The translations under genes were made by a program, and so were the position numbers. From assembly GCF_004135365.1 (NCBI RefSeq), contig NZ_CP035492.1:2168501-2232500 (forward strand): 64,000 nt of DNA. Direction: 5' to 3'. The notes under the pieces were generated by a model. The model was not told the origin of the DNA, searched no databases, and saw only the letters and a program-made list of their open reading frames with translations. Below, piece after piece: positions 1 to 64,000 of the stretch; positions within the stretch are counted from its first letter, which is position 1, and each line of letters begins with the position of its first letter. Origin of the DNA: Paenibacillus protaetiae (lineage in GTDB: Bacteria > Bacillota > Bacilli > Paenibacillales > Paenibacillaceae).

Positions 1-510
1 ATTATGCCCAAACAGGATAAAACCGATTACCGCAACGATTTTGAGCGGATGTACCAGTTAATCAACGAATCGCTGGCACAGACGAAGAAAACCGTTCTGA
101 AAGGTGAAGTAACCGGATCTTATTGTCCCGGTGATTATGATTTAAGCATAAGCGGATATAAGTTTTGCGGCATCGCGCAAAGAAGGCAAACCAATGCTTT
201 CATCATTCAAGCATTTATTATTGCAGAAGGCTCCGGCAGCCAGCGCGCCAAGCTTGTCCGTTCTTTCTATGATGAAGCGGCCGTTGGAGCCGAAAGCGGC
301 GCTTACCCGCTTGTGGAGACGGACAGCATGGCCAGTCTGGAGGAGCTTGCAGGAATAGGCTGGCCTGATTTGGTCCAAGCCGTTCGGGAAACAGTACGCG
401 CAGGGCAGACGCCGGAAGGGATGGCGCAGGCGGCAAGCCGGCTTGTTATGCCCGATGAACAAGCTGTACGGCAAATGATTGCGGAGTTGCGTAAAAGATA
501 TACATTTTGA
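1..510 (+). CDS. lipL: Octanoyl-[GcvH]:protein N-octanoyltransferase LipL, 3' part
   Basis: The reading frame is open at the left edge of the window, so the gene starts upstream; about 169 residues of an expected 280 or so are visible. LipL moves octanoyl groups from GcvH to the E2 subunits of lipoate-dependent dehydrogenases in the cytoplasm. The motif GSYCPGDYDLSI followed by GYKFCGIAQRR is typical of LipL; the Cys (residue 41 counted from the Met at position 4) is the predicted acyl-thioester nucleophile. The odhAB genes 3 kb away encode a lipoylated E2, a plausible substrate, though not in the same operon. The Met at position 4 is internal and not a likely start. LipM or another BPL/LplA-family protein is less likely because of the SYCPGD context. 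Confidence 0.85.
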   Translation: MMPKQDKTDYRNDFERMYQLINESLAQTKKTVLKGEVTGSYCPGDYDLSISGYKFCGIAQRRQTNAFIIQAFIIAEGSGSQRAKLVRSFYDEAAVGAESGAYPLVETDSMASLEELAGIGWPDLVQAVRETVRAGQTPEGMAQAASRLVMPDEQAVRQMIAELRKRYTF

Positions 511-533
511 CTATAATAGAGCTGGAGAACCAG

Positions 534-562
534 TTGACACCGTTAACTGTATCCATTAATAT
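534..562 (+). promoter_or_regulatory. Possible SigmaA promoter before the IDEAL-domain gene
   Basis: A perfect TTGACA (534-539) is followed after 17 bases by TTAATA (557-562), 113 bases before the start codon at 676. The -10 is only a moderate match, so this is a tentative call. Confidence 0.35.
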
Positions 563-675
563 TACAGTACATAACGAATGACCCCATTCGTTCTTCTTTT
601 CAATCAAATGTATAGATTTTTGTTACAGTTCAACTGCACTGTGGAATAATCGATACGAATACAGTAAGGCGGTGG

Positions 676-1059
676 ATGAATATGAACAGCTACGAAATCG
701 GCGATTGGGTACATGGAAGATCGGCAGAAGGAGAATGGATATCCGGTTTTTTGGAAGCATCGGATGCCGGGCAGCATATCGCTAAAGTGCGGGTCGTGCA
801 ATCGGATAATGAACGAGCGGTCGGCAAGCTGGCTGCTGTACGCTACAACTGGATTAAAGCGTTGCCTGTGTATGAGGATTTAAACGCAGTTCAGCTGCAC
901 AGCCTGATTGACATCGCTTTGGCTGCCAAAGACGAAGCTTGGTTTTATGAGCTGGCGGGCCGTTTAGAAAACACGTCCGGCCAGTCCGGCGAACGCCGCA
1001 GCACAGAACCTGCCCCTTTTATCCTTAACCGGCTTGGCACTTATCGCAGCCAGATGTAA
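676..1059 (+). CDS. Small IDEAL-domain protein
   Basis: A 127-residue (or 125 from the second ATG at 682) cytoplasmic protein. Residues 73-95 (LHSLIDIALAAKDEAWFYEL) match the short IDEAL domain pattern found near the C-terminus of several small Firmicute proteins such as YpiB; the domain's role is unknown. The N-terminal 65 residues look like a small beta-rich module. AAGGCGG at 666-672 is the ribosome site and fits the ATG at 682 slightly better than the one at 676. It stands alone: a terminator hairpin follows at 1167-1195. No specific function can be assigned. Confidence 0.7.
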   Translation: MNMNSYEIGDWVHGRSAEGEWISGFLEASDAGQHIAKVRVVQSDNERAVGKLAAVRYNWIKALPVYEDLNAVQLHSLIDIALAAKDEAWFYELAGRLENTSGQSGERRSTEPAPFILNRLGTYRSQM

Positions 1060-1166
1060 GCCTCACAACTCCGATTTTATATTTCTATAATGTTGTACTA
1101 AGCTTCCATTAAGGTTTGGCCCCTATAATCAGATTCAACCCCAATGTTATATATAGCAATGCCTTG

Positions 1167-1195
1167 GACCCGCAGAGATGCGGGTCACTTTTTTT
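1167..1195 (+). terminator. Rho-independent terminator, + strand
   Basis: GACCCGCA-GAGA-TGCGGGTC is a perfect 8-bp stem followed by a run of seven T. It ends rightward transcripts, probably that of the IDEAL-domain gene, and lies just beyond the stop of the converging LysR gene. Two TATAAT hexamers lie upstream (1086-1091, 1124-1129) without good -35 elements. Confidence 0.8.
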
Positions 1196-1201
1196 ATGGC
1201 A

Positions 1202-2110
1202 TTATAAATCGCCCGTCTCCCCGCTGCTGCGGCTGAATTTCTGCTCAATAAATGCAATCCAAGCCCGCGAAGCATGCGACAAATAACCTTCTTTGCGCCA
1301 AGCCATTGCCGGCTGCCACGGAATAACCGGCCTTGCAAGCGGCACGGCCTTCACCTTCCCCGGATCAAAAGAACGGCATATCGTCTCCGGCAGCATTGTA
1401 ATGCCCAGATTAGCCGCAGCCATCTCGCGTAGAAAATCCCACTGCGAGCTTTCATAAACAATACGCGGCATAAAACCTGCTTGCTCACAAGCAGCAATAA
1501 TCCGGTCATGCAGCGCAAATCCGCTTGCAAACAGCAGAAATGGCTCCTCTGCAAGCTCCTCCAATGCAAGTTGTTCTTTGGCAGCCAGCCGATGGCCGGG
1601 GTGCATAGCCACCATCACTTGTTCCTGCACAAGCGGAATAACATGATAACTGTCCGGGTCAACCGGAAGAAGCACCACGCCAACATCAAGGCTTCCTTCA
1701 CCAAGCCATTCCTCAATTTTTTTGGCGCCTTCCTCCACCATTTGAACGGCAATGCCGGGATAACGTTCCTGGAACTGCTTCATGACGACGGGAAAAAAGT
1801 TCGCTCCGGTCATCGGCGGCAAGCCGATGCGAATGCTTCCTTTGCGCAAAGAGCTTAAATCATGCAGCTCTGTCATCAGATCGTCAAACAGCTGTAAAAT
1901 CGGCTGGGCATACCGGACAATCGTTTCGCCGGTATCCGTAAGTTTGACTTGTTTGCTGTCGCGGTTGAATACTTCCAGGCTCAGTTCGTTTTCAAGCCCT
2001 TTAATCATTTTGCTGATGGACGGCTGCGTAATGTGCAGCGCCTGCGCTGCCTTCGTAAAGCTATTATGCCGCATAATTTCCGTTATATATTGCAAATGAC
2101 GTATCTCCAC
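1202..2110 (-). CDS. cidR: LysR-family regulator, CidR-like
   Basis: A 302-residue LysR-type transcription factor. Residues 1-60 form the winged helix-turn-helix (FTKAAQALHITQPSISKMIK), and about 90-295 the periplasmic-binding-like effector domain. The start is GTG at 2110, with GGAGG seven bases upstream. It is divergent from cidAB, the same arrangement as ywbI-ywbHG in Bacillus subtilis, where the regulator responds to acetate or pyruvate overflow and activates the holin-like genes. The dyad between the genes (2149-2172) is its probable binding site. The family is certain; the CidR role is inferred from the neighbours. Confidence 0.8.
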   Translation of the reverse strand: MEIRHLQYITEIMRHNSFTKAAQALHITQPSISKMIKGLENELSLEVFNRDSKQVKLTDTGETIVRYAQPILQLFDDLMTELHDLSSLRKGSIRIGLPPMTGANFFPVVMKQFQERYPGIAVQMVEEGAKKIEEWLGEGSLDVGVVLLPVDPDSYHVIPLVQEQVMVAMHPGHRLAAKEQLALEELAEEPFLLFASGFALHDRIIAACEQAGFMPRIVYESSQWDFLREMAAANLGITMLPETICRSFDPGKVKAVPLARPVIPWQPAMAWRKEGYLSHASRAWIAFIEQKFSRSSGETGDL

Positions 2111-2148
2111 AAACAGACCTCCATCTATAACCGAACGGAATGTAAACC

Positions 2149-2172
2149 ATACTGTAAATTCATTTTACCTAT
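2149..2172. promoter_or_regulatory. LysR-type operator between cidR and cidA
   Basis: ATACTGTAAAT-TC-ATTTTACCTAT is an imperfect inverted repeat with a T-N11-A core, the usual form of a LysR box. It overlaps the -35 of the candidate cidA promoter, as expected for an activator site. Confidence 0.5.
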
Positions 2173-2192
2173 GAAAAAGAATGCTGTACACT
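2164..2192 (+). promoter_or_regulatory. Candidate cidA promoter
   Basis: TTTACC (2164-2169), a 17-base spacer and TACACT (2187-2192). Both hexamers match SigmaA consensus at four of six positions. Such weakness is typical of a LysR-activated promoter. The start codon follows 31 bases downstream. Confidence 0.45.
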
Positions 2193-2222
2193 TGAATTCG
2201 AAAAGAAAGGAGCCGTCCGCTC

Positions 2223-2645
2223 ATGAAATCAGTCATCCTGCCTTGGCCCATTAGGCAATTGCGTCTGCTTACGCTAACCGTTCTGCAAGTTGCCGCGATT
2301 TTTATTCTTTCAAAAATCGCGGACGCCATTGTGTTATGGCTCCATTTGCCCGTCCCGGGAAGCATCGTCGGAATCGGACTATTGTTTGCTCTGCTAAAGC
2401 TTCGGATTATCCGCTTATCCTGGATTGATCTGGGGGCCAAATGGTTAATTGCCGAAATGCTGCTTTTTTTTATTCCGTCCACGGTTGGCATCGTTAATTA
2501 TGAAAGCTTAATTCAAACCAGCGGCCTGCGGCTTGCTTTTATTATTGTAGCAAGTACGATGGCTGTCATGTTATGTACCGGCTTTGCTGCCCAATGGATC
2601 AGCCGCAAACGGCCGGTTACGGATCCTGAAGGAAAGAAGGCTTAA
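2223..2645 (+). CDS. cidA: Holin-like protein CidA
   Basis: A 140-residue inner-membrane protein of the CidA/LrgA family with four predicted transmembrane segments (about 14-36, 44-62, 75-92, 102-122). The signature PVPGSIVGIGLLF is present. CidA/LrgA proteins act with CidB/LrgB in murein hydrolase control, cell death and, in Bacillus, pyruvate transport under overflow metabolism. AAAGGAG precedes the ATG. The stop is four bases before cidB, so the pair is one operon. The divergent cidR neighbour favours CidA over LrgA, which is usually next to a LytSR two-component system. Confidence 0.88.
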   Translation: MKSVILPWPIRQLRLLTLTVLQVAAIFILSKIADAIVLWLHLPVPGSIVGIGLLFALLKLRIIRLSWIDLGAKWLIAEMLLFFIPSTVGIVNYESLIQTSGLRLAFIIVASTMAVMLCTGFAAQWISRKRPVTDPEGKKA

Positions 2646-2649
2646 CCCG

Positions 2650-3330
2650 ATGTTTGCATCTGTATTTTGGCTATTGTTTACGATCATCGTGTACGGGGCA
2701 GCGAAGAAGATATACCGCAAATATCCGAAAATATACTTAACTCCGCTGCTGATCACACCCATTATCGTTATTGCCTCCATCAAAAGCTGCGGCGTATCGT
2801 TTGCAACGTATAACAGCGGTTCGCATCTGCTCACCGATATGGTTGAACCGGCAACCATCGCGCTTGCGGTGACTTTATACAAACACCTCGATATTTTGCG
2901 CAAATACGCGCTGGTCATTAGCGTCAGCGTCACATGCGGCGCATTGGCTGCATTCATAACGTCAGCCGGCTTTACCGAGCTGCTGGGTCTTAACAGCGAG
3001 CTTGTAGAAAGCCTCGCTCCGCGTTCGGCCACAACGCCAATTGCGCTTTCCATCTCCCATATGATTGGCGGTCTGCCGACGATTACAGCCGTTTCAACGC
3101 TTGTAACCGGCATTACCGGCATGATCATCGGCCCGCTGGTAATCAAATGGTGCCGGTTCCGCAGCCCGGTAGCCCGCGGCGTTTTATTCGGAACAAGCGC
3201 GCATTCGGCCGGCATCAGCAAAGCGTTTGAGTACAGTCAGGCTACAGGCTCCGTTGCCGGCATCGCCATGATGCTTACCGCATTCGTAACGTTATGTGCA
3301 GCTCCGCTCCTTATCAGCCTGTTTACCTGA
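2650..3330 (+). CDS. cidB: CidB/LrgB family membrane protein
   Basis: A 226-residue protein with about six to eight hydrophobic segments, matching the LrgB/CidB family (LAPRSATTPIALSISHMIGG and GTSAHSAGISKAFE are conserved family motifs). It partners CidA in the membrane. The ATG at 2650 is preceded by GGAAAGAAGG inside the cidA 3' end; an in-frame upstream ATG at 2584 lies within cidA and has no ribosome site. Transcription ends at the bidirectional terminator at 3387-3424. Confidence 0.88.
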   Translation: MFASVFWLLFTIIVYGAAKKIYRKYPKIYLTPLLITPIIVIASIKSCGVSFATYNSGSHLLTDMVEPATIALAVTLYKHLDILRKYALVISVSVTCGALAAFITSAGFTELLGLNSELVESLAPRSATTPIALSISHMIGGLPTITAVSTLVTGITGMIIGPLVIKWCRFRSPVARGVLFGTSAHSAGISKAFEYSQATGSVAGIAMMLTAFVTLCAAPLLISLFT

Positions 3331-3386
3331 ACGGATACCGTTTCTTCTGAACGCTGGCCATGCTGCCAGCTCACCGCCAAACAATA

Positions 3387-3424
3387 AAGGCTCGTGAAAG
3401 GATATGTCCCCTTTCACGAGCCTT
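3387..3424. terminator. Bidirectional terminator between cidB and odhB
   Basis: A 14-bp perfect stem (AAGGCTCGTGAAAG / CTTTCACGAGCCTT) with a 10-base loop, flanked by A-rich sequence on the left and TTATTT on the right. It can serve both converging operons. Confidence 0.85.
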
Positions 3425-3446
3425 ATTTAATGCAAGATATCAACAA

Positions 3447-4682
3447 TTAGCCTTCAAGCAGCAGCGATTCCGGATCTTCCAGCATTTCCTTTACGGTTAC
3501 GAGGAAACGAACCGCTTCTGCGCCGTCGACGATTCGGTGATCATACGACAAGGCGATGTACATCATCGGACGGTTTTCCATCCGTTCTTGGTCGATGGCA
3601 ACCGGACGCCACTGAATTTTGTGCATGCCCAAAATACCAACCTGAGGCGCATTCAAAATCGGCGTCGACAGAAGCGAACCAAATGTACCGCCGTTCGTAA
3701 TCGTAAAGCTGCCGCCGCTCAAGTCGGACAAAGCAAGCGAGTTCGAACGCGCTTTTTTCGCCAGATCGCTGATCGAACGCTCGATCTCCGCAAAGCTTAA
3801 GCGGTCTGCGTCACGAACGACCGGTACTACAAGGCCTTCTTTGGCGGATACGGCAATACCGATATCATAAAATTTCTTAACGAGCAAATCTTCGCCGTCA
3901 ATTTCTGCATTCAGCAGCGGGAACTGCTTCAAAGCGCCAACGACAGCTTTCGTGAAGAAGGACATAAAACCTAGTCCTACTTCATGTTTTTCCGTAAATG
4001 ATTGTTTGCGGCGTTTGCGGATATCCATAATCGCTGTCATGTCCACTTCGTTAAACGTCGTCAGCATCGCAGCTGTATGCTGTGCTTCTACGAGGCGTTT
4101 CGCGATGGTTGCACGGCGGCGGGACATTTTTTGGCGGTCAACCGGCTTGCCTCCCGTGGGTGCCGGCGCTGCTGGAGCAGGGGCCGGAGCTTTAGGCGCT
4201 GCAGGAGCTGGTGCTTGTCCAGCTGCACGTACGTCGCTTGCCAGCACAGTGCCGGCTGTGTTTTTGAGCTGCGCCAGATCGATGCCTTGCTCGCGTGCCG
4301 CTTTGCGGGCAGCCGGAGAAGCAATCACATCGGGGCTGCTTGCAGCCGGTACGGACGGCGCAGGAGCAGCTGCCGGCGCAGACGGCTGAGCCGCCGCCGG
4401 TACGGCAGGCGTTTCTGCAGGAGCGGCTGCCGGAGCCGCTCCGCCTGCAGATGCACCGATCGTGCCGATGACTTCGCCAACATTAACGTTGTCGCCTTCT
4501 TGTTTTAAAATGCTGGCGATTACGCCGCTTTCTTCCGAGCTGATTTCAATATTGACTTTATCCGTTTCCAGTTCCAGCAGAACGTCGCCTTGGTTTACCG
4601 AGTCACCCGGTTTAACAAGCCATTTGGAAATCGAACCTTCTGTAATCGACTCTCCCAGGCTTGGTACGATAATATCAGACAT
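3447..4682 (-). CDS. odhB: 2-oxoglutarate dehydrogenase E2 (dihydrolipoyl succinyltransferase)
   Basis: A 411-residue core subunit of the TCA-cycle 2-oxoglutarate dehydrogenase complex that transfers succinyl groups to CoA. The lipoyl domain covers residues 1-77 with the modified Lys42 in ETDKVNIE. An Ala/Pro-rich linker follows, then a peripheral-subunit-binding domain (about 118-150, [15 protein letters not shown]), a second linker, and the catalytic domain with DHRIVDG (His382, Asp386). The start is ATG at 4682, with AAGGGGG upstream; it overlaps the end of odhA by 8 bases, suggesting translational coupling. An in-frame upstream extension to 4712 lies inside odhA and has no ribosome site. 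Confidence 0.95.
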
Positions 4683-7518
4683 TTGCTTTAACCCCCTTGA
4701 CGTATGCTTCACCGTTTAATGCTGTGTTAATGATCCATTTTTGTTCAACGCTATGCTCGTCAGCCGAACCTACTGCCGGACTGGAACGATCCGGACGGCC
4801 GATATAACGGACAGCCGCTTTTTTAGGCGCAAGCTCGCGCAGGCGCGGTTCCATATACGTCCAGGCGCCCATATTTTTAGGCTCTTCTTGTACCCATACA
4901 ATTTCTTCCACATTTTTGTAACGGTCGAATACCGCTTTTATTTCATTTTGCGGCAGCGGATAAAGCTGTTCGACGCGGATGATGTGCAGCCATTCCGTTC
5001 CTTCTGCCGGCAGCGCTTCTTCCAGATCAAGCGCAATCCGTCCTGAGCACAAAACGATACGTTTCACTTCTTTTTCCTCTGCGCCGAGTCCAGGCTGAGC
5101 CACGATCGGCTGGAATGACGAGCCTTCGCCAAACGCCGCTGCCGGCGAAGCCGCACGCGGGTTGCGGAGCAAGCTTTTTGGCGTCATCAGAATAAGCGGA
5201 CGAGCGTGTTCGGTGCCTAGCTGAGCCGCCTGTCTTCTGAGCAGGTGGAAATATTGCGCTGAGCTCGACAGGTTAGCGACAGTCCAGTTATTCTCTGCGC
5301 ACATTTGCAAATACCGTTCCAGACGAGCGCTGGAGTGCTCCGGCCCTTGGCCTTCAAACCCATGCGGCAGCAATACGACAAGGTTCGATTTTTGTCCCCA
5401 TTTCGATTCGCCTGCAGCAATAAACTGGTCGAAAATGCTTTGCGCCATGTTGGCAAAGTCGCCGAACTGCGCTTCCCACATCACAAGTGTTTCAGGCGAA
5501 AATACGTTATAGCCGTATTCAAATCCCAAAACGGCCGTTTCCGTGAGCGGGCTGTTATGGATCGCAAACGAAGCTTTCGCTTGCGGAATAGCATGCAGCG
5601 GCGAAAATTTCTCGCCAGTAATTTGATCGTTCAAGATCACATGGCGGTGAGAGAATGTGCCGCGTTCCGAATCTTGGCCGGTTAAGCGGATTGGCGTGCC
5701 GTCTGCCAGAATCGTTGCAAAAGCAAGCGTCTCGCCAAGGCCCCAGTCAACCTTCTCGCCTTCGTTCAGCATCGTGCCGCGGCGCTGCAAAATACGGGCC
5801 AGCTTCGGATATTCCGTAAATCCTTCCGGACGGTTCAGCAGCGCCTGATTGATTTCATTCAGGCGTTCAAGCGGTACGCCTGTGACAGCCTGCAGCTCCG
5901 AAATCATGCGCGGAACATGCGTGTGATGCCCTTGCGCCGCTTCTTCGCGCATTTGCTCGTAAGCCTGCTGAAGCTGATTTGCCGATTGCCGTTTCATTTC
6001 GGCTACCTGCTGTTCCGTAACCGCCTTTTGGCTAACCAGCGTGTTGGCATAAAGAGCCGCAACGGTAGGATGCTTGCGGACTTTGCTGTAAACAAGCGGC
6101 TGCGTGCCTTCAGGGTCATCCCCTTCGTTATGGCCGTGACGACGGTAGCCGATCATGTCGATGACAAAATCTTTTTTGAATTGCTTCCGGTATTCATAGG
6201 CAATCCGAATAGCTTGGATGCACGCATCCGGGTCATCCGCGTTAACGTGGATAATCGGAATATCGAAACCTTTTGCCACATCGCTGGAATACATGGTGGA
6301 ACGGGAATCCTCGGAATTGGTCGTAAAGCCGATCCGGTTATTCGTAATAATATGAATCGTCCCGCCGTTCGTATAGCCGCGCAGATTGTTGAAGTTGAGC
6401 GTTTCCGTTACAACGCCTTCGCCAGGGAAAGCTGCGTCGCCGTGGACGGTAATCGCAATCGCTTTGCTGACATCCTGCTTTGGAAAACCAGGCTGCGAGC
6501 GGTCTTCCTGCGCTGCGCGCGTAAAGCCCTCTACAACCGGATCCACCACTTCCAGGTGGCTTGGGTTGTTGGCGAGCGTGATGGTTGCTTTGGTCTCGCC
6601 GCTATCCGTTATGTTATACACTGCGCCTTGATGGTATTTCACGTCGCCGGACATCCCGAAGTTGGCGTCCAGTTCGCTTGGATCTGTTATATCAAGAGGC
6701 GGATGATAAAATTCGCCTAGTATTTTGGCGTATGGCTTTTTCAGCACATGCGCAAGCACGCTGAGCCGCCCGCGGTGAGCCATGCCGACCAGTATGTTTT
6801 CGGCCCCGTCCTGAATGGATAAACGGATAATCTCGTCCATGGCCGGAACGAGCATATCCACGCCTTCGATAGAGAAGCGTTTTTGGCCGGCAAACGTTTT
6901 ATGCAAGTAGTTCTCAAACTGCTCGACTTGAATAAGGCGGTCCAGCACTTCAGTCCGTTCTGCCGCAGTTAACACTTGAGATTCGGCGGAAGTTTCAGCA
7001 TGTTGATTAAGCCAATGAAGCTCCGATTCATCTTGAATATGTGAAAATTCATATGCAGTCTTGTTCGTATAAATTTCCGTAAGCCGCTCGACGGCTTGCA
7101 GGCCGTTCGTAATGTTAAGCGGCGCATTCTCCCAAATAAGCGATGCAGGCATAGCCGCCAGATCCTGTTTGGTTAAGCCGTAAGTAGCCGGATCGATTTT
7201 GGCAGTCGTGCGCTTCTCATCCAAAGGATAAATATCCGCCGCCAAATGTCCGTATCTGCGAATATTTAATACCAAATGATGCGCTTCCATTACTTTTTTC
7301 AGCGCTGCCGGATCATTTGGCACGGAAGGCGCTTTGGAGCCTGCTGCAGCATTCGCAAAATCTGCCGGAGGAGCGCCCCATGTCGCAAAAAGCTCACGGA
7401 ATGTCGAATTGACTGAATCCGGATCTGCTAGATATTGTTCATATTGCTCTTGCACATAGCCAAGATTGGGACCATAATAGCTGCTCCAAGGGGAATCGTG
7501 CCAATCATCGGTGTTCAT
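4675..7518 (-). CDS. odhA: 2-oxoglutarate dehydrogenase E1
   Basis: A 947-residue thiamine-diphosphate decarboxylase of the 2-oxoglutarate dehydrogenase complex. It has the short N-terminal region that may dock E2 ([19 protein letters not shown]), the ThDP-binding region with [13 protein letters not shown] and [22 protein letters not shown], and the C-terminal transketolase-like part with [13 protein letters not shown]. Length matches Bacillus OdhA. It is first in the odhA-odhB operon; E3 is not here and is presumably shared with other complexes. GGAGGTC lies upstream of the ATG at 7518. Confidence 0.95.
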
Positions 7519-7836
7519 TGCTGAAGACCTCCACTCTCATCTTGAGAAACTTGTTAGACCATCTTTATTGTAATGAAAACGTTACCTTGCTTCAACTTCC
7601 ATTATTCTTGTTCTTCAGTTGTAGTAACTTCTTCTGCTAATTCACTAAGGGTAAACATTCGTTTTGCTCTCGTTTCTTTGCGTTTTCTCCGTTTCTAACC
7701 CTTTTAAGGAAAAAAATAATCTCAATTTGAGAATGAAACTATCTGAAGGCAGCATAATAGCTATTTCGCTCTTGAATTACTCATTTAATCAATATCAATT
7801 TCAGATTGAATGTATATCGACTCAGCATCAAATGAA
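7519..7836. other. odhA upstream region
   Basis: AT-rich intergenic DNA between odhA and the pepA terminator. It should hold the odhA promoter on the minus strand, but I could not single out a convincing pair of hexamers. A 66-codon rightward reading frame here (7664-7864) has no ribosome site and no recognisable product. Confidence 0.4.
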
Positions 7837-7871
7837 AACCCCTTCACAGATAGTATATCCATGAAAGGGTT
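7837..7871 (-). terminator. Probable pepA terminator
   Basis: AACCCCTTCA pairs with TGAAAGGGTT (one mismatch) around a 15-base loop. Read on the minus strand, the stem is followed by TTTTCATTT. It lies about 30 bases beyond the corrected pepA stop at 7900. Confidence 0.55.
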
Positions 7872-7899
7872 ATTGGTTATCATAATCATAGAATAGTTT

Positions 7900-9407
7900 T
7901 TAATTTTTCAGCAGCAGCTCAGCGAGGGTGCGAACCATCACGCCGGTAGCCCTTTTGGCTCCCAGCCGCGTCCTTTTTCGACAAAAGCCGTACCTGCAAT
8001 ATCAAGGTGAACCCACGGCAGCCCTTCGGCAAATTCTCCGATAAATAAACCGCCCATAATCGCTCCTGCATAACGCCAGCCGCTGTTGCGCAGATCAGCC
8101 GCCGAGCTCTTCAGCTCTTTGCGGTATTCCGGATACGCCGGAAATGCCCAAATGCGCTCACCGGCTGCTTGGCCTGCTTCGATCACCGCCTGCTGCAGCT
8201 TCTCATCATTCGCGACGGTGCCGGAAACATGATCCCCTAGTGTGCTTACAACCGCGCCGGTTAACGTTGCAACATCCACGATGCGGTTAGCTCCCCGGCG
8301 GATTGCGGTCGTCAGACCGTCTGCCAGCACAATGCGCCCTTCTGCGTCGGTGTTCGTTACCTCAACCGTCAAGCCGTTCATCATGCGAATAATATCGCCC
8401 GGCTTGTACGCACGGTGGGAAGGCATATTCTCAGCCGCCGGAATAACGGCGATGACGTTAATCTCCGGCTTCAGCTCTCCGATAATTTGCATGGCTCCCA
8501 GTACCGCAGCAGCGCCGCCCATATCGGAAATCATTTCTTCCATACCCGGTCCCCGCTTCAGGGAGATTCCCCCGGTATCAAACGTAACCCCTTTACCGAC
8601 CAATCCCCATACGTCGCTTCTGTCCGGCGCGCCTTCGTAATGAATGACGATCATCCGCGGTTCGTTCACGCTGCCGCGGCCGACGGCCAGCAAGCCGCCC
8701 ATCCCCTGATCAGCCGCGCTCCATTCATCAACAACTTCGATATCAAAATCATAATCGCGTGCCAAATCTTCGGCATAAGATGCCAGCCTCTCCGGTGTCA
8801 GCTCATTGCCCGGCATATTGGTCAAGTCACGGGCGTAGCATACCCCTTGCGCGAATATACCGCCGCGCTGCAAGCCAGAGGTCCACGCCCGGACAGTCTC
8901 CTCGTCCGCTTCAGGCAACAGGAACAGCTGCACAGAGGCAAGCTCATGCCGGAACGCTTCTTCCCGCTTCAACGGCAGCCAGTCGTGCAGCGCAAGCGTC
9001 AGCCCTTCCGCCAAAGCTTGGCCAGCCGCCCTTCCGTCAAACTGCGCTGCCAATTCGCGGCTAAGCTCTACTTTTGCTGTGCGCGCTTTGATCCGCTTTA
9101 ACGCCTTCGCAGCGGCTGCAGCCGCCAGGCGGAGCTGGCCGGCATCGCCTTGGCCCGAGAGGCCGGCAAATAAAATATAGCTTGCGGGCATAAGCCCGTA
9201 AGTCGGATATACTTCCGTCTGCCCCGTTTCGCCTTTAAACAGCTCGCCCGCCGCTGCCAGCTGAAGCGCTTGAGCGATCTGCGCCGGAAGGCCTGCTCCC
9301 GCAGGCTGCTGCAGCTCTTGCGCGCTCACAAAGCGGACAACTGCGTCGCTTTGCTGATTGCCCGTTTGTGCAGCGCCATATGTAAATTGAATAGTCAATT
9401 GTTCCAT
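7900..9407 (-). pseudogene. pepA: Leucyl aminopeptidase (M17), frameshifted near the C-terminus
   Basis: An M17 zinc/manganese aminopeptidase that trims N-terminal residues in the cytoplasm. The catalytic motif NTDAEGRIVLADGL and the metal-binding region KGVTFDTGGISLK are intact. As read, the frame stops at 7938 after EPKGLPA. If one base is added to the CCC run at 7950-7952, the frame continues as KGATGVMVRTLAELLLKN and stops at 7900, which is the normal M17 ending, giving about 502 residues. Only the last dozen residues are affected, so a sequencing error is likely. The ATG at 9407 was chosen; a TTG at 9422 is also in frame. It lies 49 bases downstream of the histidine kinase gene on the same strand. 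Confidence 0.85.
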
Positions 9408-9455
9408 CCTCTCTCTTTGCAAACATCAAAATCAACACTTCAAAATATTACGCTT

Positions 9456-10841
9456 TTACTCGGCCAAAGGCAAATAAATGATAAATGAAGTGCCTGCATC
9501 GATTTCGCTGTTTACGCGCACGGTGCCGTTATGGTTGCGGATAATCCGGTAGCTGACGGACAACCCGAGCCCCGTGCCGGACTGCTTCGTTGTAAAAAAA
9601 GGATCAAACAGCCGGTTAAGCGTCGAGCGGTCCATCCCCTTCCCGTTATCCCTGATCGTCAATTCCACATAACGGCCGTCTTCCCGGGTAATCAAATCAA
9701 TAAGCCCCCGCCGCTCGCCGCGCACTTCCTCAATGGCATCAAGCGCGTTTTTGACAATGTTCAGGATGACCTGTTTCATTTGTTTCACATCGACGGAAAC
9801 TTTAAGCTCCTTCTCGGAACTGTACGACTCCAGATTGATTTGGCAATTGCGCATTAAAGCTTCGCTTTCAGTCAGCAAAGCAACTTCCTTAATCAGCTCG
9901 TTGATCGGGATAATTTGTTTCATTGGAGCCGAAGGTTTGGAGGAGTTGAGAAATTCGTAGATGATGTCGTTTGCGCGGTCAATTTCCGCCAGGATGATAC
10001 GGAAATATTCCTCTTTGCCCACTTGAAATAAATAAGGCTTCAACAGCTGAATAAATCCCCGTATGGAGGTGAGAGGGTTGCGGATTTCATGGGCAATACC
10101 TGCTGATATGCGTCCCAATATCGCCAGTTTGTCATTTTGAAGCGCGGTTTGCTCGATCTTTTTATATTCCGATACATCTTTGACGCTAATGAGCAGGTCG
10201 CCTTCGAGTTCATCCCCGTACGTCACGGTAACCAGCAGATGGCGCCCTTCCCTGTCCTGGATCTCATAATAAGTGTTGTGCCTTTGATGAATTTCTTTGT
10301 ACAGCTTTAATATAAGCCGCCGTTTCGAACGATCCAGCTTCTTATGGGATAATATTTCGGTAAAATTGCAGCCGATTAGCGTCCGTCGCGGCACATCAAG
10401 CAGCCTGGCCATCTGCAAATTGACAAAAGACAATATACCGTCGCTGTCAAACAGCGCGATGCCGCTGTCCATATGCTGCAGTATATTTTCATATTTGCTT
10501 TTGACCATTTCAAAAGACCGGTTGGAACGGTACAGCATTTCCCTCATTTCGGAAAACTTCTGGTCCATCTGCTCGCCCGGCTCCCGGTGAAGGCGGTGCG
10601 CAACCATAACTTCAATTAAAAAATAAACGGAACGGTTATACAGCTTCAGCGCTTCTTCCGTTTCCACATTGGCAATAAGCGTCCGCATACACTCTTCATG
10701 CAGCGCAATCAGATCCTCCGGATCAGCACCTTGCAATTGTTTGCCAATCATTCTGGCCTGCTGTAAGGAGGATTCCTTGCCGTGTCGGATATAACCGGCA
10801 AGCGCAGGAAAATAATAATTCTTTTGAATCGCCTGCATCAT
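9456..10841 (-). CDS. PAS-domain sensor histidine kinase, sporulation-kinase type
   Basis: A 461-residue soluble histidine kinase with no membrane segment. An N-terminal helical domain (about 1-100) resembles input domains of RsbU/RsbR-type proteins. A PAS domain follows (about 115-225), then HisKA with phospho-acceptor His251 in AGIAHEIRNPLTSIRGF, and an HATPase domain (NIVKNALDAI; DNGKGM; GTGLGLS). The layout and the HEIRNPLTSI-RGFIQLL block resemble the Spo0A-directed kinases KinA/C/D/E. No response regulator is adjacent, as is usual for phosphorelay kinases. GGAGG lies six bases before the ATG at 10841. A SigmaA promoter is at 10887-10916, and a Spo0A-box-like TGTCGAA at 10927. The target is inferred, not shown. 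Confidence 0.85.
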   Translation of the reverse strand: MMQAIQKNYYFPALAGYIRHGKESSLQQARMIGKQLQGADPEDLIALHEECMRTLIANVETEEALKLYNRSVYFLIEVMVAHRLHREPGEQMDQKFSEMREMLYRSNRSFEMVKSKYENILQHMDSGIALFDSDGILSFVNLQMARLLDVPRRTLIGCNFTEILSHKKLDRSKRRLILKLYKEIHQRHNTYYEIQDREGRHLLVTVTYGDELEGDLLISVKDVSEYKKIEQTALQNDKLAILGRISAGIAHEIRNPLTSIRGFIQLLKPYLFQVGKEEYFRIILAEIDRANDIIYEFLNSSKPSAPMKQIIPINELIKEVALLTESEALMRNCQINLESYSSEKELKVSVDVKQMKQVILNIVKNALDAIEEVRGERRGLIDLITREDGRYVELTIRDNGKGMDRSTLNRLFDPFFTTKQSGTGLGLSVSYRIIRNHNGTVRVNSEIDAGTSFIIYLPLAE

Positions 10842-10886
10842 TTAGACCTCCGGTAAGCATTATAAATATTTCCAATGATTTACTTA

Positions 10887-10916
10887 ATCATAGTAATAAT
10901 ATTTAACAAGTGTCAA
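10887..10916 (-). promoter_or_regulatory. SigmaA promoter of the histidine kinase gene
   Basis: On the minus strand, TTGACA (10916-10911), an 18-base spacer and TATGAT (10892-10887), 46 bases before the start codon. TGTCGAA on the plus strand at 10927-10933 matches the Spo0A box core and lies just upstream of the -35. Confidence 0.7.
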
Positions 10917-11024
10917 CCAGAGATAATGTCGAATTACTATGTTTTTATTCCTATTTTGACATATTTCTAAAAGGGCTTTAAGACTAAACCCCTACTTTTC
11001 ATATATTGCACTAGACCATATTTA

Positions 11025-12389
11025 TTACGAGGCATGCGAAAATAATGGATTCGTTCTCCAGATTTTACTTGTCTCATTCCATTTCGATCCGATTTGATTT
11101 TTTTCGCCAGCAGGTTTTTCGCTATAAGGACGCTGCTGACTTTGAACCGTATTTTTGCCGGCTTGCTTTCCTCTTTGGCCAAATTTGCCGGATTCCGTAT
11201 TGGGCTTCAGCTTCTTGATGCCCGGCCTTAAGTGTTCCGTTTCGTTCCGGCCTTTCTTAGGTTTGTCTTCTTTCTGGCTCCGGTCCGGCTTTACAGGGGC
11301 CGTAACTTTTATCCTTCCCGGGCTGTCCGGCTTAACCGATTCGCTCCATTGCCAAGAATGCGAAGATTGCGCCTTGTCTGAGTATCCTTTATCCGTATAA
11401 GCCGGTGCTGGCTCCGCCGGGCTTGCCGGCTTGCGCGGCACTGCAAGTACCGGGGCTGAAGCCTGCGGCATGGAAGGTCGAGAATGCGCTGCGGGCTTTT
11501 GCGTCATCGCAGGCTTTTGCGAAGGAGCGGGTGCAGCGGAAGGTTTGGGATCGGCGTTATCGCCGGATGCTTGCGCCGTCTTCGCCTTTCTTTCCTTTTC
11601 AACCAGCTGTTTAAGCCCGTTTTTGCTCGCTTGCGACGAATCTTTGGCCACGATAGCGGGAACGCCCCCGATTTCTTTCGTAACCTGATCAATCGATTCG
11701 TGCTTCAGCTGCTCCATGCCGATATCGTATCCTTCTTCTTTCGCCATCAAATAAACGGCCATTTTCCCTGAGGAAATGCCATTCTGTGCGGCTTCTTCCC
11801 GCAGCTCCTTCGGCGCGCTGAGCAACGTTACATCGGCGGAAGCATTCGCCGGCAGCTTGGCAAGCGAATCGGAAACCATCCGGTTAACGATAGAGGTAAT
11901 GTCATTCTCCAGCTTATCGGATCGGTTGTCGCCGTCACGCAGCAACACACTTGTAATGACAATATCTTTTCGTTCAGTTTTAATATAATTTAAGGCAACA
12001 ATATGATTCATCAAATCGGATACAACCTGGCCGACAGGGTCCCCTTCAAACGAAATGCCTTCAATCACTTTTTGGCCGTCATCGTTAAACGCTTTTAGTT
12101 CTCTTACCTTTTGCTGGTCATCTACGCCAAGCTCAATGCTCGGGTTCACATCGACGCTCAAATAAGCGACTACCGGATGCGGGCGCTGTACAAACAAGAT
12201 CAAAGGGATTAAAAACAGCAGCACTGCTGCCGCTGCGCCGGTATACCAATACCGGTAGCGTACCGCCGTGTTTGCCGCCGCAGGGATGAATGCCACCTCT
12301 TCGCCAATCTGAGGCAAGCCTTCACGAACGGCCTTGATGAACTGGCCATCGGCAGTCATGATAACCATATGCCGTTTTCCGATTTCCAT
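11025..12389 (-). CDS. rsgI: Anti-SigmaI factor RsgI-like
   Basis: A 454-residue single-pass membrane protein. Residues 1-45 form the cytoplasmic RsgI_N domain that holds SigI; a transmembrane helix lies at about 49-67; the outside region begins with AYLSVDVNPSIELGVD, a hallmark of RsgI proteins. The C-terminal half is long, Pro/Ala/Lys-rich and low in complexity, without a recognisable carbohydrate-binding module. The ATG at 12389 was chosen because GGGGAG lies five bases upstream; a TTG at 12407 is possible. It follows sigI by 14 bases, the standard sigI-rsgI operon. The signal sensed is unknown; in Bacillus SigI responds to heat and envelope conditions. Confidence 0.85.
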   Translation of the reverse strand: MEIGKRHMVIMTADGQFIKAVREGLPQIGEEVAFIPAAANTAVRYRYWYTGAAAAVLLFLIPLILFVQRPHPVVAYLSVDVNPSIELGVDDQQKVRELKAFNDDGQKVIEGISFEGDPVGQVVSDLMNHIVALNYIKTERKDIVITSVLLRDGDNRSDKLENDITSIVNRMVSDSLAKLPANASADVTLLSAPKELREEAAQNGISSGKMAVYLMAKEEGYDIGMEQLKHESIDQVTKEIGGVPAIVAKDSSQASKNGLKQLVEKERKAKTAQASGDNADPKPSAAPAPSQKPAMTQKPAAHSRPSMPQASAPVLAVPRKPASPAEPAPAYTDKGYSDKAQSSHSWQWSESVKPDSPGRIKVTAPVKPDRSQKEDKPKKGRNETEHLRPGIKKLKPNTESGKFGQRGKQAGKNTVQSQQRPYSEKPAGEKNQIGSKWNETSKIWRTNPLFSHAS

Positions 12390-12403
12390 TACGACTCCCC
12401 GAC

Positions 12404-13222
12404 TCAACCTTCCAACCCCTCTCTCCGGTCTTGCTGCTTACCGCCACCAGCCTGTAAATAATCCTGTAAAAAAGGATACGTTCCTGTCAAAGCGCAAACA
12501 ACAGCTATAATATATTTCCGGTTCCGTTCAATGGTTTTGCGGGATACCCCGCTTAGCTCCGTAAGCTCCTTGACCGGAAGCTTCCGGGTTGCCTGCAGCT
12601 GTTCCAGCAGCCTGTTATTTCGGATAAGCGTCTTCGATATCCCGATCAGCATTTGCCGCGAATCGGCGTGCTTGGGCGAGTTTTCAGCAAGCTCCAAAAA
12701 TGTAATGCCGTATTGCTGAAGCACTTCATTGTACTCCGCAATTTCCAGCCGTCTCGCATGCGAAACCTGGGCTTTCTCATAATGCTGCAGCGCCCGCCTT
12801 GTTTCAAGCGGATTGTAGAGCTGCTGCTCCTCATCCTCTTGCTCGTAAGCGCTGTATGCAACTACAGACGAATGTTTTTGCTCCTTGCGGACATAGTCAA
12901 TCAGCCTTCTGCGGATAACCGTTTCCGCGAATCCTAAAAAAGACTTGCCGGCATGGGGCGAGTACTGGTTAATTGCCTCATTAAATGCGACCAGCGCAAT
13001 GCTGAATTCATCATCGGTTTGCGGATTGACATAACGTTTGCAGAACCGGCTTGTTGCTTTTAATATAAAAGGCTTATAGTCTTCGATAAACCGTTCCCGA
13101 AGAAGCTCATCGCCTTGTAAAATGCTATGTACTTGTTGCTCAGGAGCTGCATTATGTTCCGTTTCGGGCTTTTTTTCAGCCGTTGCCTTCTGAAAAAGCC
13201 GCTTGAACAATACCAGCAACAA
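12404..13222 (-). CDS. sigI: RNA polymerase sigma factor SigI
   Basis: An alternative sigma factor of the SigI group, 272 residues from the preferred TTG start (280 from an ATG at 13246). The Sigma70 region 2-like part is FIEDYKPFILKATSRFCKRY through RRRLIDYVRKEQ (about 45-115), and the C-terminal helix-turn-helix is LPVKELTELSGVSRKTIERN. I prefer TTG at 13222 because AAAGAGGTGG sits just upstream, while the ATG at 13246 has no ribosome site and directly abuts a CGAA that may be the -10 of a SigmaI promoter. It is co-transcribed with rsgI. Confidence 0.85.
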   Translation of the reverse strand: MLLVLFKRLFQKATAEKKPETEHNAAPEQQVHSILQGDELLRERFIEDYKPFILKATSRFCKRYVNPQTDDEFSIALVAFNEAINQYSPHAGKSFLGFAETVIRRRLIDYVRKEQKHSSVVAYSAYEQEDEEQQLYNPLETRRALQHYEKAQVSHARRLEIAEYNEVLQQYGITFLELAENSPKHADSRQMLIGISKTLIRNNRLLEQLQATRKLPVKELTELSGVSRKTIERNRKYIIAVVCALTGTYPFLQDYLQAGGGKQQDRREGLEG

Positions 13223-13246
13223 TCGCTCCACCTCTTTTTCATACAT

Positions 13247-13275
13247 TTCGGTCTATGAAAAAGGCTTATGGGGGT
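13247..13275 (-). promoter_or_regulatory. Candidate autoregulatory SigmaI promoter
   Basis: On the minus strand, ACCCCC (13275-13270) followed 19 bases later by CGAA (13250-13247). These are the two elements reported for SigI-dependent promoters. The spacer is at the long end, so the call is tentative, but the position directly before sigI fits autoregulation. Confidence 0.45.
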
Positions 13276-13289
13276 ATAGTGAACCTCAA

Positions 13290-13322
13290 CAAAAAAGAAA
13301 ACGCCCCCCTTCCGGAGGCGTT
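13290..13322 (-). terminator. Terminator of the zinc-ribbon gene
   Basis: AACGCC...GGCGTT with additional inner pairs; on the minus strand it is followed by TTTTCTTTTTTG. It insulates sigI from the upstream gene. Confidence 0.75.
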
Positions 13323-13372
13323 AAAAAGCTCCAATCACACACGCAACAACAGACCGCTGTCTGCAGGCAACG

Positions 13373-13789
13373 TTACACTTTCGTTCGTTTCTGCCTTAAC
13401 TTGTTGCGCCTGCTGTTGAGCATCCCCAGCCTTTTTTTCAGATCTTGTTCCCACTCGGTATCTTGTATTTGTTTGGCAAATGTAAGCAGGTCAAGCGATA
13501 TATCAATCTGGCTTTCAACCACGTCCATCGGGTCTTCGTCTTCATGATTTACGCAGTTTTCAAATAACGTCAAATACTCTTTTTCTACATAATCCTGGAA
13601 ATCCACTTCGGAAGCGCCATCGCCATTTGCGTATTCTGCTAATATTTCATATTCGGTCTCAATCAGGTAATGAACTTCAACACGATGGCAAACCGGACAA
13701 AACATAATCGGAACATTGTGAATGTGTGTCCGAATGTGCTTCAAAGTCCCTTTTGTTCCAATCATACTGGCTCCACAGCAAAAACTCAT
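13373..13789 (-). CDS. Uncharacterised protein with two CxxC-type motifs
   Basis: A 138-residue cytoplasmic protein. MSFCCGASMIGTKG and IMFCPVCHRVEVH provide two cysteine pairs (FCCG and CPVC) about 30 residues apart, like a YgiT-type or zinc-ribbon domain. The rest is acidic and helical. The ATG at 13789 was chosen, with GGGAGG about nine bases upstream; an in-frame start at 13807 lacks a ribosome site. It is monocistronic, followed by its own terminator. I do not recognise a characterised family. Confidence 0.75.
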   Translation of the reverse strand: MSFCCGASMIGTKGTLKHIRTHIHNVPIMFCPVCHRVEVHYLIETEYEILAEYANGDGASEVDFQDYVEKEYLTLFENCVNHEDEDPMDVVESQIDISLDLLTFAKQIQDTEWEQDLKKRLGMLNSRRNKLRQKRTKV

Positions 13790-13997
13790 CGGGCGATCCC
13801 TCCCCAAGTTAAGCTAATGCCAATCATAACCTGCTCTTGTTTCAACATGATCTTTTACATTTTATTCGTCTTCAGCGAGCGCAATTCCTTCAAGAAAAAT
13901 CATCCAATTTATAAAAAGTGTCTTATGAACCGTTTCTATGGTCCTACTATGAGCGACTCATTGCCCTACATTCAGACAAAAAACGAAAGGCGGCAGC

Positions 13998-14048
13998 AAA
14001 AAAACGGCTGTTCCGCAAGGTCGCTTGACCTGCGGAACAGCCGTTTTT
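13998..14048. terminator. Strong terminator after the peroxiredoxin gene
   Basis: A stem of about 18 bp with one bulge (AAACGGCTGTTCCGCA / TGCGGAACAGCCGTTT). It has seven A on the left (T-run on the minus strand) and TTTTT on the right. It serves the minus-strand gene ending at 14063. The stretch 13808-13997 shows no gene. Confidence 0.85.
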
Positions 14049-14062
14049 CAAAAATCGTATGT

Positions 14063-14611
14063 TTATTTCGCAACCAGATGTTGTTGACCTGGTTTCCAGT
14101 TCATTGGGCACAGACCGCCGGATTGCAGAGCTTGCAATACGCGGAGCGTTTCGTCAACGCTGCGGCCTACGTCGTTATGGTTAACGACTTGGTATTTGAT
14201 TTCGCCTTCTGGATCGATGATGAACAGGCCGCGCAGTGCAACGCCTTCTTCTTCGATCAGAACGCCGTAATCGCTAGCGACTTTTTTAGTCAAGTCAGAA
14301 GCAAGCGGGAAGTTCAGTTGGCCAAGGCCGTTGTCGTTCACCGGCGTGTTGATCCATGCGCGGTGGCTATGTTTGCTATCTACGCTGACACCCAAAATTT
14401 CAGTGTTGAGTTTTTTGAACTCGTCAGCTGCAAGGCTAAGAGCCGTAATTTCCGTCGGGCACACGAAAGTGAAATCGAGCGGGTAGAAGAACAGAACCAG
14501 CCATTTACCTTTGTAATCCGAGAGAGATGCTGTACCAAAATCTTGACCGTTACCCGTTGCTGTTTCCATTGTGAAATCTGGAGCCGGGCGGCCTACCAAA
14601 CGTTCTGCCAT
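14063..14611 (-). CDS. Typical 2-Cys peroxiredoxin
   Basis: A 182-residue AhpC/TSA-family thiol peroxidase that reduces hydrogen peroxide and organic peroxides in the cytoplasm. The peroxidatic Cys51 is in DFTFVCPTE, and the resolving Cys168 in [10 protein letters not shown], so both catalytic residues are present. The C-terminal YF helix that makes eukaryotic enzymes peroxide-sensitive is absent. No ahpF reductase is adjacent, so thioredoxin is the likely reductant. A near-perfect Fur/PerR-type box at 14640-14658 lies directly upstream, suggesting metal- or peroxide-controlled expression. Confidence 0.93.
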
Positions 14612-14639
14612 ATTCGAATGTCCTCCTTGACGCTTTCGC

Positions 14640-14658
14640 GATAATGATAATGATTGTC
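14640..14658. promoter_or_regulatory. Fur/PerR-family operator
   Basis: GATAATGATAATGATTGTC differs from the classic 19-bp Fur box at two positions. The 7-1-7 core TGATAAT-G-ATTGTCA (14645-14659) has one mismatch. It lies about 30 bases before the peroxiredoxin start. PerR and Fur boxes are hard to tell apart; the target gene favours PerR. Confidence 0.75.
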
Positions 14659-14745
14659 AACTAATGACCTCGAAAATAAATGTACCATTATGCGATAATA
14701 AAGTCAATATTGCATTGAATATCTTTTTATAATAATTATAAATAA

Positions 14746-15825
14746 TTATTTTTTCATTGCCGCAACGATCAGATCGCCCATTGCTGCCGTTCCCACTGCT
14801 TTGGATTTATCTACGGCAATGTCGCCCGTGCGGTGTCCGGCATCCAATACATGCTTCACGGCATCTTCAATGGCTTGCGCCGCCTCATGGTAACCAAACG
14901 TCAGACGGAACATAAGCGCTACGGACAAAATCGTAGCGATCGGGTTCGCGATGCCTTGGCCGGCAATGTCCGGCGCAGAGCCGTGTACCGGCTCGTACAG
15001 GCCAAAGCTGCCTTCACCCAGCGATGCGGACGACAACATGCCGATCGAACCGGTCAGCATAGCTGCTTCATCACTCAGAATGTCGCCGAACATATTTTCC
15101 GTTACGATAACGTCAAAGCTGGACGGACGGCGGAGCAGCTGCATTGCGCAGTTGTCTACGAGCACATGCTCGACTTCCACTTCCGGATACTCCGGCGCAA
15201 TCCGGTTTACCACTTCACGCCACAGGCGGGATGTTTCCAGCACGTTGGCTTTATCTACAGAAGCGAGCTTCTTGCGGCGCGTGCCGGCGATTTCGAACGC
15301 TTGGCGGACGATGCGCTCCACTTCCTGTACATTATATACGCAAGTGTCTACGGCCTCCTGGCCGTTAGCGCCTTCGCGGCGGAACTTCTCGCCGAAATAG
15401 ATGCCGCCTGTCAGTTCACGGACTACGATCAGATCCGTGCCTTCCAGCACTTCAGGCTTCAGCGTCGAAGCTTCCTTCAAGCAGTCGAATACCGTCGCAG
15501 GGCGGATATTCGAGAACAAGCCCAGCGCTTTGCGAATGCCAAGCAGGCCGGTTTCCGGACGAAGCTCCTTCGGATTGCTGTCCCATTTTGGACCGCCTAC
15601 GGCACCAAGCAGCACAGCGTCGGCTTTTTGGCACAATTCAAGCGTTTCCTGCGGAAGCGGCGTGCCTTTCTCGTCGATGGCAATACCGCCAAACAAACCT
15701 TGCTCCGTTTCAAATTGGTAGCCAAACAGCTCTTCCGTTTTTTTCAGCACTTTAAGGGCTTCACCTACGACTTCGGGACCGATGCCGTCGCCCGGGATAA
15801 CTGCGATTTTTTTCACTTCTGCCAT
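14746..15825 (-). CDS. leuB: 3-isopropylmalate dehydrogenase
   Basis: A 359-residue enzyme that oxidises and decarboxylates 3-isopropylmalate to 2-oxoisocaproate in leucine synthesis. Conserved blocks are [24 protein letters not shown] and [15 protein letters not shown], the last supplying metal-binding aspartates. The ATG at 15825 has GAGGAG eight bases upstream; a GTG at 15834 overlaps that site and is unlikely. It lies downstream of ilvBNC on the same strand but is separated from ilvC by a terminator-like hairpin. leuA, leuC and leuD are not in this window. Confidence 0.95.
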
Positions 15826-16029
15826 TGTATACACTCCTCAACGTTAATGGGGGTAGCCCATTCTATTATTCTCAATCTATTATCATTTGTATCATACTTC
15901 GGCCGTTTAAACAAAGATATGAAAGCTATCGACTCTATAGGCACAGCCTATCATCAGGGCAATAAAAGAAACAGGCCACTTCGCCGGACGGCGCGCCTGC
16001 CAATCGGTTTACCGCAGGTTCGGCCGCTT
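15826..16029. other. leuB leader region
   Basis: About 200 bases between the ilvC terminator and leuB. No reading frame or T-box motif is visible. The leuB promoter should lie here; TATGAT and ATAAT-like hexamers are present on the minus strand but none has a clear -35. Confidence 0.4.
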
Positions 16030-16105
16030 AAATAAAAACATCCCGGACTGCAGCCCCTCTTCCCTTCCCTCACGGGATCGGTAAGGAGGACCTGCAGACC
16101 GGGAT
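16030..16105 (-). terminator. Hairpin terminator after ilvC
   Basis: ATCCCGGACTGCAG (16040-16053) pairs with CTGCAGACCGGGAT (16092-16105), 13 of 14 bases, around a 38-base loop that can fold further. On the minus strand it is followed by TTTTTATTT. It probably ends the ilvBNC transcript and makes leuB a separate unit. Confidence 0.65.
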
Positions 16106-16143
16106 GATCTCAGGGCTAACGCCTTATTTTTTACAGACAGCTA

Positions 16144-17157
<1,014 letters not shown>

Positions 17158-17165
17158 TTAACCCT

Positions 17166-17240
17166 TTTGAGCGGGTGTTTAAGTGGAGAACGTAGCCTAA
17201 AGAAACTTTTGGGCGGTCCCCTCTTAAACTCCCGCTCAAA
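17166..17240 (-). other. Long intercistronic stem-loop ilvN-ilvC
   Basis: Arms 17166-17183 and 17223-17240 pair over 18 bp with one mismatch. The 39-base loop can form a small inner hairpin. There is no T-run after the stem, and the ilvC ribosome site follows about 15 bases downstream. It is more likely an mRNA processing or stabilising element than a terminator. Confidence 0.7.
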
Positions 17241-17316
17241 GCGGGCGTACAGCCAAATTGGTTAGTTTGTTCTAATTTAGTTATGTTTGGAATAAAAGCA
17301 GCAAAGCCTTAACGCA

Positions 17317-17802
17317 TTAACGCGCATTGCCGCGGGTAAGCGCCGTTACGCCGGTTCTCGACAATTCTTTAATGCCGTATGGTTTCATCAGCTCGATCAT
17401 CGCGTCAATTTTGTCCGTATCGCCAACGACTTGAACCATCAGCGAATGCGTACCGATATCAACTACCGATGCGCGGAACGTTTCGACCACGCCAAAAATT
17501 TCAGGGCGGACATTCGGCTCCGCGCTTACTTTCAAAAGAGCCAGCTCGCGCGCAACCATCGGGCTTGCGCTCAAGTCTACTACTTTAATTACATCAATCA
17601 GCTTGTACAGCTGCTTCGTAATTTGTTCCAGCATTTGATCGGTACCCGTCGTGACGATAACCATCCGGGACAGGCCCTGCTCTTCGCTTGCGCCTACCGT
17701 AATGCTTTCGATATTAAAGCCGCGGCGTCCGAACAAGCCGGAAACGCGCTGCAGAACGCCGGGCTGGTCATTAACCAGAACTGCAATCGTATGTTTTTTC
17801 AT
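17317..17802 (-). CDS. ilvN: Acetolactate synthase, regulatory subunit
   Basis: A 161-residue small subunit of acetohydroxyacid synthase. An N-terminal ACT domain (about 3-75, HTIAVLVNDQPGVLQRVSGLF) binds valine for feedback inhibition, and a C-terminal activation domain follows. GGGGGA lies eight bases before the ATG at 17802; the in-frame ATG at 17811 overlaps that site. The start is one base beyond the ilvB stop, consistent with coupled translation of the two subunits. Confidence 0.95.
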   Translation of the reverse strand: MKKHTIAVLVNDQPGVLQRVSGLFGRRGFNIESITVGASEEQGLSRMVIVTTGTDQMLEQITKQLYKLIDVIKVVDLSASPMVARELALLKVSAEPNVRPEIFGVVETFRASVVDIGTHSLMVQVVGDTDKIDAMIELMKPYGIKELSRTGVTALTRGNAR

Positions 17803-17803
17803 A

Positions 17804-19546
<1,743 letters not shown>

Positions 19547-19573
19547 CAGTCATCCTCCTTTCGTATAAACCAA

Positions 19574-19885
19574 AAAAACCTTCCGCCCGTCGATGCCTGA
19601 AGCATCGAGGGACGAAAGGTTTATCTTCCGTGGTACCACCCAACTTTGCTGCACATCTTGCGATGTACAACCTCCGCAGGTAAAAACGTGTGCGCACAAC
19701 CGTTTCTACCTTTAGCACAATAACGCGTGCCCTGCGATTTCCCCTAATACGCGCAAATATGCGCTTTTCAGGAAAACAGCTCCGAGGTGAGCTCGTAGAA
19801 AAGGGATAATGGCGACGGTCTCAGCAAATCCGTCCGCTCTCTGAGCAAAAGAGCCCTTAACACTTCGTCCTCATCATAGCCGATG
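19574..19885 (-). ncRNA. Leucine T-box riboswitch of the ilv operon
   Basis: The minus-strand leader contains the T-box sequence GGGTGGTACCACGG (about 19645-19632), which pairs with the uncharged tRNA end. Directly after it comes a terminator hairpin (19575-19620, CTCGATGC/GCATCGA core) followed by TTTTTTT. In Stem I, the specifier loop reads GAG-CUC-ACC with CUC at 19791-19789, a Leu codon as in the Bacillus ilv-leu leader. CGGAGCUGUUUUCCUGAAA closes Stem I. Uncharged tRNA-Leu would stabilise the antiterminator and switch the operon on. Confidence 0.9.
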
Positions 19886-19909
19886 AAAGTATGGATAAGA
19901 TTTTTTATT

Positions 19910-19938
19910 ATTATATGCCCCAGCAGACGGTTAGTCAA
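19910..19938 (-). promoter_or_regulatory. SigmaA promoter of the T-box/ilvBNC operon
   Basis: On the minus strand, TTGACT (19938-19933), a 17-base spacer and TATAAT (19915-19910). This is a near-consensus promoter that would start transcription around 19902, just before T-box Stem I. Confidence 0.85.
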
Positions 19939-20078
19939 GGACTTATACAAGCCAATCTTGCGAAATCCGGCGTACATCTTTTACCAGCAGGTCATAAGCT
20001 ATTGTAGCCATTTTGCGCGAGCTCTTATTCACGCTTCCATCAACATTCGGGAAATATCCCAAAAGGAGCGCCTGCCAG

Positions 20079-20525
20079 ATGATACGAATCCGGAATGCCA
20101 AGCTGGATGACCGAAGCTTGTTCAAGCTGATCCGGACAGAGCTTATTCCTCTGTCCTATACGGTAACCGACAGCGCCGAAGCCATTCGCGAGCTGCCGAA
20201 AAGGTTCCAAAGCGGCGTCACTTACGTGGCCTCTGCCGGAACTATGTCCCCTGCGTTTGGCTTTGTCCATTTTGAAGTGATGGACCACATTTTGTTTGTC
20301 GATATGCTGGCCGTAGCTCCGGAATACCGCAGCTATGGCTGGGGCCGGCGCCTGATGGCGGCCTGTGAAGCGCATGGGCTGTCACATGGCTGCAAGACAG
20401 CGCGGCTGTTCGTCGATGACATTAACAACAAAGCGCAGCAATTTTATGCCCGTCTTGGCTATGCACGGAGCCACTACTACCCCGATCTGCATTGTTATGA
20501 AATGATCAAGCCGCTTCCTCGTTAA
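20079..20525 (+). CDS. GNAT-family N-acetyltransferase
   Basis: A 148-residue acetyltransferase. The acetyl-CoA-binding motif A region is LAVAPEYRSYGWGRRLMAAC, and the C-terminal motif B is NNKAQQFYARLGY. The substrate is unknown. The ATG at 20079 was chosen because AAAAGGAG lies upstream; further upstream in-frame starts have no such site. It is divergent from the ilv promoter, and its stop overlaps by three bases the stop codon of the converging glycine-rich gene. Confidence 0.85.
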   Translation: MIRIRNAKLDDRSLFKLIRTELIPLSYTVTDSAEAIRELPKRFQSGVTYVASAGTMSPAFGFVHFEVMDHILFVDMLAVAPEYRSYGWGRRLMAACEAHGLSHGCKTARLFVDDINNKAQQFYARLGYARSHYYPDLHCYEMIKPLPR

Positions 20526-20971
20526 TAGAAGCCGCCGTTTGGATATCCTTTGCCAAAGCCGTTTCCATAGCCGTTGCTGTAGCCTTTCGGGCTGTAGCCG
20601 TAACCGCCGCCATAACCTTTGGGTCCGTAGCCGCCGCCTGGGCCATACCCACCTCCATAGCCTCCGCCATACCCGCTCGGGCCGTACCCGCCACCGCCGC
20701 AGCCTCCTCCGCAGCCGCCGCCAAATCCACCTCCGAAACCTCCAAAGAAAAATGGCAGCGTGCCGATGGCAAGCAAATCAAATAAGACAAGCGGCAGCAA
20801 AAACGCCCGTGTCTGCACCGTTTTGCCGTCTCTCGGAGGAAGCGGTGAAATATACAAATGGTCGCCCCGTATTTCTACAAGCTTGCCCGTTACAACCGAC
20901 CGGTCTTTGCGGACTGCATATATTTCTTTACCAACCAGCTTTATTGCCTGCTCTCTAGAAACCTTGCTCAT
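20522..20971 (-). CDS. Glycine-rich membrane-associated protein
   Basis: A 149-residue protein in three parts. Residues 1-52 are a small beta-rich segment (VGKEIYAVRKDRSVVTGKLV) that could be Sm-like. A hydrophobic stretch (about 57-77) follows, then a tail of some 70 residues made of Gly, Tyr and a few Cys, Pro and Ser in GGGYGP/GYGGGYG repeats. Proteins of this build are seen in spore-formers and may be spore-coat or envelope components, but I cannot name a family. AAGGAGG precedes the ATG. It is divergent from pspA and shares the intergenic region with the SigmaW-type promoter. Confidence 0.75.
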   Translation of the reverse strand: MSKVSREQAIKLVGKEIYAVRKDRSVVTGKLVEIRGDHLYISPLPPRDGKTVQTRAFLLPLVLFDLLAIGTLPFFFGGFGGGFGGGCGGGCGGGGYGPSGYGGGYGGGYGPGGGYGPKGYGGGYGYSPKGYSNGYGNGFGKGYPNGGFY

Positions 20972-21111
20972 GAGAACTCCTCCTTTCCCGTTGTTCTTCA
21001 GTTTATTCCCATCTACAATCTTTGGACTGTTCGTTCGTCCACGCAGGAAAAATTGGATGGGGCAATGAATAGATATAGAGCGATGTGTGCCGCAGCCGGC
21101 ATAAAATTTAT

Positions 21112-21137
21112 TGAAACGGGATGCGCCTTTTGTCGTA
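21112..21137 (+). promoter_or_regulatory. ECF (SigmaW-type) promoter of the pspA operon
   Basis: TGAAAC (21112-21117), exactly 16 bases, then CGTA (21134-21137). This matches the Bacillus SigmaW/ECF envelope-stress consensus perfectly. It lies 47 bases before the pspA start. Confidence 0.85.
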
Positions 21138-21184
21138 TATCATCTCATCGGTGCCAAAATTAAAAACCTCGGGAGGATAACCAT

Positions 21185-21856
21185 ATGTCCATATTCAAAC
21201 GTTTACGCGACCTCACTTTATCCAACGTGTATGCCCTGATCGAAAAAGCGGAAGACCCCATCAAGCTGACGGACCAGTATATCCGCGACATGCAAGAAGA
21301 TTTGGAGGATGCGGAGAAAGCAGTAGCAGCTCAAATCGCGCTTGAGAAAAAATTCAAACAGCTGTATGAGGAACAAACACAGCTGGTCGAAAAACGCACG
21401 GAGCAGGCGCATATCGCAGCGCAGGCGCAAAACATCGACTTGGCGCGCAGAGCGCTGGAAGAAAAAAATGCTGCCGAAAGCAAAGCGGCCGAATATAAAG
21501 CAAGCTTTGACCAAAACAAAGCGCTTGCCGATAATCTTCGCGAAAAGCTGGATGAAATGCGCAAGCAGCTGACCGAAATGAAAAACAAACGCGAAACGAT
21601 TGCCGCCCGCTACAATGCAGCGAAAGCGCAGGAGCAAATTAACAAGTCGATGGCCGGCTTCAGCACCGACAGCGCGGCATCCGGCTTGAAGCGCATGGAA
21701 GAAAAAATGCTGCAAATGGAAGCTCGCGCCGAGGCCAGCAACGAGCTGAATGCTTCCAAGGGCAAATCGCTGGATGAAGAATTTGCGAACTTGAACAAAA
21801 ACAAAGCCGTTGAAGATGAGCTTGCGGCTCTTTTGAAGCAATACGAGCAAAAATAA
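21185..21856 (+). CDS. pspA: Phage-shock protein A / LiaH family
   Basis: A 223-residue, almost wholly helical coiled-coil protein of the PspA/IM30/LiaH (ESCRT-III-like) family, which binds stressed membranes from the cytoplasm. The N-terminal amphipathic segment MSIFKRLRDLTLSNV is typical, as is DPIKLTDQYIRDMQ. GGGAGG precedes the ATG. It leads a rightward group of four genes. The SigmaW-type promoter upstream matches the control of pspA in Bacillus subtilis. A GC-rich hairpin (TCCGCCGG/CCGGCGGA) in the gap after the gene may reduce downstream expression. Confidence 0.93.
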   Translation: MSIFKRLRDLTLSNVYALIEKAEDPIKLTDQYIRDMQEDLEDAEKAVAAQIALEKKFKQLYEEQTQLVEKRTEQAHIAAQAQNIDLARRALEEKNAAESKAAEYKASFDQNKALADNLREKLDEMRKQLTEMKNKRETIAARYNAAKAQEQINKSMAGFSTDSAASGLKRMEEKMLQMEARAEASNELNASKGKSLDEEFANLNKNKAVEDELAALLKQYEQK

Positions 21857-21980
21857 CGGCTTACGCTGCGCTGTATACAGCGTGATGGTCCGCCGGAGCG
21901 CAGATCGGCCAGATCGTGCACCGGCGGATTTGCTTTGAGAAGCAGTAACGGCTCCATTATAAACATGCAGGAGGGTTCCT

Positions 21981-22382
21981 ATGGATTGGATCGAAATTGC
22001 ACGCATTCCGGTATGGGCCGTGTTCGGATCAGTGCTTCTGCTCGTACTGATGCTGCTGGATTCATTAACTACCAAATACAAGGATTTACAGGAAATACGC
22101 GACGGCAATACGGCGGTCACGGTACGGTTTGTCATGAAGCTTGCGGCGCAAGCGTATATTTTAGGACAATCCATTCATAAGTCGGGAGATATCGGGGAAG
22201 CGCTTATTATTTCCGTCGTGTCATTTGTTATCCTGATGCTGATGGAATGGCTGTTCCGTTTCGGGCTGTCTGCAGCCAGCCGGATCAAGCTGGAGGATGG
22301 CATCCATGAAGGCAAAATCAACTACGCTTTGTTCGCCGGCTCCATCCATCTGGCGGGTGCGCTGATCATCGGCGCGGTATAA
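21981..22382 (+). CDS. Small membrane protein, DUF350-like
   Basis: A 133-residue protein with four hydrophobic segments (about 11-27, 47-62, 71-92, 112-132). The internal two-fold pattern of GN-A-V..., Ala/Gly-rich helix pairs fits the DUF350 family (YjfL-like), small membrane proteins often encoded beside PspA homologues. GGAGGGTTCCT precedes the ATG. The assignment to DUF350 is by pattern and context, so moderate. Confidence 0.7.
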   Translation: MDWIEIARIPVWAVFGSVLLLVLMLLDSLTTKYKDLQEIRDGNTAVTVRFVMKLAAQAYILGQSIHKSGDIGEALIISVVSFVILMLMEWLFRFGLSAASRIKLEDGIHEGKINYALFAGSIHLAGALIIGAV

Positions 22383-22417
22383 CCCGGAGCAGAAGCTGAA
22401 ATAAGGAGATTACGCTT

Positions 22418-22921
22418 ATGAGCTTATTTAAACGTGTAAAAAACTTGATCGCCAAACCCGAACCGATCAAAGAGGAAAAAAGCATTTTGTCATTAACGGC
22501 AGGCGACGTATGCGAAGTATCGCTTGTGACGTACCAGGTAACCGGCAGAACGCAAAACCGGAGCCGCAATGCCGTGCTGCTTACGCTGCAGGACGGCACG
22601 GACATTAAATATTTGGCGGTGGAGGAACGCGAGCGCACCGTCTACGAGCTATACGAACCCATCGACGGCCGGCTCGACTCGGTGGAGGAAGTGCCAACCA
22701 TCCTGGAACTGGATGACAGAAGTTACCACTTGGAAGAACAGTATTCCGGTTTTATTGTATGTACAGGCAAAACCCCGTTTAAGCAGGGCGGCGAGCAGTA
22801 TGTCTGGTCTTATCAGTCCGATGACATGAAGCTGGTCCGCATCGAATGGCAGGACGGCCGGTTTATGCTGTATGCGGGCGAGAAGGTGCTGCCGGCCGAC
22901 GTCCGCGTGCTGCGCGGCTGA
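22418..22921 (+). CDS. DUF4178 protein
   Basis: A 167-residue cytoplasmic, beta-rich protein matching DUF4178 (LTAGDVCEVSLVTYQVTGRT; YLAVEERERTVYELYEPID; YHLEEQYSG). DUF4178 genes recur next to pspA, DUF350 and polyamine-related genes, but the function is unknown. AAGGAGATTACGCTT precedes the ATG. The last 7 codons and the stop lie inside the first copy of a roughly 40-bp tandem duplication (22898-22977). Confidence 0.8.
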   Translation: MSLFKRVKNLIAKPEPIKEEKSILSLTAGDVCEVSLVTYQVTGRTQNRSRNAVLLTLQDGTDIKYLAVEERERTVYELYEPIDGRLDSVEEVPTILELDDRSYHLEEQYSGFIVCTGKTPFKQGGEQYVWSYQSDDMKLVRIEWQDGRFMLYAGEKVLPADVRVLRG

Positions 22922-22977
22922 TGCCATTGCGCTGCTGACGTCCGCATGCTCTGCGCGGCTGATGCCAATGCGCTGCC
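22898..22977 (+). repeat. Tandem duplication at the 3' end of the DUF4178 gene
   Basis: Copy 1 (22898-22936) and copy 2 (22937-22977) share the order GACGTCCGC, TGCGCGGCTGATGCCA and ATGCGCTGC or TTGCGCTGC. They differ by two substitutions and a 2-base insertion. Both include the TGA stop. A partial third start (GCTGCCGGGCCGG) follows. Confidence 0.8.
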
Positions 22978-23047
22978 GGGCCGGTACACGGCGTCTACCG
23001 CTGTCATAGCAGCTTTTTAACGAACTCCGCACCAAGGAGGGATCGAT

Positions 23048-23827
23048 TTGAACAATCGCTGGCTACATGCCATTAAAATTGTTATTATACTCAGCTTTAT
23101 CGTACCGATGCTGGCGGCATGCGGAATCGGCGATTCCATCAAGGAAAACTATCCGCTTGTATCCGCAAGCGGCTCCGGCAGCCAGACCTCTTATGTGTAC
23201 CGTGCAGCCGGAGAGACCGTGCCGCAGGTCGCTGCCAAGCTTGCCGATCAGAAGCATCCCGAGCAGCAGTCGGAACAAAGCGGCGACCGGATGTTTCTCG
23301 TCTACCCGGACGAAATCATTAACCTGCAAAAATCGCCCGATAACCCGGCAGACACGCTAATTGAGGTTGATTCCAAGTCATACGTTCAGCATAATTATAA
23401 TCCGTCTTTCCTGGAAGGTTATTTGCTGGCCAGCGTAATCGGCAGCTTGTTCGACCACGGCAAGTACAGCGGCGGCGATTACCGCGGCTACTCCAGCAAA
23501 GATACTTATCAGCCGCAGACGAAATACCGGACGCCTACCGAACAGGATAAAAAAGCCGCACCGCCGGTTACAGTAAACAAAACAGGCTCCATCTTCAAGC
23601 GGTCCAAAACGGCGGATTCCACAGCCGTCGGAAGCGGCTCTTCCGACTCCGGATCTACATCATCAAAAGTCGGCAAAATATTGCGTAACGACAAAAGCAG
23701 CTCCAGCCTCGGATCGGGATCAAGCAGCAAGTCCAGCAGCAAATCAAGCGGCGGCGTGCTCAAAAAGAAAAGCTATTCGGCGCCCAAAGTAAAAATGGGC
23801 CGAAGCAAAATAACAAGACGACGGTGA
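23048..23827 (+). CDS. DUF4247 lipoprotein
   Basis: A 259-residue secreted lipoprotein. The signal peptide ends in a lipobox PMLAAC with Cys25 as the lipidation site. The DUF4247 core spans about 35-140 (GETVPQVAAKLADQKHPEQQ; RMFLVYPDEIINLQ; VQHNYNPSFLEGYLLASVIG). The rest is a Ser/Lys-rich low-complexity tail. The start is TTG at 23048, with AAGGAGG seven bases upstream. It is last in the pspA group and would place one component outside the membrane. The terminator hairpin overlaps the stop codon. Confidence 0.85.
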   Translation: MNNRWLHAIKIVIILSFIVPMLAACGIGDSIKENYPLVSASGSGSQTSYVYRAAGETVPQVAAKLADQKHPEQQSEQSGDRMFLVYPDEIINLQKSPDNPADTLIEVDSKSYVQHNYNPSFLEGYLLASVIGSLFDHGKYSGGDYRGYSSKDTYQPQTKYRTPTEQDKKAAPPVTVNKTGSIFKRSKTADSTAVGSGSSDSGSTSSKVGKILRNDKSSSSLGSGSSSKSSSKSSGGVLKKKSYSAPKVKMGRSKITRRR

Positions 23828-23857
23828 TGTCAGCATCCACCGTCGTCTTTCTTTTTC
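23817..23857 (+). terminator. Terminator of the pspA operon
   Basis: AGACGACGGTG-ATG...CAT-CCACCGTCGTCT stem followed by TTCTTTTT. The stop codon of the DUF4247 gene lies in the left arm. Confidence 0.85.
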
Positions 23858-23871
23858 CCCCGCAGCGGACA

Positions 23872-23914
23872 TAAAAAAGAAGGTTGTCCGGCTCTTGTCG
23901 AGCAGACAACCTTC
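23872..23914 (-). terminator. Terminator of infC-rpmI-rplT
   Basis: GAAGGTTGTC (23879-23888) pairs with GACAACCTTC (23905-23914), with an inner GCTC/GAGC. On the minus strand it is followed by TTTTTTAT. It sits 10 bases beyond the rplT stop. Confidence 0.85.
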
Positions 23915-23923
23915 CGTCACGCA

Positions 23924-24283
23924 CTAGGCGTTGATGTTTTGTTTTGCTACGCCAGCCAGGGAGTTGAACGCGCCAATGTCGTTCACTGCCAGGTCAGCCA
24001 GCATTTTGCGGTTTACTTGTACGCCAGCCAGTTTCAGGCCGTACATGAATTTGCTGTAGGACAGGCCGTTTTGGCGAGCTGCAGCGTTGATACGAACGAT
24101 CCACAGTTTGCGGAAGTCGCGTTTAACTTGGCGACGGTCGCGGTATGCGTACAGAAGCGATTTGTTAACTTGCTCTTTTGCTGTTTTAAATAAACGGTGT
24201 TTGGAACCGAAATAACCTTTTGCGAGCTTCAGAATTCTTTTGCGACGACGAGTGCGGACAAAACCGCCTTTAACTCTTGCCAT
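23924..24283 (-). CDS. rplT: 50S ribosomal protein L20
   Basis: A 119-residue ribosomal protein that binds 23S rRNA early in 50S assembly. The basic N-terminal extension ([26 protein letters not shown] split at the usual positions) and the C-terminal globular part are complete. In Bacillus, L20 also represses its own operon by binding the infC leader; the leader upstream of infC here looks equivalent. GGAGG precedes the ATG. It is last of the three genes. Confidence 0.98.
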
Positions 24284-24325
24284 GAGTGGAAACCTCCTGT
24301 GGGTTGAATTTATTCGATATTGCTA

Positions 24326-24526
24326 TTATTTCAGGTTGGAAAGGCCTTGTTTCAGACGACGTACGTCGCCTGGTGCCATGAGCGGATGCTCAGCCAGACC
24401 GCGTTTTTGACGTCCGGATTTGTGGGAAAGCAAGTGGTTTCTGAACGCTTTGTAGCGTTTCACTTTACCCGTACCAGTAATTTTGAAACGGTCTTTCAAA
24501 CTGCTGTGTGTTTTCATCTTAGGCAT
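24326..24526 (-). CDS. rpmI: 50S ribosomal protein L35
   Basis: A 66-residue basic ribosomal protein with the full family sequence ([40 protein letters not shown]). It lies between infC (23 bases upstream) and rplT (42 bases downstream) in the universally conserved order. AAGGAGGATAATTCAC precedes the ATG. Confidence 0.98.
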
Positions 24527-24549
24527 GTGAATTATCCTCCTTAAGGGTT

Positions 24550-25065
24550 TTAGCTGCTGCTCTTCGGTGCCAGAATCATGATCATTGCGCGGCCTTCCAG
24601 CTTTGGAGCACGCTCAATGACGCACAAATCGGCAACTTCTTGAGAAAGGCGTTCCAGCACGCGCTGACCGATCGCTGCATGCGCAATTTCACGGCCGCGG
24701 AAGCGGACAGAAGCTTTCACTTTGTCGCCTTCGCCAAGAAACTTCACGACGTTGCGATATTTCGTTTGATAATCGTGTTCGTCGATATTGGCGCGGAACC
24801 AAACTTCCTTCACGTCAACAACTTTCTGATTCTTGCGTGCTTCCTTCTCTTTCTTCTGCTGCTCGTAACGGAATTTTCCATAGTCCATTATCCGACATAC
24901 AGGCGGTTTGGCCGCAGGAGCGACGTTCACCAGATCCAGATTCAAGTCCGCAGCGAGCTGCAAAGCTTCTCGAACCGGTTTGATGCCGATCTGTTCGCCG
25001 TCCGCTCCAACTACACGTACTTCTCTAGCCCGAATCTCATCGTTAATTTGATGTTCTCTGCTAAT
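24550..25065 (-). CDS. infC: Translation initiation factor IF-3, AUU start
   Basis: A 171-residue initiation factor that keeps ribosomal subunits apart and checks start-codon fidelity. The N-domain includes [14 protein letters not shown] and [20 protein letters not shown]; the C-domain ends in [12 protein letters not shown] place the start at ATT (25065-25063) because GGAGGTGG lies six bases upstream and the protein then begins at the family's usual point ([12 protein letters not shown]). An AUU start is a known feature of infC and underlies autoregulation. An upstream ORF start at 25098 would add 11 atypical residues. Confidence 0.95.
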
Positions 25066-25102
25066 GATTTGCCACCTCCATATTAAATGCCTGACCATAC
25101 AC

Positions 25103-25294
25103 TGAAAAATAAAAAAATGCGGACTCAGCGAGCCCGCATCTCATAACCGTTCATTAGCGCCGCTCTCCAGTCCGTTTCATGCCGGAGGAAGAACAGCATC
25201 ATCGATTAATGTCGCAAAACCAGCCGGTTGCTCCGGAAGGTGAGAAGCGGGCGCTTCTTCTTGCAGCGTCAGTTGTCATTTGGAATACTCAGTG
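25103..25294 (-). ncRNA. L20-type leader with transcription attenuator
   Basis: About 190 bases of minus-strand leader between the promoter and infC, rich in complementary GC segments. It ends in a terminator hairpin, ATGCGGGCTC/GAGTCCGCAT (25117-25139), followed by TTTTTTTATTTTT about 40 bases before the infC start. The position and terminator fit the L20 leader of Firmicutes, in which L20 binding promotes termination. I could not verify the L20-binding fold base by base. Confidence 0.75.
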
Positions 25295-25324
25295 AATATA
25301 TCATAGCCAAGTATGCCGTGTCAA
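25295..25324 (-). promoter_or_regulatory. SigmaA promoter of infC-rpmI-rplT
   Basis: On the minus strand, TTGACA (25324-25319), an 18-base spacer and TATATT (25300-25295). It lies just after the stop of the upstream glycosyltransferase gene. Confidence 0.8.
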
Positions 25325-25339
25325 ACTCTTTTTGCAGGA

Positions 25340-26578
25340 TTACAGCTGCTTGCTTTGCACATCCTCCAGGCGAATGACGCGCGTATGCTGCGTATGGCTC
25401 CATGTTTTGTTGTTTTGCGTAAAAAACGCATGGACCGTAACCGGCCACCACGACAGCAGGAACAGCGGGAACGTAATGAGCCGGAAGTATTGCTTCCACT
25501 CGACGCGCTCCAGCATCATCGCAAGCGGCGTCTGCATCAGCACGTATGCCATATACGGAATGGTCAGCCAGATCGGCAGCAAGCCGTATACCGAAGTCAG
25601 ATGCGGTTCGCCCGGCAAAATCATATCGCCGTAATAAACAACGCCGATAAAGAAGCCGGCCAGGAAGTTGTAGCCGTTGAAGATATACAGGGCGGCATCG
25701 ATTTTCACCATGCTCCGCTCTTTAATCCCCTGCCACAGCACCGGCAGCAAATATTTGCGCGTCACGTCAAAATGCCCCTGCATCCAGCGAAGGCGCTGCC
25801 TTGCGGACGCGCGGAACGTAATCGGCTTCTCGTCGTACACTTTGGCATCGAAATTGAATTTCGGGTAAATGCCGCGCTGAATGCAGCGGACCGTAAATTC
25901 CAAGTCCTCGACGAGGCTTGTAGCGCCCCAGCCCATTTCTTTCAGCAAAGCGGCGTCAAAGCACATGCCGGTGCCGCCCAAAAAGTTGGAGAGGCCCAAA
26001 TTGTAGCGCGGCAGCTGCCACAGCCGGTTGCAGAACCAGTAGTTGATGGCGTTGGCCGAGCTGACCCACGAGTCGTTTGGATTTTTTGTATCCAAATAAC
26101 CTTGGATCACTTTCGCTCCGTTGCACAAGTCATTGTTCATGTAATCGAGGAAGTCTGTCGCCACCAAGTTGTCCGCGTCGAAAATAACAACGCCGTCATA
26201 GCTGCGTTTCATCTTCCAAAGTTCCTTCAGCATCCATTCCACCGCGTAACCTTTACCGCGCAGATTCGGATTGGTGCGTTCGCAGGCGTATACGCCCTCG
26301 TAGCTCTTCACTACGCTGACGGTGCCGTCTGTGCAGTTGTCGCAAATGACAAAGATGTCGAACAGCTCGCGCGGGTATTTCAGCTTCAGCAGGTTTTCGA
26401 TCAATGCGCCGACAACCTGCTCCTCATTATGTGCCGCAATGAGCAGCGCAAACGATTTTTTAGGCGCGTGCGTAATGGTTTCCTTTTTGCGGCGCCAGCC
26501 GAAAAAGGACAGAAACAGCTGGTACAAGCCCAGTAAAGCAAAAGCGATTTGAAGCACTAGCATAATGGTGTTAAACAT
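25340..26578 (-). CDS. Family 2 glycosyltransferase, membrane processive type
   Basis: A 412-residue inner-membrane enzyme with one N-terminal transmembrane helix (about 5-27), a cytoplasmic GT-A domain and three C-terminal helices (about 300-395). The active-site motifs are DADN (nucleotide-sugar/metal), VEDLEF (catalytic base) and QRLRW, the set seen in cellulose-, chitin- and hyaluronan-synthase-like enzymes. The sugar and product are unknown. No c-di-GMP PilZ domain or operon partner is visible. AAGGGGG lies about 12 bases before the ATG, a somewhat long spacing. Confidence 0.85.
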   Translation of the reverse strand: MFNTIMLVLQIAFALLGLYQLFLSFFGWRRKKETITHAPKKSFALLIAAHNEEQVVGALIENLLKLKYPRELFDIFVICDNCTDGTVSVVKSYEGVYACERTNPNLRGKGYAVEWMLKELWKMKRSYDGVVIFDADNLVATDFLDYMNNDLCNGAKVIQGYLDTKNPNDSWVSSANAINYWFCNRLWQLPRYNLGLSNFLGGTGMCFDAALLKEMGWGATSLVEDLEFTVRCIQRGIYPKFNFDAKVYDEKPITFRASARQRLRWMQGHFDVTRKYLLPVLWQGIKERSMVKIDAALYIFNGYNFLAGFFIGVVYYGDMILPGEPHLTSVYGLLPIWLTIPYMAYVLMQTPLAMMLERVEWKQYFRLITFPLFLLSWWPVTVHAFFTQNNKTWSHTQHTRVIRLEDVQSKQL

Positions 26579-26931
26579 GGTTTGGTGTTGCCCCCTTGAG
26601 ACCCCTTTTTTAATGTTGCCGATTCTGGTCCCGCTCCATGAAAAGCGGGCCGTCCGGCTTTCTCTTTGTTATCTCTTTTTTTATTTTTGGCATCTCTGCC
26701 CCACAGAGTGCCGAGATATTTACTGATTTTCCATTTGTTCTGCTTTTTTGTCAAAAGCGAAATCCAGTCCCTAACGGCTCAAACCATCCGGAAACCGGCA
26801 AAGAGCTGCAACAAAAAAGCGCATTGCCTCCATTTCCACCGCCTTTCCCTTATTTTCATTGGATTACAGCTCTTTTAGAACTTATGTCCTTACCAAACGA
26901 CAAAACCGCCCAAAAGGTTTCTTAAATTATT
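26579..26931. other. Intergenic region between two glycosyltransferase genes
   Basis: No convincing gene. Short open frames on both strands lack ribosome sites and recognisable products. The GT2 promoter should lie here on the minus strand. Near 26908-26928, AAACC/GGTTT could form a weak terminator for the upstream GT4 gene. Confidence 0.4.
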
Positions 26932-28131
26932 CTAATTTGCGATATGTCCAAGCGGCGGACGGCTGGTTTCGGACAATTCTATACAGTATTCGAACAATTG
27001 CGCAAATATGGCGTCCCAGGACTGATTAACGCTGTATGTTTTTCCTTCTTTGGCAAAAGAATCTGCCAGTTCTCTGTCCGCATACAGCCGTTCGAGAGCA
27101 TCGGCAAAATCAGAAGAATGGCCGGCCTCACATAAAAAACCAGTTTTTCCGTGCTGCACCGTATCTGTGACGCCGCCTTTATTGGCGCAAATAACAGGCG
27201 TGCCGCAAGCCATTGCCTCCAGCACAACGTTGCCGAATGTTTCCGTCGGCGAAGGAAACAGCAGCACATCCGCCGCTGCATAATACTGCTGCAGCGCCTC
27301 CTGCTGCTGAAAGCCGGCAAAACGGGCTTCGATCCCTTCCTTCCGGGCCAGTTCCTTGATAGCCGGAGCAGACGGGCCGTCACCGGCCAGCACAAGCACG
27401 GCCTTGCCTGTTATGCGCTGACGGAACTGATTAAACGCCTGAACGGCTACATCCACTTGTTTTTCAGGCGCCATACGTCCTGCATATAAAACGACGTAGG
27501 CGTCTTTGTCGATGCCAAGCTGCTCCTTCCATTGTCCGACATCTGCCTGGTCATGAAAACGGCTTGTATCAATGCCTCTGCTCCAGATCGACAATCGGTC
27601 CGCCTGCCAGCCGCGCTCAATCAGCTCGTTTCTGACCGAATGCGTCGGCACGAAGATTTGGCTGCAATCTTGATGGAACCAGTTCATATACCTCCATAAT
27701 AGTTTTTCCATCCATTGCAAATTGTAAAACGGCAAATATCGGTCGAAATTGGTATGATAAGAAGCCATAAGGGGAAGATTCAGCTTTTTGGCATAATGGA
27801 TGCCGCATAAGCCAAGATTGAAAGGAGTGGCTACATGAACCATCGTAGGCTGAAAGTCTTGCAGCGCTTTGCGGATATACCGCGGATTCGGCAAAGCCAT
27901 GCGGCATTCCGGATACATAAAAAAAGGAAGGCTGGCAAAGCGGGAAACCGAATTGGAGTTTTTGTAAGGCAAAGCGCCGGGCTGGGGACGGACGGCAATT
28001 TCGGTTGAAGGGGCAAACACTTTGCAGGCGACGCCTTGTTTTTCGAGGTACGCAATCCATCTTGCCAACGTGCGGGCCACACCATTGATCTCGGGTTCAT
28101 AAGTATCCGTAAACAACGCAAGTCGCATCAT
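26932..28131 (-). CDS. Family 4 glycosyltransferase
   Basis: A 399-residue GT-B glycosyltransferase. The N-terminal block LALFTDTYEPEINGVARTLARW is typical of the mannosyl- and glycolipid-transferase subgroup (PimB/MgtA/SqdX-like). The C-terminal donor-binding domain has the E-x7-E motif in ETFGNVVLEAMACGTPVI. It probably uses a nucleotide sugar to glycosylate a membrane lipid on the cytoplasmic face; the acceptor is unknown. GGAGG lies seven bases before the first of two ATG codons. Its 5' end faces a PAP2-phosphatase gene on the other strand. Confidence 0.85.
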   Translation of the reverse strand: MMRLALFTDTYEPEINGVARTLARWIAYLEKQGVACKVFAPSTEIAVRPQPGALPYKNSNSVSRFASLPFFMYPECRMALPNPRYIRKALQDFQPTMVHVATPFNLGLCGIHYAKKLNLPLMASYHTNFDRYLPFYNLQWMEKLLWRYMNWFHQDCSQIFVPTHSVRNELIERGWQADRLSIWSRGIDTSRFHDQADVGQWKEQLGIDKDAYVVLYAGRMAPEKQVDVAVQAFNQFRQRITGKAVLVLAGDGPSAPAIKELARKEGIEARFAGFQQQEALQQYYAAADVLLFPSPTETFGNVVLEAMACGTPVICANKGGVTDTVQHGKTGFLCEAGHSSDFADALERLYADRELADSFAKEGKTYSVNQSWDAIFAQLFEYCIELSETSRPPLGHIAN

Positions 28132-28368
28132 CGTACCGCCTCCGTATTAGGATTCCGGAGCAAGCCCCTTACCGGGTATAACGAATCCATATCGGGACCT
28201 GAAACGGATAAACCTTGATTTCAGGTTATTGTATCCCCTCATTGTTAATGTCAAATAAATATAAAGTGGAGATATTGTTAATTTGCGGCACTAACGCTTC
28301 CCTTAACATCCGGAGAACAAAAGCATGGTAGAATCCTATTGTAGAAATCAATAAGAGGGGGCAGCTGA

Positions 28369-28923
28369 GTGAGGAAGACAATCGGGTGGCTGAGAACGAG
28401 AGAACAGCAATTGCTTCTTTGGGCCAATCGAAGGCCTGCGTATAAGCGCAATGAATGGGTTGGCAGATGGCTTAGTCTAATTACGCATACCGGCGGCGCT
28501 ACCTTTACGCTTGCAACCGCATTGCTTGCGGCATGGCTAGCTCCTTCGCCATGGAACATAACCGGCTGGAAATGCCTGCTGGCCGTAATCATCAGCCACA
28601 TTCCCGTCGCCATCGTCAAACGAAAATTCCGGCGGCTCCGCCCTTATCAAGCATTGCCCGAAGTAAACACAGGCAAAAAACCGCTGAAGGACTCCTCTTT
28701 CCCTTCCGGGCATACTACAGCTATTTTTGCCTGGCTTATTCCGATTGTATTCATGAATATGTTCCTGGTCGTTATTGTACCGCTTGCGCTGCTGGTCGGC
28801 GTTTCCGTAGGCTGGTCCCGCATGTATTTGGGACTGCATTATCCTTCCGACGTTGCCGCAGGGGCCATGCTGGGCGCCACAACGGCCATCGCCGTCGAAT
28901 ACTTGTGGATGCCGTTTATTTAA
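28369..28923 (+). CDS. PAP2-family membrane phosphatase
   Basis: A 184-residue inner-membrane phosphatase. The three catalytic motifs are present: KRKFRRLRP, PSGH and SRMYLGLHYPSD, with the two histidines that form and break the phospho-enzyme. About five transmembrane segments are predicted. Likely substrates are undecaprenyl diphosphate or phosphatidic/phosphatidylglycerol phosphate; the sequence does not tell which. The start is GTG at 28369 with AGAGGGGG upstream. Its stop is six bases from the converging trmB stop. Confidence 0.88.
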   Translation: MRKTIGWLRTREQQLLLWANRRPAYKRNEWVGRWLSLITHTGGATFTLATALLAAWLAPSPWNITGWKCLLAVIISHIPVAIVKRKFRRLRPYQALPEVNTGKKPLKDSSFPSGHTTAIFAWLIPIVFMNMFLVVIVPLALLVGVSVGWSRMYLGLHYPSDVAAGAMLGATTAIAVEYLWMPFI

Positions 28924-28929
28924 AGCGCC

Positions 28930-29697
28930 TTAATCATCAAGGCCGGCTTCTTCCCCTTCACGGCTTGCTTCTTCCGCAGCTTTGCTGGCAGCGGCAGCCG
29001 CATGTTTTGCTTCACGGTAACGGGCAAGCGCCTTCTCGCCGATAATGACTTCGCAGCGATGAATATTTTGCCCTTTTTCCATAAACTTGCCTTCGTATTC
29101 TGTAAACACGAGATCTTCGCGCGGCCCGTCCTTGTGCAAATTCAGCGAAATATTGGCCATTTGCAGTTCCAGCTCGGCAAAGCTGTTAAGCGAAAACTCA
29201 AACAGCGACTGCGAATCGGTCTTAAAGTGAATTTCACCGTTTTCGTTCAAAATTTCGATATATTTTTTCAAAAAACGGGGATGCGTCAGCCGTCTTCTCG
29301 CGTGTTTGCTTTTAGGCCACGGATCGCTGAAGTTCAAATGAATCCGTTCCAGCTCTCCCGGCGCAAACATTTCTTCGATTTTCTCAATATTAGCACGCAG
29401 CAGCGCAAGGTTAGGCGGCGATTCTACGCCTTTGCCGCTCCACGCGTTTCTTGCTTTTTCGCTGGCGCGCCGGATCAGCTCGTCGTACATGTCGACGCCG
29501 ATAAAATTAATGTGCGGATTGCGCACGCTCATTTCACTGATAAAGCGGCCTTTGCCCATGCCAAGCTCCACATAGATCGGATGGTTGTTGCCGAAAAATT
29601 GATGCCACTTCCCCCGGTGCGGCGCAGCATCCAGCACAACCAGCTCGGGCTGCTGCTCCAAGCTTTCCAATATTCCTTTTCTGCCTCTTAAACGCAT
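28930..29697 (-). CDS. trmB: tRNA (guanine-N7-)-methyltransferase
   Basis: A 255-residue SAM-dependent enzyme that makes m7G46 in tRNA variable loops. The SAM motif is YVELGMGKGRFI, and the catalytic/tRNA-binding block is NFSDPWPKSKHARRRLTHPRF. A C-terminal extension of about 35 residues, rich in Ala and Glu, goes beyond the usual family length of 210-220 and is probably disordered. GGAGG lies upstream of the ATG at 29697. Confidence 0.95.
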   Translation of the reverse strand: MRLRGRKGILESLEQQPELVVLDAAPHRGKWHQFFGNNHPIYVELGMGKGRFISEMSVRNPHINFIGVDMYDELIRRASEKARNAWSGKGVESPPNLALLRANIEKIEEMFAPGELERIHLNFSDPWPKSKHARRRLTHPRFLKKYIEILNENGEIHFKTDSQSLFEFSLNSFAELELQMANISLNLHKDGPREDLVFTEYEGKFMEKGQNIHRCEVIIGEKALARYREAKHAAAAASKAAEEASREGEEAGLDD

Positions 29698-29815
29698 AAC
29701 GGATAATCCTCCACCTATTCAATTGCAAGACGCCCTATTCGAGGAAGCAGGTTCGCCTTGCACAAACTAGTCCTATTTTGCCCAAGATTACGCCCGTTGT
29801 AAAGACGGCGGGAAC

Positions 29816-29853
29816 GCGGGCCTGCTCCCTTCTTCATGATGAAGCAGGCCCGC
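29816..29853. other. Intergenic hairpin
   Basis: GCGGGCCTGCT pairs perfectly with AGCAGGCCCGC around a 16-base loop containing TTC/GAA. No T-run follows on either strand, so it is not a standard terminator. It lies between trmB and the small gene at 29935. Confidence 0.6.
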
Positions 29854-29869
29854 CGCGCGTTTCTGCCGG

Positions 29870-29903
29870 CAAAAAATAAAGGAGGCCGCCGAATGGCGCC
29901 TCC
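29870..29903 (-). terminator. Terminator of the 69-residue gene
   Basis: GGAGGC...GCCTCC with further inner GCC/GGC pairs; on the minus strand it is followed by TTTATTTTTT. Confidence 0.8.
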
Positions 29904-29934
29904 TGACGTTGCGGTTTAAAGCTCTCGGGTATGT

Positions 29935-30144
29935 TTATACCAGCTGCTGGTAAGCAATCGGCGCTTCATCCGCGCGCTCGATGTCGAATTTCTCTTCAAT
30001 CGCTTCATTCAGCTTTTTGCGGGCCGAAACTTCAATGGTATGGTTCCCATGGAAACGTATTCCTGCAAGCGCCATTAATTCCTTTACCGTAAGCTCAACT
30101 GTAACCGTTTCTTCACCATGCGGAATTTTAGCCGTTAAACTCAT
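29935..30144 (-). CDS. Small uncharacterised protein, 69 residues
   Basis: A 69-residue soluble, acidic protein (MSLTAKIPHGEETVTVELTV...) with alternating hydrophobic residues in the first half and a helical second half. The ATG at 30144 has GAGGTG six bases upstream; in-frame starts at 30150 and 30153 overlap that site. It has its own terminator, which supports expression. I do not recognise a family. Confidence 0.7.
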   Translation of the reverse strand: MSLTAKIPHGEETVTVELTVKELMALAGIRFHGNHTIEVSARKKLNEAIEEKFDIERADEAPIAYQQLV

Positions 30145-30153
30145 CTTCATCAC

Positions 30154-30423
30154 CTCATCGATTTATTAACATTATTTCCAGTTAATCGACGTTCTATGAC
30201 GGGAAGTTCGAAGTAGACATGTAAGGTTTTTTTATTGATTTGTCGCACTTTTAATTTAACACATCATGTAAGGTTTAGCAAGCCTAAATTACCAGAAAAA
30301 TAAACTTTTTCCCAGTTGTATAAGTTGGTATAAATTCAAATGAGATGCAACTCATCATGGCAATTCCGGTTCCTTTTCGCTAAAATAGGGTTGTTAAAGG
30401 CGACGATTCAGAAGGAGAACAAG
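30154..30423. other. Intergenic region before the radical-SAM gene
   Basis: AT-rich DNA between divergent genes, expected to hold promoters for both. I do not see a clear -35/-10 pair or an RNA structure. Confidence 0.35.
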
Positions 30424-31383
30424 ATGCAAGAAACACCCGTTACCGGCTCTGAGCCGATGCTTTGGATGGACAAGCGGTTCCATACCTGGAATTACGAAAT
30501 GCGGCAGCAATTCGGGGAAAAGGTGTTCAAAGTCACCCTCGATGCCGGCTTTACCTGCCCGAATCGCGACAATACGATCGCGAAAGGCGGCTGCACGTTT
30601 TGCAGTGCAAGAGGATCGGGCGACTTTGCCGGAAGCCGGCGCGACGATCTTGTCACCCAGTTTGCGAAAATACGCGACCGGCAGCATCTCAAATGGCCGG
30701 ATGCCAAATATATCGGTTACTTTCAAGCGTATACCAATACGTATGCGCCTCTCGAAACGCTCCGCGAATATTATGAGGTTATTTTGCAGCAGCCGGGGGT
30801 TGTCGGGCTTTCCATTGCGACCAGGCCGGACTGCTTGCCGGATGATGTCGTGGATTATTTAGCGGAGCTGAACGAACGGACGTATTTATGGGTGGAGATG
30901 GGTTTGCAGTCTGTTCACGAATCCACCTCGCTGCTGATCAACCGGGCGCATGATACAGCCTGCTATGAGGATGCGGTCCGCCGGCTGCGCGAACGCGGAA
31001 TCCGGGTATGCGCGCATATTATTTACGGCCTGCCGCAGGAAACCCACGGCATGATGCTGGCAACCGGGCGGGCAGTTGCACGGATGGATGTGCAGGGCAT
31101 TAAAATCCATTTGCTCCATCTGATGCGCAAAACGCCGATGGTCAAGCAATACGAAGCCGGCTTGCTGCGATTTCTGGAGCAGGATGAATATATCAAGCTT
31201 GTTGCCGATACGCTTGAATTTCTACCGCCGGAAATGATTGTGCACCGGCTGACGGGAGACGCTCCGCGCGATCTGCTGATCGGCCCGATGTGGAGCACAA
31301 ACAAATGGGCGGTCCTGAACGGTATCGACGCCGAGCTGAAACGGCGCGGCACGTGGCAGGGCAAGCTTTGGACACAGGAGTAG
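30424..31383 (+). CDS. Radical-SAM protein, YtqA/YhcC family (TIGR01212)
   Basis: A 319-residue radical-SAM enzyme. The cluster-binding cysteines are in TCPNRDNTIAKGGCTFCSARG, the longer-spaced C-x8-C-x2-C pattern of the YhcC/Elp3-like subfamily. FQAYTNTYAPLE and VEMGLQSVHEST are family blocks. The reaction is not established. AAGGAGA lies just before the ATG at 30424. It is followed after three bases by ytqB, the same order as ytqA-ytqB in Bacillus. Confidence 0.9.
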   Translation: MQETPVTGSEPMLWMDKRFHTWNYEMRQQFGEKVFKVTLDAGFTCPNRDNTIAKGGCTFCSARGSGDFAGSRRDDLVTQFAKIRDRQHLKWPDAKYIGYFQAYTNTYAPLETLREYYEVILQQPGVVGLSIATRPDCLPDDVVDYLAELNERTYLWVEMGLQSVHESTSLLINRAHDTACYEDAVRRLRERGIRVCAHIIYGLPQETHGMMLATGRAVARMDVQGIKIHLLHLMRKTPMVKQYEAGLLRFLEQDEYIKLVADTLEFLPPEMIVHRLTGDAPRDLLIGPMWSTNKWAVLNGIDAELKRRGTWQGKLWTQE

Positions 31384-31386
31384 AAT

Positions 31387-31955
31387 ATGGGATTTATATC
31401 CGTTATAAGCATGGCCCACCGCTGGATTGCGGAAAGGGCAACTACAGGAGATAGAGTGATTGACGCTACTGCAGGAGGCGGTGTAGATACGTGCGAGCTG
31501 GCCAGGCTGGTAGGCGCCAAAGGCACGGTCTACGCTTTCGATATTCAGCAGGAAGCTTTGAATAAAACCGCCGCCAGGCTGACTGTGCTGGAAGCGCAGC
31601 CTCGTGTAAAGCTGGTGCTGGGCAGCCATGAAGAGATGGCGGCCCAAATAGATGAAGCCGACCGCGGCAAAATCGCAGCGGTTATGTTCAATCTCGGCTA
31701 TTTTCCGGGGGCGACACTTCGATCATAACCAGGCCGGATTCCACTACAGCAGCATTGAACGCCGCATTGTCCGTACTTCGGCCGGGCGGCATTATAACAT
31801 GCGTGGTGTATCCCGGCCATCCCGGCGGCGAAGCAGAGGCCGCCGCCGTAGAAGCATGGGCCGCTGGCTTGCCTGTGGATCTGGCGCAGGCCGTCATCTA
31901 CCGTCAGCTTCAGCGTACGGCATCTCCTTATTTGGTTGCCGTTACGAAAAAATAA
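31387..31955 (+). pseudogene. ytqB: YtqB-type SAM-dependent methyltransferase, frameshifted
   Basis: A class I methyltransferase of the rRNA_methylase/YtqB family; the SAM motif is VIDATAGGGVDTCELA. As read, the frame stops after 113 residues at 31728. Adding one G to the GGGGG run at 31707-31711 gives NLGYFPGGDTSIITRPDST and joins the downstream frame LSVLRPGGIITCVVYPGHPG, ending at 31955 with about 189 residues, the normal length. The break is therefore a single-base loss, probably a sequencing error. It lies in an operon with the upstream radical-SAM gene. Confidence 0.85.
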
Positions 31956-31972
31956 AAGAGGAGTGAAAGCAA

Positions 31973-32362
31973 ATGGCAGTGAAAAAAATCGAGCATCTTG
32001 GCATTATGGTATCCGATATTGAACGTTCCGTCGCTTTTTATACGGAGGTGCTTGGCTTAAAGCATGTAAAGACGATGCTGCATAACGACGGAGTCATTCG
32101 TCTGGCGTTCCTCGCCTTTCCTGAAGCGGGAGAGACCATTCTGGAGCTGGTAGAAGGCTACAACGGGCCGGTCGCCGCAGAAGGACGGGTTCACCATGCC
32201 GCTTTTACGGTCGACGATCTGGATGCCGAGCTGGCGCGGATCAAATCATTAGATGTCAATCTGCGGGATACCGAAATTACGACACTGCCGGATGGAGCGC
32301 GTTACTTTTTCTTTTACGGTCCTGACGGTGAACTGTTGGAATTGTTTGAGCCAGTCGTTTAA
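31973..32362 (+). CDS. VOC / glyoxalase-fold protein
   Basis: A 129-residue protein with two beta-alpha-beta-beta-beta units (KIEHLGIMVSDIERSVAFYT; VHHAAFTVDDLDAELARI). Metal-ligand candidates His8, Glu and His are in the right places for a glyoxalase I or methylmalonyl-CoA epimerase-like enzyme; the final ELLELFEPV strand is typical. The substrate cannot be told. GAGGAG precedes the ATG; it is probably co-transcribed with ytqB and manA. Confidence 0.85.
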   Translation: MAVKKIEHLGIMVSDIERSVAFYTEVLGLKHVKTMLHNDGVIRLAFLAFPEAGETILELVEGYNGPVAAEGRVHHAAFTVDDLDAELARIKSLDVNLRDTEITTLPDGARYFFFYGPDGELLELFEPVV

Positions 32363-32392
32363 CCAATTTGCATCCATGGGAGAGATGAAATC

Positions 32393-33370
32393 ATGACTGT
32401 ACAACCTTATCCGCTGCAATTCAAACCGGAAATGAAAGAACGTGTATGGGGCGGCCGCGCGCTGGAAAAGTTTGACCTTGAGCTGCCGGAAGGGGCCATC
32501 GGCGAAGGCTGGATGATCGGCGACCACCCGAACGGCACGACGAAAGTAACGAACGGCGAACTGGCCGGAAAAGGGCTGGATTACATCCGTGAACAATATG
32601 GGCGCGAATGGTTCGGCAGCAATGGCTTCTCCGAGAAAAACGGGCGTTTCCCGCTGCTTATCAAGCTGCTCGACTGCAACGATGATCTGTCGATTCAAGT
32701 TCACCCGACGGACGATTATGACCGGCTCCCTGCCGGCGAGCTCGGCAAAACCGAAATGTGGTACATCTTGGATGCCAAGCCGGACGCCAAAATCATTTAC
32801 GGTTTGCGCGATAAGGTCGACCGGTCGGCGATGGAGACGGCCATCCGGGAAGGCCGCATCATGGATACGCTGCAAGAAGTGCCGGTCAAAGCCGGCGATG
32901 CCTTCTATATCCCCGCAGGAACCGTTCATGCGCTTTGCGCAGGCGTGGTCGTTGCAGAAATTCAGCAAAACTCGGATACGACTTACCGGCTGTACGACTA
33001 CAACCGCCCGGGTCTGGACGGCAAGCTGCGAGAGCTGCACATCGAGGATTCGCTGAATGTGATTGCTTACGATGGTGCCGGCGCAACCCGCATGACATCG
33101 ACGGAGACGGCTCCGGGCGAATGGCTTACCATCGCCTCCTCGCCGTATTTTGTTGTGGAAAAAGGCGTTGTAGCCGCGCCTTGGAAGCTGGAGACTTCGC
33201 CGGAAAGCTTCGCTATTCTGGTCATCGCCGAAGGAAGCGGCACCATCGCTTGGGAAGGCGGCGAAAAACCGGTGAAAAACGGCGAATGCTACTTGCTGCC
33301 GGCTAACCTTGGCGCTTATAAGCTGGACGGCCAAATGACCGTGCTTCGCAGCGTAGTGCCCGGCCGCTAA
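32393..33370 (+). CDS. manA: Mannose-6-phosphate isomerase, class I
   Basis: A 325-residue zinc enzyme that interconverts mannose-6-phosphate and fructose-6-phosphate. Zinc-ligand motifs are LSIQVHPTDDY, GKTEMWY and PAGTVHAL. The length matches the short Firmicute type (YvyI/ManA/GmuF). The product can feed mannose into glycolysis or supply GDP-mannose for glycosyltransferases. AGAGATGAAATC precedes the ATG. A bidirectional terminator follows at 33511-33590. Confidence 0.93.
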   Translation: MTVQPYPLQFKPEMKERVWGGRALEKFDLELPEGAIGEGWMIGDHPNGTTKVTNGELAGKGLDYIREQYGREWFGSNGFSEKNGRFPLLIKLLDCNDDLSIQVHPTDDYDRLPAGELGKTEMWYILDAKPDAKIIYGLRDKVDRSAMETAIREGRIMDTLQEVPVKAGDAFYIPAGTVHALCAGVVVAEIQQNSDTTYRLYDYNRPGLDGKLRELHIEDSLNVIAYDGAGATRMTSTETAPGEWLTIASSPYFVVEKGVVAAPWKLETSPESFAILVIAEGSGTIAWEGGEKPVKNGECYLLPANLGAYKLDGQMTVLRSVVPGR

Positions 33371-33510
33371 ATCTCCTGAGAGACGGGTTAGCCAGCTTCG
33401 CGATGCCGGGTTCGCAGCATGCGCGAGATTAGCTGAGCATAGCGGCGCTGGCCTATGCGGGATAGGCATGATTAGCCAGCTTGGCAATACACAGAATGCC
33501 GGAACAAACA

Positions 33511-33590
33511 AAAAAAACCATCGCAGCTGGAAAAGGTGTGGCGCGGGGATTGCCCCGCTCCCTCTTCATCCAGCTTCGGTGGTTTTTTTT
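33511..33590. terminator. Bidirectional terminator after manA
   Basis: A-rich left arm (33511-33531) and T-rich right arm (33568-33590) pair over about 20 bp with two imperfect positions (ACCATCG / CGGTGGT). The loop holds a second hairpin, GCGGGG/CCCCGC. It separates manA from the converging B12/radical-SAM gene. Confidence 0.8.
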
Positions 33591-33637
33591 CGCTGCGCTG
33601 TATCGGTTGCGCTTGCGCTCCACTATAGCGTCCTCGT

Positions 33638-33679
33638 GCTGCGCTGTGGCGTCCTTACGCTGCGCTGTGGCGTCCTTAC
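33638..33679. repeat. 21-bp tandem repeat
   Basis: GCTGCGCTGTGGCGTCCTTAC (21 bp) is present twice in direct tandem (33638-33658, 33659-33679), followed by a partial third unit and preceded by a degenerate copy. It lies between the terminator and the end of the next gene and does not encode anything visible. Confidence 0.85.
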
Positions 33680-33736
33680 GCTGCTGCGCGCTATATCATT
33701 CCCGCTTGCACGTACAGCGCGGGCAAAAAGAGCTGT

Positions 33737-35545
33737 TTACAGCGAGGCCGCCTGGCGGTCCAGCTGCAATGTAAACATTTTAGGCGCAGGCCGTTTGTTG
33801 CCTGCTCCCTCAAGCGCGTACAGCGTAAGCAGCAGCGTTCCGTTCGTTTTATCAATAGTCCCGCTGTCCAAGTACCGCTTCAAATCAAACGGCAGCTTTT
33901 CCAGAACGGCGTGTTTCTGCAGCTCCCGCTCCGCAAGGCCAAGCCCGGCAAATTCCGCCGATATGTCCTCCGGCCGTTCGGCAAGGCGCTTCAGCCAGCT
34001 GTTCCAGTCGCTTTTGTCCATGACGGCGTCCCACCATGTTTTCCGCGGCTTGTAGTGATGCCCGCTGTAATAGTCGAGCTTCATTAAACCAAACGCAATG
34101 TCCGGATCAAGCCGGCCTTCGGACAGCCGGGCTCCTTCCTCCGTCAAAAACGACCATAAGCGTGTATACAAGTCTTCAAGCTGATGGCCGATTTTTTGCC
34201 AGCCGCGCCGTTCCCAGAAGTCGCCAAACGCCTGGAAGAAATCAAACGGCGATGCAAATACGCGGTCAACCAAATAGAGCAGCGTATGATCCATCCGGTG
34301 CGCGTTCCAATACTTCTCCAGCACATCCTCGACCCGCTTAATCCTCACGATGTCAGCGAACGGCATCAAGTCGTTGCCCAGCATTTCATACGGAGCGCGG
34401 TCCATATACACGTAGCCGAATTTGTCCGCGTCGTTCCGCAGCCCGGTACCGCGCAGCATCTTCAGGAAGCCAAGCTGCAGCTCTTCCGGACGGAGGGCGA
34501 ACACATCGTTAAACGTTTTGCGGAACGTGTCATAGTCTTCATGCGGAAGGCCGGCAATGAGGTCCAAATGCTGGTCGATTTTGCCGGAGTCCTTCACCTT
34601 GGTTACGGTACGGACAAGCTTCGTCCAGTTCTGGCGGCGCTGCACGGCCAGGTTCGTAATATCATTCGTCGACTGAACGCCGATCTCAAAGCGGAAAATG
34701 CCCGCCGGCGCGTGCTCAGCCAAATAATCAAGCACCTCAGGCCGCATAATGTCCGCTGTAATTTCAAACTGGAATACGCAGCCGTTATGATTTTCGATCA
34801 GAAACTTAAACATTTCGAGCGCATAATCCCGTTTAATGTTGAACGTCCGGTCTACAAATTTGATCAGCTTGGCGCCTTGCTCAATCAGGTACAAAATGTC
34901 CGCTTTCGTCCGCTCCATATCGAAGTAGCGTACGCCAACTTCAATGCTGGAGAGGCAAAACTGGCAGCTGAACGGACAGCCGCGGCTCGTCTCGAAATAG
35001 ACGATGCGGTTCCCCAGATTAGGCAAATCCTCATCAAACCGGTGCGGTGACGGCAGCGTGGCGAGGTCCAGCTTCGGGCGTCCGGGATTCAGCAATATTT
35101 CCTTGTATCCTTCACGCTGCTTCCGGTAGGCGATGCCAAATACCATATGGTATTTGCGGGTGCCTTCGATCTCTTTCAGCAGATGGTTAAACGTCTCTTC
35201 CCCTTCGCCCACCACGATAAAATCAACCTCGGGTATCCGTTCCATCCAATGTTCGGTGTCATAGCTGACTTCAGGACCGCCCAAAATAATATGCACCTCA
35301 GGCATAATTTTGCGAAGCATATTAATGACGGTTATCGTCTCTTCGATGTTCCAAATATAACAGGAGAAGCCAATTACGTCGGGTTTCCGCTCAAACAGAT
35401 CCGAAACGATGTTCATCGCCGGGTCTTTAATCGTATACTCGGCAATATCAATATCAAATTCGTGAGCGCTGTACGCCTTCAAGCAGCGGAGCGCAAGCGA
35501 TGTATGAATATATTTGGCATTCAGTGTGGAAAGAACAACTTTCAT
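33737..35545 (-). CDS. B12-binding radical-SAM protein with DUF4080
   Basis: A 602-residue protein. A cobalamin-binding-like domain (about 1-130, DVIGFSCYIWNIEETITVI, GGPEVSYD) is followed by a radical-SAM domain with the cluster motif RGCPFSCQFCLS and a C-terminal DUF4080 region. The reaction is unknown. The ATG at 35545 has GAGAGGG nine bases upstream; an in-frame start at 35563 overlaps that site. It is a single gene between two terminators. Confidence 0.88.
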   Translation of the reverse strand: MKVVLSTLNAKYIHTSLALRCLKAYSAHEFDIDIAEYTIKDPAMNIVSDLFERKPDVIGFSCYIWNIEETITVINMLRKIMPEVHIILGGPEVSYDTEHWMERIPEVDFIVVGEGEETFNHLLKEIEGTRKYHMVFGIAYRKQREGYKEILLNPGRPKLDLATLPSPHRFDEDLPNLGNRIVYFETSRGCPFSCQFCLSSIEVGVRYFDMERTKADILYLIEQGAKLIKFVDRTFNIKRDYALEMFKFLIENHNGCVFQFEITADIMRPEVLDYLAEHAPAGIFRFEIGVQSTNDITNLAVQRRQNWTKLVRTVTKVKDSGKIDQHLDLIAGLPHEDYDTFRKTFNDVFALRPEELQLGFLKMLRGTGLRNDADKFGYVYMDRAPYEMLGNDLMPFADIVRIKRVEDVLEKYWNAHRMDHTLLYLVDRVFASPFDFFQAFGDFWERRGWQKIGHQLEDLYTRLWSFLTEEGARLSEGRLDPDIAFGLMKLDYYSGHHYKPRKTWWDAVMDKSDWNSWLKRLAERPEDISAEFAGLGLAERELQKHAVLEKLPFDLKRYLDSGTIDKTNGTLLLTLYALEGAGNKRPAPKMFTLQLDRQAASL

Positions 35546-35599
35546 TTCAATTAACCCTCTCATTGGTACAGGATGTTACTTATTTTAGCGGACTTGAAT

Positions 35600-35651
35600 G
35601 AAAAAAAGAAGAGGAAGCGGCCGGCGGCATCCCGCGCAGTCGTTCCTCTTC
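35600..35651 (-). terminator. Terminator of the HtrA-like gene
   Basis: GAAGAGGAAGCG pairs with CGTTCCTCTTC (one bulge); on the minus strand it is followed by TTCTTTTTTT. Confidence 0.8.
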
Positions 35652-35665
35652 ATCCTGCATCTCTG

Positions 35666-37249
35666 TTAGTCTTTTAACTGGATCAGCATTTGATCCTTCA
35701 GCTGCATATCCAAGATCGGCAACCGGACGCGCCATTTGCCGTCCCCGGTTTTGGTTACGTCCGAAGCGTCAAACCCGCGCGGCTCAAAGCCGAAAGTGCG
35801 GTCATAATACAGCTGGAACTGTATCGTTTCATTCGGAAGCAGCTTGTGCAGGTCGTATCCCATTGTAACCGCCCACAACCTCAAATCCGGCTTGATGGAA
35901 TCAAAATAATACGAATAGTAGAGCGGGTCGATATTCGCATTAATGACAATCCAGTTTTTCGAGTCCCGTTTGACGCTCCAGTCTGTCATCTGAATAACCT
36001 GATTCATCGAAGTCAGCGCACTGTAGTTATCTTTCATATACTTCTGGATCGTGTCCATCGAAGCGCCTGTTAACGTGCCCGGACCGGAATCCGGCAAGAA
36101 TCCGACATCCGCCGCAGGGCTAGCCGGCAGCTCCTGCATCAGCAGCGCGGCATGTATCGCCGATACGGCATAATTCAAATTCGCCTGCGATTCCAGGCCG
36201 GAAGATGTAATGCCGATAAGCTGGCCGTATTCGTTAAACAAAGCGCCGCCGGAGCTGCCATGATCGATAGGCGCATTCGTCTGGATCATGCTGACCATTC
36301 CGTCTCTTGTAACGTTGCTGATTAATCCTTCGCTAACCGTATTTTGAACGCCAAGCGGGCTGCCGATAGCGTATACTTTTCCGCCCTTCACCGCCTGGAA
36401 GCTCGTTGTAACCGGAACAGGATCAATATAATAATTGCTGAGCGATTCTTTCGTTTGAATGATTGCCAAGTCGGTGTTGTCGTCATAAGCCGCCACGCCT
36501 TGCACCGTCAGCGTGTCCCCATAAATCGTATCAATTGTCGCCGAAGTAGCGCCGTTCACAACATGATAATTCGTCAGGATGTAATGGTCGCCAACAACAA
36601 TGCCGCTGCCGATGCCCGTGCCGTCGCTATACACCGTATTGACCATTACGATACTGCCGTCATATTGATCCACGATTTGTTCAGCCGTCATTTTGGCGGA
36701 GTCGGATACGGCTTGATTCTGATCATTTTGCCATTCTGCATATTCCTTTTCCCAAATGGCCGATTCGCTTGTAATTTGTACGGTTTGAGTCTGGTTCACC
36801 CATTTCACTTCTGCATGAAGAGACTCCGCGATGAAACGCGCCGGCACAAAAGCGGTGCCGTTTTTTTCAATTGGCGCTGCGCTCAGGTTTACCGTTTTGC
36901 CATTCACAACCGCCTTGTTGACGCCGATGGACAAGGTGATGGTCGTATCGTAGTTGTTGCCGATAATCGTTTTCGTCGTCGGCTCCCATGTGACCGAGGC
37001 GCCAAGCGCTTCAAAAATAGCCCGCATCGGCACATAAGTAACGCCATTTTGCGTAAATGCCCCCGGATTTAAAGAAAGCGCCTTTCCATCTACTTCGACC
37101 TTTACGTTAGCTGCTGCTGCGGAGGCGGATAAGGTGATTTGCGGTGAAACCGCTGCTGCGGAGGCCGCCCCCTGCCCAACCGGAGTAAGAAGCAAAGCTG
37201 CTGCAATTGCAGGAGCCAGCAAGGCTGGCGCTATCATTTTATTTTTCAC
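35666..37249 (-). CDS. Secreted S1C (HtrA-like) serine protease with copper-amine-oxidase-N domain
   Basis: A 527-residue exported protein. Residues 1-33 are a signal peptide ending near ASA. Residues 48-160 match the Cu_amine_oxidN1 (stalk) domain common in Paenibacillus secreted proteins (GVTYVPMRAIFEALGASVTW; GTAFVPARFIAESL). A trypsin-like protease domain follows, with His229 (LTNYHVV), Asp260 (DNTDLAII) and Ser333 (GSSGGAL), so the triad is complete. A C-terminal domain of about 140 residues has no clear match; no PDZ is visible. The start is GTG at 37249 with GGAGG seven bases upstream. It is likely a cell-wall-zone quality-control protease. Confidence 0.88.
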   Translation of the reverse strand: MKNKMIAPALLAPAIAAALLLTPVGQGAASAAAVSPQITLSASAAAANVKVEVDGKALSLNPGAFTQNGVTYVPMRAIFEALGASVTWEPTTKTIIGNNYDTTITLSIGVNKAVVNGKTVNLSAAPIEKNGTAFVPARFIAESLHAEVKWVNQTQTVQITSESAIWEKEYAEWQNDQNQAVSDSAKMTAEQIVDQYDGSIVMVNTVYSDGTGIGSGIVVGDHYILTNYHVVNGATSATIDTIYGDTLTVQGVAAYDDNTDLAIIQTKESLSNYYIDPVPVTTSFQAVKGGKVYAIGSPLGVQNTVSEGLISNVTRDGMVSMIQTNAPIDHGSSGGALFNEYGQLIGITSSGLESQANLNYAVSAIHAALLMQELPASPAADVGFLPDSGPGTLTGASMDTIQKYMKDNYSALTSMNQVIQMTDWSVKRDSKNWIVINANIDPLYYSYYFDSIKPDLRLWAVTMGYDLHKLLPNETIQFQLYYDRTFGFEPRGFDASDVTKTGDGKWRVRLPILDMQLKDQMLIQLKD

Positions 37250-37450
37250 AAAGCAACCTCCAGAATATGGATATCAGTAGTTTAATAGTATCGTAGCATT
37301 GCATGGGTGGGATTGTCTATGAAATTTGGTTACCTCATTTGAATAGTAGAATAGACTCTATAATAATCGAGCCAAGCGCTTTAAAACTTTACTAGAGTAT
37401 AAGCTTCTATTATGAATAAGGCATGAATAAAAAAAGGCCTGCCAACGGAA

Positions 37451-37925
37451 AGCAGCTTGGGATTGCAGGCAAGCGCCATTGCAATGACAACGCGCTGACG
37501 CATCCCTCCGGACAATGAATGGGGATACTGCTTCATGACCGCTTCGGCACGGGCGATGCCGGCTTTTCTCAGCATTTCGGCCGCTTGGGCTTTTGCCGAT
37601 TTGCCTTTTAATCCCGTATGCAGCTTAATGGCTTCCACCAGCTGGCTGCCGATCGTAAATACCGGATTAAGCGAAGTCATCGGTTCCTGAAATACCATAG
37701 ATATATCTTTGCCGCGTATTTTCCTCATCTCGGATTCCGGTTTTTGCAGCAGGTTTTCCCCATTAAATCGAATGCTGCCCTGTTTGATGACGCCGCTGGC
37801 GCCAAGCAGCCGCATAATGGAAAGCGAGGTTACGCTTTTGCCGCTGCCCGATTCACCAACTAAACAAACTACTTCACTTGGTTTTATAGCAAAACGAATG
37901 CTTTCAATTGCCGTTGCCTCGCTTC
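37451..37925 (-). pseudogene. Peptide/nickel ABC transporter ATPase (DppD-type) remnant
   Basis: Homology to DppD/OppD begins abruptly at EATAIES and runs through Walker A (GESGSGKS), the Q-loop (MVFQEPMTSLNPVFTIG) and signature (SGGMRQRV) to CNPKLL, where it stops. Walker B, the D-loop, the H-switch and the C-terminal third are absent, and about 25 N-terminal residues are missing. It cannot be a working ATPase. The 5' side is fused to a piece of an M20 peptidase gene, and the 3' side runs into AT-rich non-homologous DNA. Two deletions in a former peptide-transport locus would explain this. Confidence 0.85.
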
Positions 37926-38087
37926 GTCCGTAACGCGGAAGCCGGCGCTGCGCAGCAACGCGATTTGCGACTGTGCGGCAAAATGCTCCTGGAAAGCAAG
38001 CTCTGGCTTCTCCCAAATGCTTTTGGCAAGCGCTTCATAGACCGGCTTCTGCTCATCCAGCCAGTGAACAAGCCATCTTTTGCTCAT
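37926..38087 (-). pseudogene. M20-family amidohydrolase, 5' remnant
   Basis: A good start (ATG at 38087 with GGGGGAG upstream) leads into about 53 residues resembling the N-terminus of AbgB-type M20 amidohydrolases (KPVYEALAKSIWEKPELAFQE; ALLRSAGFRVTD). The reading then crosses into the ABC ATPase fragment in a different frame and stops at 37884. No metal-binding residues are included, so this is a fragment only. Confidence 0.75.
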
Positions 38088-38275
38088 AGTGCTCCCCCGT
38101 CCCTGTACAGTTGTACCAATTAACCGCAGTCTATTTCATATAATTCTCATCTATTTAATTGGTATTAGACCAAACAAATCTACCATCTAAGCCTATTTGC
38201 AGTAAATATTATCCATAAAAGAAAAATTCAATATCGCGATGGATAAATTCAATCCGACATTCGCAAAAGAACTAC

Positions 38276-38303
38276 CATACTACCATACAAGTGTGGTAGT
38301 ATG
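38276..38303. promoter_or_regulatory. Operator of the GntR regulator
   Basis: CATACTACCA and TGGTAGTATG form a perfect 10-bp inverted repeat with an 8-base spacer. An extra half site ACTACCA lies at 38271-38277. The position 72-99 bases upstream of the GntR gene and the TGGTA-type arms fit FadR/FCD regulators. It likely autoregulates the operon, and perhaps once the divergent M20 gene. Confidence 0.8.
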
Positions 38304-38374
38304 AAAACGATCGCAATCGTTATACAGCATCATATCCGTCATCATGTCATATTCCGCTGCAAGGAGGTGGATCA

Positions 38375-39052
38375 ATGGATTTAACCAAGAAGATACAGCC
38401 GGTTTCAACCCGGGACGTTGTTTATCATTCGATTCGGGAGCAGATCCTTCGGCTGGAGCTTCTTCCCGGAACGGGACTGTCGGAGAAGGAAATATCGGTC
38501 CAGTTTAATGTAAGCCGGACGCCGGTCAGAGAAAGCTTCGTCCGTTTGTCTCAGGAAGGGCTGCTTGAAGTATATCCGCAGCGCGGCACGTTTGTTTCGC
38601 TTATTGATACCGAGCTTGTTGAAGAAGCCCGGTTCATGCGCGAGCAGCTGGAGCGTGCGGTTATCCGCTTGGCATGCGCCAGCTTCCCCGCTTCGCGGCT
38701 GGCTGATTTGAAAGCGAATCTGCTGCTGCAGAAGGCCGGAATTGAGGAATTGGACCATAACCGCATGTTTGAGCTGGATGAAGCGTATCACCGCACTCTT
38801 TTTGAAGGGTGCAATAAAAGCAATACATGGGCGGTACTGGGGCAAATTAACGCTCATTTGAACCGCAGCCGGATGCTCCGCCTTACGACGGATCATCATT
38901 GGGAGCATCTGTACGAGCAGCATACCCAAATGGTTCAAGCAATTGAAAACCAGGATGCCGCCCGCGCGGATCAGCTGATGAGCGAGCATATGAGCCTTAG
39001 CATCCATGACCAGCAGCTGCTCAAGGAGAAATACCCAGCTTATTTCAAATAA
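38375..39052 (+). CDS. GntR-family (FadR/FCD) regulator of hexuronate use
   Basis: A 225-residue transcription factor. The winged helix-turn-helix covers 12-75 (LSEKEISVQFNVSRTPVRESFVRLSQEGLL). The FCD ligand domain (about 85-215) has the expected metal-binding histidines (YHRTLFEG, HTQMVQAI, SEHM). AAGGAGGTGG precedes the ATG. It is the first gene of the uxuAB operon, so a UxuR-like repressor released by glucuronate or fructuronate is the simplest role. Confidence 0.88.
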   Translation: MDLTKKIQPVSTRDVVYHSIREQILRLELLPGTGLSEKEISVQFNVSRTPVRESFVRLSQEGLLEVYPQRGTFVSLIDTELVEEARFMREQLERAVIRLACASFPASRLADLKANLLLQKAGIEELDHNRMFELDEAYHRTLFEGCNKSNTWAVLGQINAHLNRSRMLRLTTDHHWEHLYEQHTQMVQAIENQDAARADQLMSEHMSLSIHDQQLLKEKYPAYFK

Positions 39053-39067
39053 CGGAGGGATTTCAGC

Positions 39068-40153
39068 ATGAAAATGGTATTCCGTTGGTTTGGCGAAGGG
39101 AACGATACCGTCTCCCTGGATCAAATCAGGCAAATTCCCGGGGTGGAAGGCATCGTCTGGTCGCTTCATGACGTTCCTGCCGGCGAAGAATGGCCGATGG
39201 ACAAAATTATTCAGGTCAAAGAACAGGCCGACAAAGCCGGCTTGCATCTGAAGGTTGTCGAAAGCGTAAACATTCACGAGGACATCAAGCTTGGCCTGCC
39301 AAGCCGCGACCTGTATATCGACAACTACAAAAAAACGATCGCCAAGCTGGCGCAGGTTGGCGTCAAGGTGATCTGCTACAACTTTATGCCGGTGTTCGAC
39401 TGGCTGCGCACCGATCTGCACAAAGAGCTGGAAGACGGCTCCACGGCGTTATTTTATGAAAGCAGCCGGATCGAGAACATCGACCCGCTTGAGCTGGTAA
39501 ACAAAATCAACGAAAACTCCAGCTTGACGATGCCGGGCTGGGAACCGGAAAGACTCCAGCATCTGACCAAGCTGTTCGAGCAATATAAAGGCGTAACCGA
39601 AGAAAATCTGTGGGATAATGTGACCTACTTCCTGAACGAAATTATTCCGGTTGCAGCCGAACATGATATCAAAATGGCCATCCACCCGGATGATCCGCCT
39701 TGGCCGATCTTTGGCCTGCCGCGCATTATGACGAGCCAGGACAACATCCGCCGCTTCCTGAACATCGTGGACAGCCCGTACAACGGCATCACGCTGTGCA
39801 GCGGCTCGCTTGGCGCAAATCCGGCTAACGATATCGTCGGCATGATCCACGAATTCGCAGATAAAATTCCGTTTGCGCATATCCGCAACGTACGCCGGTA
39901 CGAGAACGGCGATTTTATCGAAACGTCGCACCGCACGCAGGACGGCAGCGTCGATATTACCGGCATCGTCCAGGCTTACCACGAAGAAGGTTTCGACGGG
40001 TTCGCCCGTCCGGACCACGGGCGCCATCTGTGGGGAGAGCAATGCCGTCCGGGCTACGGCCTGTACGACCGCGCTCTCGGCATTATGTACTTGTGGGGAT
40101 TATGGGACGCATTCCAGCGTCAGGCTGAAGGCAAGGAGGCCGCAAAAGCATGA
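39068..40153 (+). CDS. uxuA: D-mannonate dehydratase
   Basis: A 361-residue TIM-barrel metalloenzyme that dehydrates D-mannonate to 2-keto-3-deoxygluconate in glucuronate breakdown. Typical blocks are [51 protein letters not shown] and [13 protein letters not shown], with the metal-binding Cys/His/Asp residues. It lies 15 bases after the regulator and overlaps the next gene by four bases (ATGA). Confidence 0.95.
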
Positions 40154-41004
40154 AACCAAGCACTCTTCATTCATCCCTTAAAGGCAAAGTAGCGGTTGTA
40201 ACCGGCGGCGCCGGCGTATTGTGCCGGGAAATGGCTATTGAACTGGCCCGCCAAGGCGCACGCGTAGCAGTGCTGAACCGCACTGCTGCACGCGGCCAGG
40301 AAGTTGCGGCTGAAATTGTGGCCGCCGGCGGCGAAGCGATTGCTGTAGGCTGCGATGTGACTTCCGTTGAAAGCGTAAAAGCGGCTGCCGCAGAAGTGGC
40401 AAGCAAGCTTGGCCCTTGCGATATTCTGATCAACGGCGCCGGCGGCAACCATCCGAGCGCCATTACGACGAACGAAACGTACAAGGCGGAAGATGTTGCA
40501 AACCCGGATGTCGTATCCTTTTTTGACTTGGAAGTATCCGGCTTCCGCAACGTGTTTGACCTGAACATGGTCGGAACGCTTATCCCGACGCAGGAGTTTG
40601 CGAAGCAAATGGTCGGCCGCGAAGGGACAACGATCATTAATATCTCGTCCATGAGCGCGCCGTCGCCGATGACCAAAGTGCCTGCTTACAGCGCGGCTAA
40701 AGCGGCAATCGTCAACTTCACGCAGTGGATGGCCGTTCATATGGCCGATGCAGGCATCCGCGTAAATGCGATTGCTCCGGGCTTTTTCCTGACGAAGCAA
40801 AACGAACGGCTGCTGACGAACGAAGACGGCTCGCTGACCCCGCGTTCGCAGAAGATTATGACCCATACGCCGATGCGCCGCTTCGGCAAGCCGGAAGATT
40901 TGCTCGGCACGCTGCTCTGGCTGGCCGATGAAGAAATGTCCGGTTTCGTCACCGGCACGACCGTTCCGGTGGACGGCGGATTTATGGCTTACTCCGGCGT
41001 GTAA
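40150..41004 (+). CDS. uxuB: D-mannonate oxidoreductase, SDR type
   Basis: A 284-residue short-chain dehydrogenase/reductase. The cofactor loop is [14 protein letters not shown] and the catalytic Tyr-Lys pair is in AYSAAKAAI, with an upstream Ser in ISSMSAPS. In Firmicutes, fructuronate reductase is an SDR (YjmF/UxuB) rather than the long-chain enzyme of enteric bacteria, and the translational overlap with uxuA supports this assignment. The third Gly of the TGxxxGxG motif is Cys here. Isomerase (uxaC), kinase and aldolase genes are not in the window. Confidence 0.88.
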
Positions 41005-41033
41005 ACGTACAGGCGGAATAAACGAGAGCACTA

Positions 41034-41077
41034 AACACCAGGCTGCCGGCACATCGCGGGCAGCCTGGTGTTTTTTT
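41034..41077 (+). terminator. Terminator of the uxuAB operon
   Basis: AACACCAGGCTGCC pairs perfectly with GGCAGCCTGGTGTT, then five more T. Confidence 0.9.
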
Positions 41078-41175
41078 GGATACGCTGCTCCGCTCGAATA
41101 CCCACTTGTCCGTTTATTTGCTACAATAGCAGTAATAACAAGCAAAGCAAACGCAATTGGATGGTGGGAATAGCC

Positions 41176-41625
41176 ATGAGCATTAATACCAAGCTTTCGG
41201 TTGGCATTCATATATTAGCTTTATTGGATACGAATAAGGAAAACGTCAATACGTCGGAATATATGGCGAGCAGCATCAATACGAACCCGGCTGTTGTCCG
41301 CAAAATTACCGGCCTGCTCCGCAATGCCGGAATGGTCGAAGCGCGTCCGGGGGTAGCCGGCGCCAAGCTCGCGAAGCCGATTGCCGGCATTACGCTGCTC
41401 GATGTATACCGGGCGGTCAATCCCGAACACGGTACGGATCTGTTCTCCATGCATAACAATCCGAATCCTGACTGCCTGATCGGCCGCCATGTCCAAACCT
41501 CTCTTGAATCCCATTTTGCCGCCGCTCAGCGTGCGCTGGAACTTGAACTGGAGAAGGTGACGGTCGGCGATATCGTCCATGACATAATGGCGATGGAACA
41601 TGACGGAAGCTTGTCTGGAAGTTGA
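41176..41625 (+). CDS. Rrf2-family regulator, YwnA-like
   Basis: A 149-residue transcription factor with an N-terminal winged helix-turn-helix (MSINTKLSVGIHILALL; NPAVVRKITGLLRNAGMV). It has a single Cys, so it lacks the three-Cys iron-sulfur site of IscR/NsrR and is closer to YwnA. GGTGGGA lies six bases before the ATG. The target genes are unknown; the divergent or downstream partner usually seen with YwnA is not obvious here. Confidence 0.85.
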   Translation: MSINTKLSVGIHILALLDTNKENVNTSEYMASSINTNPAVVRKITGLLRNAGMVEARPGVAGAKLAKPIAGITLLDVYRAVNPEHGTDLFSMHNNPNPDCLIGRHVQTSLESHFAAAQRALELELEKVTVGDIVHDIMAMEHDGSLSGS

Positions 41626-41644
41626 GTCGGAGTTATATCAAAAT

Positions 41645-41733
41645 AAAAAAAAGGCAGCCGGTTGCTGAACGCCGCCCCTCCCCAATCACCAACGATGGGG
41701 GCGCTTCGTTCAGCCGCCGGCTGCCTTTTTTTG
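41645..41733. terminator. Bidirectional terminator between rrf2 and mqnD
   Basis: A long stem: AAAAAAAGGCAGCCGG plus GCTGAACG on the left, CGTTCAGC plus CCGGCTGCCTTTTTTT on the right, with A- and T-runs at both ends. Confidence 0.9.
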
Positions 41734-41787
41734 CAATACATGCCCTTTCATAACGGGCTGCGGCACTATACAGGCTGGCGGTTCCTT

Positions 41788-42636
41788 CTAGCTTCTCAGC
41801 GCAGCCAGATCAAAGGACGGCACAAGCCCTTCCGCCGCAGCGCGTCCAAGCAGCGCTTCAATGGCCGCATAGCCGTCTTTGCCCAAATCGGCAGAAAAGT
41901 CGTTGACGTACAGATTAATATGCGCCTGAGCTACCTCAGGAGACATTTCCTGCGCATGGCTCAGCACATACTCGCGGGAGGCTTCCGGATGTTTCCACGC
42001 ATATTCCACCGAATTGCGGATCCATCCCGTCAGCGCCTCGCGGTCAATATCCGCCGTTCGCCGCACAATGATCGCGCCCAGCGGGATCGGCAGCCCAGTG
42101 TCGGATTCCCACCAGTTGCCCATATCGGCCATCAGAGCAAGGCCGTAGTTCTGGTACGTAAACCGCGCTTCGTGGATAACAAGCCCGGCATCCATCCGGC
42201 CGTCGCGGACCGCCGGCATAATTTCATCAAAAGGCATAACGACAATTTCGCCTGCGCCGCCGGGAATGTTTTGCGCCGCCCATAACCGGAACAGCAAATA
42301 AGCGGTTGAGCGCTCGCTTGGAACGGCAATCCGCTTGCCGGCCAGCGATGCCGGATCGCCTTGCCCTTCGATGCCGCTTCGGGTGAGCACAAGCGGGCCG
42401 CAGCCCCGGCCTAAAGCGCCGCCGCATGGAAGCAAAGCGTAATCGTCCAGCACCCATGGCAGCGCAGCGTACGAAATTTTCATCACTTCCGGCCCTTCTT
42501 TGGCTGCCGCAAGATGGTTGGTAATGTCGATATCGGCAAACGTAACGTCAAACTCCGGCGCACCGGGCACAAGCCCATGCGTCAAGGCATGGAAAATAAA
42601 AGTGTCGTTTGGACACGGGGAAAAGGCAATATTCAT
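41788..42636 (-). CDS. mqnD: 1,4-dihydroxy-6-naphthoate synthase
   Basis: A 282-residue enzyme of the futalosine route to menaquinone; it converts cyclic dehypoxanthine futalosine to dihydroxynaphthoate. FSPCPNDTFIFHALTHG at the N-terminus is the MqnD hallmark, and the two-domain fold resembles periplasmic-binding proteins. The start lies two bases after the mqnB stop, and the two form an operon. MqnA is related but lacks this N-terminus. Confidence 0.92.
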   Translation of the reverse strand: MNIAFSPCPNDTFIFHALTHGLVPGAPEFDVTFADIDITNHLAAAKEGPEVMKISYAALPWVLDDYALLPCGGALGRGCGPLVLTRSGIEGQGDPASLAGKRIAVPSERSTAYLLFRLWAAQNIPGGAGEIVVMPFDEIMPAVRDGRMDAGLVIHEARFTYQNYGLALMADMGNWWESDTGLPIPLGAIIVRRTADIDREALTGWIRNSVEYAWKHPEASREYVLSHAQEMSPEVAQAHINLYVNDFSADLGKDGYAAIEALLGRAAAEGLVPSFDLAALRS

Positions 42637-42638
42637 CG

Positions 42639-43337
42639 TTAAAGCACCTCCGTTAAAATGGCAAAAGCTTGTTCAAGCGCGTTCAGCGCATCTTTTATGC
42701 GCCACGCGGCTTTATCGCGCGGGCCAACGGCGTTGGAAACGGCCCGCACCTCCATGGCCGGCAGCCCGGCTTGCTGTGCTGCCGCCGCAACGCCGTAGCC
42801 TTCCATGCCTTCGGCAGCAGCGCCGGGAACAAGCGCCGCATGCCGAAGGGCTGTCTCGGCCGTGCCGGTCGCCGTCGCGACCGTAAGCACCGGACCGGCC
42901 TTCGCCGGCATACCAGCCGCCTGCAAAGCAGCTGCGGCACGGGCGGCAAGCGCCGCGGGAACCGGCACGCGGCAGCTGCCGAAGCCCAGCTCGTCCAGCG
43001 GCAAAAAGCCGTCCGGCGACTCTGCGCCAAGATCGGCCGCGACGATGTCTGTCGCCACTACAATGTCGCCGATGGCGGCTTGTCCGGCAAAACCGCCGGC
43101 AATGCCTGCAGAGATGACCAGGCCGCAGTTGTCCGCAGCGGCAAGCGCAAATGCGGTATTGGCCGCCGCCAGCGCCATGCCGACGCCGGCCAGCCGCACC
43201 TCGAAGCGGCTGTTGCCCTGCAGGCCGCGCAGCACGGCCTCGCGTTCCGCTTCGACGGAAACCATAACAAGCACGTTGCCGTTTAGTTCCGAATAACTTT
43301 CCGATTGGCTGATCAGCCCATGTGGTTTCAAGTCCAT
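42639..43337 (-). CDS. mqnB: Futalosine hydrolase
   Basis: A 232-residue nucleoside-phosphorylase-fold hydrolase (MTA/SAH nucleosidase relatives) that removes hypoxanthine from futalosine. VSAGIAGGFAG-type and GMEGYGVAAAAQQAGLP motifs fit MqnB, and the mqnD neighbour settles the assignment against a general MTA nucleosidase. The first 20 residues are slightly longer than usual; ATG at 43337 has GGAG upstream. mqnA, mqnC and mqnE are elsewhere. Confidence 0.9.
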   Translation of the reverse strand: MDLKPHGLISQSESYSELNGNVLVMVSVEAEREAVLRGLQGNSRFEVRLAGVGMALAAANTAFALAAADNCGLVISAGIAGGFAGQAAIGDIVVATDIVAADLGAESPDGFLPLDELGFGSCRVPVPAALAARAAAALQAAGMPAKAGPVLTVATATGTAETALRHAALVPGAAAEGMEGYGVAAAAQQAGLPAMEVRAVSNAVGPRDKAAWRIKDALNALEQAFAILTEVL

Positions 43338-43480
43338 TAGCCTCTGTCTCCTATCCTGACCGCATATCCGGCAGCGGGCCGTTTATGCCTTGCCTAAAAA
43401 AACCTCAAATAATAGAGTACCGCTATGCTGCCGCCGTGTAAAGCGAAGCGGCTCCCGCTTCACGCTTGCTGCCGGGCGGC

Positions 43481-43547
43481 CGAATGAATAGAAGCGCCTT
43501 GCGGAACCTGTTCAACCAGCGTTCCGCAAGGCGCTTCTATTCATTCG
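43481..43547. repeat. 27-bp perfect inverted repeat
   Basis: Arms 43481-43507 and 43521-43547 are exactly complementary over 27 bp around a 13-base loop. It lies between the mqnB 5' region and the dinB 3' end. T-rich sequence is present only 10 bases beyond the right arm (CTTTTT), so it is not a textbook terminator, although it may end the converging or tandem minus-strand transcript of dinB. Confidence 0.85.
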
Positions 43548-43564
43548 CAAGAAACTTTTTCCAT

Positions 43565-44074
43565 CTATTGCTCGTATATATAAAAAACATAGTCCGTCGA
43601 TACGCCGGCATGACCTTGCTGCCGGATCATTGCCGCAACGTTGCCCCGGTGGTAAGTGCCATGGTTCACGACATGCTGGACAAGCTCCGACAGCCTCGTC
43701 TCCAAAGCCCCGTATTGCGGATGCGTAACCGTAATGGGCTTGTCCAAATCGCTGCCGCCCAAAAAATCTTCGTACAATCCGGCACCATGTTTGAAACGTT
43801 CTTCCATCTCCTCAAAACCGGCAGAAACCGCCTCTTCCCTCAGCCTCTGCACATAGGCGACCACTTCCGGGAACGGTGTATTTTTCATTACTTCCAGCCA
43901 CATCAAATCGGTTGTATACATATGCTTCATCACCGTTTCAATCGTCGGAAAAATGCTGGTAAGCTCCTGCGTGTACACCTCATGCGGCAGCTCGCGCAGC
44001 CTTCCGAACAACTTGTCGTTCGCCCATACATGATAGCTGTACAGTTTAAGGGCAGGGTGCTGTGCTTTGTCCAT
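43565..44074 (-). CDS. DinB/YfiT-family protein
   Basis: A 169-residue four-helix-bundle protein. Histidines in MKHMYTTDLMW and HVVNHGTYHRGN form the metal-binding triad of the DinB superfamily, members of which are thiol-dependent S-transferases. The substrate is unknown; in Firmicutes bacillithiol is a plausible cofactor. The ATG at 44074 has GGAGG seven bases upstream, so the longer in-frame start at 44122 is rejected. Confidence 0.85.
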   Translation of the reverse strand: MDKAQHPALKLYSYHVWANDKLFGRLRELPHEVYTQELTSIFPTIETVMKHMYTTDLMWLEVMKNTPFPEVVAYVQRLREEAVSAGFEEMEERFKHGAGLYEDFLGGSDLDKPITVTHPQYGALETRLSELVQHVVNHGTYHRGNVAAMIRQQGHAGVSTDYVFYIYEQ

Positions 44075-44212
44075 ATTCCAGCCTCCATTCGAATAAAATG
44101 CTATTTTATACCATTTTACCACAATTATAGAGATGCTGCTCCTCTATGATTGCATAGTACTGCCGCAAATATTTTAACTGGAGGTTCAAATGAATAGAAA
44201 GAGGGAGCAAAC

Positions 44213-45099
44213 ATGAAAAATGGAAAAATCGTTTTAGCCGGCGGAACCGGATTTGTTGGTGTTTATTTGCAGGAGAAGTTCAGGGCGCATGGCTATGAGG
44301 TTGTGCTAATATCCAGGCAGCCCGGACATATCAATTGGGACCAAAAAGACGGAATGATCAAAGCGGTGAACGGCGCGGATATGCTGATCAATCTGGCCGG
44401 CAAATCTGTAAACTGCCGTTATTCGGCGGCAAACAAGCAAGAAATTATGGATTCGCGCACATGGACTACTACGGCGCTAGGCGAAGCGGCTGCCGCCTGC
44501 GATAATCCGCCTCCGCTATGGCTGAATGCAAGCACGGCGACCATATACCGGCATGCCGAAGACCGGCCGATGACGGAAAAAGACGGCGAGATAGGCACTG
44601 GTTTTTCGGTTGATGTCGCCAAAGCATGGGAGCAGTCGTTTTTTGATTTTGATTTGCCTCATACAAGGCAAGTGTCGCTGCGTATTGCGATTGTGCTCGG
44701 GAGGGCGGCGTTCTGACGCCATACCGCCGTCTGGTGAAGGCGGGGCTTGGCGGGCCGCAAGGAAGCGGCAAGCAAATGTTCAGCTGGATCCATATCGAGG
44801 ATGTATACCGGATCATCCGGTTTATTCAACAAAATGACTCTTTAAGCGGCGCAATTAACTGCGCGGCGCCCAATCCCGTTCCAAACCGGGAGCTGATGCG
44901 GCTGCTGCGGAAACATTTGAACCGGCGCTGGGGGCTGCCGGCAGCAGCATGGATGCTGGAAGCAGGCGCCTGGGCGATTGGGACCGAAACCGAGCTTATT
45001 TTGAAAAGCAGATGGGTACTGCCGGATAAACTGCTGCAGGAGCAGTTTGAATTTCAATATGGGCAGCTGGATGACGCACTGAAACAGCTGCTGCGTTAA
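44213..45099 (+). pseudogene. TIGR01777 NAD(P)-binding epimerase-like protein, frameshifted
   Basis: An extended SDR related to YfhF/SulA-type epimerases. The N-terminal nucleotide loop is VLAGGTGFVGVYLQ. As read, the frame ends at 44716 after VLGRAAF. Adding one G to the GGG run at 44703-44705 gives VLGRGGVLTPYRRLVKAGLG and continues through GKQMFSWIHIEDVYRI to the stop at 45099, about 295 residues, the normal length. A single-base sequencing error is the simplest reading. Confidence 0.85.
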
Positions 45100-45152
45100 C
45101 CGGGCTTAACCGATAGCCGGTTATAGGCCTTGGCGGCACTCCTGCCGGGCAG

Positions 45153-45311
45153 CTAATGCCTGCCGTTCACCAGCTCGTTACGGATCATTTGCTCCAGCTT
45201 ATCCACCAGCCTGTCATGTTCCGGCGGCAAGGTTTTAGCTCCAAACATTGAACGGCGCTGGTTTTTTTTGAGCAGCTCAAGCATATATTGCTTTTCCTTC
45301 AACGTAAACAT
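45153..45311 (-). CDS. Small uncharacterised protein, 52 residues
   Basis: A short open frame starting MFTLKEKQYMLELLKKNQRR and ending in NELVNGRH. GGAGG lies ten bases before the ATG at 45311. It is basic and helical (two predicted helices) and has good codon use for this genome. It lies in the gap between the epimerase and the DUF1904 gene, on the opposite strand. I do not recognise a family; small DNA- or protein-binding proteins of this size are common. Confidence 0.65.
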   Translation of the reverse strand: MFTLKEKQYMLELLKKNQRRSMFGAKTLPPEHDRLVDKLEQMIRNELVNGRH

Positions 45312-45485
45312 GAAGTGGTCGCCTCCGCTTTCCGTTATAGGTTACAGGAGATATGCTTATAGCATACCACTTGACAGGTGCCAGCGGCAGCCTGTTTGCA
45401 AAAAAACAGCAAAGCGAAACTTTTGAACCTGGTTATAGTATTAAAGTGAAGCAGATTAGATCAGCTCAAAAAGGAGACAACGTTA

Positions 45486-45830
45486 ATGCCTCACCTATTG
45501 TTTAAAGGAATTGCCGCCGACAAGCTGCACGCCGTATGCGAACCGATGGCGGAAGAGCTTGCCGCTCTGTGCCAATGCGGCACAGATAATTTTACGATGG
45601 AAATTGCCAATTGTACGGTCGTGTTTGGCGCACCGGAACAAGAAACCGCCTATTTGTTTGTTGAAGTGGCCTGGTTTGAACGGGGGAGCGATACCAGGAA
45701 CGCCTTTGCTGAAACGGTAACCCGCCATTTGCTGAAGCTGGGCGAAGCCGATATTGAGGTGGCGTTCCGCACGTACCGGGAAGACAGCTATTATATAAAC
45801 GGCTTGCCGTATGGCGACCCGGAAGCTTAA
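45486..45830 (+). CDS. DUF1904 protein
   Basis: A 114-residue protein of the DUF1904 family (MPHLLFKGIAADKL; FVEVAWFERGSDTR; INGLPYGDPEA), with a fold like tautomerases. The Pro2 position equals the catalytic N-terminal proline of that superfamily, but activity is not established. AAGGAG precedes the ATG. A terminator follows at 45858-45919. Confidence 0.8.
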   Translation: MPHLLFKGIAADKLHAVCEPMAEELAALCQCGTDNFTMEIANCTVVFGAPEQETAYLFVEVAWFERGSDTRNAFAETVTRHLLKLGEADIEVAFRTYREDSYYINGLPYGDPEA

Positions 45831-45857
45831 GCTTGCAGCAGCCGCTTATAATGAACA

Positions 45858-45919
45858 AAATGCAGCCAGATTCGCCTGAATCGCTTGACGCGATTAGGAG
45901 TGGAATCTGCTGCATTTTT
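45858..45919 (+). terminator. Terminator after the DUF1904 gene
   Basis: AATGCAGCCAGATTC pairs with GAATCTGCTGCATT with one bulge, followed by TTTTC. Confidence 0.65.
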
Positions 45920-46049
45920 CATTAGGAGAGACCGCCGGAGCAACATTCGTTCGATTTTATCCAGTCTTATCCGGAACCTTCTTCTCCATTGCCGCTTCAA
46001 TCTTCTTCAGTCTTCAATCTCTAAAGCATGCCTGCGCATCCCATGCGCA

Positions 46050-46619
46050 TCAAGCCGGCAGCACGAACTTGACCATGCGGCCGAAACGCTTGCCGCTGAC
46101 CACAATCTCGCCTTCCGGCTTATAGCCTAGCCGCGTGTATAACGCTCGCGCTTTGGCATTATCCGGCTCTACGATAAGCGTCGCGCGCGAGTAACCAAGC
46201 AGGGCGGCTTTATTCTCAAACGCCGCTATAAGCGCCGATGCGATGCCCTGGCCCCGGTATGCGGCATCTACTGCAATAGCGTCCAAATAATAATCGCCTT
46301 CCGCCGCTTCCTGCGTGATGGCGTATTCCTTGGCTCCCGTCCGCCGCATCGCCCGCTCTGCCAGCGGCTTGTCCAGCTCGGCTGCTTCGTCGCCGGAATA
46401 GCTGAGCAGCATGCCTGCGATCTGCCCTTCCCGTTTATCAACCAGCACATGCCGGTAGCTGATCCGGTTTCCTTCCTCGGCAAACAGCTGCTCCAGCGCA
46501 GCAAGCGCTTCGTCATCGTGTTCAGCGCCGGTCAAAGACCGGGCAATTGCGCTGCCGATCGCCTCATACATTAAGGCGATAACGGCTTTGGCATCTTTCT
46601 TTTCCGCTTGTACAATCAT
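46050..46619 (-). CDS. GNAT-family N-acetyltransferase
   Basis: A 189-residue acetyltransferase. The acetyl-CoA motif is AIAVDAAYRGQGIASALIAA, and the C-terminal part is NAKARALYTRLGYKPEG. The layout suggests a free-standing small-molecule or peptide acetylase; the substrate is unknown. GGAGGGG lies seven bases before the ATG at 46619; an in-frame start at 46724 has none. Confidence 0.88.
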   Translation of the reverse strand: MIVQAEKKDAKAVIALMYEAIGSAIARSLTGAEHDDEALAALEQLFAEEGNRISYRHVLVDKREGQIAGMLLSYSGDEAAELDKPLAERAMRRTGAKEYAITQEAAEGDYYLDAIAVDAAYRGQGIASALIAAFENKAALLGYSRATLIVEPDNAKARALYTRLGYKPEGEIVVSGKRFGRMVKFVLPA

Positions 46620-46760
46620 GGTGAAACCCCTCCGTTTACGGCAGAAACCTTTATTTCCTTTTATTTTATTCAAGACGTTTCTATTTATCATGGTATAATG
46701 ATTGTTGGTCTTTTTCCAGCACATATACCCATACTAGCGATTTCAAACAGGTGATAGTTA

Positions 46761-48815
46761 ATGAAACATTATTATAGAACGCCGATTGGCGTGCGCAAGG
46801 AACCGCTGCTGGCGGCTCCCAGGGCTTCAGCCCAAACAAGCGTGGAGCTTGTGAGCAGCCGTGAGCGGGACGCCGATTTTTTCCGTGCTTTGGAAGCCGG
46901 CGGCATGAAACTGAATAAAAGCCAGATCGAAGCGGTACGCCACTTGGACGGGCCGCTTCTTACGCTCGCTGGCGCAGGCTCCGGCAAAACATCCGTCCTT
47001 GCAAGCCGGACCGCCTACTTGCTCGCCCATGCCAAGGTTGATCCGGAGCGGCTGCTGCTTGTCACTTTCTCGAAAAAAGCCGCCGACGAAATGCAGGCGA
47101 GAATCGGCCGCATGCCGATGATCGGCCCTTCCGCGGCCAAACGGATCGAAGCCCGTACGTTCCATTCGTTTTGCCTGCTGCTCCTTCGCCGGAGCGGCTT
47201 TAAACAGGCTATTCTGGGCGACGATGCCCGTAAGCTGTTTATATTTAAGCGGCTGCTCCGCGAGCGGGGGCTGGAAGAGAAATTCCAGCCGGAAACCTTA
47301 ATTGCGCTGCTTTCGTCTTATAAAATGCAATTGGCGGATCTTGAAGCTTTGCCGGATAAATCCAGCGATGACTACAACGTCAAGGCGATATTGCTGAAAT
47401 ACGAGGAATGGAAATCGGAGCAGCAGCTGATGGATTACGATGACATGCTGCTGGAAGCATACCGGCTGTTACAGCGCGAGGACAAACTGCTGCAATCGCT
47501 GCAAAACCGGTACCGCTATATTATGGTGGACGAATTTCAGGATACTAACCGGGTGCAATACGAGCTCATTACGATGCTGGCAGAGCGCCACCGCAACTTC
47601 ATGGCTGTAGGCGACGACGACCAGACGATCTATTCGTTTAACGGTGCAAGAGGCGAATATATATTAAATTTCGAGCACCGCTACCCGGAAGCCAAACAGG
47701 TCGTGCTGGATGTCAATTACCGCTCGGGCGGCGGCATTATTGCGCTTGGCAACGCTGTGATCAAGCTGAACCGGAAGCGGAGGGAAAAGACGCTGCTGGC
47801 AGCCAAGACAGCCGGGCCGCTGCCGCTGTTTGCCCGGCCTAAGTCTGCTGATGATGAAGCGGAGCTGATCGTGAATGAAATCGTCAGGCTGCAGCAGGAA
47901 GGCAAACGCGCATACGGCGATTTCGCCGTATTGTACCGCTGTGCCAGCGGGAGCCGCGCGCTGTTCGATCAGCTGGTCATCCGGCAGGTGCCGTTTATCG
48001 ACTATGGCAGCCGCGATTCGTTTTACGAATACGGCGTTATTAAACCGCTGATCGCCCACTTGCGGCTGTCAGTGAACCGCCGCGATTTTGACGCCATGGC
48101 CGAGATGGCTCCGACGCTGTATGTCAACCGCGACCAGGCGATGGCTTTTATCCGGGAGCAGGAGAAACTTAAAGCCAAAAAATATCCGCTTATTCATCTG
48201 ACGCGTTATCCGCTTTTGAAATCGTTCCATCAGGACAAAATCAAAGAACGGATCAAGCTGATCCGCTCTTTGGAAACGATGAAGCCTAAGGAAGCGGTAC
48301 GCCTGCTGCGGAGCGGTTTCTACGATCAGTATTTGGATATGGGCAAATCGATAGCGCAGCAGACCGAGCATAAAGAAACATTAAAAGAAATGCTTGATGA
48401 GCTGGAAGCGGCGGCGGCCCGCTTCGAACGGGTGGACGCTTTTCTTGCCTTTATCGACGAAATCGGCGAGCGGCATGAGCAGATGAAAACCCGCTTGAAG
48501 CAAGGCGGCTCACATCATGCCGTATCGCTCATGACCATTCATAAAGCGAAAGGGCTGGAATTTCCGGTAGTATTTCTAGCCGGTGCATCAGAAGGCATTT
48601 TACCGCACAGCTCGGCATTATCCGCCGCCAAAAACCGTGACCGCGCCGTCCACCAGGAGGCGAATGACGCGGTTGAAGAAGAGCGGCGCCTTGCCTATGT
48701 CGCCGTCACCCGTGCCATGGAGGAGCTGTACATCAGCTCGCCCGCCTATTACCGCGGCAAAACGGCGGAGGTCTCTTCCTTTTTCACAGCTGCTTTTACA
48801 GGAAACAATAGGTAA
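46761..48815 (+). CDS. UvrD/Rep-family DNA helicase
   Basis: A 684-residue superfamily 1 helicase with 3'-5' polarity expected. The motifs are in order: Q-motif LNKSQIEAV, Walker A GAGSGKTS, Ia TFSKKAADEM, II VDEFQDTN, III GDDDQTIYSFNGA, IV VNYRSGG, V MTIHKAKGLEFPVVFLAG and VI AYVAVTRAMEELY. It is shorter than PcrA and closest in build to the Bacillus YjcD type, used in repair or replication restart. The N-terminal 45 residues are unlike other family members. No nuclease domain is present. Confidence 0.92.
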   Translation: MKHYYRTPIGVRKEPLLAAPRASAQTSVELVSSRERDADFFRALEAGGMKLNKSQIEAVRHLDGPLLTLAGAGSGKTSVLASRTAYLLAHAKVDPERLLLVTFSKKAADEMQARIGRMPMIGPSAAKRIEARTFHSFCLLLLRRSGFKQAILGDDARKLFIFKRLLRERGLEEKFQPETLIALLSSYKMQLADLEALPDKSSDDYNVKAILLKYEEWKSEQQLMDYDDMLLEAYRLLQREDKLLQSLQNRYRYIMVDEFQDTNRVQYELITMLAERHRNFMAVGDDDQTIYSFNGARGEYILNFEHRYPEAKQVVLDVNYRSGGGIIALGNAVIKLNRKRREKTLLAAKTAGPLPLFARPKSADDEAELIVNEIVRLQQEGKRAYGDFAVLYRCASGSRALFDQLVIRQVPFIDYGSRDSFYEYGVIKPLIAHLRLSVNRRDFDAMAEMAPTLYVNRDQAMAFIREQEKLKAKKYPLIHLTRYPLLKSFHQDKIKERIKLIRSLETMKPKEAVRLLRSGFYDQYLDMGKSIAQQTEHKETLKEMLDELEAAAARFERVDAFLAFIDEIGERHEQMKTRLKQGGSHHAVSLMTIHKAKGLEFPVVFLAGASEGILPHSSALSAAKNRDRAVHQEANDAVEEERRLAYVAVTRAMEELYISSPAYYRGKTAEVSSFFTAAFTGNNR

Positions 48816-48911
48816 TTGCGATGCAAAATCTGTTACAATAGTCGTACGCCGATATTGATAAATATAGACAAGCCTCTTCGTATCATGATTCGATTAAAGG
48901 AGGAATATTAG

Positions 48912-49880
48912 TTGGTAACACGTCCATTTGGACCTACAAATATGCTGCTGTCTCCTCTTGGCCTTGGGACTTGGCAGTTTAGCAGCGGCAAAGGGCTGAT
49001 CGGCAAATATTGGTCGCCGCTGGAAGAAGAGCTTGTGCAGCAAATCATCAAGCTGAGCCTTGAAGGCGGCGTCAACTGGTTTGATACTGCCGAAGCTTAC
49101 GGAGGCGGCGAATCCGAGCGGGTGCTTGCAGCCGCTTTAAACAAGCTGGAGCCGCTAAGCGCCGGAGCCAGCATTGCAACCAAATGGTGGCCGCTCCTGC
49201 GCAGCGCATCCCATATACCGAAAACCATCGACATCCGCCTGCAAAAGCTGCAGGGGCGTCCAATCGACTTGTACCAGATCCATCAGCCGTTCTCCTTCTC
49301 GAAAGTATCCAGCGAGATGAAGCAGATGGCGAAGCTGGCGGAAGCAGGTAAAATAAGCCACATCGGCGTAAGCAATTTTTCCGCAAAGCAAATGTACGAG
49401 GCGGACCGCACGCTGCGCCAATTCGGGCTCCGGCTCGCTTCCAATCAGGTGAAATATAACCTGCTGGACCGGCGGATTGAACGGAACGGTGTGCTGCAGG
49501 CAGCCCGGGAACTTGGCTGCGCCATCATTGCCTACAGTCCGCTTGAACAAGGGCTGCTGACCGGCAAGTTTCATAAAAACGCCGAGCTGCTGTCCGAGCT
49601 GTCCCCGCTGCGGAAACGGGCAGGCGGCATCAAGCCGTCTGTGCTGAAAAGAACGCAGCCGCTCATCGACCAGCTGGAACAGCTGGCTGATTTGTATGAT
49701 GTATCGCCAACGCAAATCGCGCTGAACTGGCTTATCCATTCGCAAGGCGATACGGTGTTTGCTATCCCTGGCGCCTCCAAGCCCCATCATGCCCGCGAAA
49801 TCGCCGAGGCGATGAACTTCCGGCTGACCGAAGACGAGCTGCTGGAGTTAAGCGATATTTCCGCACTGCTGGCCAAATAA
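48912..49880 (+). CDS. Aldo/keto reductase
   Basis: A 322-residue NADPH-dependent reductase with a TIM-barrel fold. The catalytic tetrad is Asp58, Tyr63 (FDTAEAYGGGES), Lys91 (ATKWW) and His124 (YQIHQP). The substrate is unknown. The start is TTG at 48912 with AAAGGAGG upstream. A terminator-like stem follows at 49916-49957. Confidence 0.92.
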   Translation: MVTRPFGPTNMLLSPLGLGTWQFSSGKGLIGKYWSPLEEELVQQIIKLSLEGGVNWFDTAEAYGGGESERVLAAALNKLEPLSAGASIATKWWPLLRSASHIPKTIDIRLQKLQGRPIDLYQIHQPFSFSKVSSEMKQMAKLAEAGKISHIGVSNFSAKQMYEADRTLRQFGLRLASNQVKYNLLDRRIERNGVLQAARELGCAIIAYSPLEQGLLTGKFHKNAELLSELSPLRKRAGGIKPSVLKRTQPLIDQLEQLADLYDVSPTQIALNWLIHSQGDTVFAIPGASKPHHAREIAEAMNFRLTEDELLELSDISALLAK

Positions 49881-49915
49881 GAAATCCGTATCCTATCGTT
49901 GATTATGAGTAACGC

Positions 49916-49957
49916 AAAGAAGCTTCTAAACGCCTTGTGCGGTTTAGAAGCTTCTTT
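49916..49957. terminator. Terminator after the aldo/keto reductase gene
   Basis: AAAGAAGCTTCTAAAC pairs perfectly (16 bp) with GTTTAGAAGCTTCTTT around a 10-base loop, followed by ATTAAATTT. It can act for both converging genes. Confidence 0.8.
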
Positions 49958-49989
49958 ATTAAATTTCCCGTTCCGTATTGCTTTTGTCC

Positions 49990-50541
49990 TTATGACGTCA
50001 AGCCGTCCGATTCCTTCACTTCAAAATAAGCTTGATCACCTTTCAGATGGAAGTCTAATCCAAGGCTGTCTATCCGGATGTAAGCCTGATCCTGATAACC
50101 AAACAACTCCACTCCCGCATGGTAAGCAAAAGCGCATTCCTTCGTAAATGGCTTCATTCCCGGAAAAGAAAAGGTGTATTCCCGCCCGTCCTGCTTTACA
50201 TATTGGACAAACGGGCGCACCCGAATGTAGTTTTCATTATTCAGCCGGACGATAGAATATTCGCCGGCGCCGAAACCGCGGGCGGACTGCAGCGTCAAGC
50301 TATTCGAATAAAGGCTGAATTTGGGCGCCCGGGAAATCAGCATCTGCACCTGGTTCATCTTCAGCGGCATGCCGGACTGGTGCACATACAGCCATTGCGC
50401 TGATTCCGCTATCGAACCAAGGGATACGAGAACAAATCCGGCGAGGCTTAGCAGCAAGTAAGTCAAATTCCCCGAAAAACTTAATAAAACGCCTAATGCG
50501 ATACAAGCATAACCCACGTAACGCTGCACAACAAAAAACAT
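49990..50541 (-). CDS. Uncharacterised membrane protein
   Basis: A 183-residue protein with two N-terminal transmembrane segments (about 7-24 and 28-47) and a beta-rich soluble domain of about 130 residues that could lie in the cytoplasm, since both ends of the hairpin face the same side. I recognise no motifs. The ribosome site before ATG 50541 is weak (GGGGTTG). It converges with the aldo/keto reductase gene. Confidence 0.65.
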   Translation of the reverse strand: MFFVVQRYVGYACIALGVLLSFSGNLTYLLLSLAGFVLVSLGSIAESAQWLYVHQSGMPLKMNQVQMLISRAPKFSLYSNSLTLQSARGFGAGEYSIVRLNNENYIRVRPFVQYVKQDGREYTFSFPGMKPFTKECAFAYHAGVELFGYQDQAYIRIDSLGLDFHLKGDQAYFEVKESDGLTS

Positions 50542-50651
50542 AATGACAACCCCTATCCAAGTAAAATATTGGGTATTCGTTAATTATATCCCATCCGGAT
50601 AGATGTGCCTATTGTTTTCTGAAGCGGCTGCGCGCAGCCGGCTTGGCCATC

Positions 50652-50695
50652 AAATAAAGCGTTCCGCCGCGAAATGCGAAGGAACGCCTTATTTT
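50652..50695 (-). terminator. Terminator after the S41 protease gene
   Basis: AAATAAAGCGTTCC pairs with GGAACGCCTTATTTT with one mismatch; on the minus strand it is followed by TTTATTTG. It lies about 85 bases beyond the stop. Confidence 0.65.
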
Positions 50696-50779
50696 AAACT
50701 TATAGCCGGGCTGCAGCTTGGATCCGGCAGCGCAGCCCAGCCATACCCGCATACGTTGCGGATCTGCTGTATACGACCG

Positions 50780-52195
50780 CTACTTCTCCAGCTCTTTTAG
50801 GCCTTGCTGCAGCTGGGTGTCTTCCTGTTTAAGCTTCTGCTGCATCGTATCCATTAACGTATGAGCAGTGGCGCTGTCATAGACGCCGGTTCGGTCAAGG
50901 CCTTCCGCCGCCTGGAACGCACGAAGCGCATCCGCCGTCTGTCCGCTGAAATAACCGGCATCGCCAACCGGCGAATAACCTAGCAAGCTGAGCAGCGTCT
51001 GGATGGTTTTCACATCATCGCCGTACGCCCCCTGCTTCAAGTCCGTACCCGAAATATACGGCAAATAAGCGTAATCCGGCAGCTTCACCGTTTCATCCGG
51101 CTCAATGCCCTTTTTATGAATCCATTCGCCGTTAGGCGATTTCCACTGTGCTTCCGTCAAACTGAGCACCGATCCGTCCTTGAATTGGCGGAATTGCTGC
51201 ACGATGCCTTTGCCAAATGTCTTCTCGCCGATCACTTTTGCTCCGGCAGATTCCTTTAGCGCCGCCGTCAGCACTTCGCTGGCGCTGGCCGACTGTCCGT
51301 TCACAAGCACTACAATCGGAACCGTCCACGGCTGTTTTTGATTCGACTTGTACGTATAAACCTTCTTCTCGTCCTTGTAGACAACTTGAACAATTTCTTT
51401 GCCCTTCGGCACCAGCTTGTTCGCAATATCAATTGTCGGAGTAAGCAAGCCGCCCGGATTCGAGCGCAGATCCAGCAGCAGACCTTTCAGCGGCTGGTCC
51501 TTTTGCAGCTCATCAATAGCTTGATTAAATTCATCAGCGGTTTTATCGGCAAATTTGGAAATCGTCACATGCCCGATGCCGCCCGGCAGCATCTCGGAGG
51601 TGACCGTCACAACAGGAATCGTATCCCGGGTAAGCTCGATTTCGACCGGCTTCTCCGCCTTCGGCCGTTGAAGCGTCAGCTTCACCTTAGTCCCTTTTTC
51701 GCCGCGCAGCATGTCGGTCAGCTGCTGCAGCGTTTTGCCTTCCACCGGGGTGTTGTCTACGGCGGTGATGACATCGTACGGCAGCACGCCGCCCTTCTCC
51801 GCCGGTGTATCTTTCACTACCTTTTGAATAACAAACTTCGTTCCTTCTTGACTTACCTCGGCGCCAACGCCGCTAAAATCCGGCTTATAACCTTGCGTAT
51901 AAGCTTCTCCAAGCTCTCCGGACATATATTTGGAATAAGGATCGCCCAGCGAAGCCAGCATCCCTTCGGAAGCGCCGTTAATTAAATCTTCCGCTTTAGC
52001 CCCGTCCAAATAATCGTTCATCACCTGATGATAGGAAGCCGTGAAATTTTGAAAAGCGGGCTCCTTCAGCATGGGATACTTATACGTCATTAACAGCCAG
52101 CACAAAATAAACCCGATGATCACGCAAACAGCCGCACCGATAACGGCAAGCGCGGTCCGGTTTTGCCTGGCTTTTTCTTTTATCATACCGTTCAT
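50780..52195 (-). CDS. C-terminal processing peptidase (S41, CtpA-type)
   Basis: A 471-residue membrane-anchored serine protease. A signal-anchor helix lies at about 15-36, then a PDZ domain (about 90-175, GVGAEVSQEGTKFVIQKV; GVLPYDVITAVDNTPV), then the S41 catalytic domain with Ser in NGQSASASEV and Lys in GEKTFGKGIVQ, then a peptidoglycan-binding type 1 domain (GAYGDDVKTIQTLLSLLGY). The build matches Bacillus CtpA/CtpB, which act in the wall zone and, for CtpB, in sporulation signalling. ATG 52195 has GGGAG eight bases upstream; the start at 52225 lacks a site. Confidence 0.92.
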   Translation of the reverse strand: MNGMIKEKARQNRTALAVIGAAVCVIIGFILCWLLMTYKYPMLKEPAFQNFTASYHQVMNDYLDGAKAEDLINGASEGMLASLGDPYSKYMSGELGEAYTQGYKPDFSGVGAEVSQEGTKFVIQKVVKDTPAEKGGVLPYDVITAVDNTPVEGKTLQQLTDMLRGEKGTKVKLTLQRPKAEKPVEIELTRDTIPVVTVTSEMLPGGIGHVTISKFADKTADEFNQAIDELQKDQPLKGLLLDLRSNPGGLLTPTIDIANKLVPKGKEIVQVVYKDEKKVYTYKSNQKQPWTVPIVVLVNGQSASASEVLTAALKESAGAKVIGEKTFGKGIVQQFRQFKDGSVLSLTEAQWKSPNGEWIHKKGIEPDETVKLPDYAYLPYISGTDLKQGAYGDDVKTIQTLLSLLGYSPVGDAGYFSGQTADALRAFQAAEGLDRTGVYDSATAHTLMDTMQQKLKQEDTQLQQGLKELEK

Positions 52196-52444
52196 GGTTT
52201 CATCTCCCATATGTAATAAATGCAATAAATGACGAGCCCTATGCGTTATTATAGCTCAAATGCGTGTTCAGCCGCTAATTTTGGGAAGATGCCTGTATGC
52301 AGCCCGCGCTCCGCTCTCCACGCTGCGAATGGCGCTTCCTAACAGCGCACGATATATGCCAATGATTTCCTCCTTCAGCTTGAACGGGCTTATGAATTCC
52401 GCTACAATTGGCCTAGCTGAACGATGAGGGAGAGGACAACAAGC

Positions 52445-53245
52445 ATGTACAAACTGATCGCCATTGATGTAGATGATACGCTGCTTCGCGATGACTTATC
52501 CGTATCTGAGCAGCAAAAGCAGGCGCTCGCGGGTGCCATTCAACGAGGCGTCACCGTTACGCTTGCAACCGGGCGCATGTTTGCATCCGCACAAAAAATT
52601 GCGCGGCAAATCGAACTGAACGTCCCGATCATTACGTACCAGGGAGCGCTTGTGAAAACGCTGCTCGACGGCAAAGTGCTTTATGAACGTTACGTGCCGC
52701 AGGATGCGGCGAAGGAGCTGTTTGCATTTACCGAGCAGCGCGGGCTTCATTTGCAACTGTATACGGATGATATTTTGTATGCCAAAGAACACAATGACAA
52801 AATCAAAAAATATTCCACATTAACGAATATCCCTTATGTGGTAGAACCGGATTACAATAAGCTGATCGAGCTGCCGACACCTAAAATGCTCATAATCGAT
52901 GAGCCTTCCTATTTGGATGAGCTTGCGGTAGAGCTGAAGGCACTGATCGGCGACCGGACGCATATTACGAAATCCAAGCCGCACTATCTCGAGATTATGC
53001 ACAAGGAAGGCACTAAAGGGCATGCCCTTCGTTTTCTGGCGGCGCATATCGGCTGTACCTTGGAGGAAACTATCGCAATCGGCGACGCCTGGAACGACCA
53101 TGAAATGATTGAAGCGGCAGGGCTTGGCGTCGCCATGGGCAATGCCATTCCCGCGCTGAAAGAAATCGCGGATTATGTGACCTTAACCAACAACGAAGAC
53201 GGCGTCCGCCATGTCATTGAAAAGTTTGTGCTTAACCAGAAATAA
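52445..53245 (+). CDS. Cof-type HAD-family phosphatase
   Basis: A 266-residue HAD hydrolase of the Cof/YidA type. The nucleophile motif is IDVDDTLL (Asp8, acid/base Asp10), motif III is KGHALRFLAAH, and motif IV is IGDAWNDHEMIEAAG. Such enzymes dephosphorylate sugar phosphates or flavin/PLP compounds; the exact substrate is unknown. The ATG at 52445 was chosen with GAGAGG upstream. Confidence 0.9.
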   Translation: MYKLIAIDVDDTLLRDDLSVSEQQKQALAGAIQRGVTVTLATGRMFASAQKIARQIELNVPIITYQGALVKTLLDGKVLYERYVPQDAAKELFAFTEQRGLHLQLYTDDILYAKEHNDKIKKYSTLTNIPYVVEPDYNKLIELPTPKMLIIDEPSYLDELAVELKALIGDRTHITKSKPHYLEIMHKEGTKGHALRFLAAHIGCTLEETIAIGDAWNDHEMIEAAGLGVAMGNAIPALKEIADYVTLTNNEDGVRHVIEKFVLNQK

Positions 53246-53307
53246 CACCTACAGGAACCGGGAGCCGCGTTAACCAATTTATGAAGGCGGTTCGGTTTCC
53301 GTCCAAA

Positions 53308-53336
53308 ATGTTGTATAATACATATATGTACAACAT
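53308..53336. promoter_or_regulatory. Palindrome over the usp promoter
   Basis: ATGTTGTA (53308-53315) and TACAACAT (53329-53336) form a perfect 8-bp inverted repeat with 13 bases between. A TATAAT at 53314-53319 overlaps the left arm, so a bound protein would block the -10. The -35 (TTCGGT) is weak. Confidence 0.55.
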
Positions 53337-53359
53337 TCCATGTACAGGAGGACGACCTG

Positions 53360-53782
53360 ATGAACAAATTTTTGCTGGCAACAGACGGCTCTGACGATTC
53401 CAAAAAAGCGGTGGTATCCGCTCGCAAGATGCTGGAAGCGTTCCCGAAAGCTACACTGACTGCCGTTTATGTAACCGATAACTTAACTACGCTGCCTCCC
53501 GGCATGATTATTCCGCAAGAAATGGACGAAGCTGAAAAAAACTATGTCTCCGAACTGGAGAAAAAGCTGTTTGCTGAATTAAAAGGTTTGGAAGACCGCG
53601 TTACCTTCCTGAACGCGAAAGGCAATCCTGTGCAAACGATATGCCGCATCGCGGATAAGGAAAAAGCCGACCTGATCATTATCGGTTCCCATGGCCGCGG
53701 CGCCATTAACCGTCTGCTTATTGGCAGCGTAAGCCATGGCGTGCTGCATCATACGGCTATTCCTGTCCTGGTTGCCCGTTAA
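53360..53782 (+). CDS. Universal stress protein, UspA family
   Basis: A 140-residue cytoplasmic protein with a single Usp domain. The ATP-binding motif GSHGRGAINRLLIGSVS is complete, so this belongs to the nucleotide-binding class. AGGAGG precedes the ATG. Its promoter carries an inverted repeat that may be an operator. Confidence 0.93.
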   Translation: MNKFLLATDGSDDSKKAVVSARKMLEAFPKATLTAVYVTDNLTTLPPGMIIPQEMDEAEKNYVSELEKKLFAELKGLEDRVTFLNAKGNPVQTICRIADKEKADLIIIGSHGRGAINRLLIGSVSHGVLHHTAIPVLVAR

Positions 53783-53817
53783 TATTCGTTAAGAGCGTAA
53801 TCAGTATGCAGTGAAAT

Positions 53818-53892
53818 AAAAAAAGCTGTTCCGGCATTGAATGGCCGTGCAGAGCATAAAGCTCTCGCCATTCGAGCTGGAACAGCTTTTTT
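53818..53892. terminator. Bidirectional terminator between usp and sbp
   Basis: AAAAAAGCTGTTCC pairs with GGAACAGCTTTTTT; the loop holds a second stem, GAGC/GCTC with ATGGC/GCCAT. A- and T-runs flank both sides. Confidence 0.85.
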
Positions 53893-53968
53893 CCTTCACC
53901 GTTTTCAGTCAAAGCTTCAGCCAAAGCCTATGCTCTCCGCATCGCCGGCGGACTGTGTGTGACAGCCT

Positions 53969-55042
53969 TCAAATGCCGGCCAGCACCTGGTACCAAACGC
54001 CTTTTTTGCTATAGAGCAAATCTCTGACAGCCGGCCAGCCACCAAGATACGAAATATCGTACAGATCGGCCGGATCTTTGAACTTGCCGGCGGTTTCCTT
54101 CGCCACCTGTTCGTTGACCGGGCGGAAGCCGTAGTCGGCCAGCACGCGCTGCGCTTCTTCGCTTTGCAAGTAGGCGAGAAACGCTTCAGCCACTTTGCGT
54201 GTGCCATGCTTGTCGACATTGGCGTCAATGACAGCAGCCGGATTTTCGATCAGCATCGAGGAGCTTGGCACAACAATGTCGTAACTCACGCCTTGCTTAA
54301 TCCGGGCAAGCAGCTCATTCTCGTAAGTGACGATAACGTCTCCCACGCCGTATTCGAAGGCCGCCATCGAAGCTCTTCCGCTTTTGTCCATCGACTCGAC
54401 GTTGGCGTTAACGGATTTCAGGAATGCTTTCGCATACGCCGTGTCTTTACGGCCGGTTTCCGCTTCGGACTGCTTCAGTCCCGCGCCGTATATCGCATTA
54501 ATGTCCCATTGCGCGCCGCCTGAGGTTTGCGGGTTCGGATACAGCACTTTGACGCCTTTGCGCGCCAGGTCGTTCCAGTCGCGGATATGAAGCGGATTGC
54601 CGGGACGGGTACCTAATACAACAATGGAGCGGGTAATCATCCCGTTATAAGGCCCTACTTTCCAGTCATGCGTAATTAAACCGGCATCGCTTATTTTATC
54701 CAAATCGCCTTCCATCGCCAGCATCGTAACATCCGCTTCAAAACCGCCTACAATCGCTCTGGCCTGAGTAGTTGACGCATCATAGGACTGCTGAAACTCC
54801 ACCTTCTGTCCGGTCTCCTGCAGCCATTTGCGCTGAAAAGCCGGCAACAATACGCCAAATGCATCCTTCATAACCGAATACGCTCCGATTACAAGCTTCA
54901 CATCGCCGCTTTGCGCGGTAGATCCGGTTCCGGCGCTCCCGTTCTGCTGCTTGTCCCCGGAACAGCCTGCTGCTGCAAACAGCAGAACCGCGGAAAGCAG
55001 GAGGACCGCTGTTCTCCGGCTTGTAAACCGATTCAATTTCAA
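53969..55042 (-). CDS. Sulfate ABC transporter, substrate-binding lipoprotein
   Basis: A 357-residue Sbp/CysP-type lipoprotein. The signal peptide ends in a lipobox AAAGC with Cys27. Mature motifs for sulfate binding include YDASTTQARAIVGGFEADV and NPQTSGGAQWDI. The start is TTG at 55042 with GGAGGTG seven bases upstream. It is last in the cysT-cysW-cysA-sbp operon, an order with the binding protein at the end. Thiosulfate could also be carried. Confidence 0.9.
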   Translation of the reverse strand: MKLNRFTSRRTAVLLLSAVLLFAAAGCSGDKQQNGSAGTGSTAQSGDVKLVIGAYSVMKDAFGVLLPAFQRKWLQETGQKVEFQQSYDASTTQARAIVGGFEADVTMLAMEGDLDKISDAGLITHDWKVGPYNGMITRSIVVLGTRPGNPLHIRDWNDLARKGVKVLYPNPQTSGGAQWDINAIYGAGLKQSEAETGRKDTAYAKAFLKSVNANVESMDKSGRASMAAFEYGVGDVIVTYENELLARIKQGVSYDIVVPSSSMLIENPAAVIDANVDKHGTRKVAEAFLAYLQSEEAQRVLADYGFRPVNEQVAKETAGKFKDPADLYDISYLGGWPAVRDLLYSKKGVWYQVLAGI

Positions 55043-55125
55043 CTATGTGCACCTCCGGATATACGCCCGTTGGCAAGCAGACTCGGCCTGCTTGCCAACG
55101 GGCGCCATAAACAGCACTGCAGCTG

Positions 55126-56186
55126 TTAAATATAAATAGGCATCGGATCTTCTTTCAGCCGATTTTCTTCCACCCAGCTTTTATGATCATTAAACAGATA
55201 AGCGCGATGCAGCAAAATGCTGACCGGTTCGTTCGGATGCAGCACTTCGCTTTCCAGCGAACGATATGTCATCAGCTTGACACCGTTTGCCTCCAGTTCC
55301 ACCAGCCACTCGCTGCCGCGGAAGTGGACATGCTTCACAATGCCGTCCATGGCTGCGGAAGCCAGCCGGATTTCGCCCGGTTTGCCGACCTCGATATATT
55401 CCGGGCGGACAAGTGCTTTAATGCCGTCGCCGGCCGTGTGCTCGAAACCTCTCAGCTTCGCAACGTCCTCCACGATGGCGGATTCGCCGATAAAGCTCGC
55501 CACAAAAGGCGTCTCCGGGTTTTTGTAAATATCCCACGGCGTCCCCTTTTGCTCCAACTGGCCTTTGCTGATAATCATAATTTCATCTGCTACTTCAATT
55601 GCTTCGTCCTGGTCATGTGTGACGAAGATCGACGTAATGCCAACCCGTTCAATCATTTCCTTAAGCCAGGTCCGCAGCTCGGTGCGGATTTTGGCGTCAA
55701 TCGCCGCAAACGGCTCGTCGAGCAGCAGCAGCTGCGGCTCCGGCGCAAGCGCCCTGGCGAAAGCGACACGCTGCCGCTGGCCGCCGGACAGCTGATGGGC
55801 ATAACGGTGCTCGAAACCTTTGAGGCCCGTTAATTCCACAAGCGACATGACCCGCTCGCGGATTTGCTCTTTCGATTTCTTCTTCACCTTCAGCCCGAAA
55901 GCGATATTATCGTAAACGGTCATATGCTTGAACAACGCGTAGTTTTGAAACACAAACCCGATTCCCCGCTCCTGCGGGGCAAGTCGTTCACGCGCCGCCC
56001 GTGAAACAATATATCGCCGGATGTAGGCGTCTCCAGCCCTGCGAGCATACGCAGTATGGACGTTTTGCCGCCTCCGCTTGGGCCAAGCAGGCCAATCAGA
56101 TGGCCTTTTTCAATTTGAAAGCTGACGTCACGCACCGCGTGAAAGTCGCCGAAGCTTTTGTTCAAATTCCGGACCTCAATATGCAT
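55126..56186 (-). pseudogene. cysA: Sulfate ABC transporter ATPase, frameshifted
   Basis: CysA energises sulfate uptake. Walker A (GPSGGGKTS), signature (LSGGQRQRV), Walker B (LLLLDEPFAAID) and the H-loop (VTHDQDEA) are all present, but in two frames. The N-terminal frame (start 56186) goes wrong after RRVNDLP. Adding one C to the CCCC run (plus-strand GGGG at 55976-55979) gives PPQERGIGFVFQNYALFKHM and joins the second frame to 55126, about 353 residues, the normal CysA length with its C-terminal TOBE-like domain. A single-base sequencing error is the likely cause, since the rest of the operon is intact. Confidence 0.88.
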
Positions 56187-56188
56187 GG

Positions 56189-56986
56189 CTAGTGCACTTC
56201 CTTTCGTTTTTTTGCCCATTCCATGACGAGCAGCAGTCCTACGGAAAATGCCGCAAGCACTAACGCCACTACGTTGGCGGCCACGACATTAAAGTTCTCT
56301 ACATCCTGATAAACCAGCGTCGTAGCAGTTTGCGTTTTGTTGATAATATTGCCGGATACGACCAGCACGGCGCCAAATTCGCCAAGCGTCCGGGCCACTG
56401 TAAGCACAACGCCGTAAATGACGCCCCAGCGGATCGACGGCCAGGTCACTTTCCAGAACGTATACCACGGATAAGCTCCCAGCATCGTAGACGCTTCCTC
56501 CTGCTGGGACCCGATTTCTTGCAATACCGGCATCACCTCGCGCACCATGAGCGGGAAGGTTACGAACAAGGTCGCGATGACCATGCCGGGAAGCGCATAA
56601 ACAATCGGGATGCCCGCTTGGTTCAGAAGCGAACCGGCTGCAGTGTCCGGACCAAGCAGCAGCACAATCATCAAACCGCCGATCACCGGCGAGACCGCAT
56701 AGGGCAAATCGACGATACTGTTAAGCAGTCTTTTCCAACGGGAGGAGAGCCAGGCGGCGCGGACGAGATAAACAGCCAGCATCACGCCGAACAATGTATT
56801 AATAACGGTTACGATCACCACAATAATGCCGGTCATCATTAAAGCATGCAGCGCTTCCGGGCGCGCCAGCCCGTTTATAAAACCATCCCAGCCTTCCGAC
56901 CAGGAGCTTGTGAATATTTTAAGGAGAGGAATAATAAGAAGCAGCAAAAAGACGATATACGTTAAGGCAATCCACAGCTTTCTCAT
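56189..56986 (-). CDS. cysW: Sulfate ABC transporter permease CysW
   Basis: A 265-residue inner-membrane permease with six predicted helices. The binding-protein-dependent transport motif (EEASTMLGAYPWYTFWKVTWP) is where the EAA loop contacts CysA. The start overlaps the cysT stop by four bases (ATGA), and the stop is two bases before cysA. Confidence 0.93.
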   Translation of the reverse strand: MRKLWIALTYIVFLLLLIIPLLKIFTSSWSEGWDGFINGLARPEALHALMMTGIIVVIVTVINTLFGVMLAVYLVRAAWLSSRWKRLLNSIVDLPYAVSPVIGGLMIVLLLGPDTAAGSLLNQAGIPIVYALPGMVIATLFVTFPLMVREVMPVLQEIGSQQEEASTMLGAYPWYTFWKVTWPSIRWGVIYGVVLTVARTLGEFGAVLVVSGNIINKTQTATTLVYQDVENFNVVAANVVALVLAAFSVGLLLVMEWAKKRKEVH

Positions 56987-57786
56987 TGGCCGCTCCTCCT
57001 TGCCTGCAGAAGGTTAACGGTCCATAAAATAAGAAATGAAAACGTCAGCAGCAATACGGATACGGCTGCCGCGCCTTGCGGATTGTCGCTTTCAATCTGG
57101 CCATAAATATAAACGGAAGCGATAAGGGTTTTGCCGGGGATATTGCCGGCTACAAGCACCACCGCGCCAAATTCGGCAAGCGCCCGGGAAAAAGCAAGCA
57201 TAGCGCCGCTTATAATACCCGGCAGCATGGAAGGCAGTACAATGCGGACAAACGTAAGCGCTTTGGTTGCGCCCATCGTGTAGGCCGCTTCCTCCTCCGA
57301 ACGGTCAAGCTCCTCCAGCAGCGGCTGGACGCCGCGAATGACAAACGGGAAAGTGACAAACACCATCGCAATCACAATAGCCGGTTCATGAAATACAATC
57401 TCCAGCCCCATCTTGCCAAACCAGCTGCGCGGACCAAGCAGAAGAAGAATCATTAAGCCGCCGACGGCTGTCGGCAAAGCAAACGGCAAATCAACGAGGC
57501 TGTTCAGCAGGCTTCTGCCGGGAAAACGGTAGCGGATAAGCACCCAGCCAATCATCGTGCCAAGCAGGATGTTAACGACCGTTGAAATAACCGCCAGTTT
57601 AACTGTGAGCAGAACGGATTTCCAAGCAAGAGGGTCGGCAATGCTTTCCCAGAAAGGGTTCCAGCCTGCCGAGAAAGATTGTGTATAAATGCCAATAATA
57701 GGACAAACGATAAGGATGATAAAATACAGCATGACTGCGCCGCGGAACCCAAAATGCCATTTGCGGCTGCGAAACAATGCGTTCAC
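56983..57786 (-). CDS. cysT: Sulfate ABC transporter permease CysT
   Basis: A 267-residue inner-membrane permease, the partner of CysW, with six predicted helices and the EAA loop EEEAAYTMGATKALTFVRIV. The start is GTG at 57786 with GGAGGTT 11 bases upstream. It is first in the operon; a CymR-like operator and promoter lie upstream at 57846-57880. Confidence 0.93.
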   Translation of the reverse strand: MNALFRSRKWHFGFRGAVMLYFIILIVCPIIGIYTQSFSAGWNPFWESIADPLAWKSVLLTVKLAVISTVVNILLGTMIGWVLIRYRFPGRSLLNSLVDLPFALPTAVGGLMILLLLGPRSWFGKMGLEIVFHEPAIVIAMVFVTFPFVIRGVQPLLEELDRSEEEAAYTMGATKALTFVRIVLPSMLPGIISGAMLAFSRALAEFGAVVLVAGNIPGKTLIASVYIYGQIESDNPQGAAAVSVLLLTFSFLILWTVNLLQARRSGQ

Positions 57787-57845
57787 TTGTGACTTAACCT
57801 CCAGACCGTCGGCTCGAGCCGTGGGGCAAACCGTATCAACTGTAT

Positions 57846-57880
57846 AATTCCTATTATATTACTAGGTATTTTTAATTTAA
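57846..57880 (-). promoter_or_regulatory. Promoter and CymR-like operator of the sulfate operon
   Basis: AATTCCTA-N9-TAGGTATT (57846-57870) is an inverted repeat with one mismatch, resembling the ATTCCTAT/ATAGGAAT sites of the cysteine regulator CymR. On the minus strand, TTAAAT (57880-57875), 16 bases and TATAAT (57858-57853) form a promoter that the repeat overlaps. Repression by a CymR-like Rrf2 protein when cysteine is plentiful would follow. Confidence 0.6.
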
Positions 57881-57953
57881 CAGATGCATGGTGCACCCGT
57901 CAATCCTAAAATTAGTAACGTATGGAAGCCTTATTTCCACATATTGGAATGCG

Positions 57954-57989
57954 AAAAAACGCCCGCAGGCTGTATGGCCTGCGGGCGTT
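57954..57989 (-). terminator. Terminator of the YigZ-family gene
   Basis: AACGCCCGCAGGC pairs perfectly with GCCTGCGGGCGTT around a 6-base loop; on the minus strand it is followed by TTTTTTCGC. Confidence 0.9.
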
Positions 57990-57995
57990 CCCCTG

Positions 57996-58631
57996 CTATT
58001 CCCCTTCAATATAATAGACGCTATCGCCTTTGCTCAGAACAGCTTGGCCTTGCGTCAGATCGGTCATCCACGCGATAAAAGCATCCGCTTCCGGCTCTTC
58101 AGGCAGGCACCGGACGATAACCCTGTCGGTAAAATCCGTTCCGCCTACCCGTACGGCACGGCCGTGCAGCTCATTTTCCAGCTTGCCGTACCACGTATAA
58201 TCGACGTCCACGTACACCTCTCGGTGCAGCACACGCACAATTTCGCCAGCCGCTTCAATGCCGGCTACCGCACCGTCCGTATACGCGCGCACTAAGCCGC
58301 CTGCGCCAAGCATAATGCCGCCGAAATAACGGGTAACGACAACGGCGACGTTCTTAAGCCCTTTGTTTTTGATCACTTCCAGGATCGGTTTGCCCGCCGT
58401 GCCGCTTGGCTCGCCGTCGTCGGACGCTTTCTGGAACTGGTCGCGCTCGCCAACAAGATAAGCCGAGCAGTTATGGGTGGCGCTCCGGTGCTGCCGTTTG
58501 ATTTCCTCGATAAAAGCGATCGCTTCCTCTTCGGTTTCAACCGGCTTCGCATGCCCGATAAAACGGGATTTTTTAATAACAACTTCTTCCGTTCCCTCTT
58601 GCCTGATCGTGCGGTAGCGGACCAGATTCAT
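57996..58631 (-). CDS. YigZ/IMPACT-family protein
   Basis: A 211-residue protein of the UPF0029/IMPACT family (YvyE in Bacillus). The N-terminal domain has VIKKSRFIGHAKPV, HNCSAYLVG and the conserved DDGEPSGTAGKPIL and VTRYFGGIMLGAGGLVRAY. The C-terminal part is DUF1949-like. The function is uncertain; eukaryotic relatives affect translation control. Start ATG 58631 has GGAAAG upstream. Confidence 0.9.
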   Translation of the reverse strand: MNLVRYRTIRQEGTEEVVIKKSRFIGHAKPVETEEEAIAFIEEIKRQHRSATHNCSAYLVGERDQFQKASDDGEPSGTAGKPILEVIKNKGLKNVAVVVTRYFGGIMLGAGGLVRAYTDGAVAGIEAAGEIVRVLHREVYVDVDYTWYGKLENELHGRAVRVGGTDFTDRVIVRCLPEEPEADAFIAWMTDLTQGQAVLSKGDSVYYIEGE

Positions 58632-58732
58632 CAGCTTTCCTCTCCCATAAGTTCATACTTATGCCACAATCCAAACTTTCTGCCGTGACCGGCCTTTGGC
58701 AATGATAGCGTGTGGCATAGGTGTCATTATTA

Positions 58733-58791
58733 TAAAAAAAGCGGCGCTCGGCGGGAAGCCGGCCGATGGACCGTTCCTGCCAAAGCGCCGC
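58733..58791 (-). terminator. Terminator of pgi
   Basis: GCGGCGCT (58741-58748) pairs with AGCGCCGC (58784-58791), with inner GGC/GCC pairs; on the minus strand it is followed by seven T. Confidence 0.8.
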
Positions 58792-58816
58792 TGCTTATGC
58801 ATAAGCTGTCGGCTTA

Positions 58817-60166
58817 TTACAGACGAGCTTCCAGCTCGGCTTTTTCTTTCTCGAAGCCTGGTTTGCCCAGAAGCGCAAACATGTTCGTTTTGTATGCTTC
58901 AACGCCCGGTTGGTCGAACGGATTCACGCCCGACAGGTAACCGCTGATGCCGCAAGCTTTCTCGAAGAAGTATACAAGGTAGCCGAACGTGTAAGGCGTC
59001 ATGTCGGCAATGTTTACGATAAAGTTAGGTACTTGACCGTCCGTATGCGCAAGCAATGTGCCTTGGAACGCTTTTTTGTTGACGAAGTCCATCGTTTTGC
59101 CAGTCAGGAAGTTCAAGCCGTCCAGGTTGTCTTCGTCATGGCCAATCGTAATATGCTCGGCAACCTCACCCACTTGGATAACCGTTTCGAAGATGTTGCG
59201 GTTGCCCTCTTGGATGAATTGGCCCATCGAGTGAAGGTCAGTCGAGAAATCGACGGAAGCCGGATAGATGCCTTTATAGTCTTTGCCTTCGCTTTCGCCA
59301 AACAGCTGTTTCCACCATTCGGACACGAAGTGCAGGTTTGGTTCGTAGTTCACGAGAATTTCCGTTACTTTACCTTTGCGGTACAGCGCGTTGCGGGCTG
59401 CAGCGTATTGGTAAGCTTCGTTCTCGGCAACGTTAGGGTTGCTGTAAGCATCACGAGCGTCAGCAGCGCCTTTCATCATTGCTTCGATGTCGATGCCAGC
59501 CGTTGCGATAGGCAGAAGGCCTACAGCTGTCAGCACCGAGTAGCGGCCGCCTACGTCATCCGGAATGACGAAGGACTCGTAGCCTTCTTCCGTTGCAAGC
59601 TTTTTCAAAGCGCCTTTTGCTTTGTCTGTCGTTGCGTAGATGCGTTTGCGTGCTTCTTCTTTGCCGTATTTTTGCTCCAGCGCTTCGCGGAACACGCGGA
59701 ATGCGATAGCAGGCTCCGTCGTTGTGCCGGATTTGGAGATAACGTTGATCGACCAGTCGCGGCCTTCCAGCACTTGCAGCAGGTGCGTTACGTACGTGGA
59801 GCTGATGTTGTTGCCTGCGAAAAATACTTGAGGCGTTTTGCGTTCTTCTTTTGGCAAAACGTTGTAGAACGAATGCGACAGCATTTCGATAGCAGCGCGC
59901 GCGCCAAGGTAAGAGCCGCCGATGCCGATTACAACCAGCACTTCGGAGTCGCCTTGGATTTTGGCAGCAGCCTTCTGAATGCGTGCGAATTCTTCTTTAT
60001 CGTAGTTAACCGGAAGGTCGATCCAGCCGAGGTAGTCGGATCCTGCTCCCGTTCCTTTATGTAACATTTCATGCGCAGCCTTGATTGGTTCAGCGAAATA
60101 GTCGATTTCATGCTGGCCAACAAAAGAGAGCGCTTTGCTGTAGTCGAATTGAACTGTTTTGCTCAT
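58817..60166 (-). CDS. pgi: Glucose-6-phosphate isomerase
   Basis: A 449-residue glycolytic enzyme that interconverts glucose-6-phosphate and fructose-6-phosphate, of the shorter Firmicute type. Signature blocks are [35 protein letters not shown] and [15 protein letters not shown]. The ATG at 60166 has GGAGG about 11 bases upstream; an in-frame start at 60184 adds six residues without support. It is monocistronic with its own terminator. Confidence 0.96.
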
Positions 60167-60462
60167 TGGGTAATTAACCTCCATTTGGCATATATTGTAG
60201 TATGGGCACCTATCCTCTGTTTTAGCGCTTCAATAAGAATATCGAATTTGAACATTAAAAACAAGTTTTTACACGATGAAATATCGATGAAGAAACTTTA
60301 TAATAAAGATAAACATCCTTTATGGCATTAAAGCACGTAAAGCTTTTTGCGAATGGCTGCTATTGCCCCGCAGGGAGACTGCACAGTTACCTGCATCTTG
60401 ATCGGGGAATACATAGAACTTGTACAGGCATGTTTGGGATGAATAAGGGAGGCAAATTTGCG

Positions 60463-61370
60463 ATGAAAAAAATCGGATTTATCGGGCTTGGCGTTATGGG
60501 TTACGGCATGGCGGCCAATCTGATTCAAAAACAATTTGACGTTACCGTCTATAACCGCACCGCAGGCAAAGCGGACGAGCTGGTGAAGCTTGGCGCCAAA
60601 GAAGCGGCTTCCGCGGCCGATGCCGGGCGCGATGCGGATGTAATTATTACGATGATCAGCAACGACGATGCGATCCGTGAAGTCTATTACGGCGGCAAAG
60701 GCGTACTGGAAGCGGTGCGGCCCGGCGTGATCGTCATCGACAGCAGCACGATTTCGCCGTCTCTGGCGCGCGAGCTCGCGAACAGCGTCGAACAGCGCGG
60801 CGGGAAGTTTCTGGACGCACCGGTTACGGGCAGCAAGCCGGCAGCCGATGCCGGTACGCTCGTGTTTATGGTTGGCGGCGATTCGGATACGCTGGGCGGC
60901 GCCATGGATGTGCTGAACGCGATGGGCACCAAAATCATTCCGATGGGCCTGAACGGTACCGGAGCTGTAGCGAAGCTGGCACATAATACGATCGTGGGCA
61001 TCAACATTGCAGCCTTGTCCGAAGGCCTCGCCATCGCAACAAGCGGCGGCCTGGACGGGCAGGCGTTCCTCGAGCTGGTCAAAGCAGGCAGCGCCGGCAG
61101 CAAGCAGGCGGAGCTGAAGGGCGACAAGCTGCTTACGGGCAACTACGATGTCCAGTTCTCGCTGGCGCTTATGCTGAAGGACCTGAAGCTGTCTTCCGTG
61201 CTGTCGGACAACATGAACGTACCTACGCCAATGCTGGAAGCGGCCAAAAGCTTGTTTGTCATCGGCGAAACGATGGGCTCTCCGGCCTTGATATGTGCAG
61301 CGTCGGCCAAACGTACGAGCAGTGGACCGGCCGCAAGTTCAGCGAAAGCACGCAAGCGGCGAAAAAATAG
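60463..61370 (+). pseudogene. NAD(P)-dependent beta-hydroxyacid dehydrogenase, frameshifted near the C-terminus
   Basis: A member of the 3-hydroxyisobutyrate dehydrogenase / 2-hydroxy-3-oxopropionate reductase family. The Rossmann motif is KKIGFIGLGVMGYGMA, substrate loop FLDAPVTGSKPAAD, and the catalytic Lys is in AKLAHNTIVG. As read, the frame leaves the family after LFVIGE. Adding one A to the AAA run at 61268-61270 gives GENDGLSGLDMCSVGQTYEQ and a stop at 61370, about 302 residues, the normal ending. A terminator follows. The ATG at 60463 has GGGAGG upstream; an in-frame extension to 60322 is not supported. Confidence 0.85.
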
Positions 61371-61523
61371 CCGCCGTGCCGGCGTACAGCCGGCTGCAGC
61401 GCAAGCCCGGAGGCAGTTGGTTGCCGACGAGCTGCAGTCTTGCAGCGAGGCCCCGCCGCAACTTTACAACACCGCCTGCGGACGATTATAATAGCTATAA
61501 CTTTATACGCACGTTTCATTGGA

Positions 61524-61559
61524 GGAGCCTGTCATCGACGGGCTCCTTCTCTTTTTTTT
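61524..61559 (+). terminator. Terminator after the dehydrogenase gene
   Basis: GGAGCC pairs with GGCTCC around an 11-base loop, followed by TTCTCTTTTTTTT. Confidence 0.75.
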
Positions 61560-61604
61560 CGGCTATACTTTACAATTGGGAACGTTCAGGAGGGAACAAG
61601 GCTA

Positions 61605-62885
61605 ATGGAACAGCAGGCTTATTATGCCATCGCTATATTTCTGGTTGTATACGCGCTGATCATCTCTGAGAAAATTCACCGCACGATTGTGGCTATGCTA
61701 GGCGGCACACTCGTTATCGCACTTGGCATCGTGGATCAGGCCGAAGCCATCCGCCATATTGATTTTAATACGTTGGGGCTTCTTATCGGCATGATGATAA
61801 TCGTGAATATTACAGCGGATACCGGCGTATTTGCTTACGCGGCGTTATGGGCCGCCAAAAAAGCAAAAGGCGATCCTGTCCGCATCCTGATTGCGCTCAT
61901 GCTGATAACAGCTGTCGCTTCCGCATTTCTGGACAATGTCACGACCGTCCTGCTAATTGTCCCTGTTACATTCAGCATTGCCAGGCAGCTAAACGTCAGT
62001 CCTGTGCCCTATTTGTTTACGCAAATTATGGCGTCCAATATCGGCGGCACGGCTACGCTGATCGGCGACCCGCCCAACATTATGATCGGCAGCGCCGTCA
62101 AAGAGCTGACGTTTATGGCGTTCATTAACAATTTGGCGCCGATTGCGACAGTTATTTTGCTCGTGCATATCCCGCTGTTTTTGCTGCTGTTCCGCAAGCA
62201 GCTGCGAACAGCACCGGAGCATAAGGAAAAGTTAATGCAGCTTGAACTGACGGGAATGATCACGGACCGGAAACGGCTGGCTCTATCGGGTTCTATCCTG
62301 CTGTTCACAATGGCTGGTTTTGTGCTGCATTCGTTTTTGCATCTCGAGTCCGCCACCGTAGCGCTTGCAGGCGCCTTTATCCTGCTTCTGCTGACTGGCG
62401 AACGCACCATGGAGCATGCCCTTACCCGTGTGGAATGGGGGACGATCTTTTTTTTCACCGGGCTGTTTGTACTGGTGTCCAGCTTGGAGCAGACAGGTGT
62501 AATTGAGCGTCTCGCCTCCGAGGCGATCGGCTGGACCGGCGGCGATCCGGTTGCAACTTCGATGCTTATTTTGTGGATGAGCGCTATCGCCTCCGCATTT
62601 CTGGACAACATCCCTTTTGTCGCGACGATGATTCCGATGATTCAGGAAATGGGCCAAATGGGGGTAATTCATCTGGAGCCGCTGTGGTGGTCGCTGTCGC
62701 TTGGCGCTTGCCTCGGCGGCAACGGCACCTTGATTGGCGCCAGCGCCAATCTGATTACGGCGGGGCTGGCCGCGAAGGAAGGTCACCCGATCAAATTCGC
62801 CGCCTATATAAAAATTGCCTTTCCGCTTATGCTGCTGTCTATCGCCATTTGCAGCATTTATATTTATTTGCGTTATTTGATGTAA
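61605..62885 (+). CDS. ArsB/NhaD-family ion permease
   Basis: A 426-residue inner-membrane transporter with about 11 helices. It shows the internal repeat of the ion-transporter superfamily: AVASAFLDNVTTVLLIVPV and AIASAFLDNIPFVATMIPM are the paired inverted motifs, with TATLIGDPPNIMIG and NGTLIGASANLITAG as matching loops. Members carry arsenite, Na+/H+, citrate or other anions; this one resembles the uncharacterised YbiR/SLC13-P-protein branch. No arsR or arsC is nearby, so arsenite is not favoured. ATG 61605 has AGGAGGG upstream. Confidence 0.88.
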   Translation: MEQQAYYAIAIFLVVYALIISEKIHRTIVAMLGGTLVIALGIVDQAEAIRHIDFNTLGLLIGMMIIVNITADTGVFAYAALWAAKKAKGDPVRILIALMLITAVASAFLDNVTTVLLIVPVTFSIARQLNVSPVPYLFTQIMASNIGGTATLIGDPPNIMIGSAVKELTFMAFINNLAPIATVILLVHIPLFLLLFRKQLRTAPEHKEKLMQLELTGMITDRKRLALSGSILLFTMAGFVLHSFLHLESATVALAGAFILLLLTGERTMEHALTRVEWGTIFFFTGLFVLVSSLEQTGVIERLASEAIGWTGGDPVATSMLILWMSAIASAFLDNIPFVATMIPMIQEMGQMGVIHLEPLWWSLSLGACLGGNGTLIGASANLITAGLAAKEGHPIKFAAYIKIAFPLMLLSIAICSIYIYLRYLM

Positions 62886-62973
62886 AAGAAACAAGGGTGA
62901 TTTGCTGCGGCAGCCGGCATCGCCGGATAGCAGACGCGAAAGAAAGGTGCAGCGCAATCATCTGCAGGCTTAC

Positions 62974-63016
62974 GCACAAGAGGGCTGTCCGATTGAATCG
63001 GACAGCCCTCTTGTGC
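62974..63016. repeat. 21-bp perfect inverted repeat
   Basis: Arms 62974-62994 and 62996-63016 are exactly complementary over 21 bp with a one-base centre. It lies between the permease and the amidase remnant. No T-run follows on either strand. Confidence 0.85.
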
Positions 63017-63027
63017 TGCTGGTGCTG

Positions 63028-63508
63028 CTAAAGCCTCTGCTGCTCTGTTGTCTGCTGCTGCATGCCGCTGCGGATGGTTGCCAGTGCCTGTTCAAAGTCA
63101 AAGTCAGGCGCCAGGCGAAGCTTGGTCGCTTGGTCGCCTGCTCGTAGCCGCAAGCCAGCTTCAGCAGCACCGGCTCGCTGAATGCCGAGCCAATAAACGT
63201 AATGCCCTGCGGTCCTTTCATCGCATAACCGCCAGGCGCAATGACGCCTTCCTCGGCGTAACCGCCGGGGACCGTAATGGACGGGTAGCCGGCACGCGCC
63301 GCAACATCGTTCAAATTCTCATCACCTAAGCGGAGCAGCGCATCCAGCCGGTAACGAGAAATCGCTGCGCTTCCGCGATCGCTAGCGTATCCGGGTTTAA
63401 TTCGATGACAGAGCGGATCAGGTTGTCGTATTGGCCGACGCGCTCCAAATTCCAAGCTGTCAGCTGCTCCGACGACAATATCCGCTTCTCCATCGCATCC
63501 TGCGGCAC
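63028..63508 (-). pseudogene. Amidase-family remnant with internal deletion
   Basis: The first part (from 63508, or ATG 63493) resembles amidase N-termini (SVIELNPDTLAIAEA). It is joined directly to the far C-terminal part (LNDVAARAGYPSITVPGGY; ITFIGSAFSEPVLLKLACGYEQATK). The central amidase-signature region with the Ser-Ser-Lys triad, some 350 residues, is gone. The C-terminal end is also broken by an 8-bp tandem duplication (GACCAAGC twice near 63122-63140); with one copy removed the frame runs LRLAPDFDFEQALATIRSGM to a stop at 63028. This is a decayed gene. Confidence 0.82.
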
Positions 63509-63536
63509 TTATCTAATCCCTTCACCGCTTCGGCTA

Positions 63537-64000
63537 TCAGCCTTTATCTTCCTTCAAAAGGCCGTAATACGCTACGTCCTCGTACACGCCCCATTTCTTA
63601 ATATGCTGCCGGAATGTGCCTTCATGCCGCATCCCGATTTTGGCCATTACATGTGTGGAAGCCGGATTTTTGGTCATGGCTGCCGCCCAAACGCGGTTCA
63701 GCTTCAGCTCGTCAAACGCATAACGGACAACCCGTTCCGCCGCCTCTGTCATATAGCCTTTATTCCAATACGGCTTGCCAAGCCAATAAGCAAGCTCTGC
63801 ACGGTTATGCGTCTTGTCGATATGCAAACCGACTAAGCCCATAAACGACCCGGAGCTTTTGTCCAATATGCCAAAGGAATATCCGCCGCCCTTGCGCGCA
63901 ACCTCCATCCGGTACTGGATAAAAGAATCCGCCGCCCCTTTCGGGTATGGATGAGGAATCGTAAGCGTTGTGCTCGCGATATCGTGATCATTAATAAGCA
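63537..64000 (-). CDS. GNAT-family acetyltransferase (RimJ/RimL-like), 5' end outside the window
   Basis: The last 154 or so residues of a ribosomal-protein-type or related N-acetyltransferase are visible; the frame stays open to position 64000. Motifs are GLVGLHIDKTHNRAELAYWLG, PYWNKGYMTEAAERVVRYAF and NPASTHVMAKIGMRHEGTFR, the usual RimJ/RimL order. The ATG at 63908 is internal because the upstream 30 codons (DHDIASTTLTIPHPYPKG) match the family. Confidence 0.88.
   Translation of the reverse strand, partial: LINDHDIASTTLTIPHPYPKGAADSFIQYRMEVARKGGGYSFGILDKSSGSFMGLVGLHIDKTHNRAELAYWLGKPYWNKGYMTEAAERVVRYAFDELKLNRVWAAAMTKNPASTHVMAKIGMRHEGTFRQHIKKWGVYEDVAYYGLLKEDKG

Follow-up and report, generated by a model that had tools for sequence, protein, structure and literature searches.

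Ravi 2024 (PMC11237479) describes, as its second group, operons of PspA, spermidine-synthase-7TM, DUF350, lipoprotein and DUF4178, and places DUF4247 in sister operons without the PspA dyad. The same paper covers the envelope-stress PspA systems of Firmicutes, i.e., ydjFGHL and LiaIH of Bacillus subtilis, in which the partners are zinc-ribbon, TPM, band-7 or Lia proteins. In E. coli, the yjfIJKLMC run carries the PspA homolog YjfJ and the DUF350 protein YjfL, and yjfIJKL is reported as up in heat-evolved strains (PMC12492005). No established function was found for DUF350, DUF4178, DUF4247 or the membrane-fused spermidine synthases, yet they often stand beside PspA across bacteria.

The window, which is the whole stretch of 64,000 nucleotides of Paenibacillus protaetiae (contig NZ_CP035492.1) that was analysed, contains a four-gene operon with a probable role in protecting the cell membrane (Table 1). 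With the second group of PMC11237479, it has PspA, DUF350, DUF4178 and a lipoprotein in common, but it is without the membrane spermidine synthase, and its lipoprotein is DUF4247. The CesT/Tir gene listed for that group was matched in none of six window ORFs by a general Pfam scan, and the operon has no room for it. The first-pass annotation had regarded the four-gene form as distinct from described systems; this was partly wrong, most of its pieces being in print (PMC11237479). The E. coli run differs in having DUF2170, DUF2491, DUF1190 and the ligase YjfC where the window has DUF4178 and DUF4247. Elsewhere in the phylum, other Bacillota carry the same four families in a five-gene operon, DUF4178-PspA-DUF4247-DUF350-SPE, with a SigW-type site at 60 of 69 such loci of one taxonomic order other than the window's. 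Unlike the window, these operons have another gene order, a Gly-Lys tail and an extra gene for a membrane-fused spermidine-synthase-like enzyme (SPE) resembling an aminopropyltransferase. Judged from the sequences compared, the operon belongs to a widespread family, as one of its branches, and across this family the ends of the surface proteins vary with the adjacent polyamine enzyme. What is new relative to print appears to be that the DUF4247 C-terminus changes with this neighbour.

Table 1. Features of the four-gene operon in the window (positions are those of the window).
Feature	Position	Strand	Basis
SigW-type promoter TGAAAC-N16-CGTA	21112..21137	+	Pattern match; equivalent site in 70/81 loci
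pspA, PspA/IM30 (ESCRT-III-like), 223 aa	21185..21856	+	Pfam PF04012, 4.8e-51
Membrane protein of the DUF350 (YjfL) family, 133 aa	21981..22382	+	PF03994, 7.1e-24
DUF4178 protein, 167 aa, all-beta, its N-terminal segment basic and amphipathic	22418..22921	+	PF13785, 6e-27
DUF4247 lipoprotein of 259 aa (start codon TTG, LAAC lipobox; tail basic and disordered)	23048..23827	+	PF14042, 6.6e-27
Arg-Arg-Arg codons at the C-terminal end of the DUF4247 tail	23816..23824	+	Sequence; basic ends in relatives
Intrinsic terminator hairpin over the last codons and stop, then T-rich sequence	23815..23849	+	Folding versus shuffles

The four genes, the promoter and the terminator read from the letters alone were borne out by Pfam, pattern search and folding. 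All Pfam scores lie far above the curated cut-offs (DUF350 84.8, DUF4178 94.9 and DUF4247 95.1 bits). The PspA_IM30 match of 173.9 bits against a cut-off of 33.9 spans residues 2–218 and marks a full-length PspA/IM30 member, to which solved PspA/Vipp1 structures are related (best 5.8e-34). Since the DUF350 score exceeds its cut-off, the protein labelled "DUF350-like" is DUF350 proper. The genes are separated, in order, by 124, 35 and 126 nt. As had been claimed, the DUF4247 stop overlaps the terminator, a strong hairpin with a T-rich stretch behind it: the 71-nt segment folds at −26.4 kcal/mol (z −5.2), a value equalled by 0 of 200 shuffles, and a simple terminator scan missed it. The LAAC lipobox was found by reading, and the DUF4247 model has pLDDT below 50 over residues 178–237, i.e., a disordered tail. 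The DUF4178 model reaches pLDDT 88.7 with its first 20 residues low, a segment with an amphipathic moment and basic character.

Among 80 named relatives fetched by DUF4178 (81 loci with the window counted in), the proposed co-occurrence of the four families was found in 77. In the window's order, 32 of 76 DUF4247 places have all four genes in the same gene order, and DUF4178 is present at 74 of 76. The SigW-type pattern (TGAAAC-N15-17-CGTA) matches once in the whole window, where 0.21 matches are expected by shuffling and 19 of 100 shuffles gave at least one; the pattern search found no second site in the window operon. A site precedes pspA at 70 of the 81 four-gene loci against about one expected, and operon-internal sites are near absent in relatives (2/78 before DUF350, 0/80 before DUF4178, 0/79 before DUF4247). 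The single promoter of the first-pass annotation is supported and conserved; the pattern is missing before pspA at 11 of the 81 loci, which counts against the explanation preferred below. Sites were also found at 40/42 two-gene DUF4178-DUF4247 loci, 11/11 PspA-(DUF350)-DUF4178 loci and 7/7 mutS2-PspA-DUF350 loci. The window's genome has a borderline SigW match (TIGR02948, 243.1 bits at a cut-off of 243.1), and this match together with the conserved site suggests that the operon is of the SigW type. Other ECF sigma factors recognise sites similar to SigW's. SigW autoregulation was considered as further support; the sole SigW-type site in the fetched sigW locus falls after the sigW match and not before it, so no autoregulatory site was seen.

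The most informative clue to the mechanism is provided by the C-terminal signatures and the polyamine-enzyme relatives, both absent from the first-pass annotation. Beside SPE, DUF4247 ends in Gly-Lys at 89 of 89 loci (81 plus 8 from further sets), mostly as GGGxxxGK; the background rate of this C-terminus is 2 in 459 ORFs. The SPE-less ends are basic in 126 of 127 cases and have a conserved terminal block: 78/79 named four-gene ORFs, 44/44 DUF4247 places without PspA and 4/4 other loci. Within the window's order, 32 of 32 four-gene loci have the basic end. One genome (G043) carries both locus kinds (L149 and L054), each with its matching DUF4247 end. Outside the phylum, a membrane-anchored cluster protein ends in Lys in 6/6 bacterial genera with full-length SPE; two misses count against the reading preferred below, namely Rhodovulum, which has an SPE fragment and where no such protein was found, and Halorussus, where the lipoproteins end SPRI. 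Next to a peptide-spermidine-type ligase, a protein unrelated to DUF4247 ends in Gly-Gly at 12 of 13 loci, and so do two E. coli proteins, YgiB and YjfM, adjoining ligases annotated as peptide--spermidine ligases. The Gly-Gly protein was rejected as a DUF4247 relative: its hmmsearch matches came from the Ser-rich tail, and hhalign gave a probability of 1.3. Of 119 genomes from the window's order, 2 encode full-length SPE, and the window's genome is not one of them. No membrane-fused spermidine synthase is present in the window operon, and the genome's sole PF01564 match is a 285-aa open frame elsewhere.

The reading that we prefer, given a little less than an even chance, is a SigW-driven PspA membrane-protection module in which the cationic tail of the outer lipoprotein would be enzyme-made in relatives and arginine-coded here. 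The operon, as an envelope-stress unit of the SigW type, would yield one trans-membrane assembly. PspA would polymerise at the inner leaflet of the damaged membrane, and the beta-rich, cytoplasmic DUF4178 with its amphipathic basic N-terminus and the membrane protein DUF350 would link it to the outer DUF4247. The cationic end of this lipoprotein, a long disordered tail with terminal arginines, may be the outside working part, binding anionic lipid or wall polymer and thereby marking or sealing the damage site. In relatives, SPE would add aminopropyl groups to the terminal lysine of the GGGxxxGK-type tail; in the window's lineage, where SPE is absent, the positive charge would be gene-coded as arginine. 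The genes, their promoter, the co-conservation and the match between C-terminus and partner are observed; we infer the physical assembly of the four proteins, the function of the charge and the aminopropylation. A wider formulation, which we put forward with rather more doubt, is that a C-terminal lysine tag on bacterial membrane-anchored surface proteins, mostly GGGxxxGK, is made into a polycation by a membrane aminopropyltransferase dedicated to it, in a PspA-run system. Such a tag would be the surface counterpart of hypusine, and the window would represent the enzyme-free arginine branch.

It is rather unlikely, although to be taken seriously, that the locus is a plain protection operon in which PspA acts, DUF350, DUF4178 and DUF4247 sense the membrane state and recruit it, and the tail only anchors to anionic wall polymers. 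The SigW-type promoter and PspA itself are as this explanation has them, and conserved GSIxRR-like motifs number 163 in the tails of 79 proteins, where shuffling the tails gives 3.6. That cationic ends may bind wall or lipid without any part played by polyamines also weighs against the preferred reading. However, it leaves unexplained both the Gly-Lys switch beside SPE and the Gly-Gly ends beside the ligase. The co-variation of SPE and C-terminus would equally suit an SPE that makes free polyamine, the GK tail being a docking or regulatory peptide and a basic sequence taking over after enzyme loss. In its favour, full-length copies of SPE keep GGGDG in 61/62 and D-x-P-D-P in 62/62. This is nevertheless improbable, as the SPE-less ends are conserved rather than decayed and a lysine at the very end is not expected for docking alone. 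Least probable is a Lia-like sensor or signalling unit, with DUF4247 responding to cell-wall antibiotics outside and DUF350 and DUF4178 relaying the signal that sets PspA activity: the topology of the set and a probable protein fusion agree with it, but among the genes scanned with Pfam none is a kinase or regulator or has a known signalling domain, and the window PspA scores 123.6 bits against the LiaH equivalog cut-off of 380.

The fusion, at locus L167, would be a natural DUF4178-TM-DUF4247 protein ending GGGLSSGK and adjoining DUF350 and SPE. It strengthens the earlier statement that the set spans cytoplasm, membrane and surface, although its DUF4247 part is weak alone: hmmsearch against 3 sequences gave 4.9e-5, hhalign gave a probability of 20, and Pfam did not report it.

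Several observations count against the preferred reading of an enzyme-made or arginine-coded cationic tail. The aminopropyl donor, decarboxylated AdoMet, is a cytosolic product, which argues against aminopropylation of a tail that would lie outside the cell. Hydropathy predicts 7 helices for 3 of the 8 SPE proteins examined and 6 for the other 5, so that the catalytic domain may face either side. The tree needs a minimum of 2 label changes, with weak forks, and so allows few independent switches. The window's arginine codons double as a terminator arm. Terminator coding was rejected as the general cause of RRR ends (29 of 78 relatives pair at least 6 of 9 bases, 26 pair at most 2), but is possibly behind the window's own. 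In the literature searched, which excluded most subscription journals, DUF4178 is named in one paper and DUF4247 in three, and the listings and passages covered contain no report of a C-terminal GK tag or of aminopropylation of these lipoproteins. The pairing of C-terminus and enzyme would point to an undescribed protein modification, and it poses a sharp question: is the last lysine of the lipoproteins aminopropylated, and by SPE? If so, the modification would be new and would explain the polyamine genes near PspA, and the window operon would be a natural control without the enzyme.

One candidate arrangement (family f6), mutS2-PspA-DUF350 plus DUF4178-DUF4247, was considered as a four-gene operon split into two parts. 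A tree of the PspA proteins disagrees: the four- and three-gene PspA form one well-supported clade, and the mutS2-linked PspA, in a separate clade, is not their ortholog, which suggests re-partnering at most and counts against the preferred reading. The divergent glycine-rich gene (20522–20971, minus strand), which had been proposed as a possible member, has no Pfam or NCBIfam match and was dropped as a conserved partner, since none of the 80 relatives matched a profile built from the first 80 residues of this one sequence.

Foldseek matched the DUF4178 model to nothing at an E-value of 0.001 or below. EF-P was the best VIA-align row (Z 6.3 over 60 residues, a range common for that program), and likeness to the DnaE intein (E 0.25 and weaker) was taken as chance; neither was accepted. 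The DUF4247 profile found no solved relative. A soluble spermidine synthase was rejected as the partner at L209 and L232, where the SPETM matches are 224- and 238-aa ORFs and not the membrane form. Pfam detected no GSP_synth (peptide-spermidine ligase, yjfC/ygiC type) in the window operon, and one GSP_synth gene lies elsewhere in the window's genome with its own DUF350 (L135).

The operon of the window was found to consist, as the first-pass annotation had proposed, of PspA_IM30, DUF350 ("DUF350-like" there), DUF4178 and DUF4247, all on the plus strand and scoring well over the Pfam cut-off. The promoter that the annotation named is the sole such site in the window (0.21 expected), and its terminator was confirmed as a hairpin that spans the last codons and the stop (z -5.2). 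The expected co-conservation was also observed: all four families occur in 77 of 80 named relatives, although this counts the partners given DUF4178, since these loci (the best 80 of 217) were fetched with a DUF4178 alignment. The exceptions are L186 and L197, which hold PspA and DUF4178 only, and L199, which has no DUF350 match. Among relatives with a name, Paenibacillus stands closest, followed at a greater distance by Brevibacillus. In the window's order, DUF4247 is present in 74 of 119 genomes at 76 places; 74 of these have a co-oriented DUF4178 gene upstream, and 32 keep the complete four-gene order of the window. DUF4178 stands without DUF4247 at 30 further places, with PspA at 18 of them; 15 of the 18 also have DUF350 (on the opposite strand at L119), and at the remaining three no DUF350 was seen. 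The divergent glycine-rich gene, suggested earlier as a possible member, was found in none of the 80 relatives. Its product had no Pfam or NCBIfam match. The spacer between DUF4178 and DUF4247 is 126 nt in the window, compared with about 12 in many relatives of the order.

Coordinates of features in the window and in the genome of P. protaetiae (G000)
Feature	Coordinates	Strand	Remarks
Glycine/tyrosine-rich protein	20522-20971	minus	divergent from pspA; N-terminal domain unmatched
Promoter, TGAAAC-N16-CGTA	21112-21137		
Tandem near-copies	22895-22976		DUF4178 end and long spacer before DUF4247
Near-copy pair 1	22910 and 22951		26 nt, 96% alike
Near-copy pair 2	22895 and 22934		22 nt, 82% alike
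Terminator-like hairpin	23000-23013		weak, with TTTTT; 3' of near-copies
Terminator hairpin	23815-23849		
Second DUF350 operon (L135)	G000:C1:1885059-1895436		
Two more PspA genes (L136)	G000:C1:2323981-2334814		one strand, around a small PspC-like protein (named by reading)

Of 81 loci, the window among them, 70 carry a GAAAC-N15-17-CGT site in the 300 bp before pspA, against 0.98 expected from Markov shuffles, of which the largest of 50 gave 5; the full TGAAAC-N16-CGTA is found in 43. The site is nearly missing within the four-gene operons (2/78, 0/80 and 0/79). It also heads the two-gene arrangement (40/42), mutS2-PspA-DUF350 (7/7), PspA-(DUF350)-DUF4178 (11/11) and, in a second order of the phylum, the five-gene operons DUF4178-PspA-DUF4247-DUF350-SPE (60/69), where SPE is a membrane-fused spermidine-synthase-like enzyme. 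Three counts speak against this: 1 of 14 DUF4178 loci outside the order; 3 of 12 ligase operons (see below), those only at 275-294 bp upstream; and none of four PspA-DUF4178-DUF4247 loci of the second order, three of them with just 156 bp of upstream sequence. The SigW match in the window's genome scores exactly at the curated cut-off, and the single SigW-type site of that locus is positioned after the sigW match. Similar sites are recognised by several ECF sigma factors, so "SigW-type" is as firm a name as sequence allows.

Across the phylum, DUF4178 was found in 22 of 398 genomes, 15 of them outside the order. SPE (PF01564) accompanies it in 11 of these 15 loci (not in L164, L165, L166 and L168), with the five-gene arrangement in seven of the 11 by our own profiles. 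DUF4247 occurs in 80 of 348 genomes of the second order; in the second-order and related searches, SPE was on the same strand in 81 of 86 loci. Within the window's order, full-length SPE is confined to two of 119 genomes (G043 and G100), and the window's genome has a soluble synthase only. The SPE motifs GGGDG (61/62) and D-x-P-D-P (62/62), which we take to be donor-site and catalytic features, are kept.

The C-terminus of DUF4247 follows the presence of SPE. It is Gly-Lys in all 81 SPE loci of these searches and in eight of eight further ones (L157-L163 and L167), the ends of L163 and L167 having been examined once the pattern was already known. Among these 89, GGGxxxGK is found in 86 and GGGPGxGK in 58; L322, which was left out, also has the GK end, with no SPE at the locus and one elsewhere in the same genome. 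Where SPE is missing, the end is basic: in 78 of 79 DUF4247 ORFs from 78 named loci (L222 supplies the exception, a fragment of 178 aa), in all 32 four-gene loci from the order, a set that overlaps with the named loci, in 44 of 44 places without PspA, and in 4 of 4 loci of the second order, whose three genomes lack full-length SPE. Background ORFs, longest-ORF picks from the same loci and not all real genes, end in K in 66 of 459, in GK in two and in two basic residues in 10; in Paenibacillus loci, two basic residues end 15 of 758. G043 holds both kinds of DUF4247, each with the end that matches SPE presence or absence. The DUF4247 core tree requires at least two label changes, so the independent switches of end type are few. 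The tail is predicted to be disordered, and with 163 GSIxRR-like motifs versus 3.6 in shuffles it is not random.

Outside the phylum, nine of 12 SPE plasmid records were examined (H4, H10 and H12 were left out). Full-length bacterial SPE was found in six genera, each with a Lys-ended, membrane-anchored and mostly tiny protein in the cluster, though a lone terminal K is frequent in the background.

Lys-ended proteins in SPE clusters outside the phylum
Genus	End	Position	Remarks
Ensifer	GGGPESGK	adjoins SPE	unannotated ORF, chosen by eye
Alteromonas	GPSSGK	between DUF4178 and DUF350	
Gemmatirosa	FRHGK	adjoins DUF350	unannotated ORF, chosen by eye
Novosphingobium	GPSHK/GPTHK	adjoins DUF350	
Burkholderia	YGSHK	about 3 kb off, opposite strand	unannotated ORF, chosen by eye
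Tritonibacter	SNRVK	adjoins DUF350	unannotated ORF, chosen by eye

The Rhodovulum record yielded a fragment of SPE without a Lys-ended neighbour. Halorussus, the sole archaeal record examined, carries a distant synthase and lipoproteins that end in SPRI, not Lys; on this plasmid (L358), two adjoining lipoproteins, which have a membrane spermidine synthase and DUF2617 next to them, both end in WKVSPRI, a further shared C-terminus at such an enzyme. The Novosphingobium plasmid (L353) carries, in a single run, an SPFH protein, two DUF4178, a 48-aa membrane protein (GPSHK), DUF350, SPE, an oxidoreductase and speD, whose product makes the aminopropyl donor.

L135 encodes a probably secreted protein ending in GGFGG, a GSP_synth ligase of the peptide-spermidine type (5.1e-55), a protein of no given family and DUF350. 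A GG-ended protein adjoins the ligase in 12 of 13 loci of the order, some ligases being named by reading; none was found at L151, where the ligase is divergent. Profile comparison ruled out the GG-ended protein as a DUF4247 relative. YgiB and YjfM of E. coli also end in GG and adjoin YgiC and YjfC, annotated peptide--spermidine ligases for which Pederick et al. 2023 reportedly showed this activity. These sister operons may therefore offer an experimental precedent for coupling a terminal residue to a polyamine enzyme.

In L167, DUF4178 (residues 11-137, 1.5e-10) appears to be fused to DUF4247 in one 370-aa protein, with a membrane helix beginning at about 161-164. The DUF4247-like region (173-370) gave 6e-12 in hmmsearch and, minus its tail, 4.9e-5 in a search of three sequences, with an hhalign probability of 20; Pfam did not report DUF4247 in it. 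The protein ends in GGGLSSGK and sits directly upstream of DUF350 and SPE. If this reading is true, DUF4178 and DUF4247 lie on opposite membrane sides as parts of one machine.

Taken as a mechanism, the operon would be induced by SigW, and PspA would coat the inner leaflet, as is known for its family. DUF4178, whose N-terminus is basic and amphipathic (moment 0.64 vs 0.35 shuffled), would together with DUF350 connect PspA to DUF4247, the tail of which would work on the outer side. The tail end would seem to need positive charge, supplied by an aminopropylated Lys with SPE and by Arg without it.

Ravi et al. 2024 (PMC11237479) describe PspA with SpeE-7TM, DUF350, a lipoprotein and DUF4178, assign DUF4247 to sister operons and propose 'aminopropylation of other substrates' in general terms. 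Since related operons are described there, the window operon is a further form of an already known kind, the C-terminal tag being the part that may be new; the PspA-DUF4247 combination, the C-terminal signatures and the substrate were unreported in the literature searched, though the figures and supplementary tables of that paper may list more.

Apart from L135 and L136, the window's genome has a DUF350 gene after a mutS2-like gene (L134, named by reading). In another family of the order, mutS2, PspA and DUF350 occur together with a SigW-type site (L152, L153 and L169-L173).
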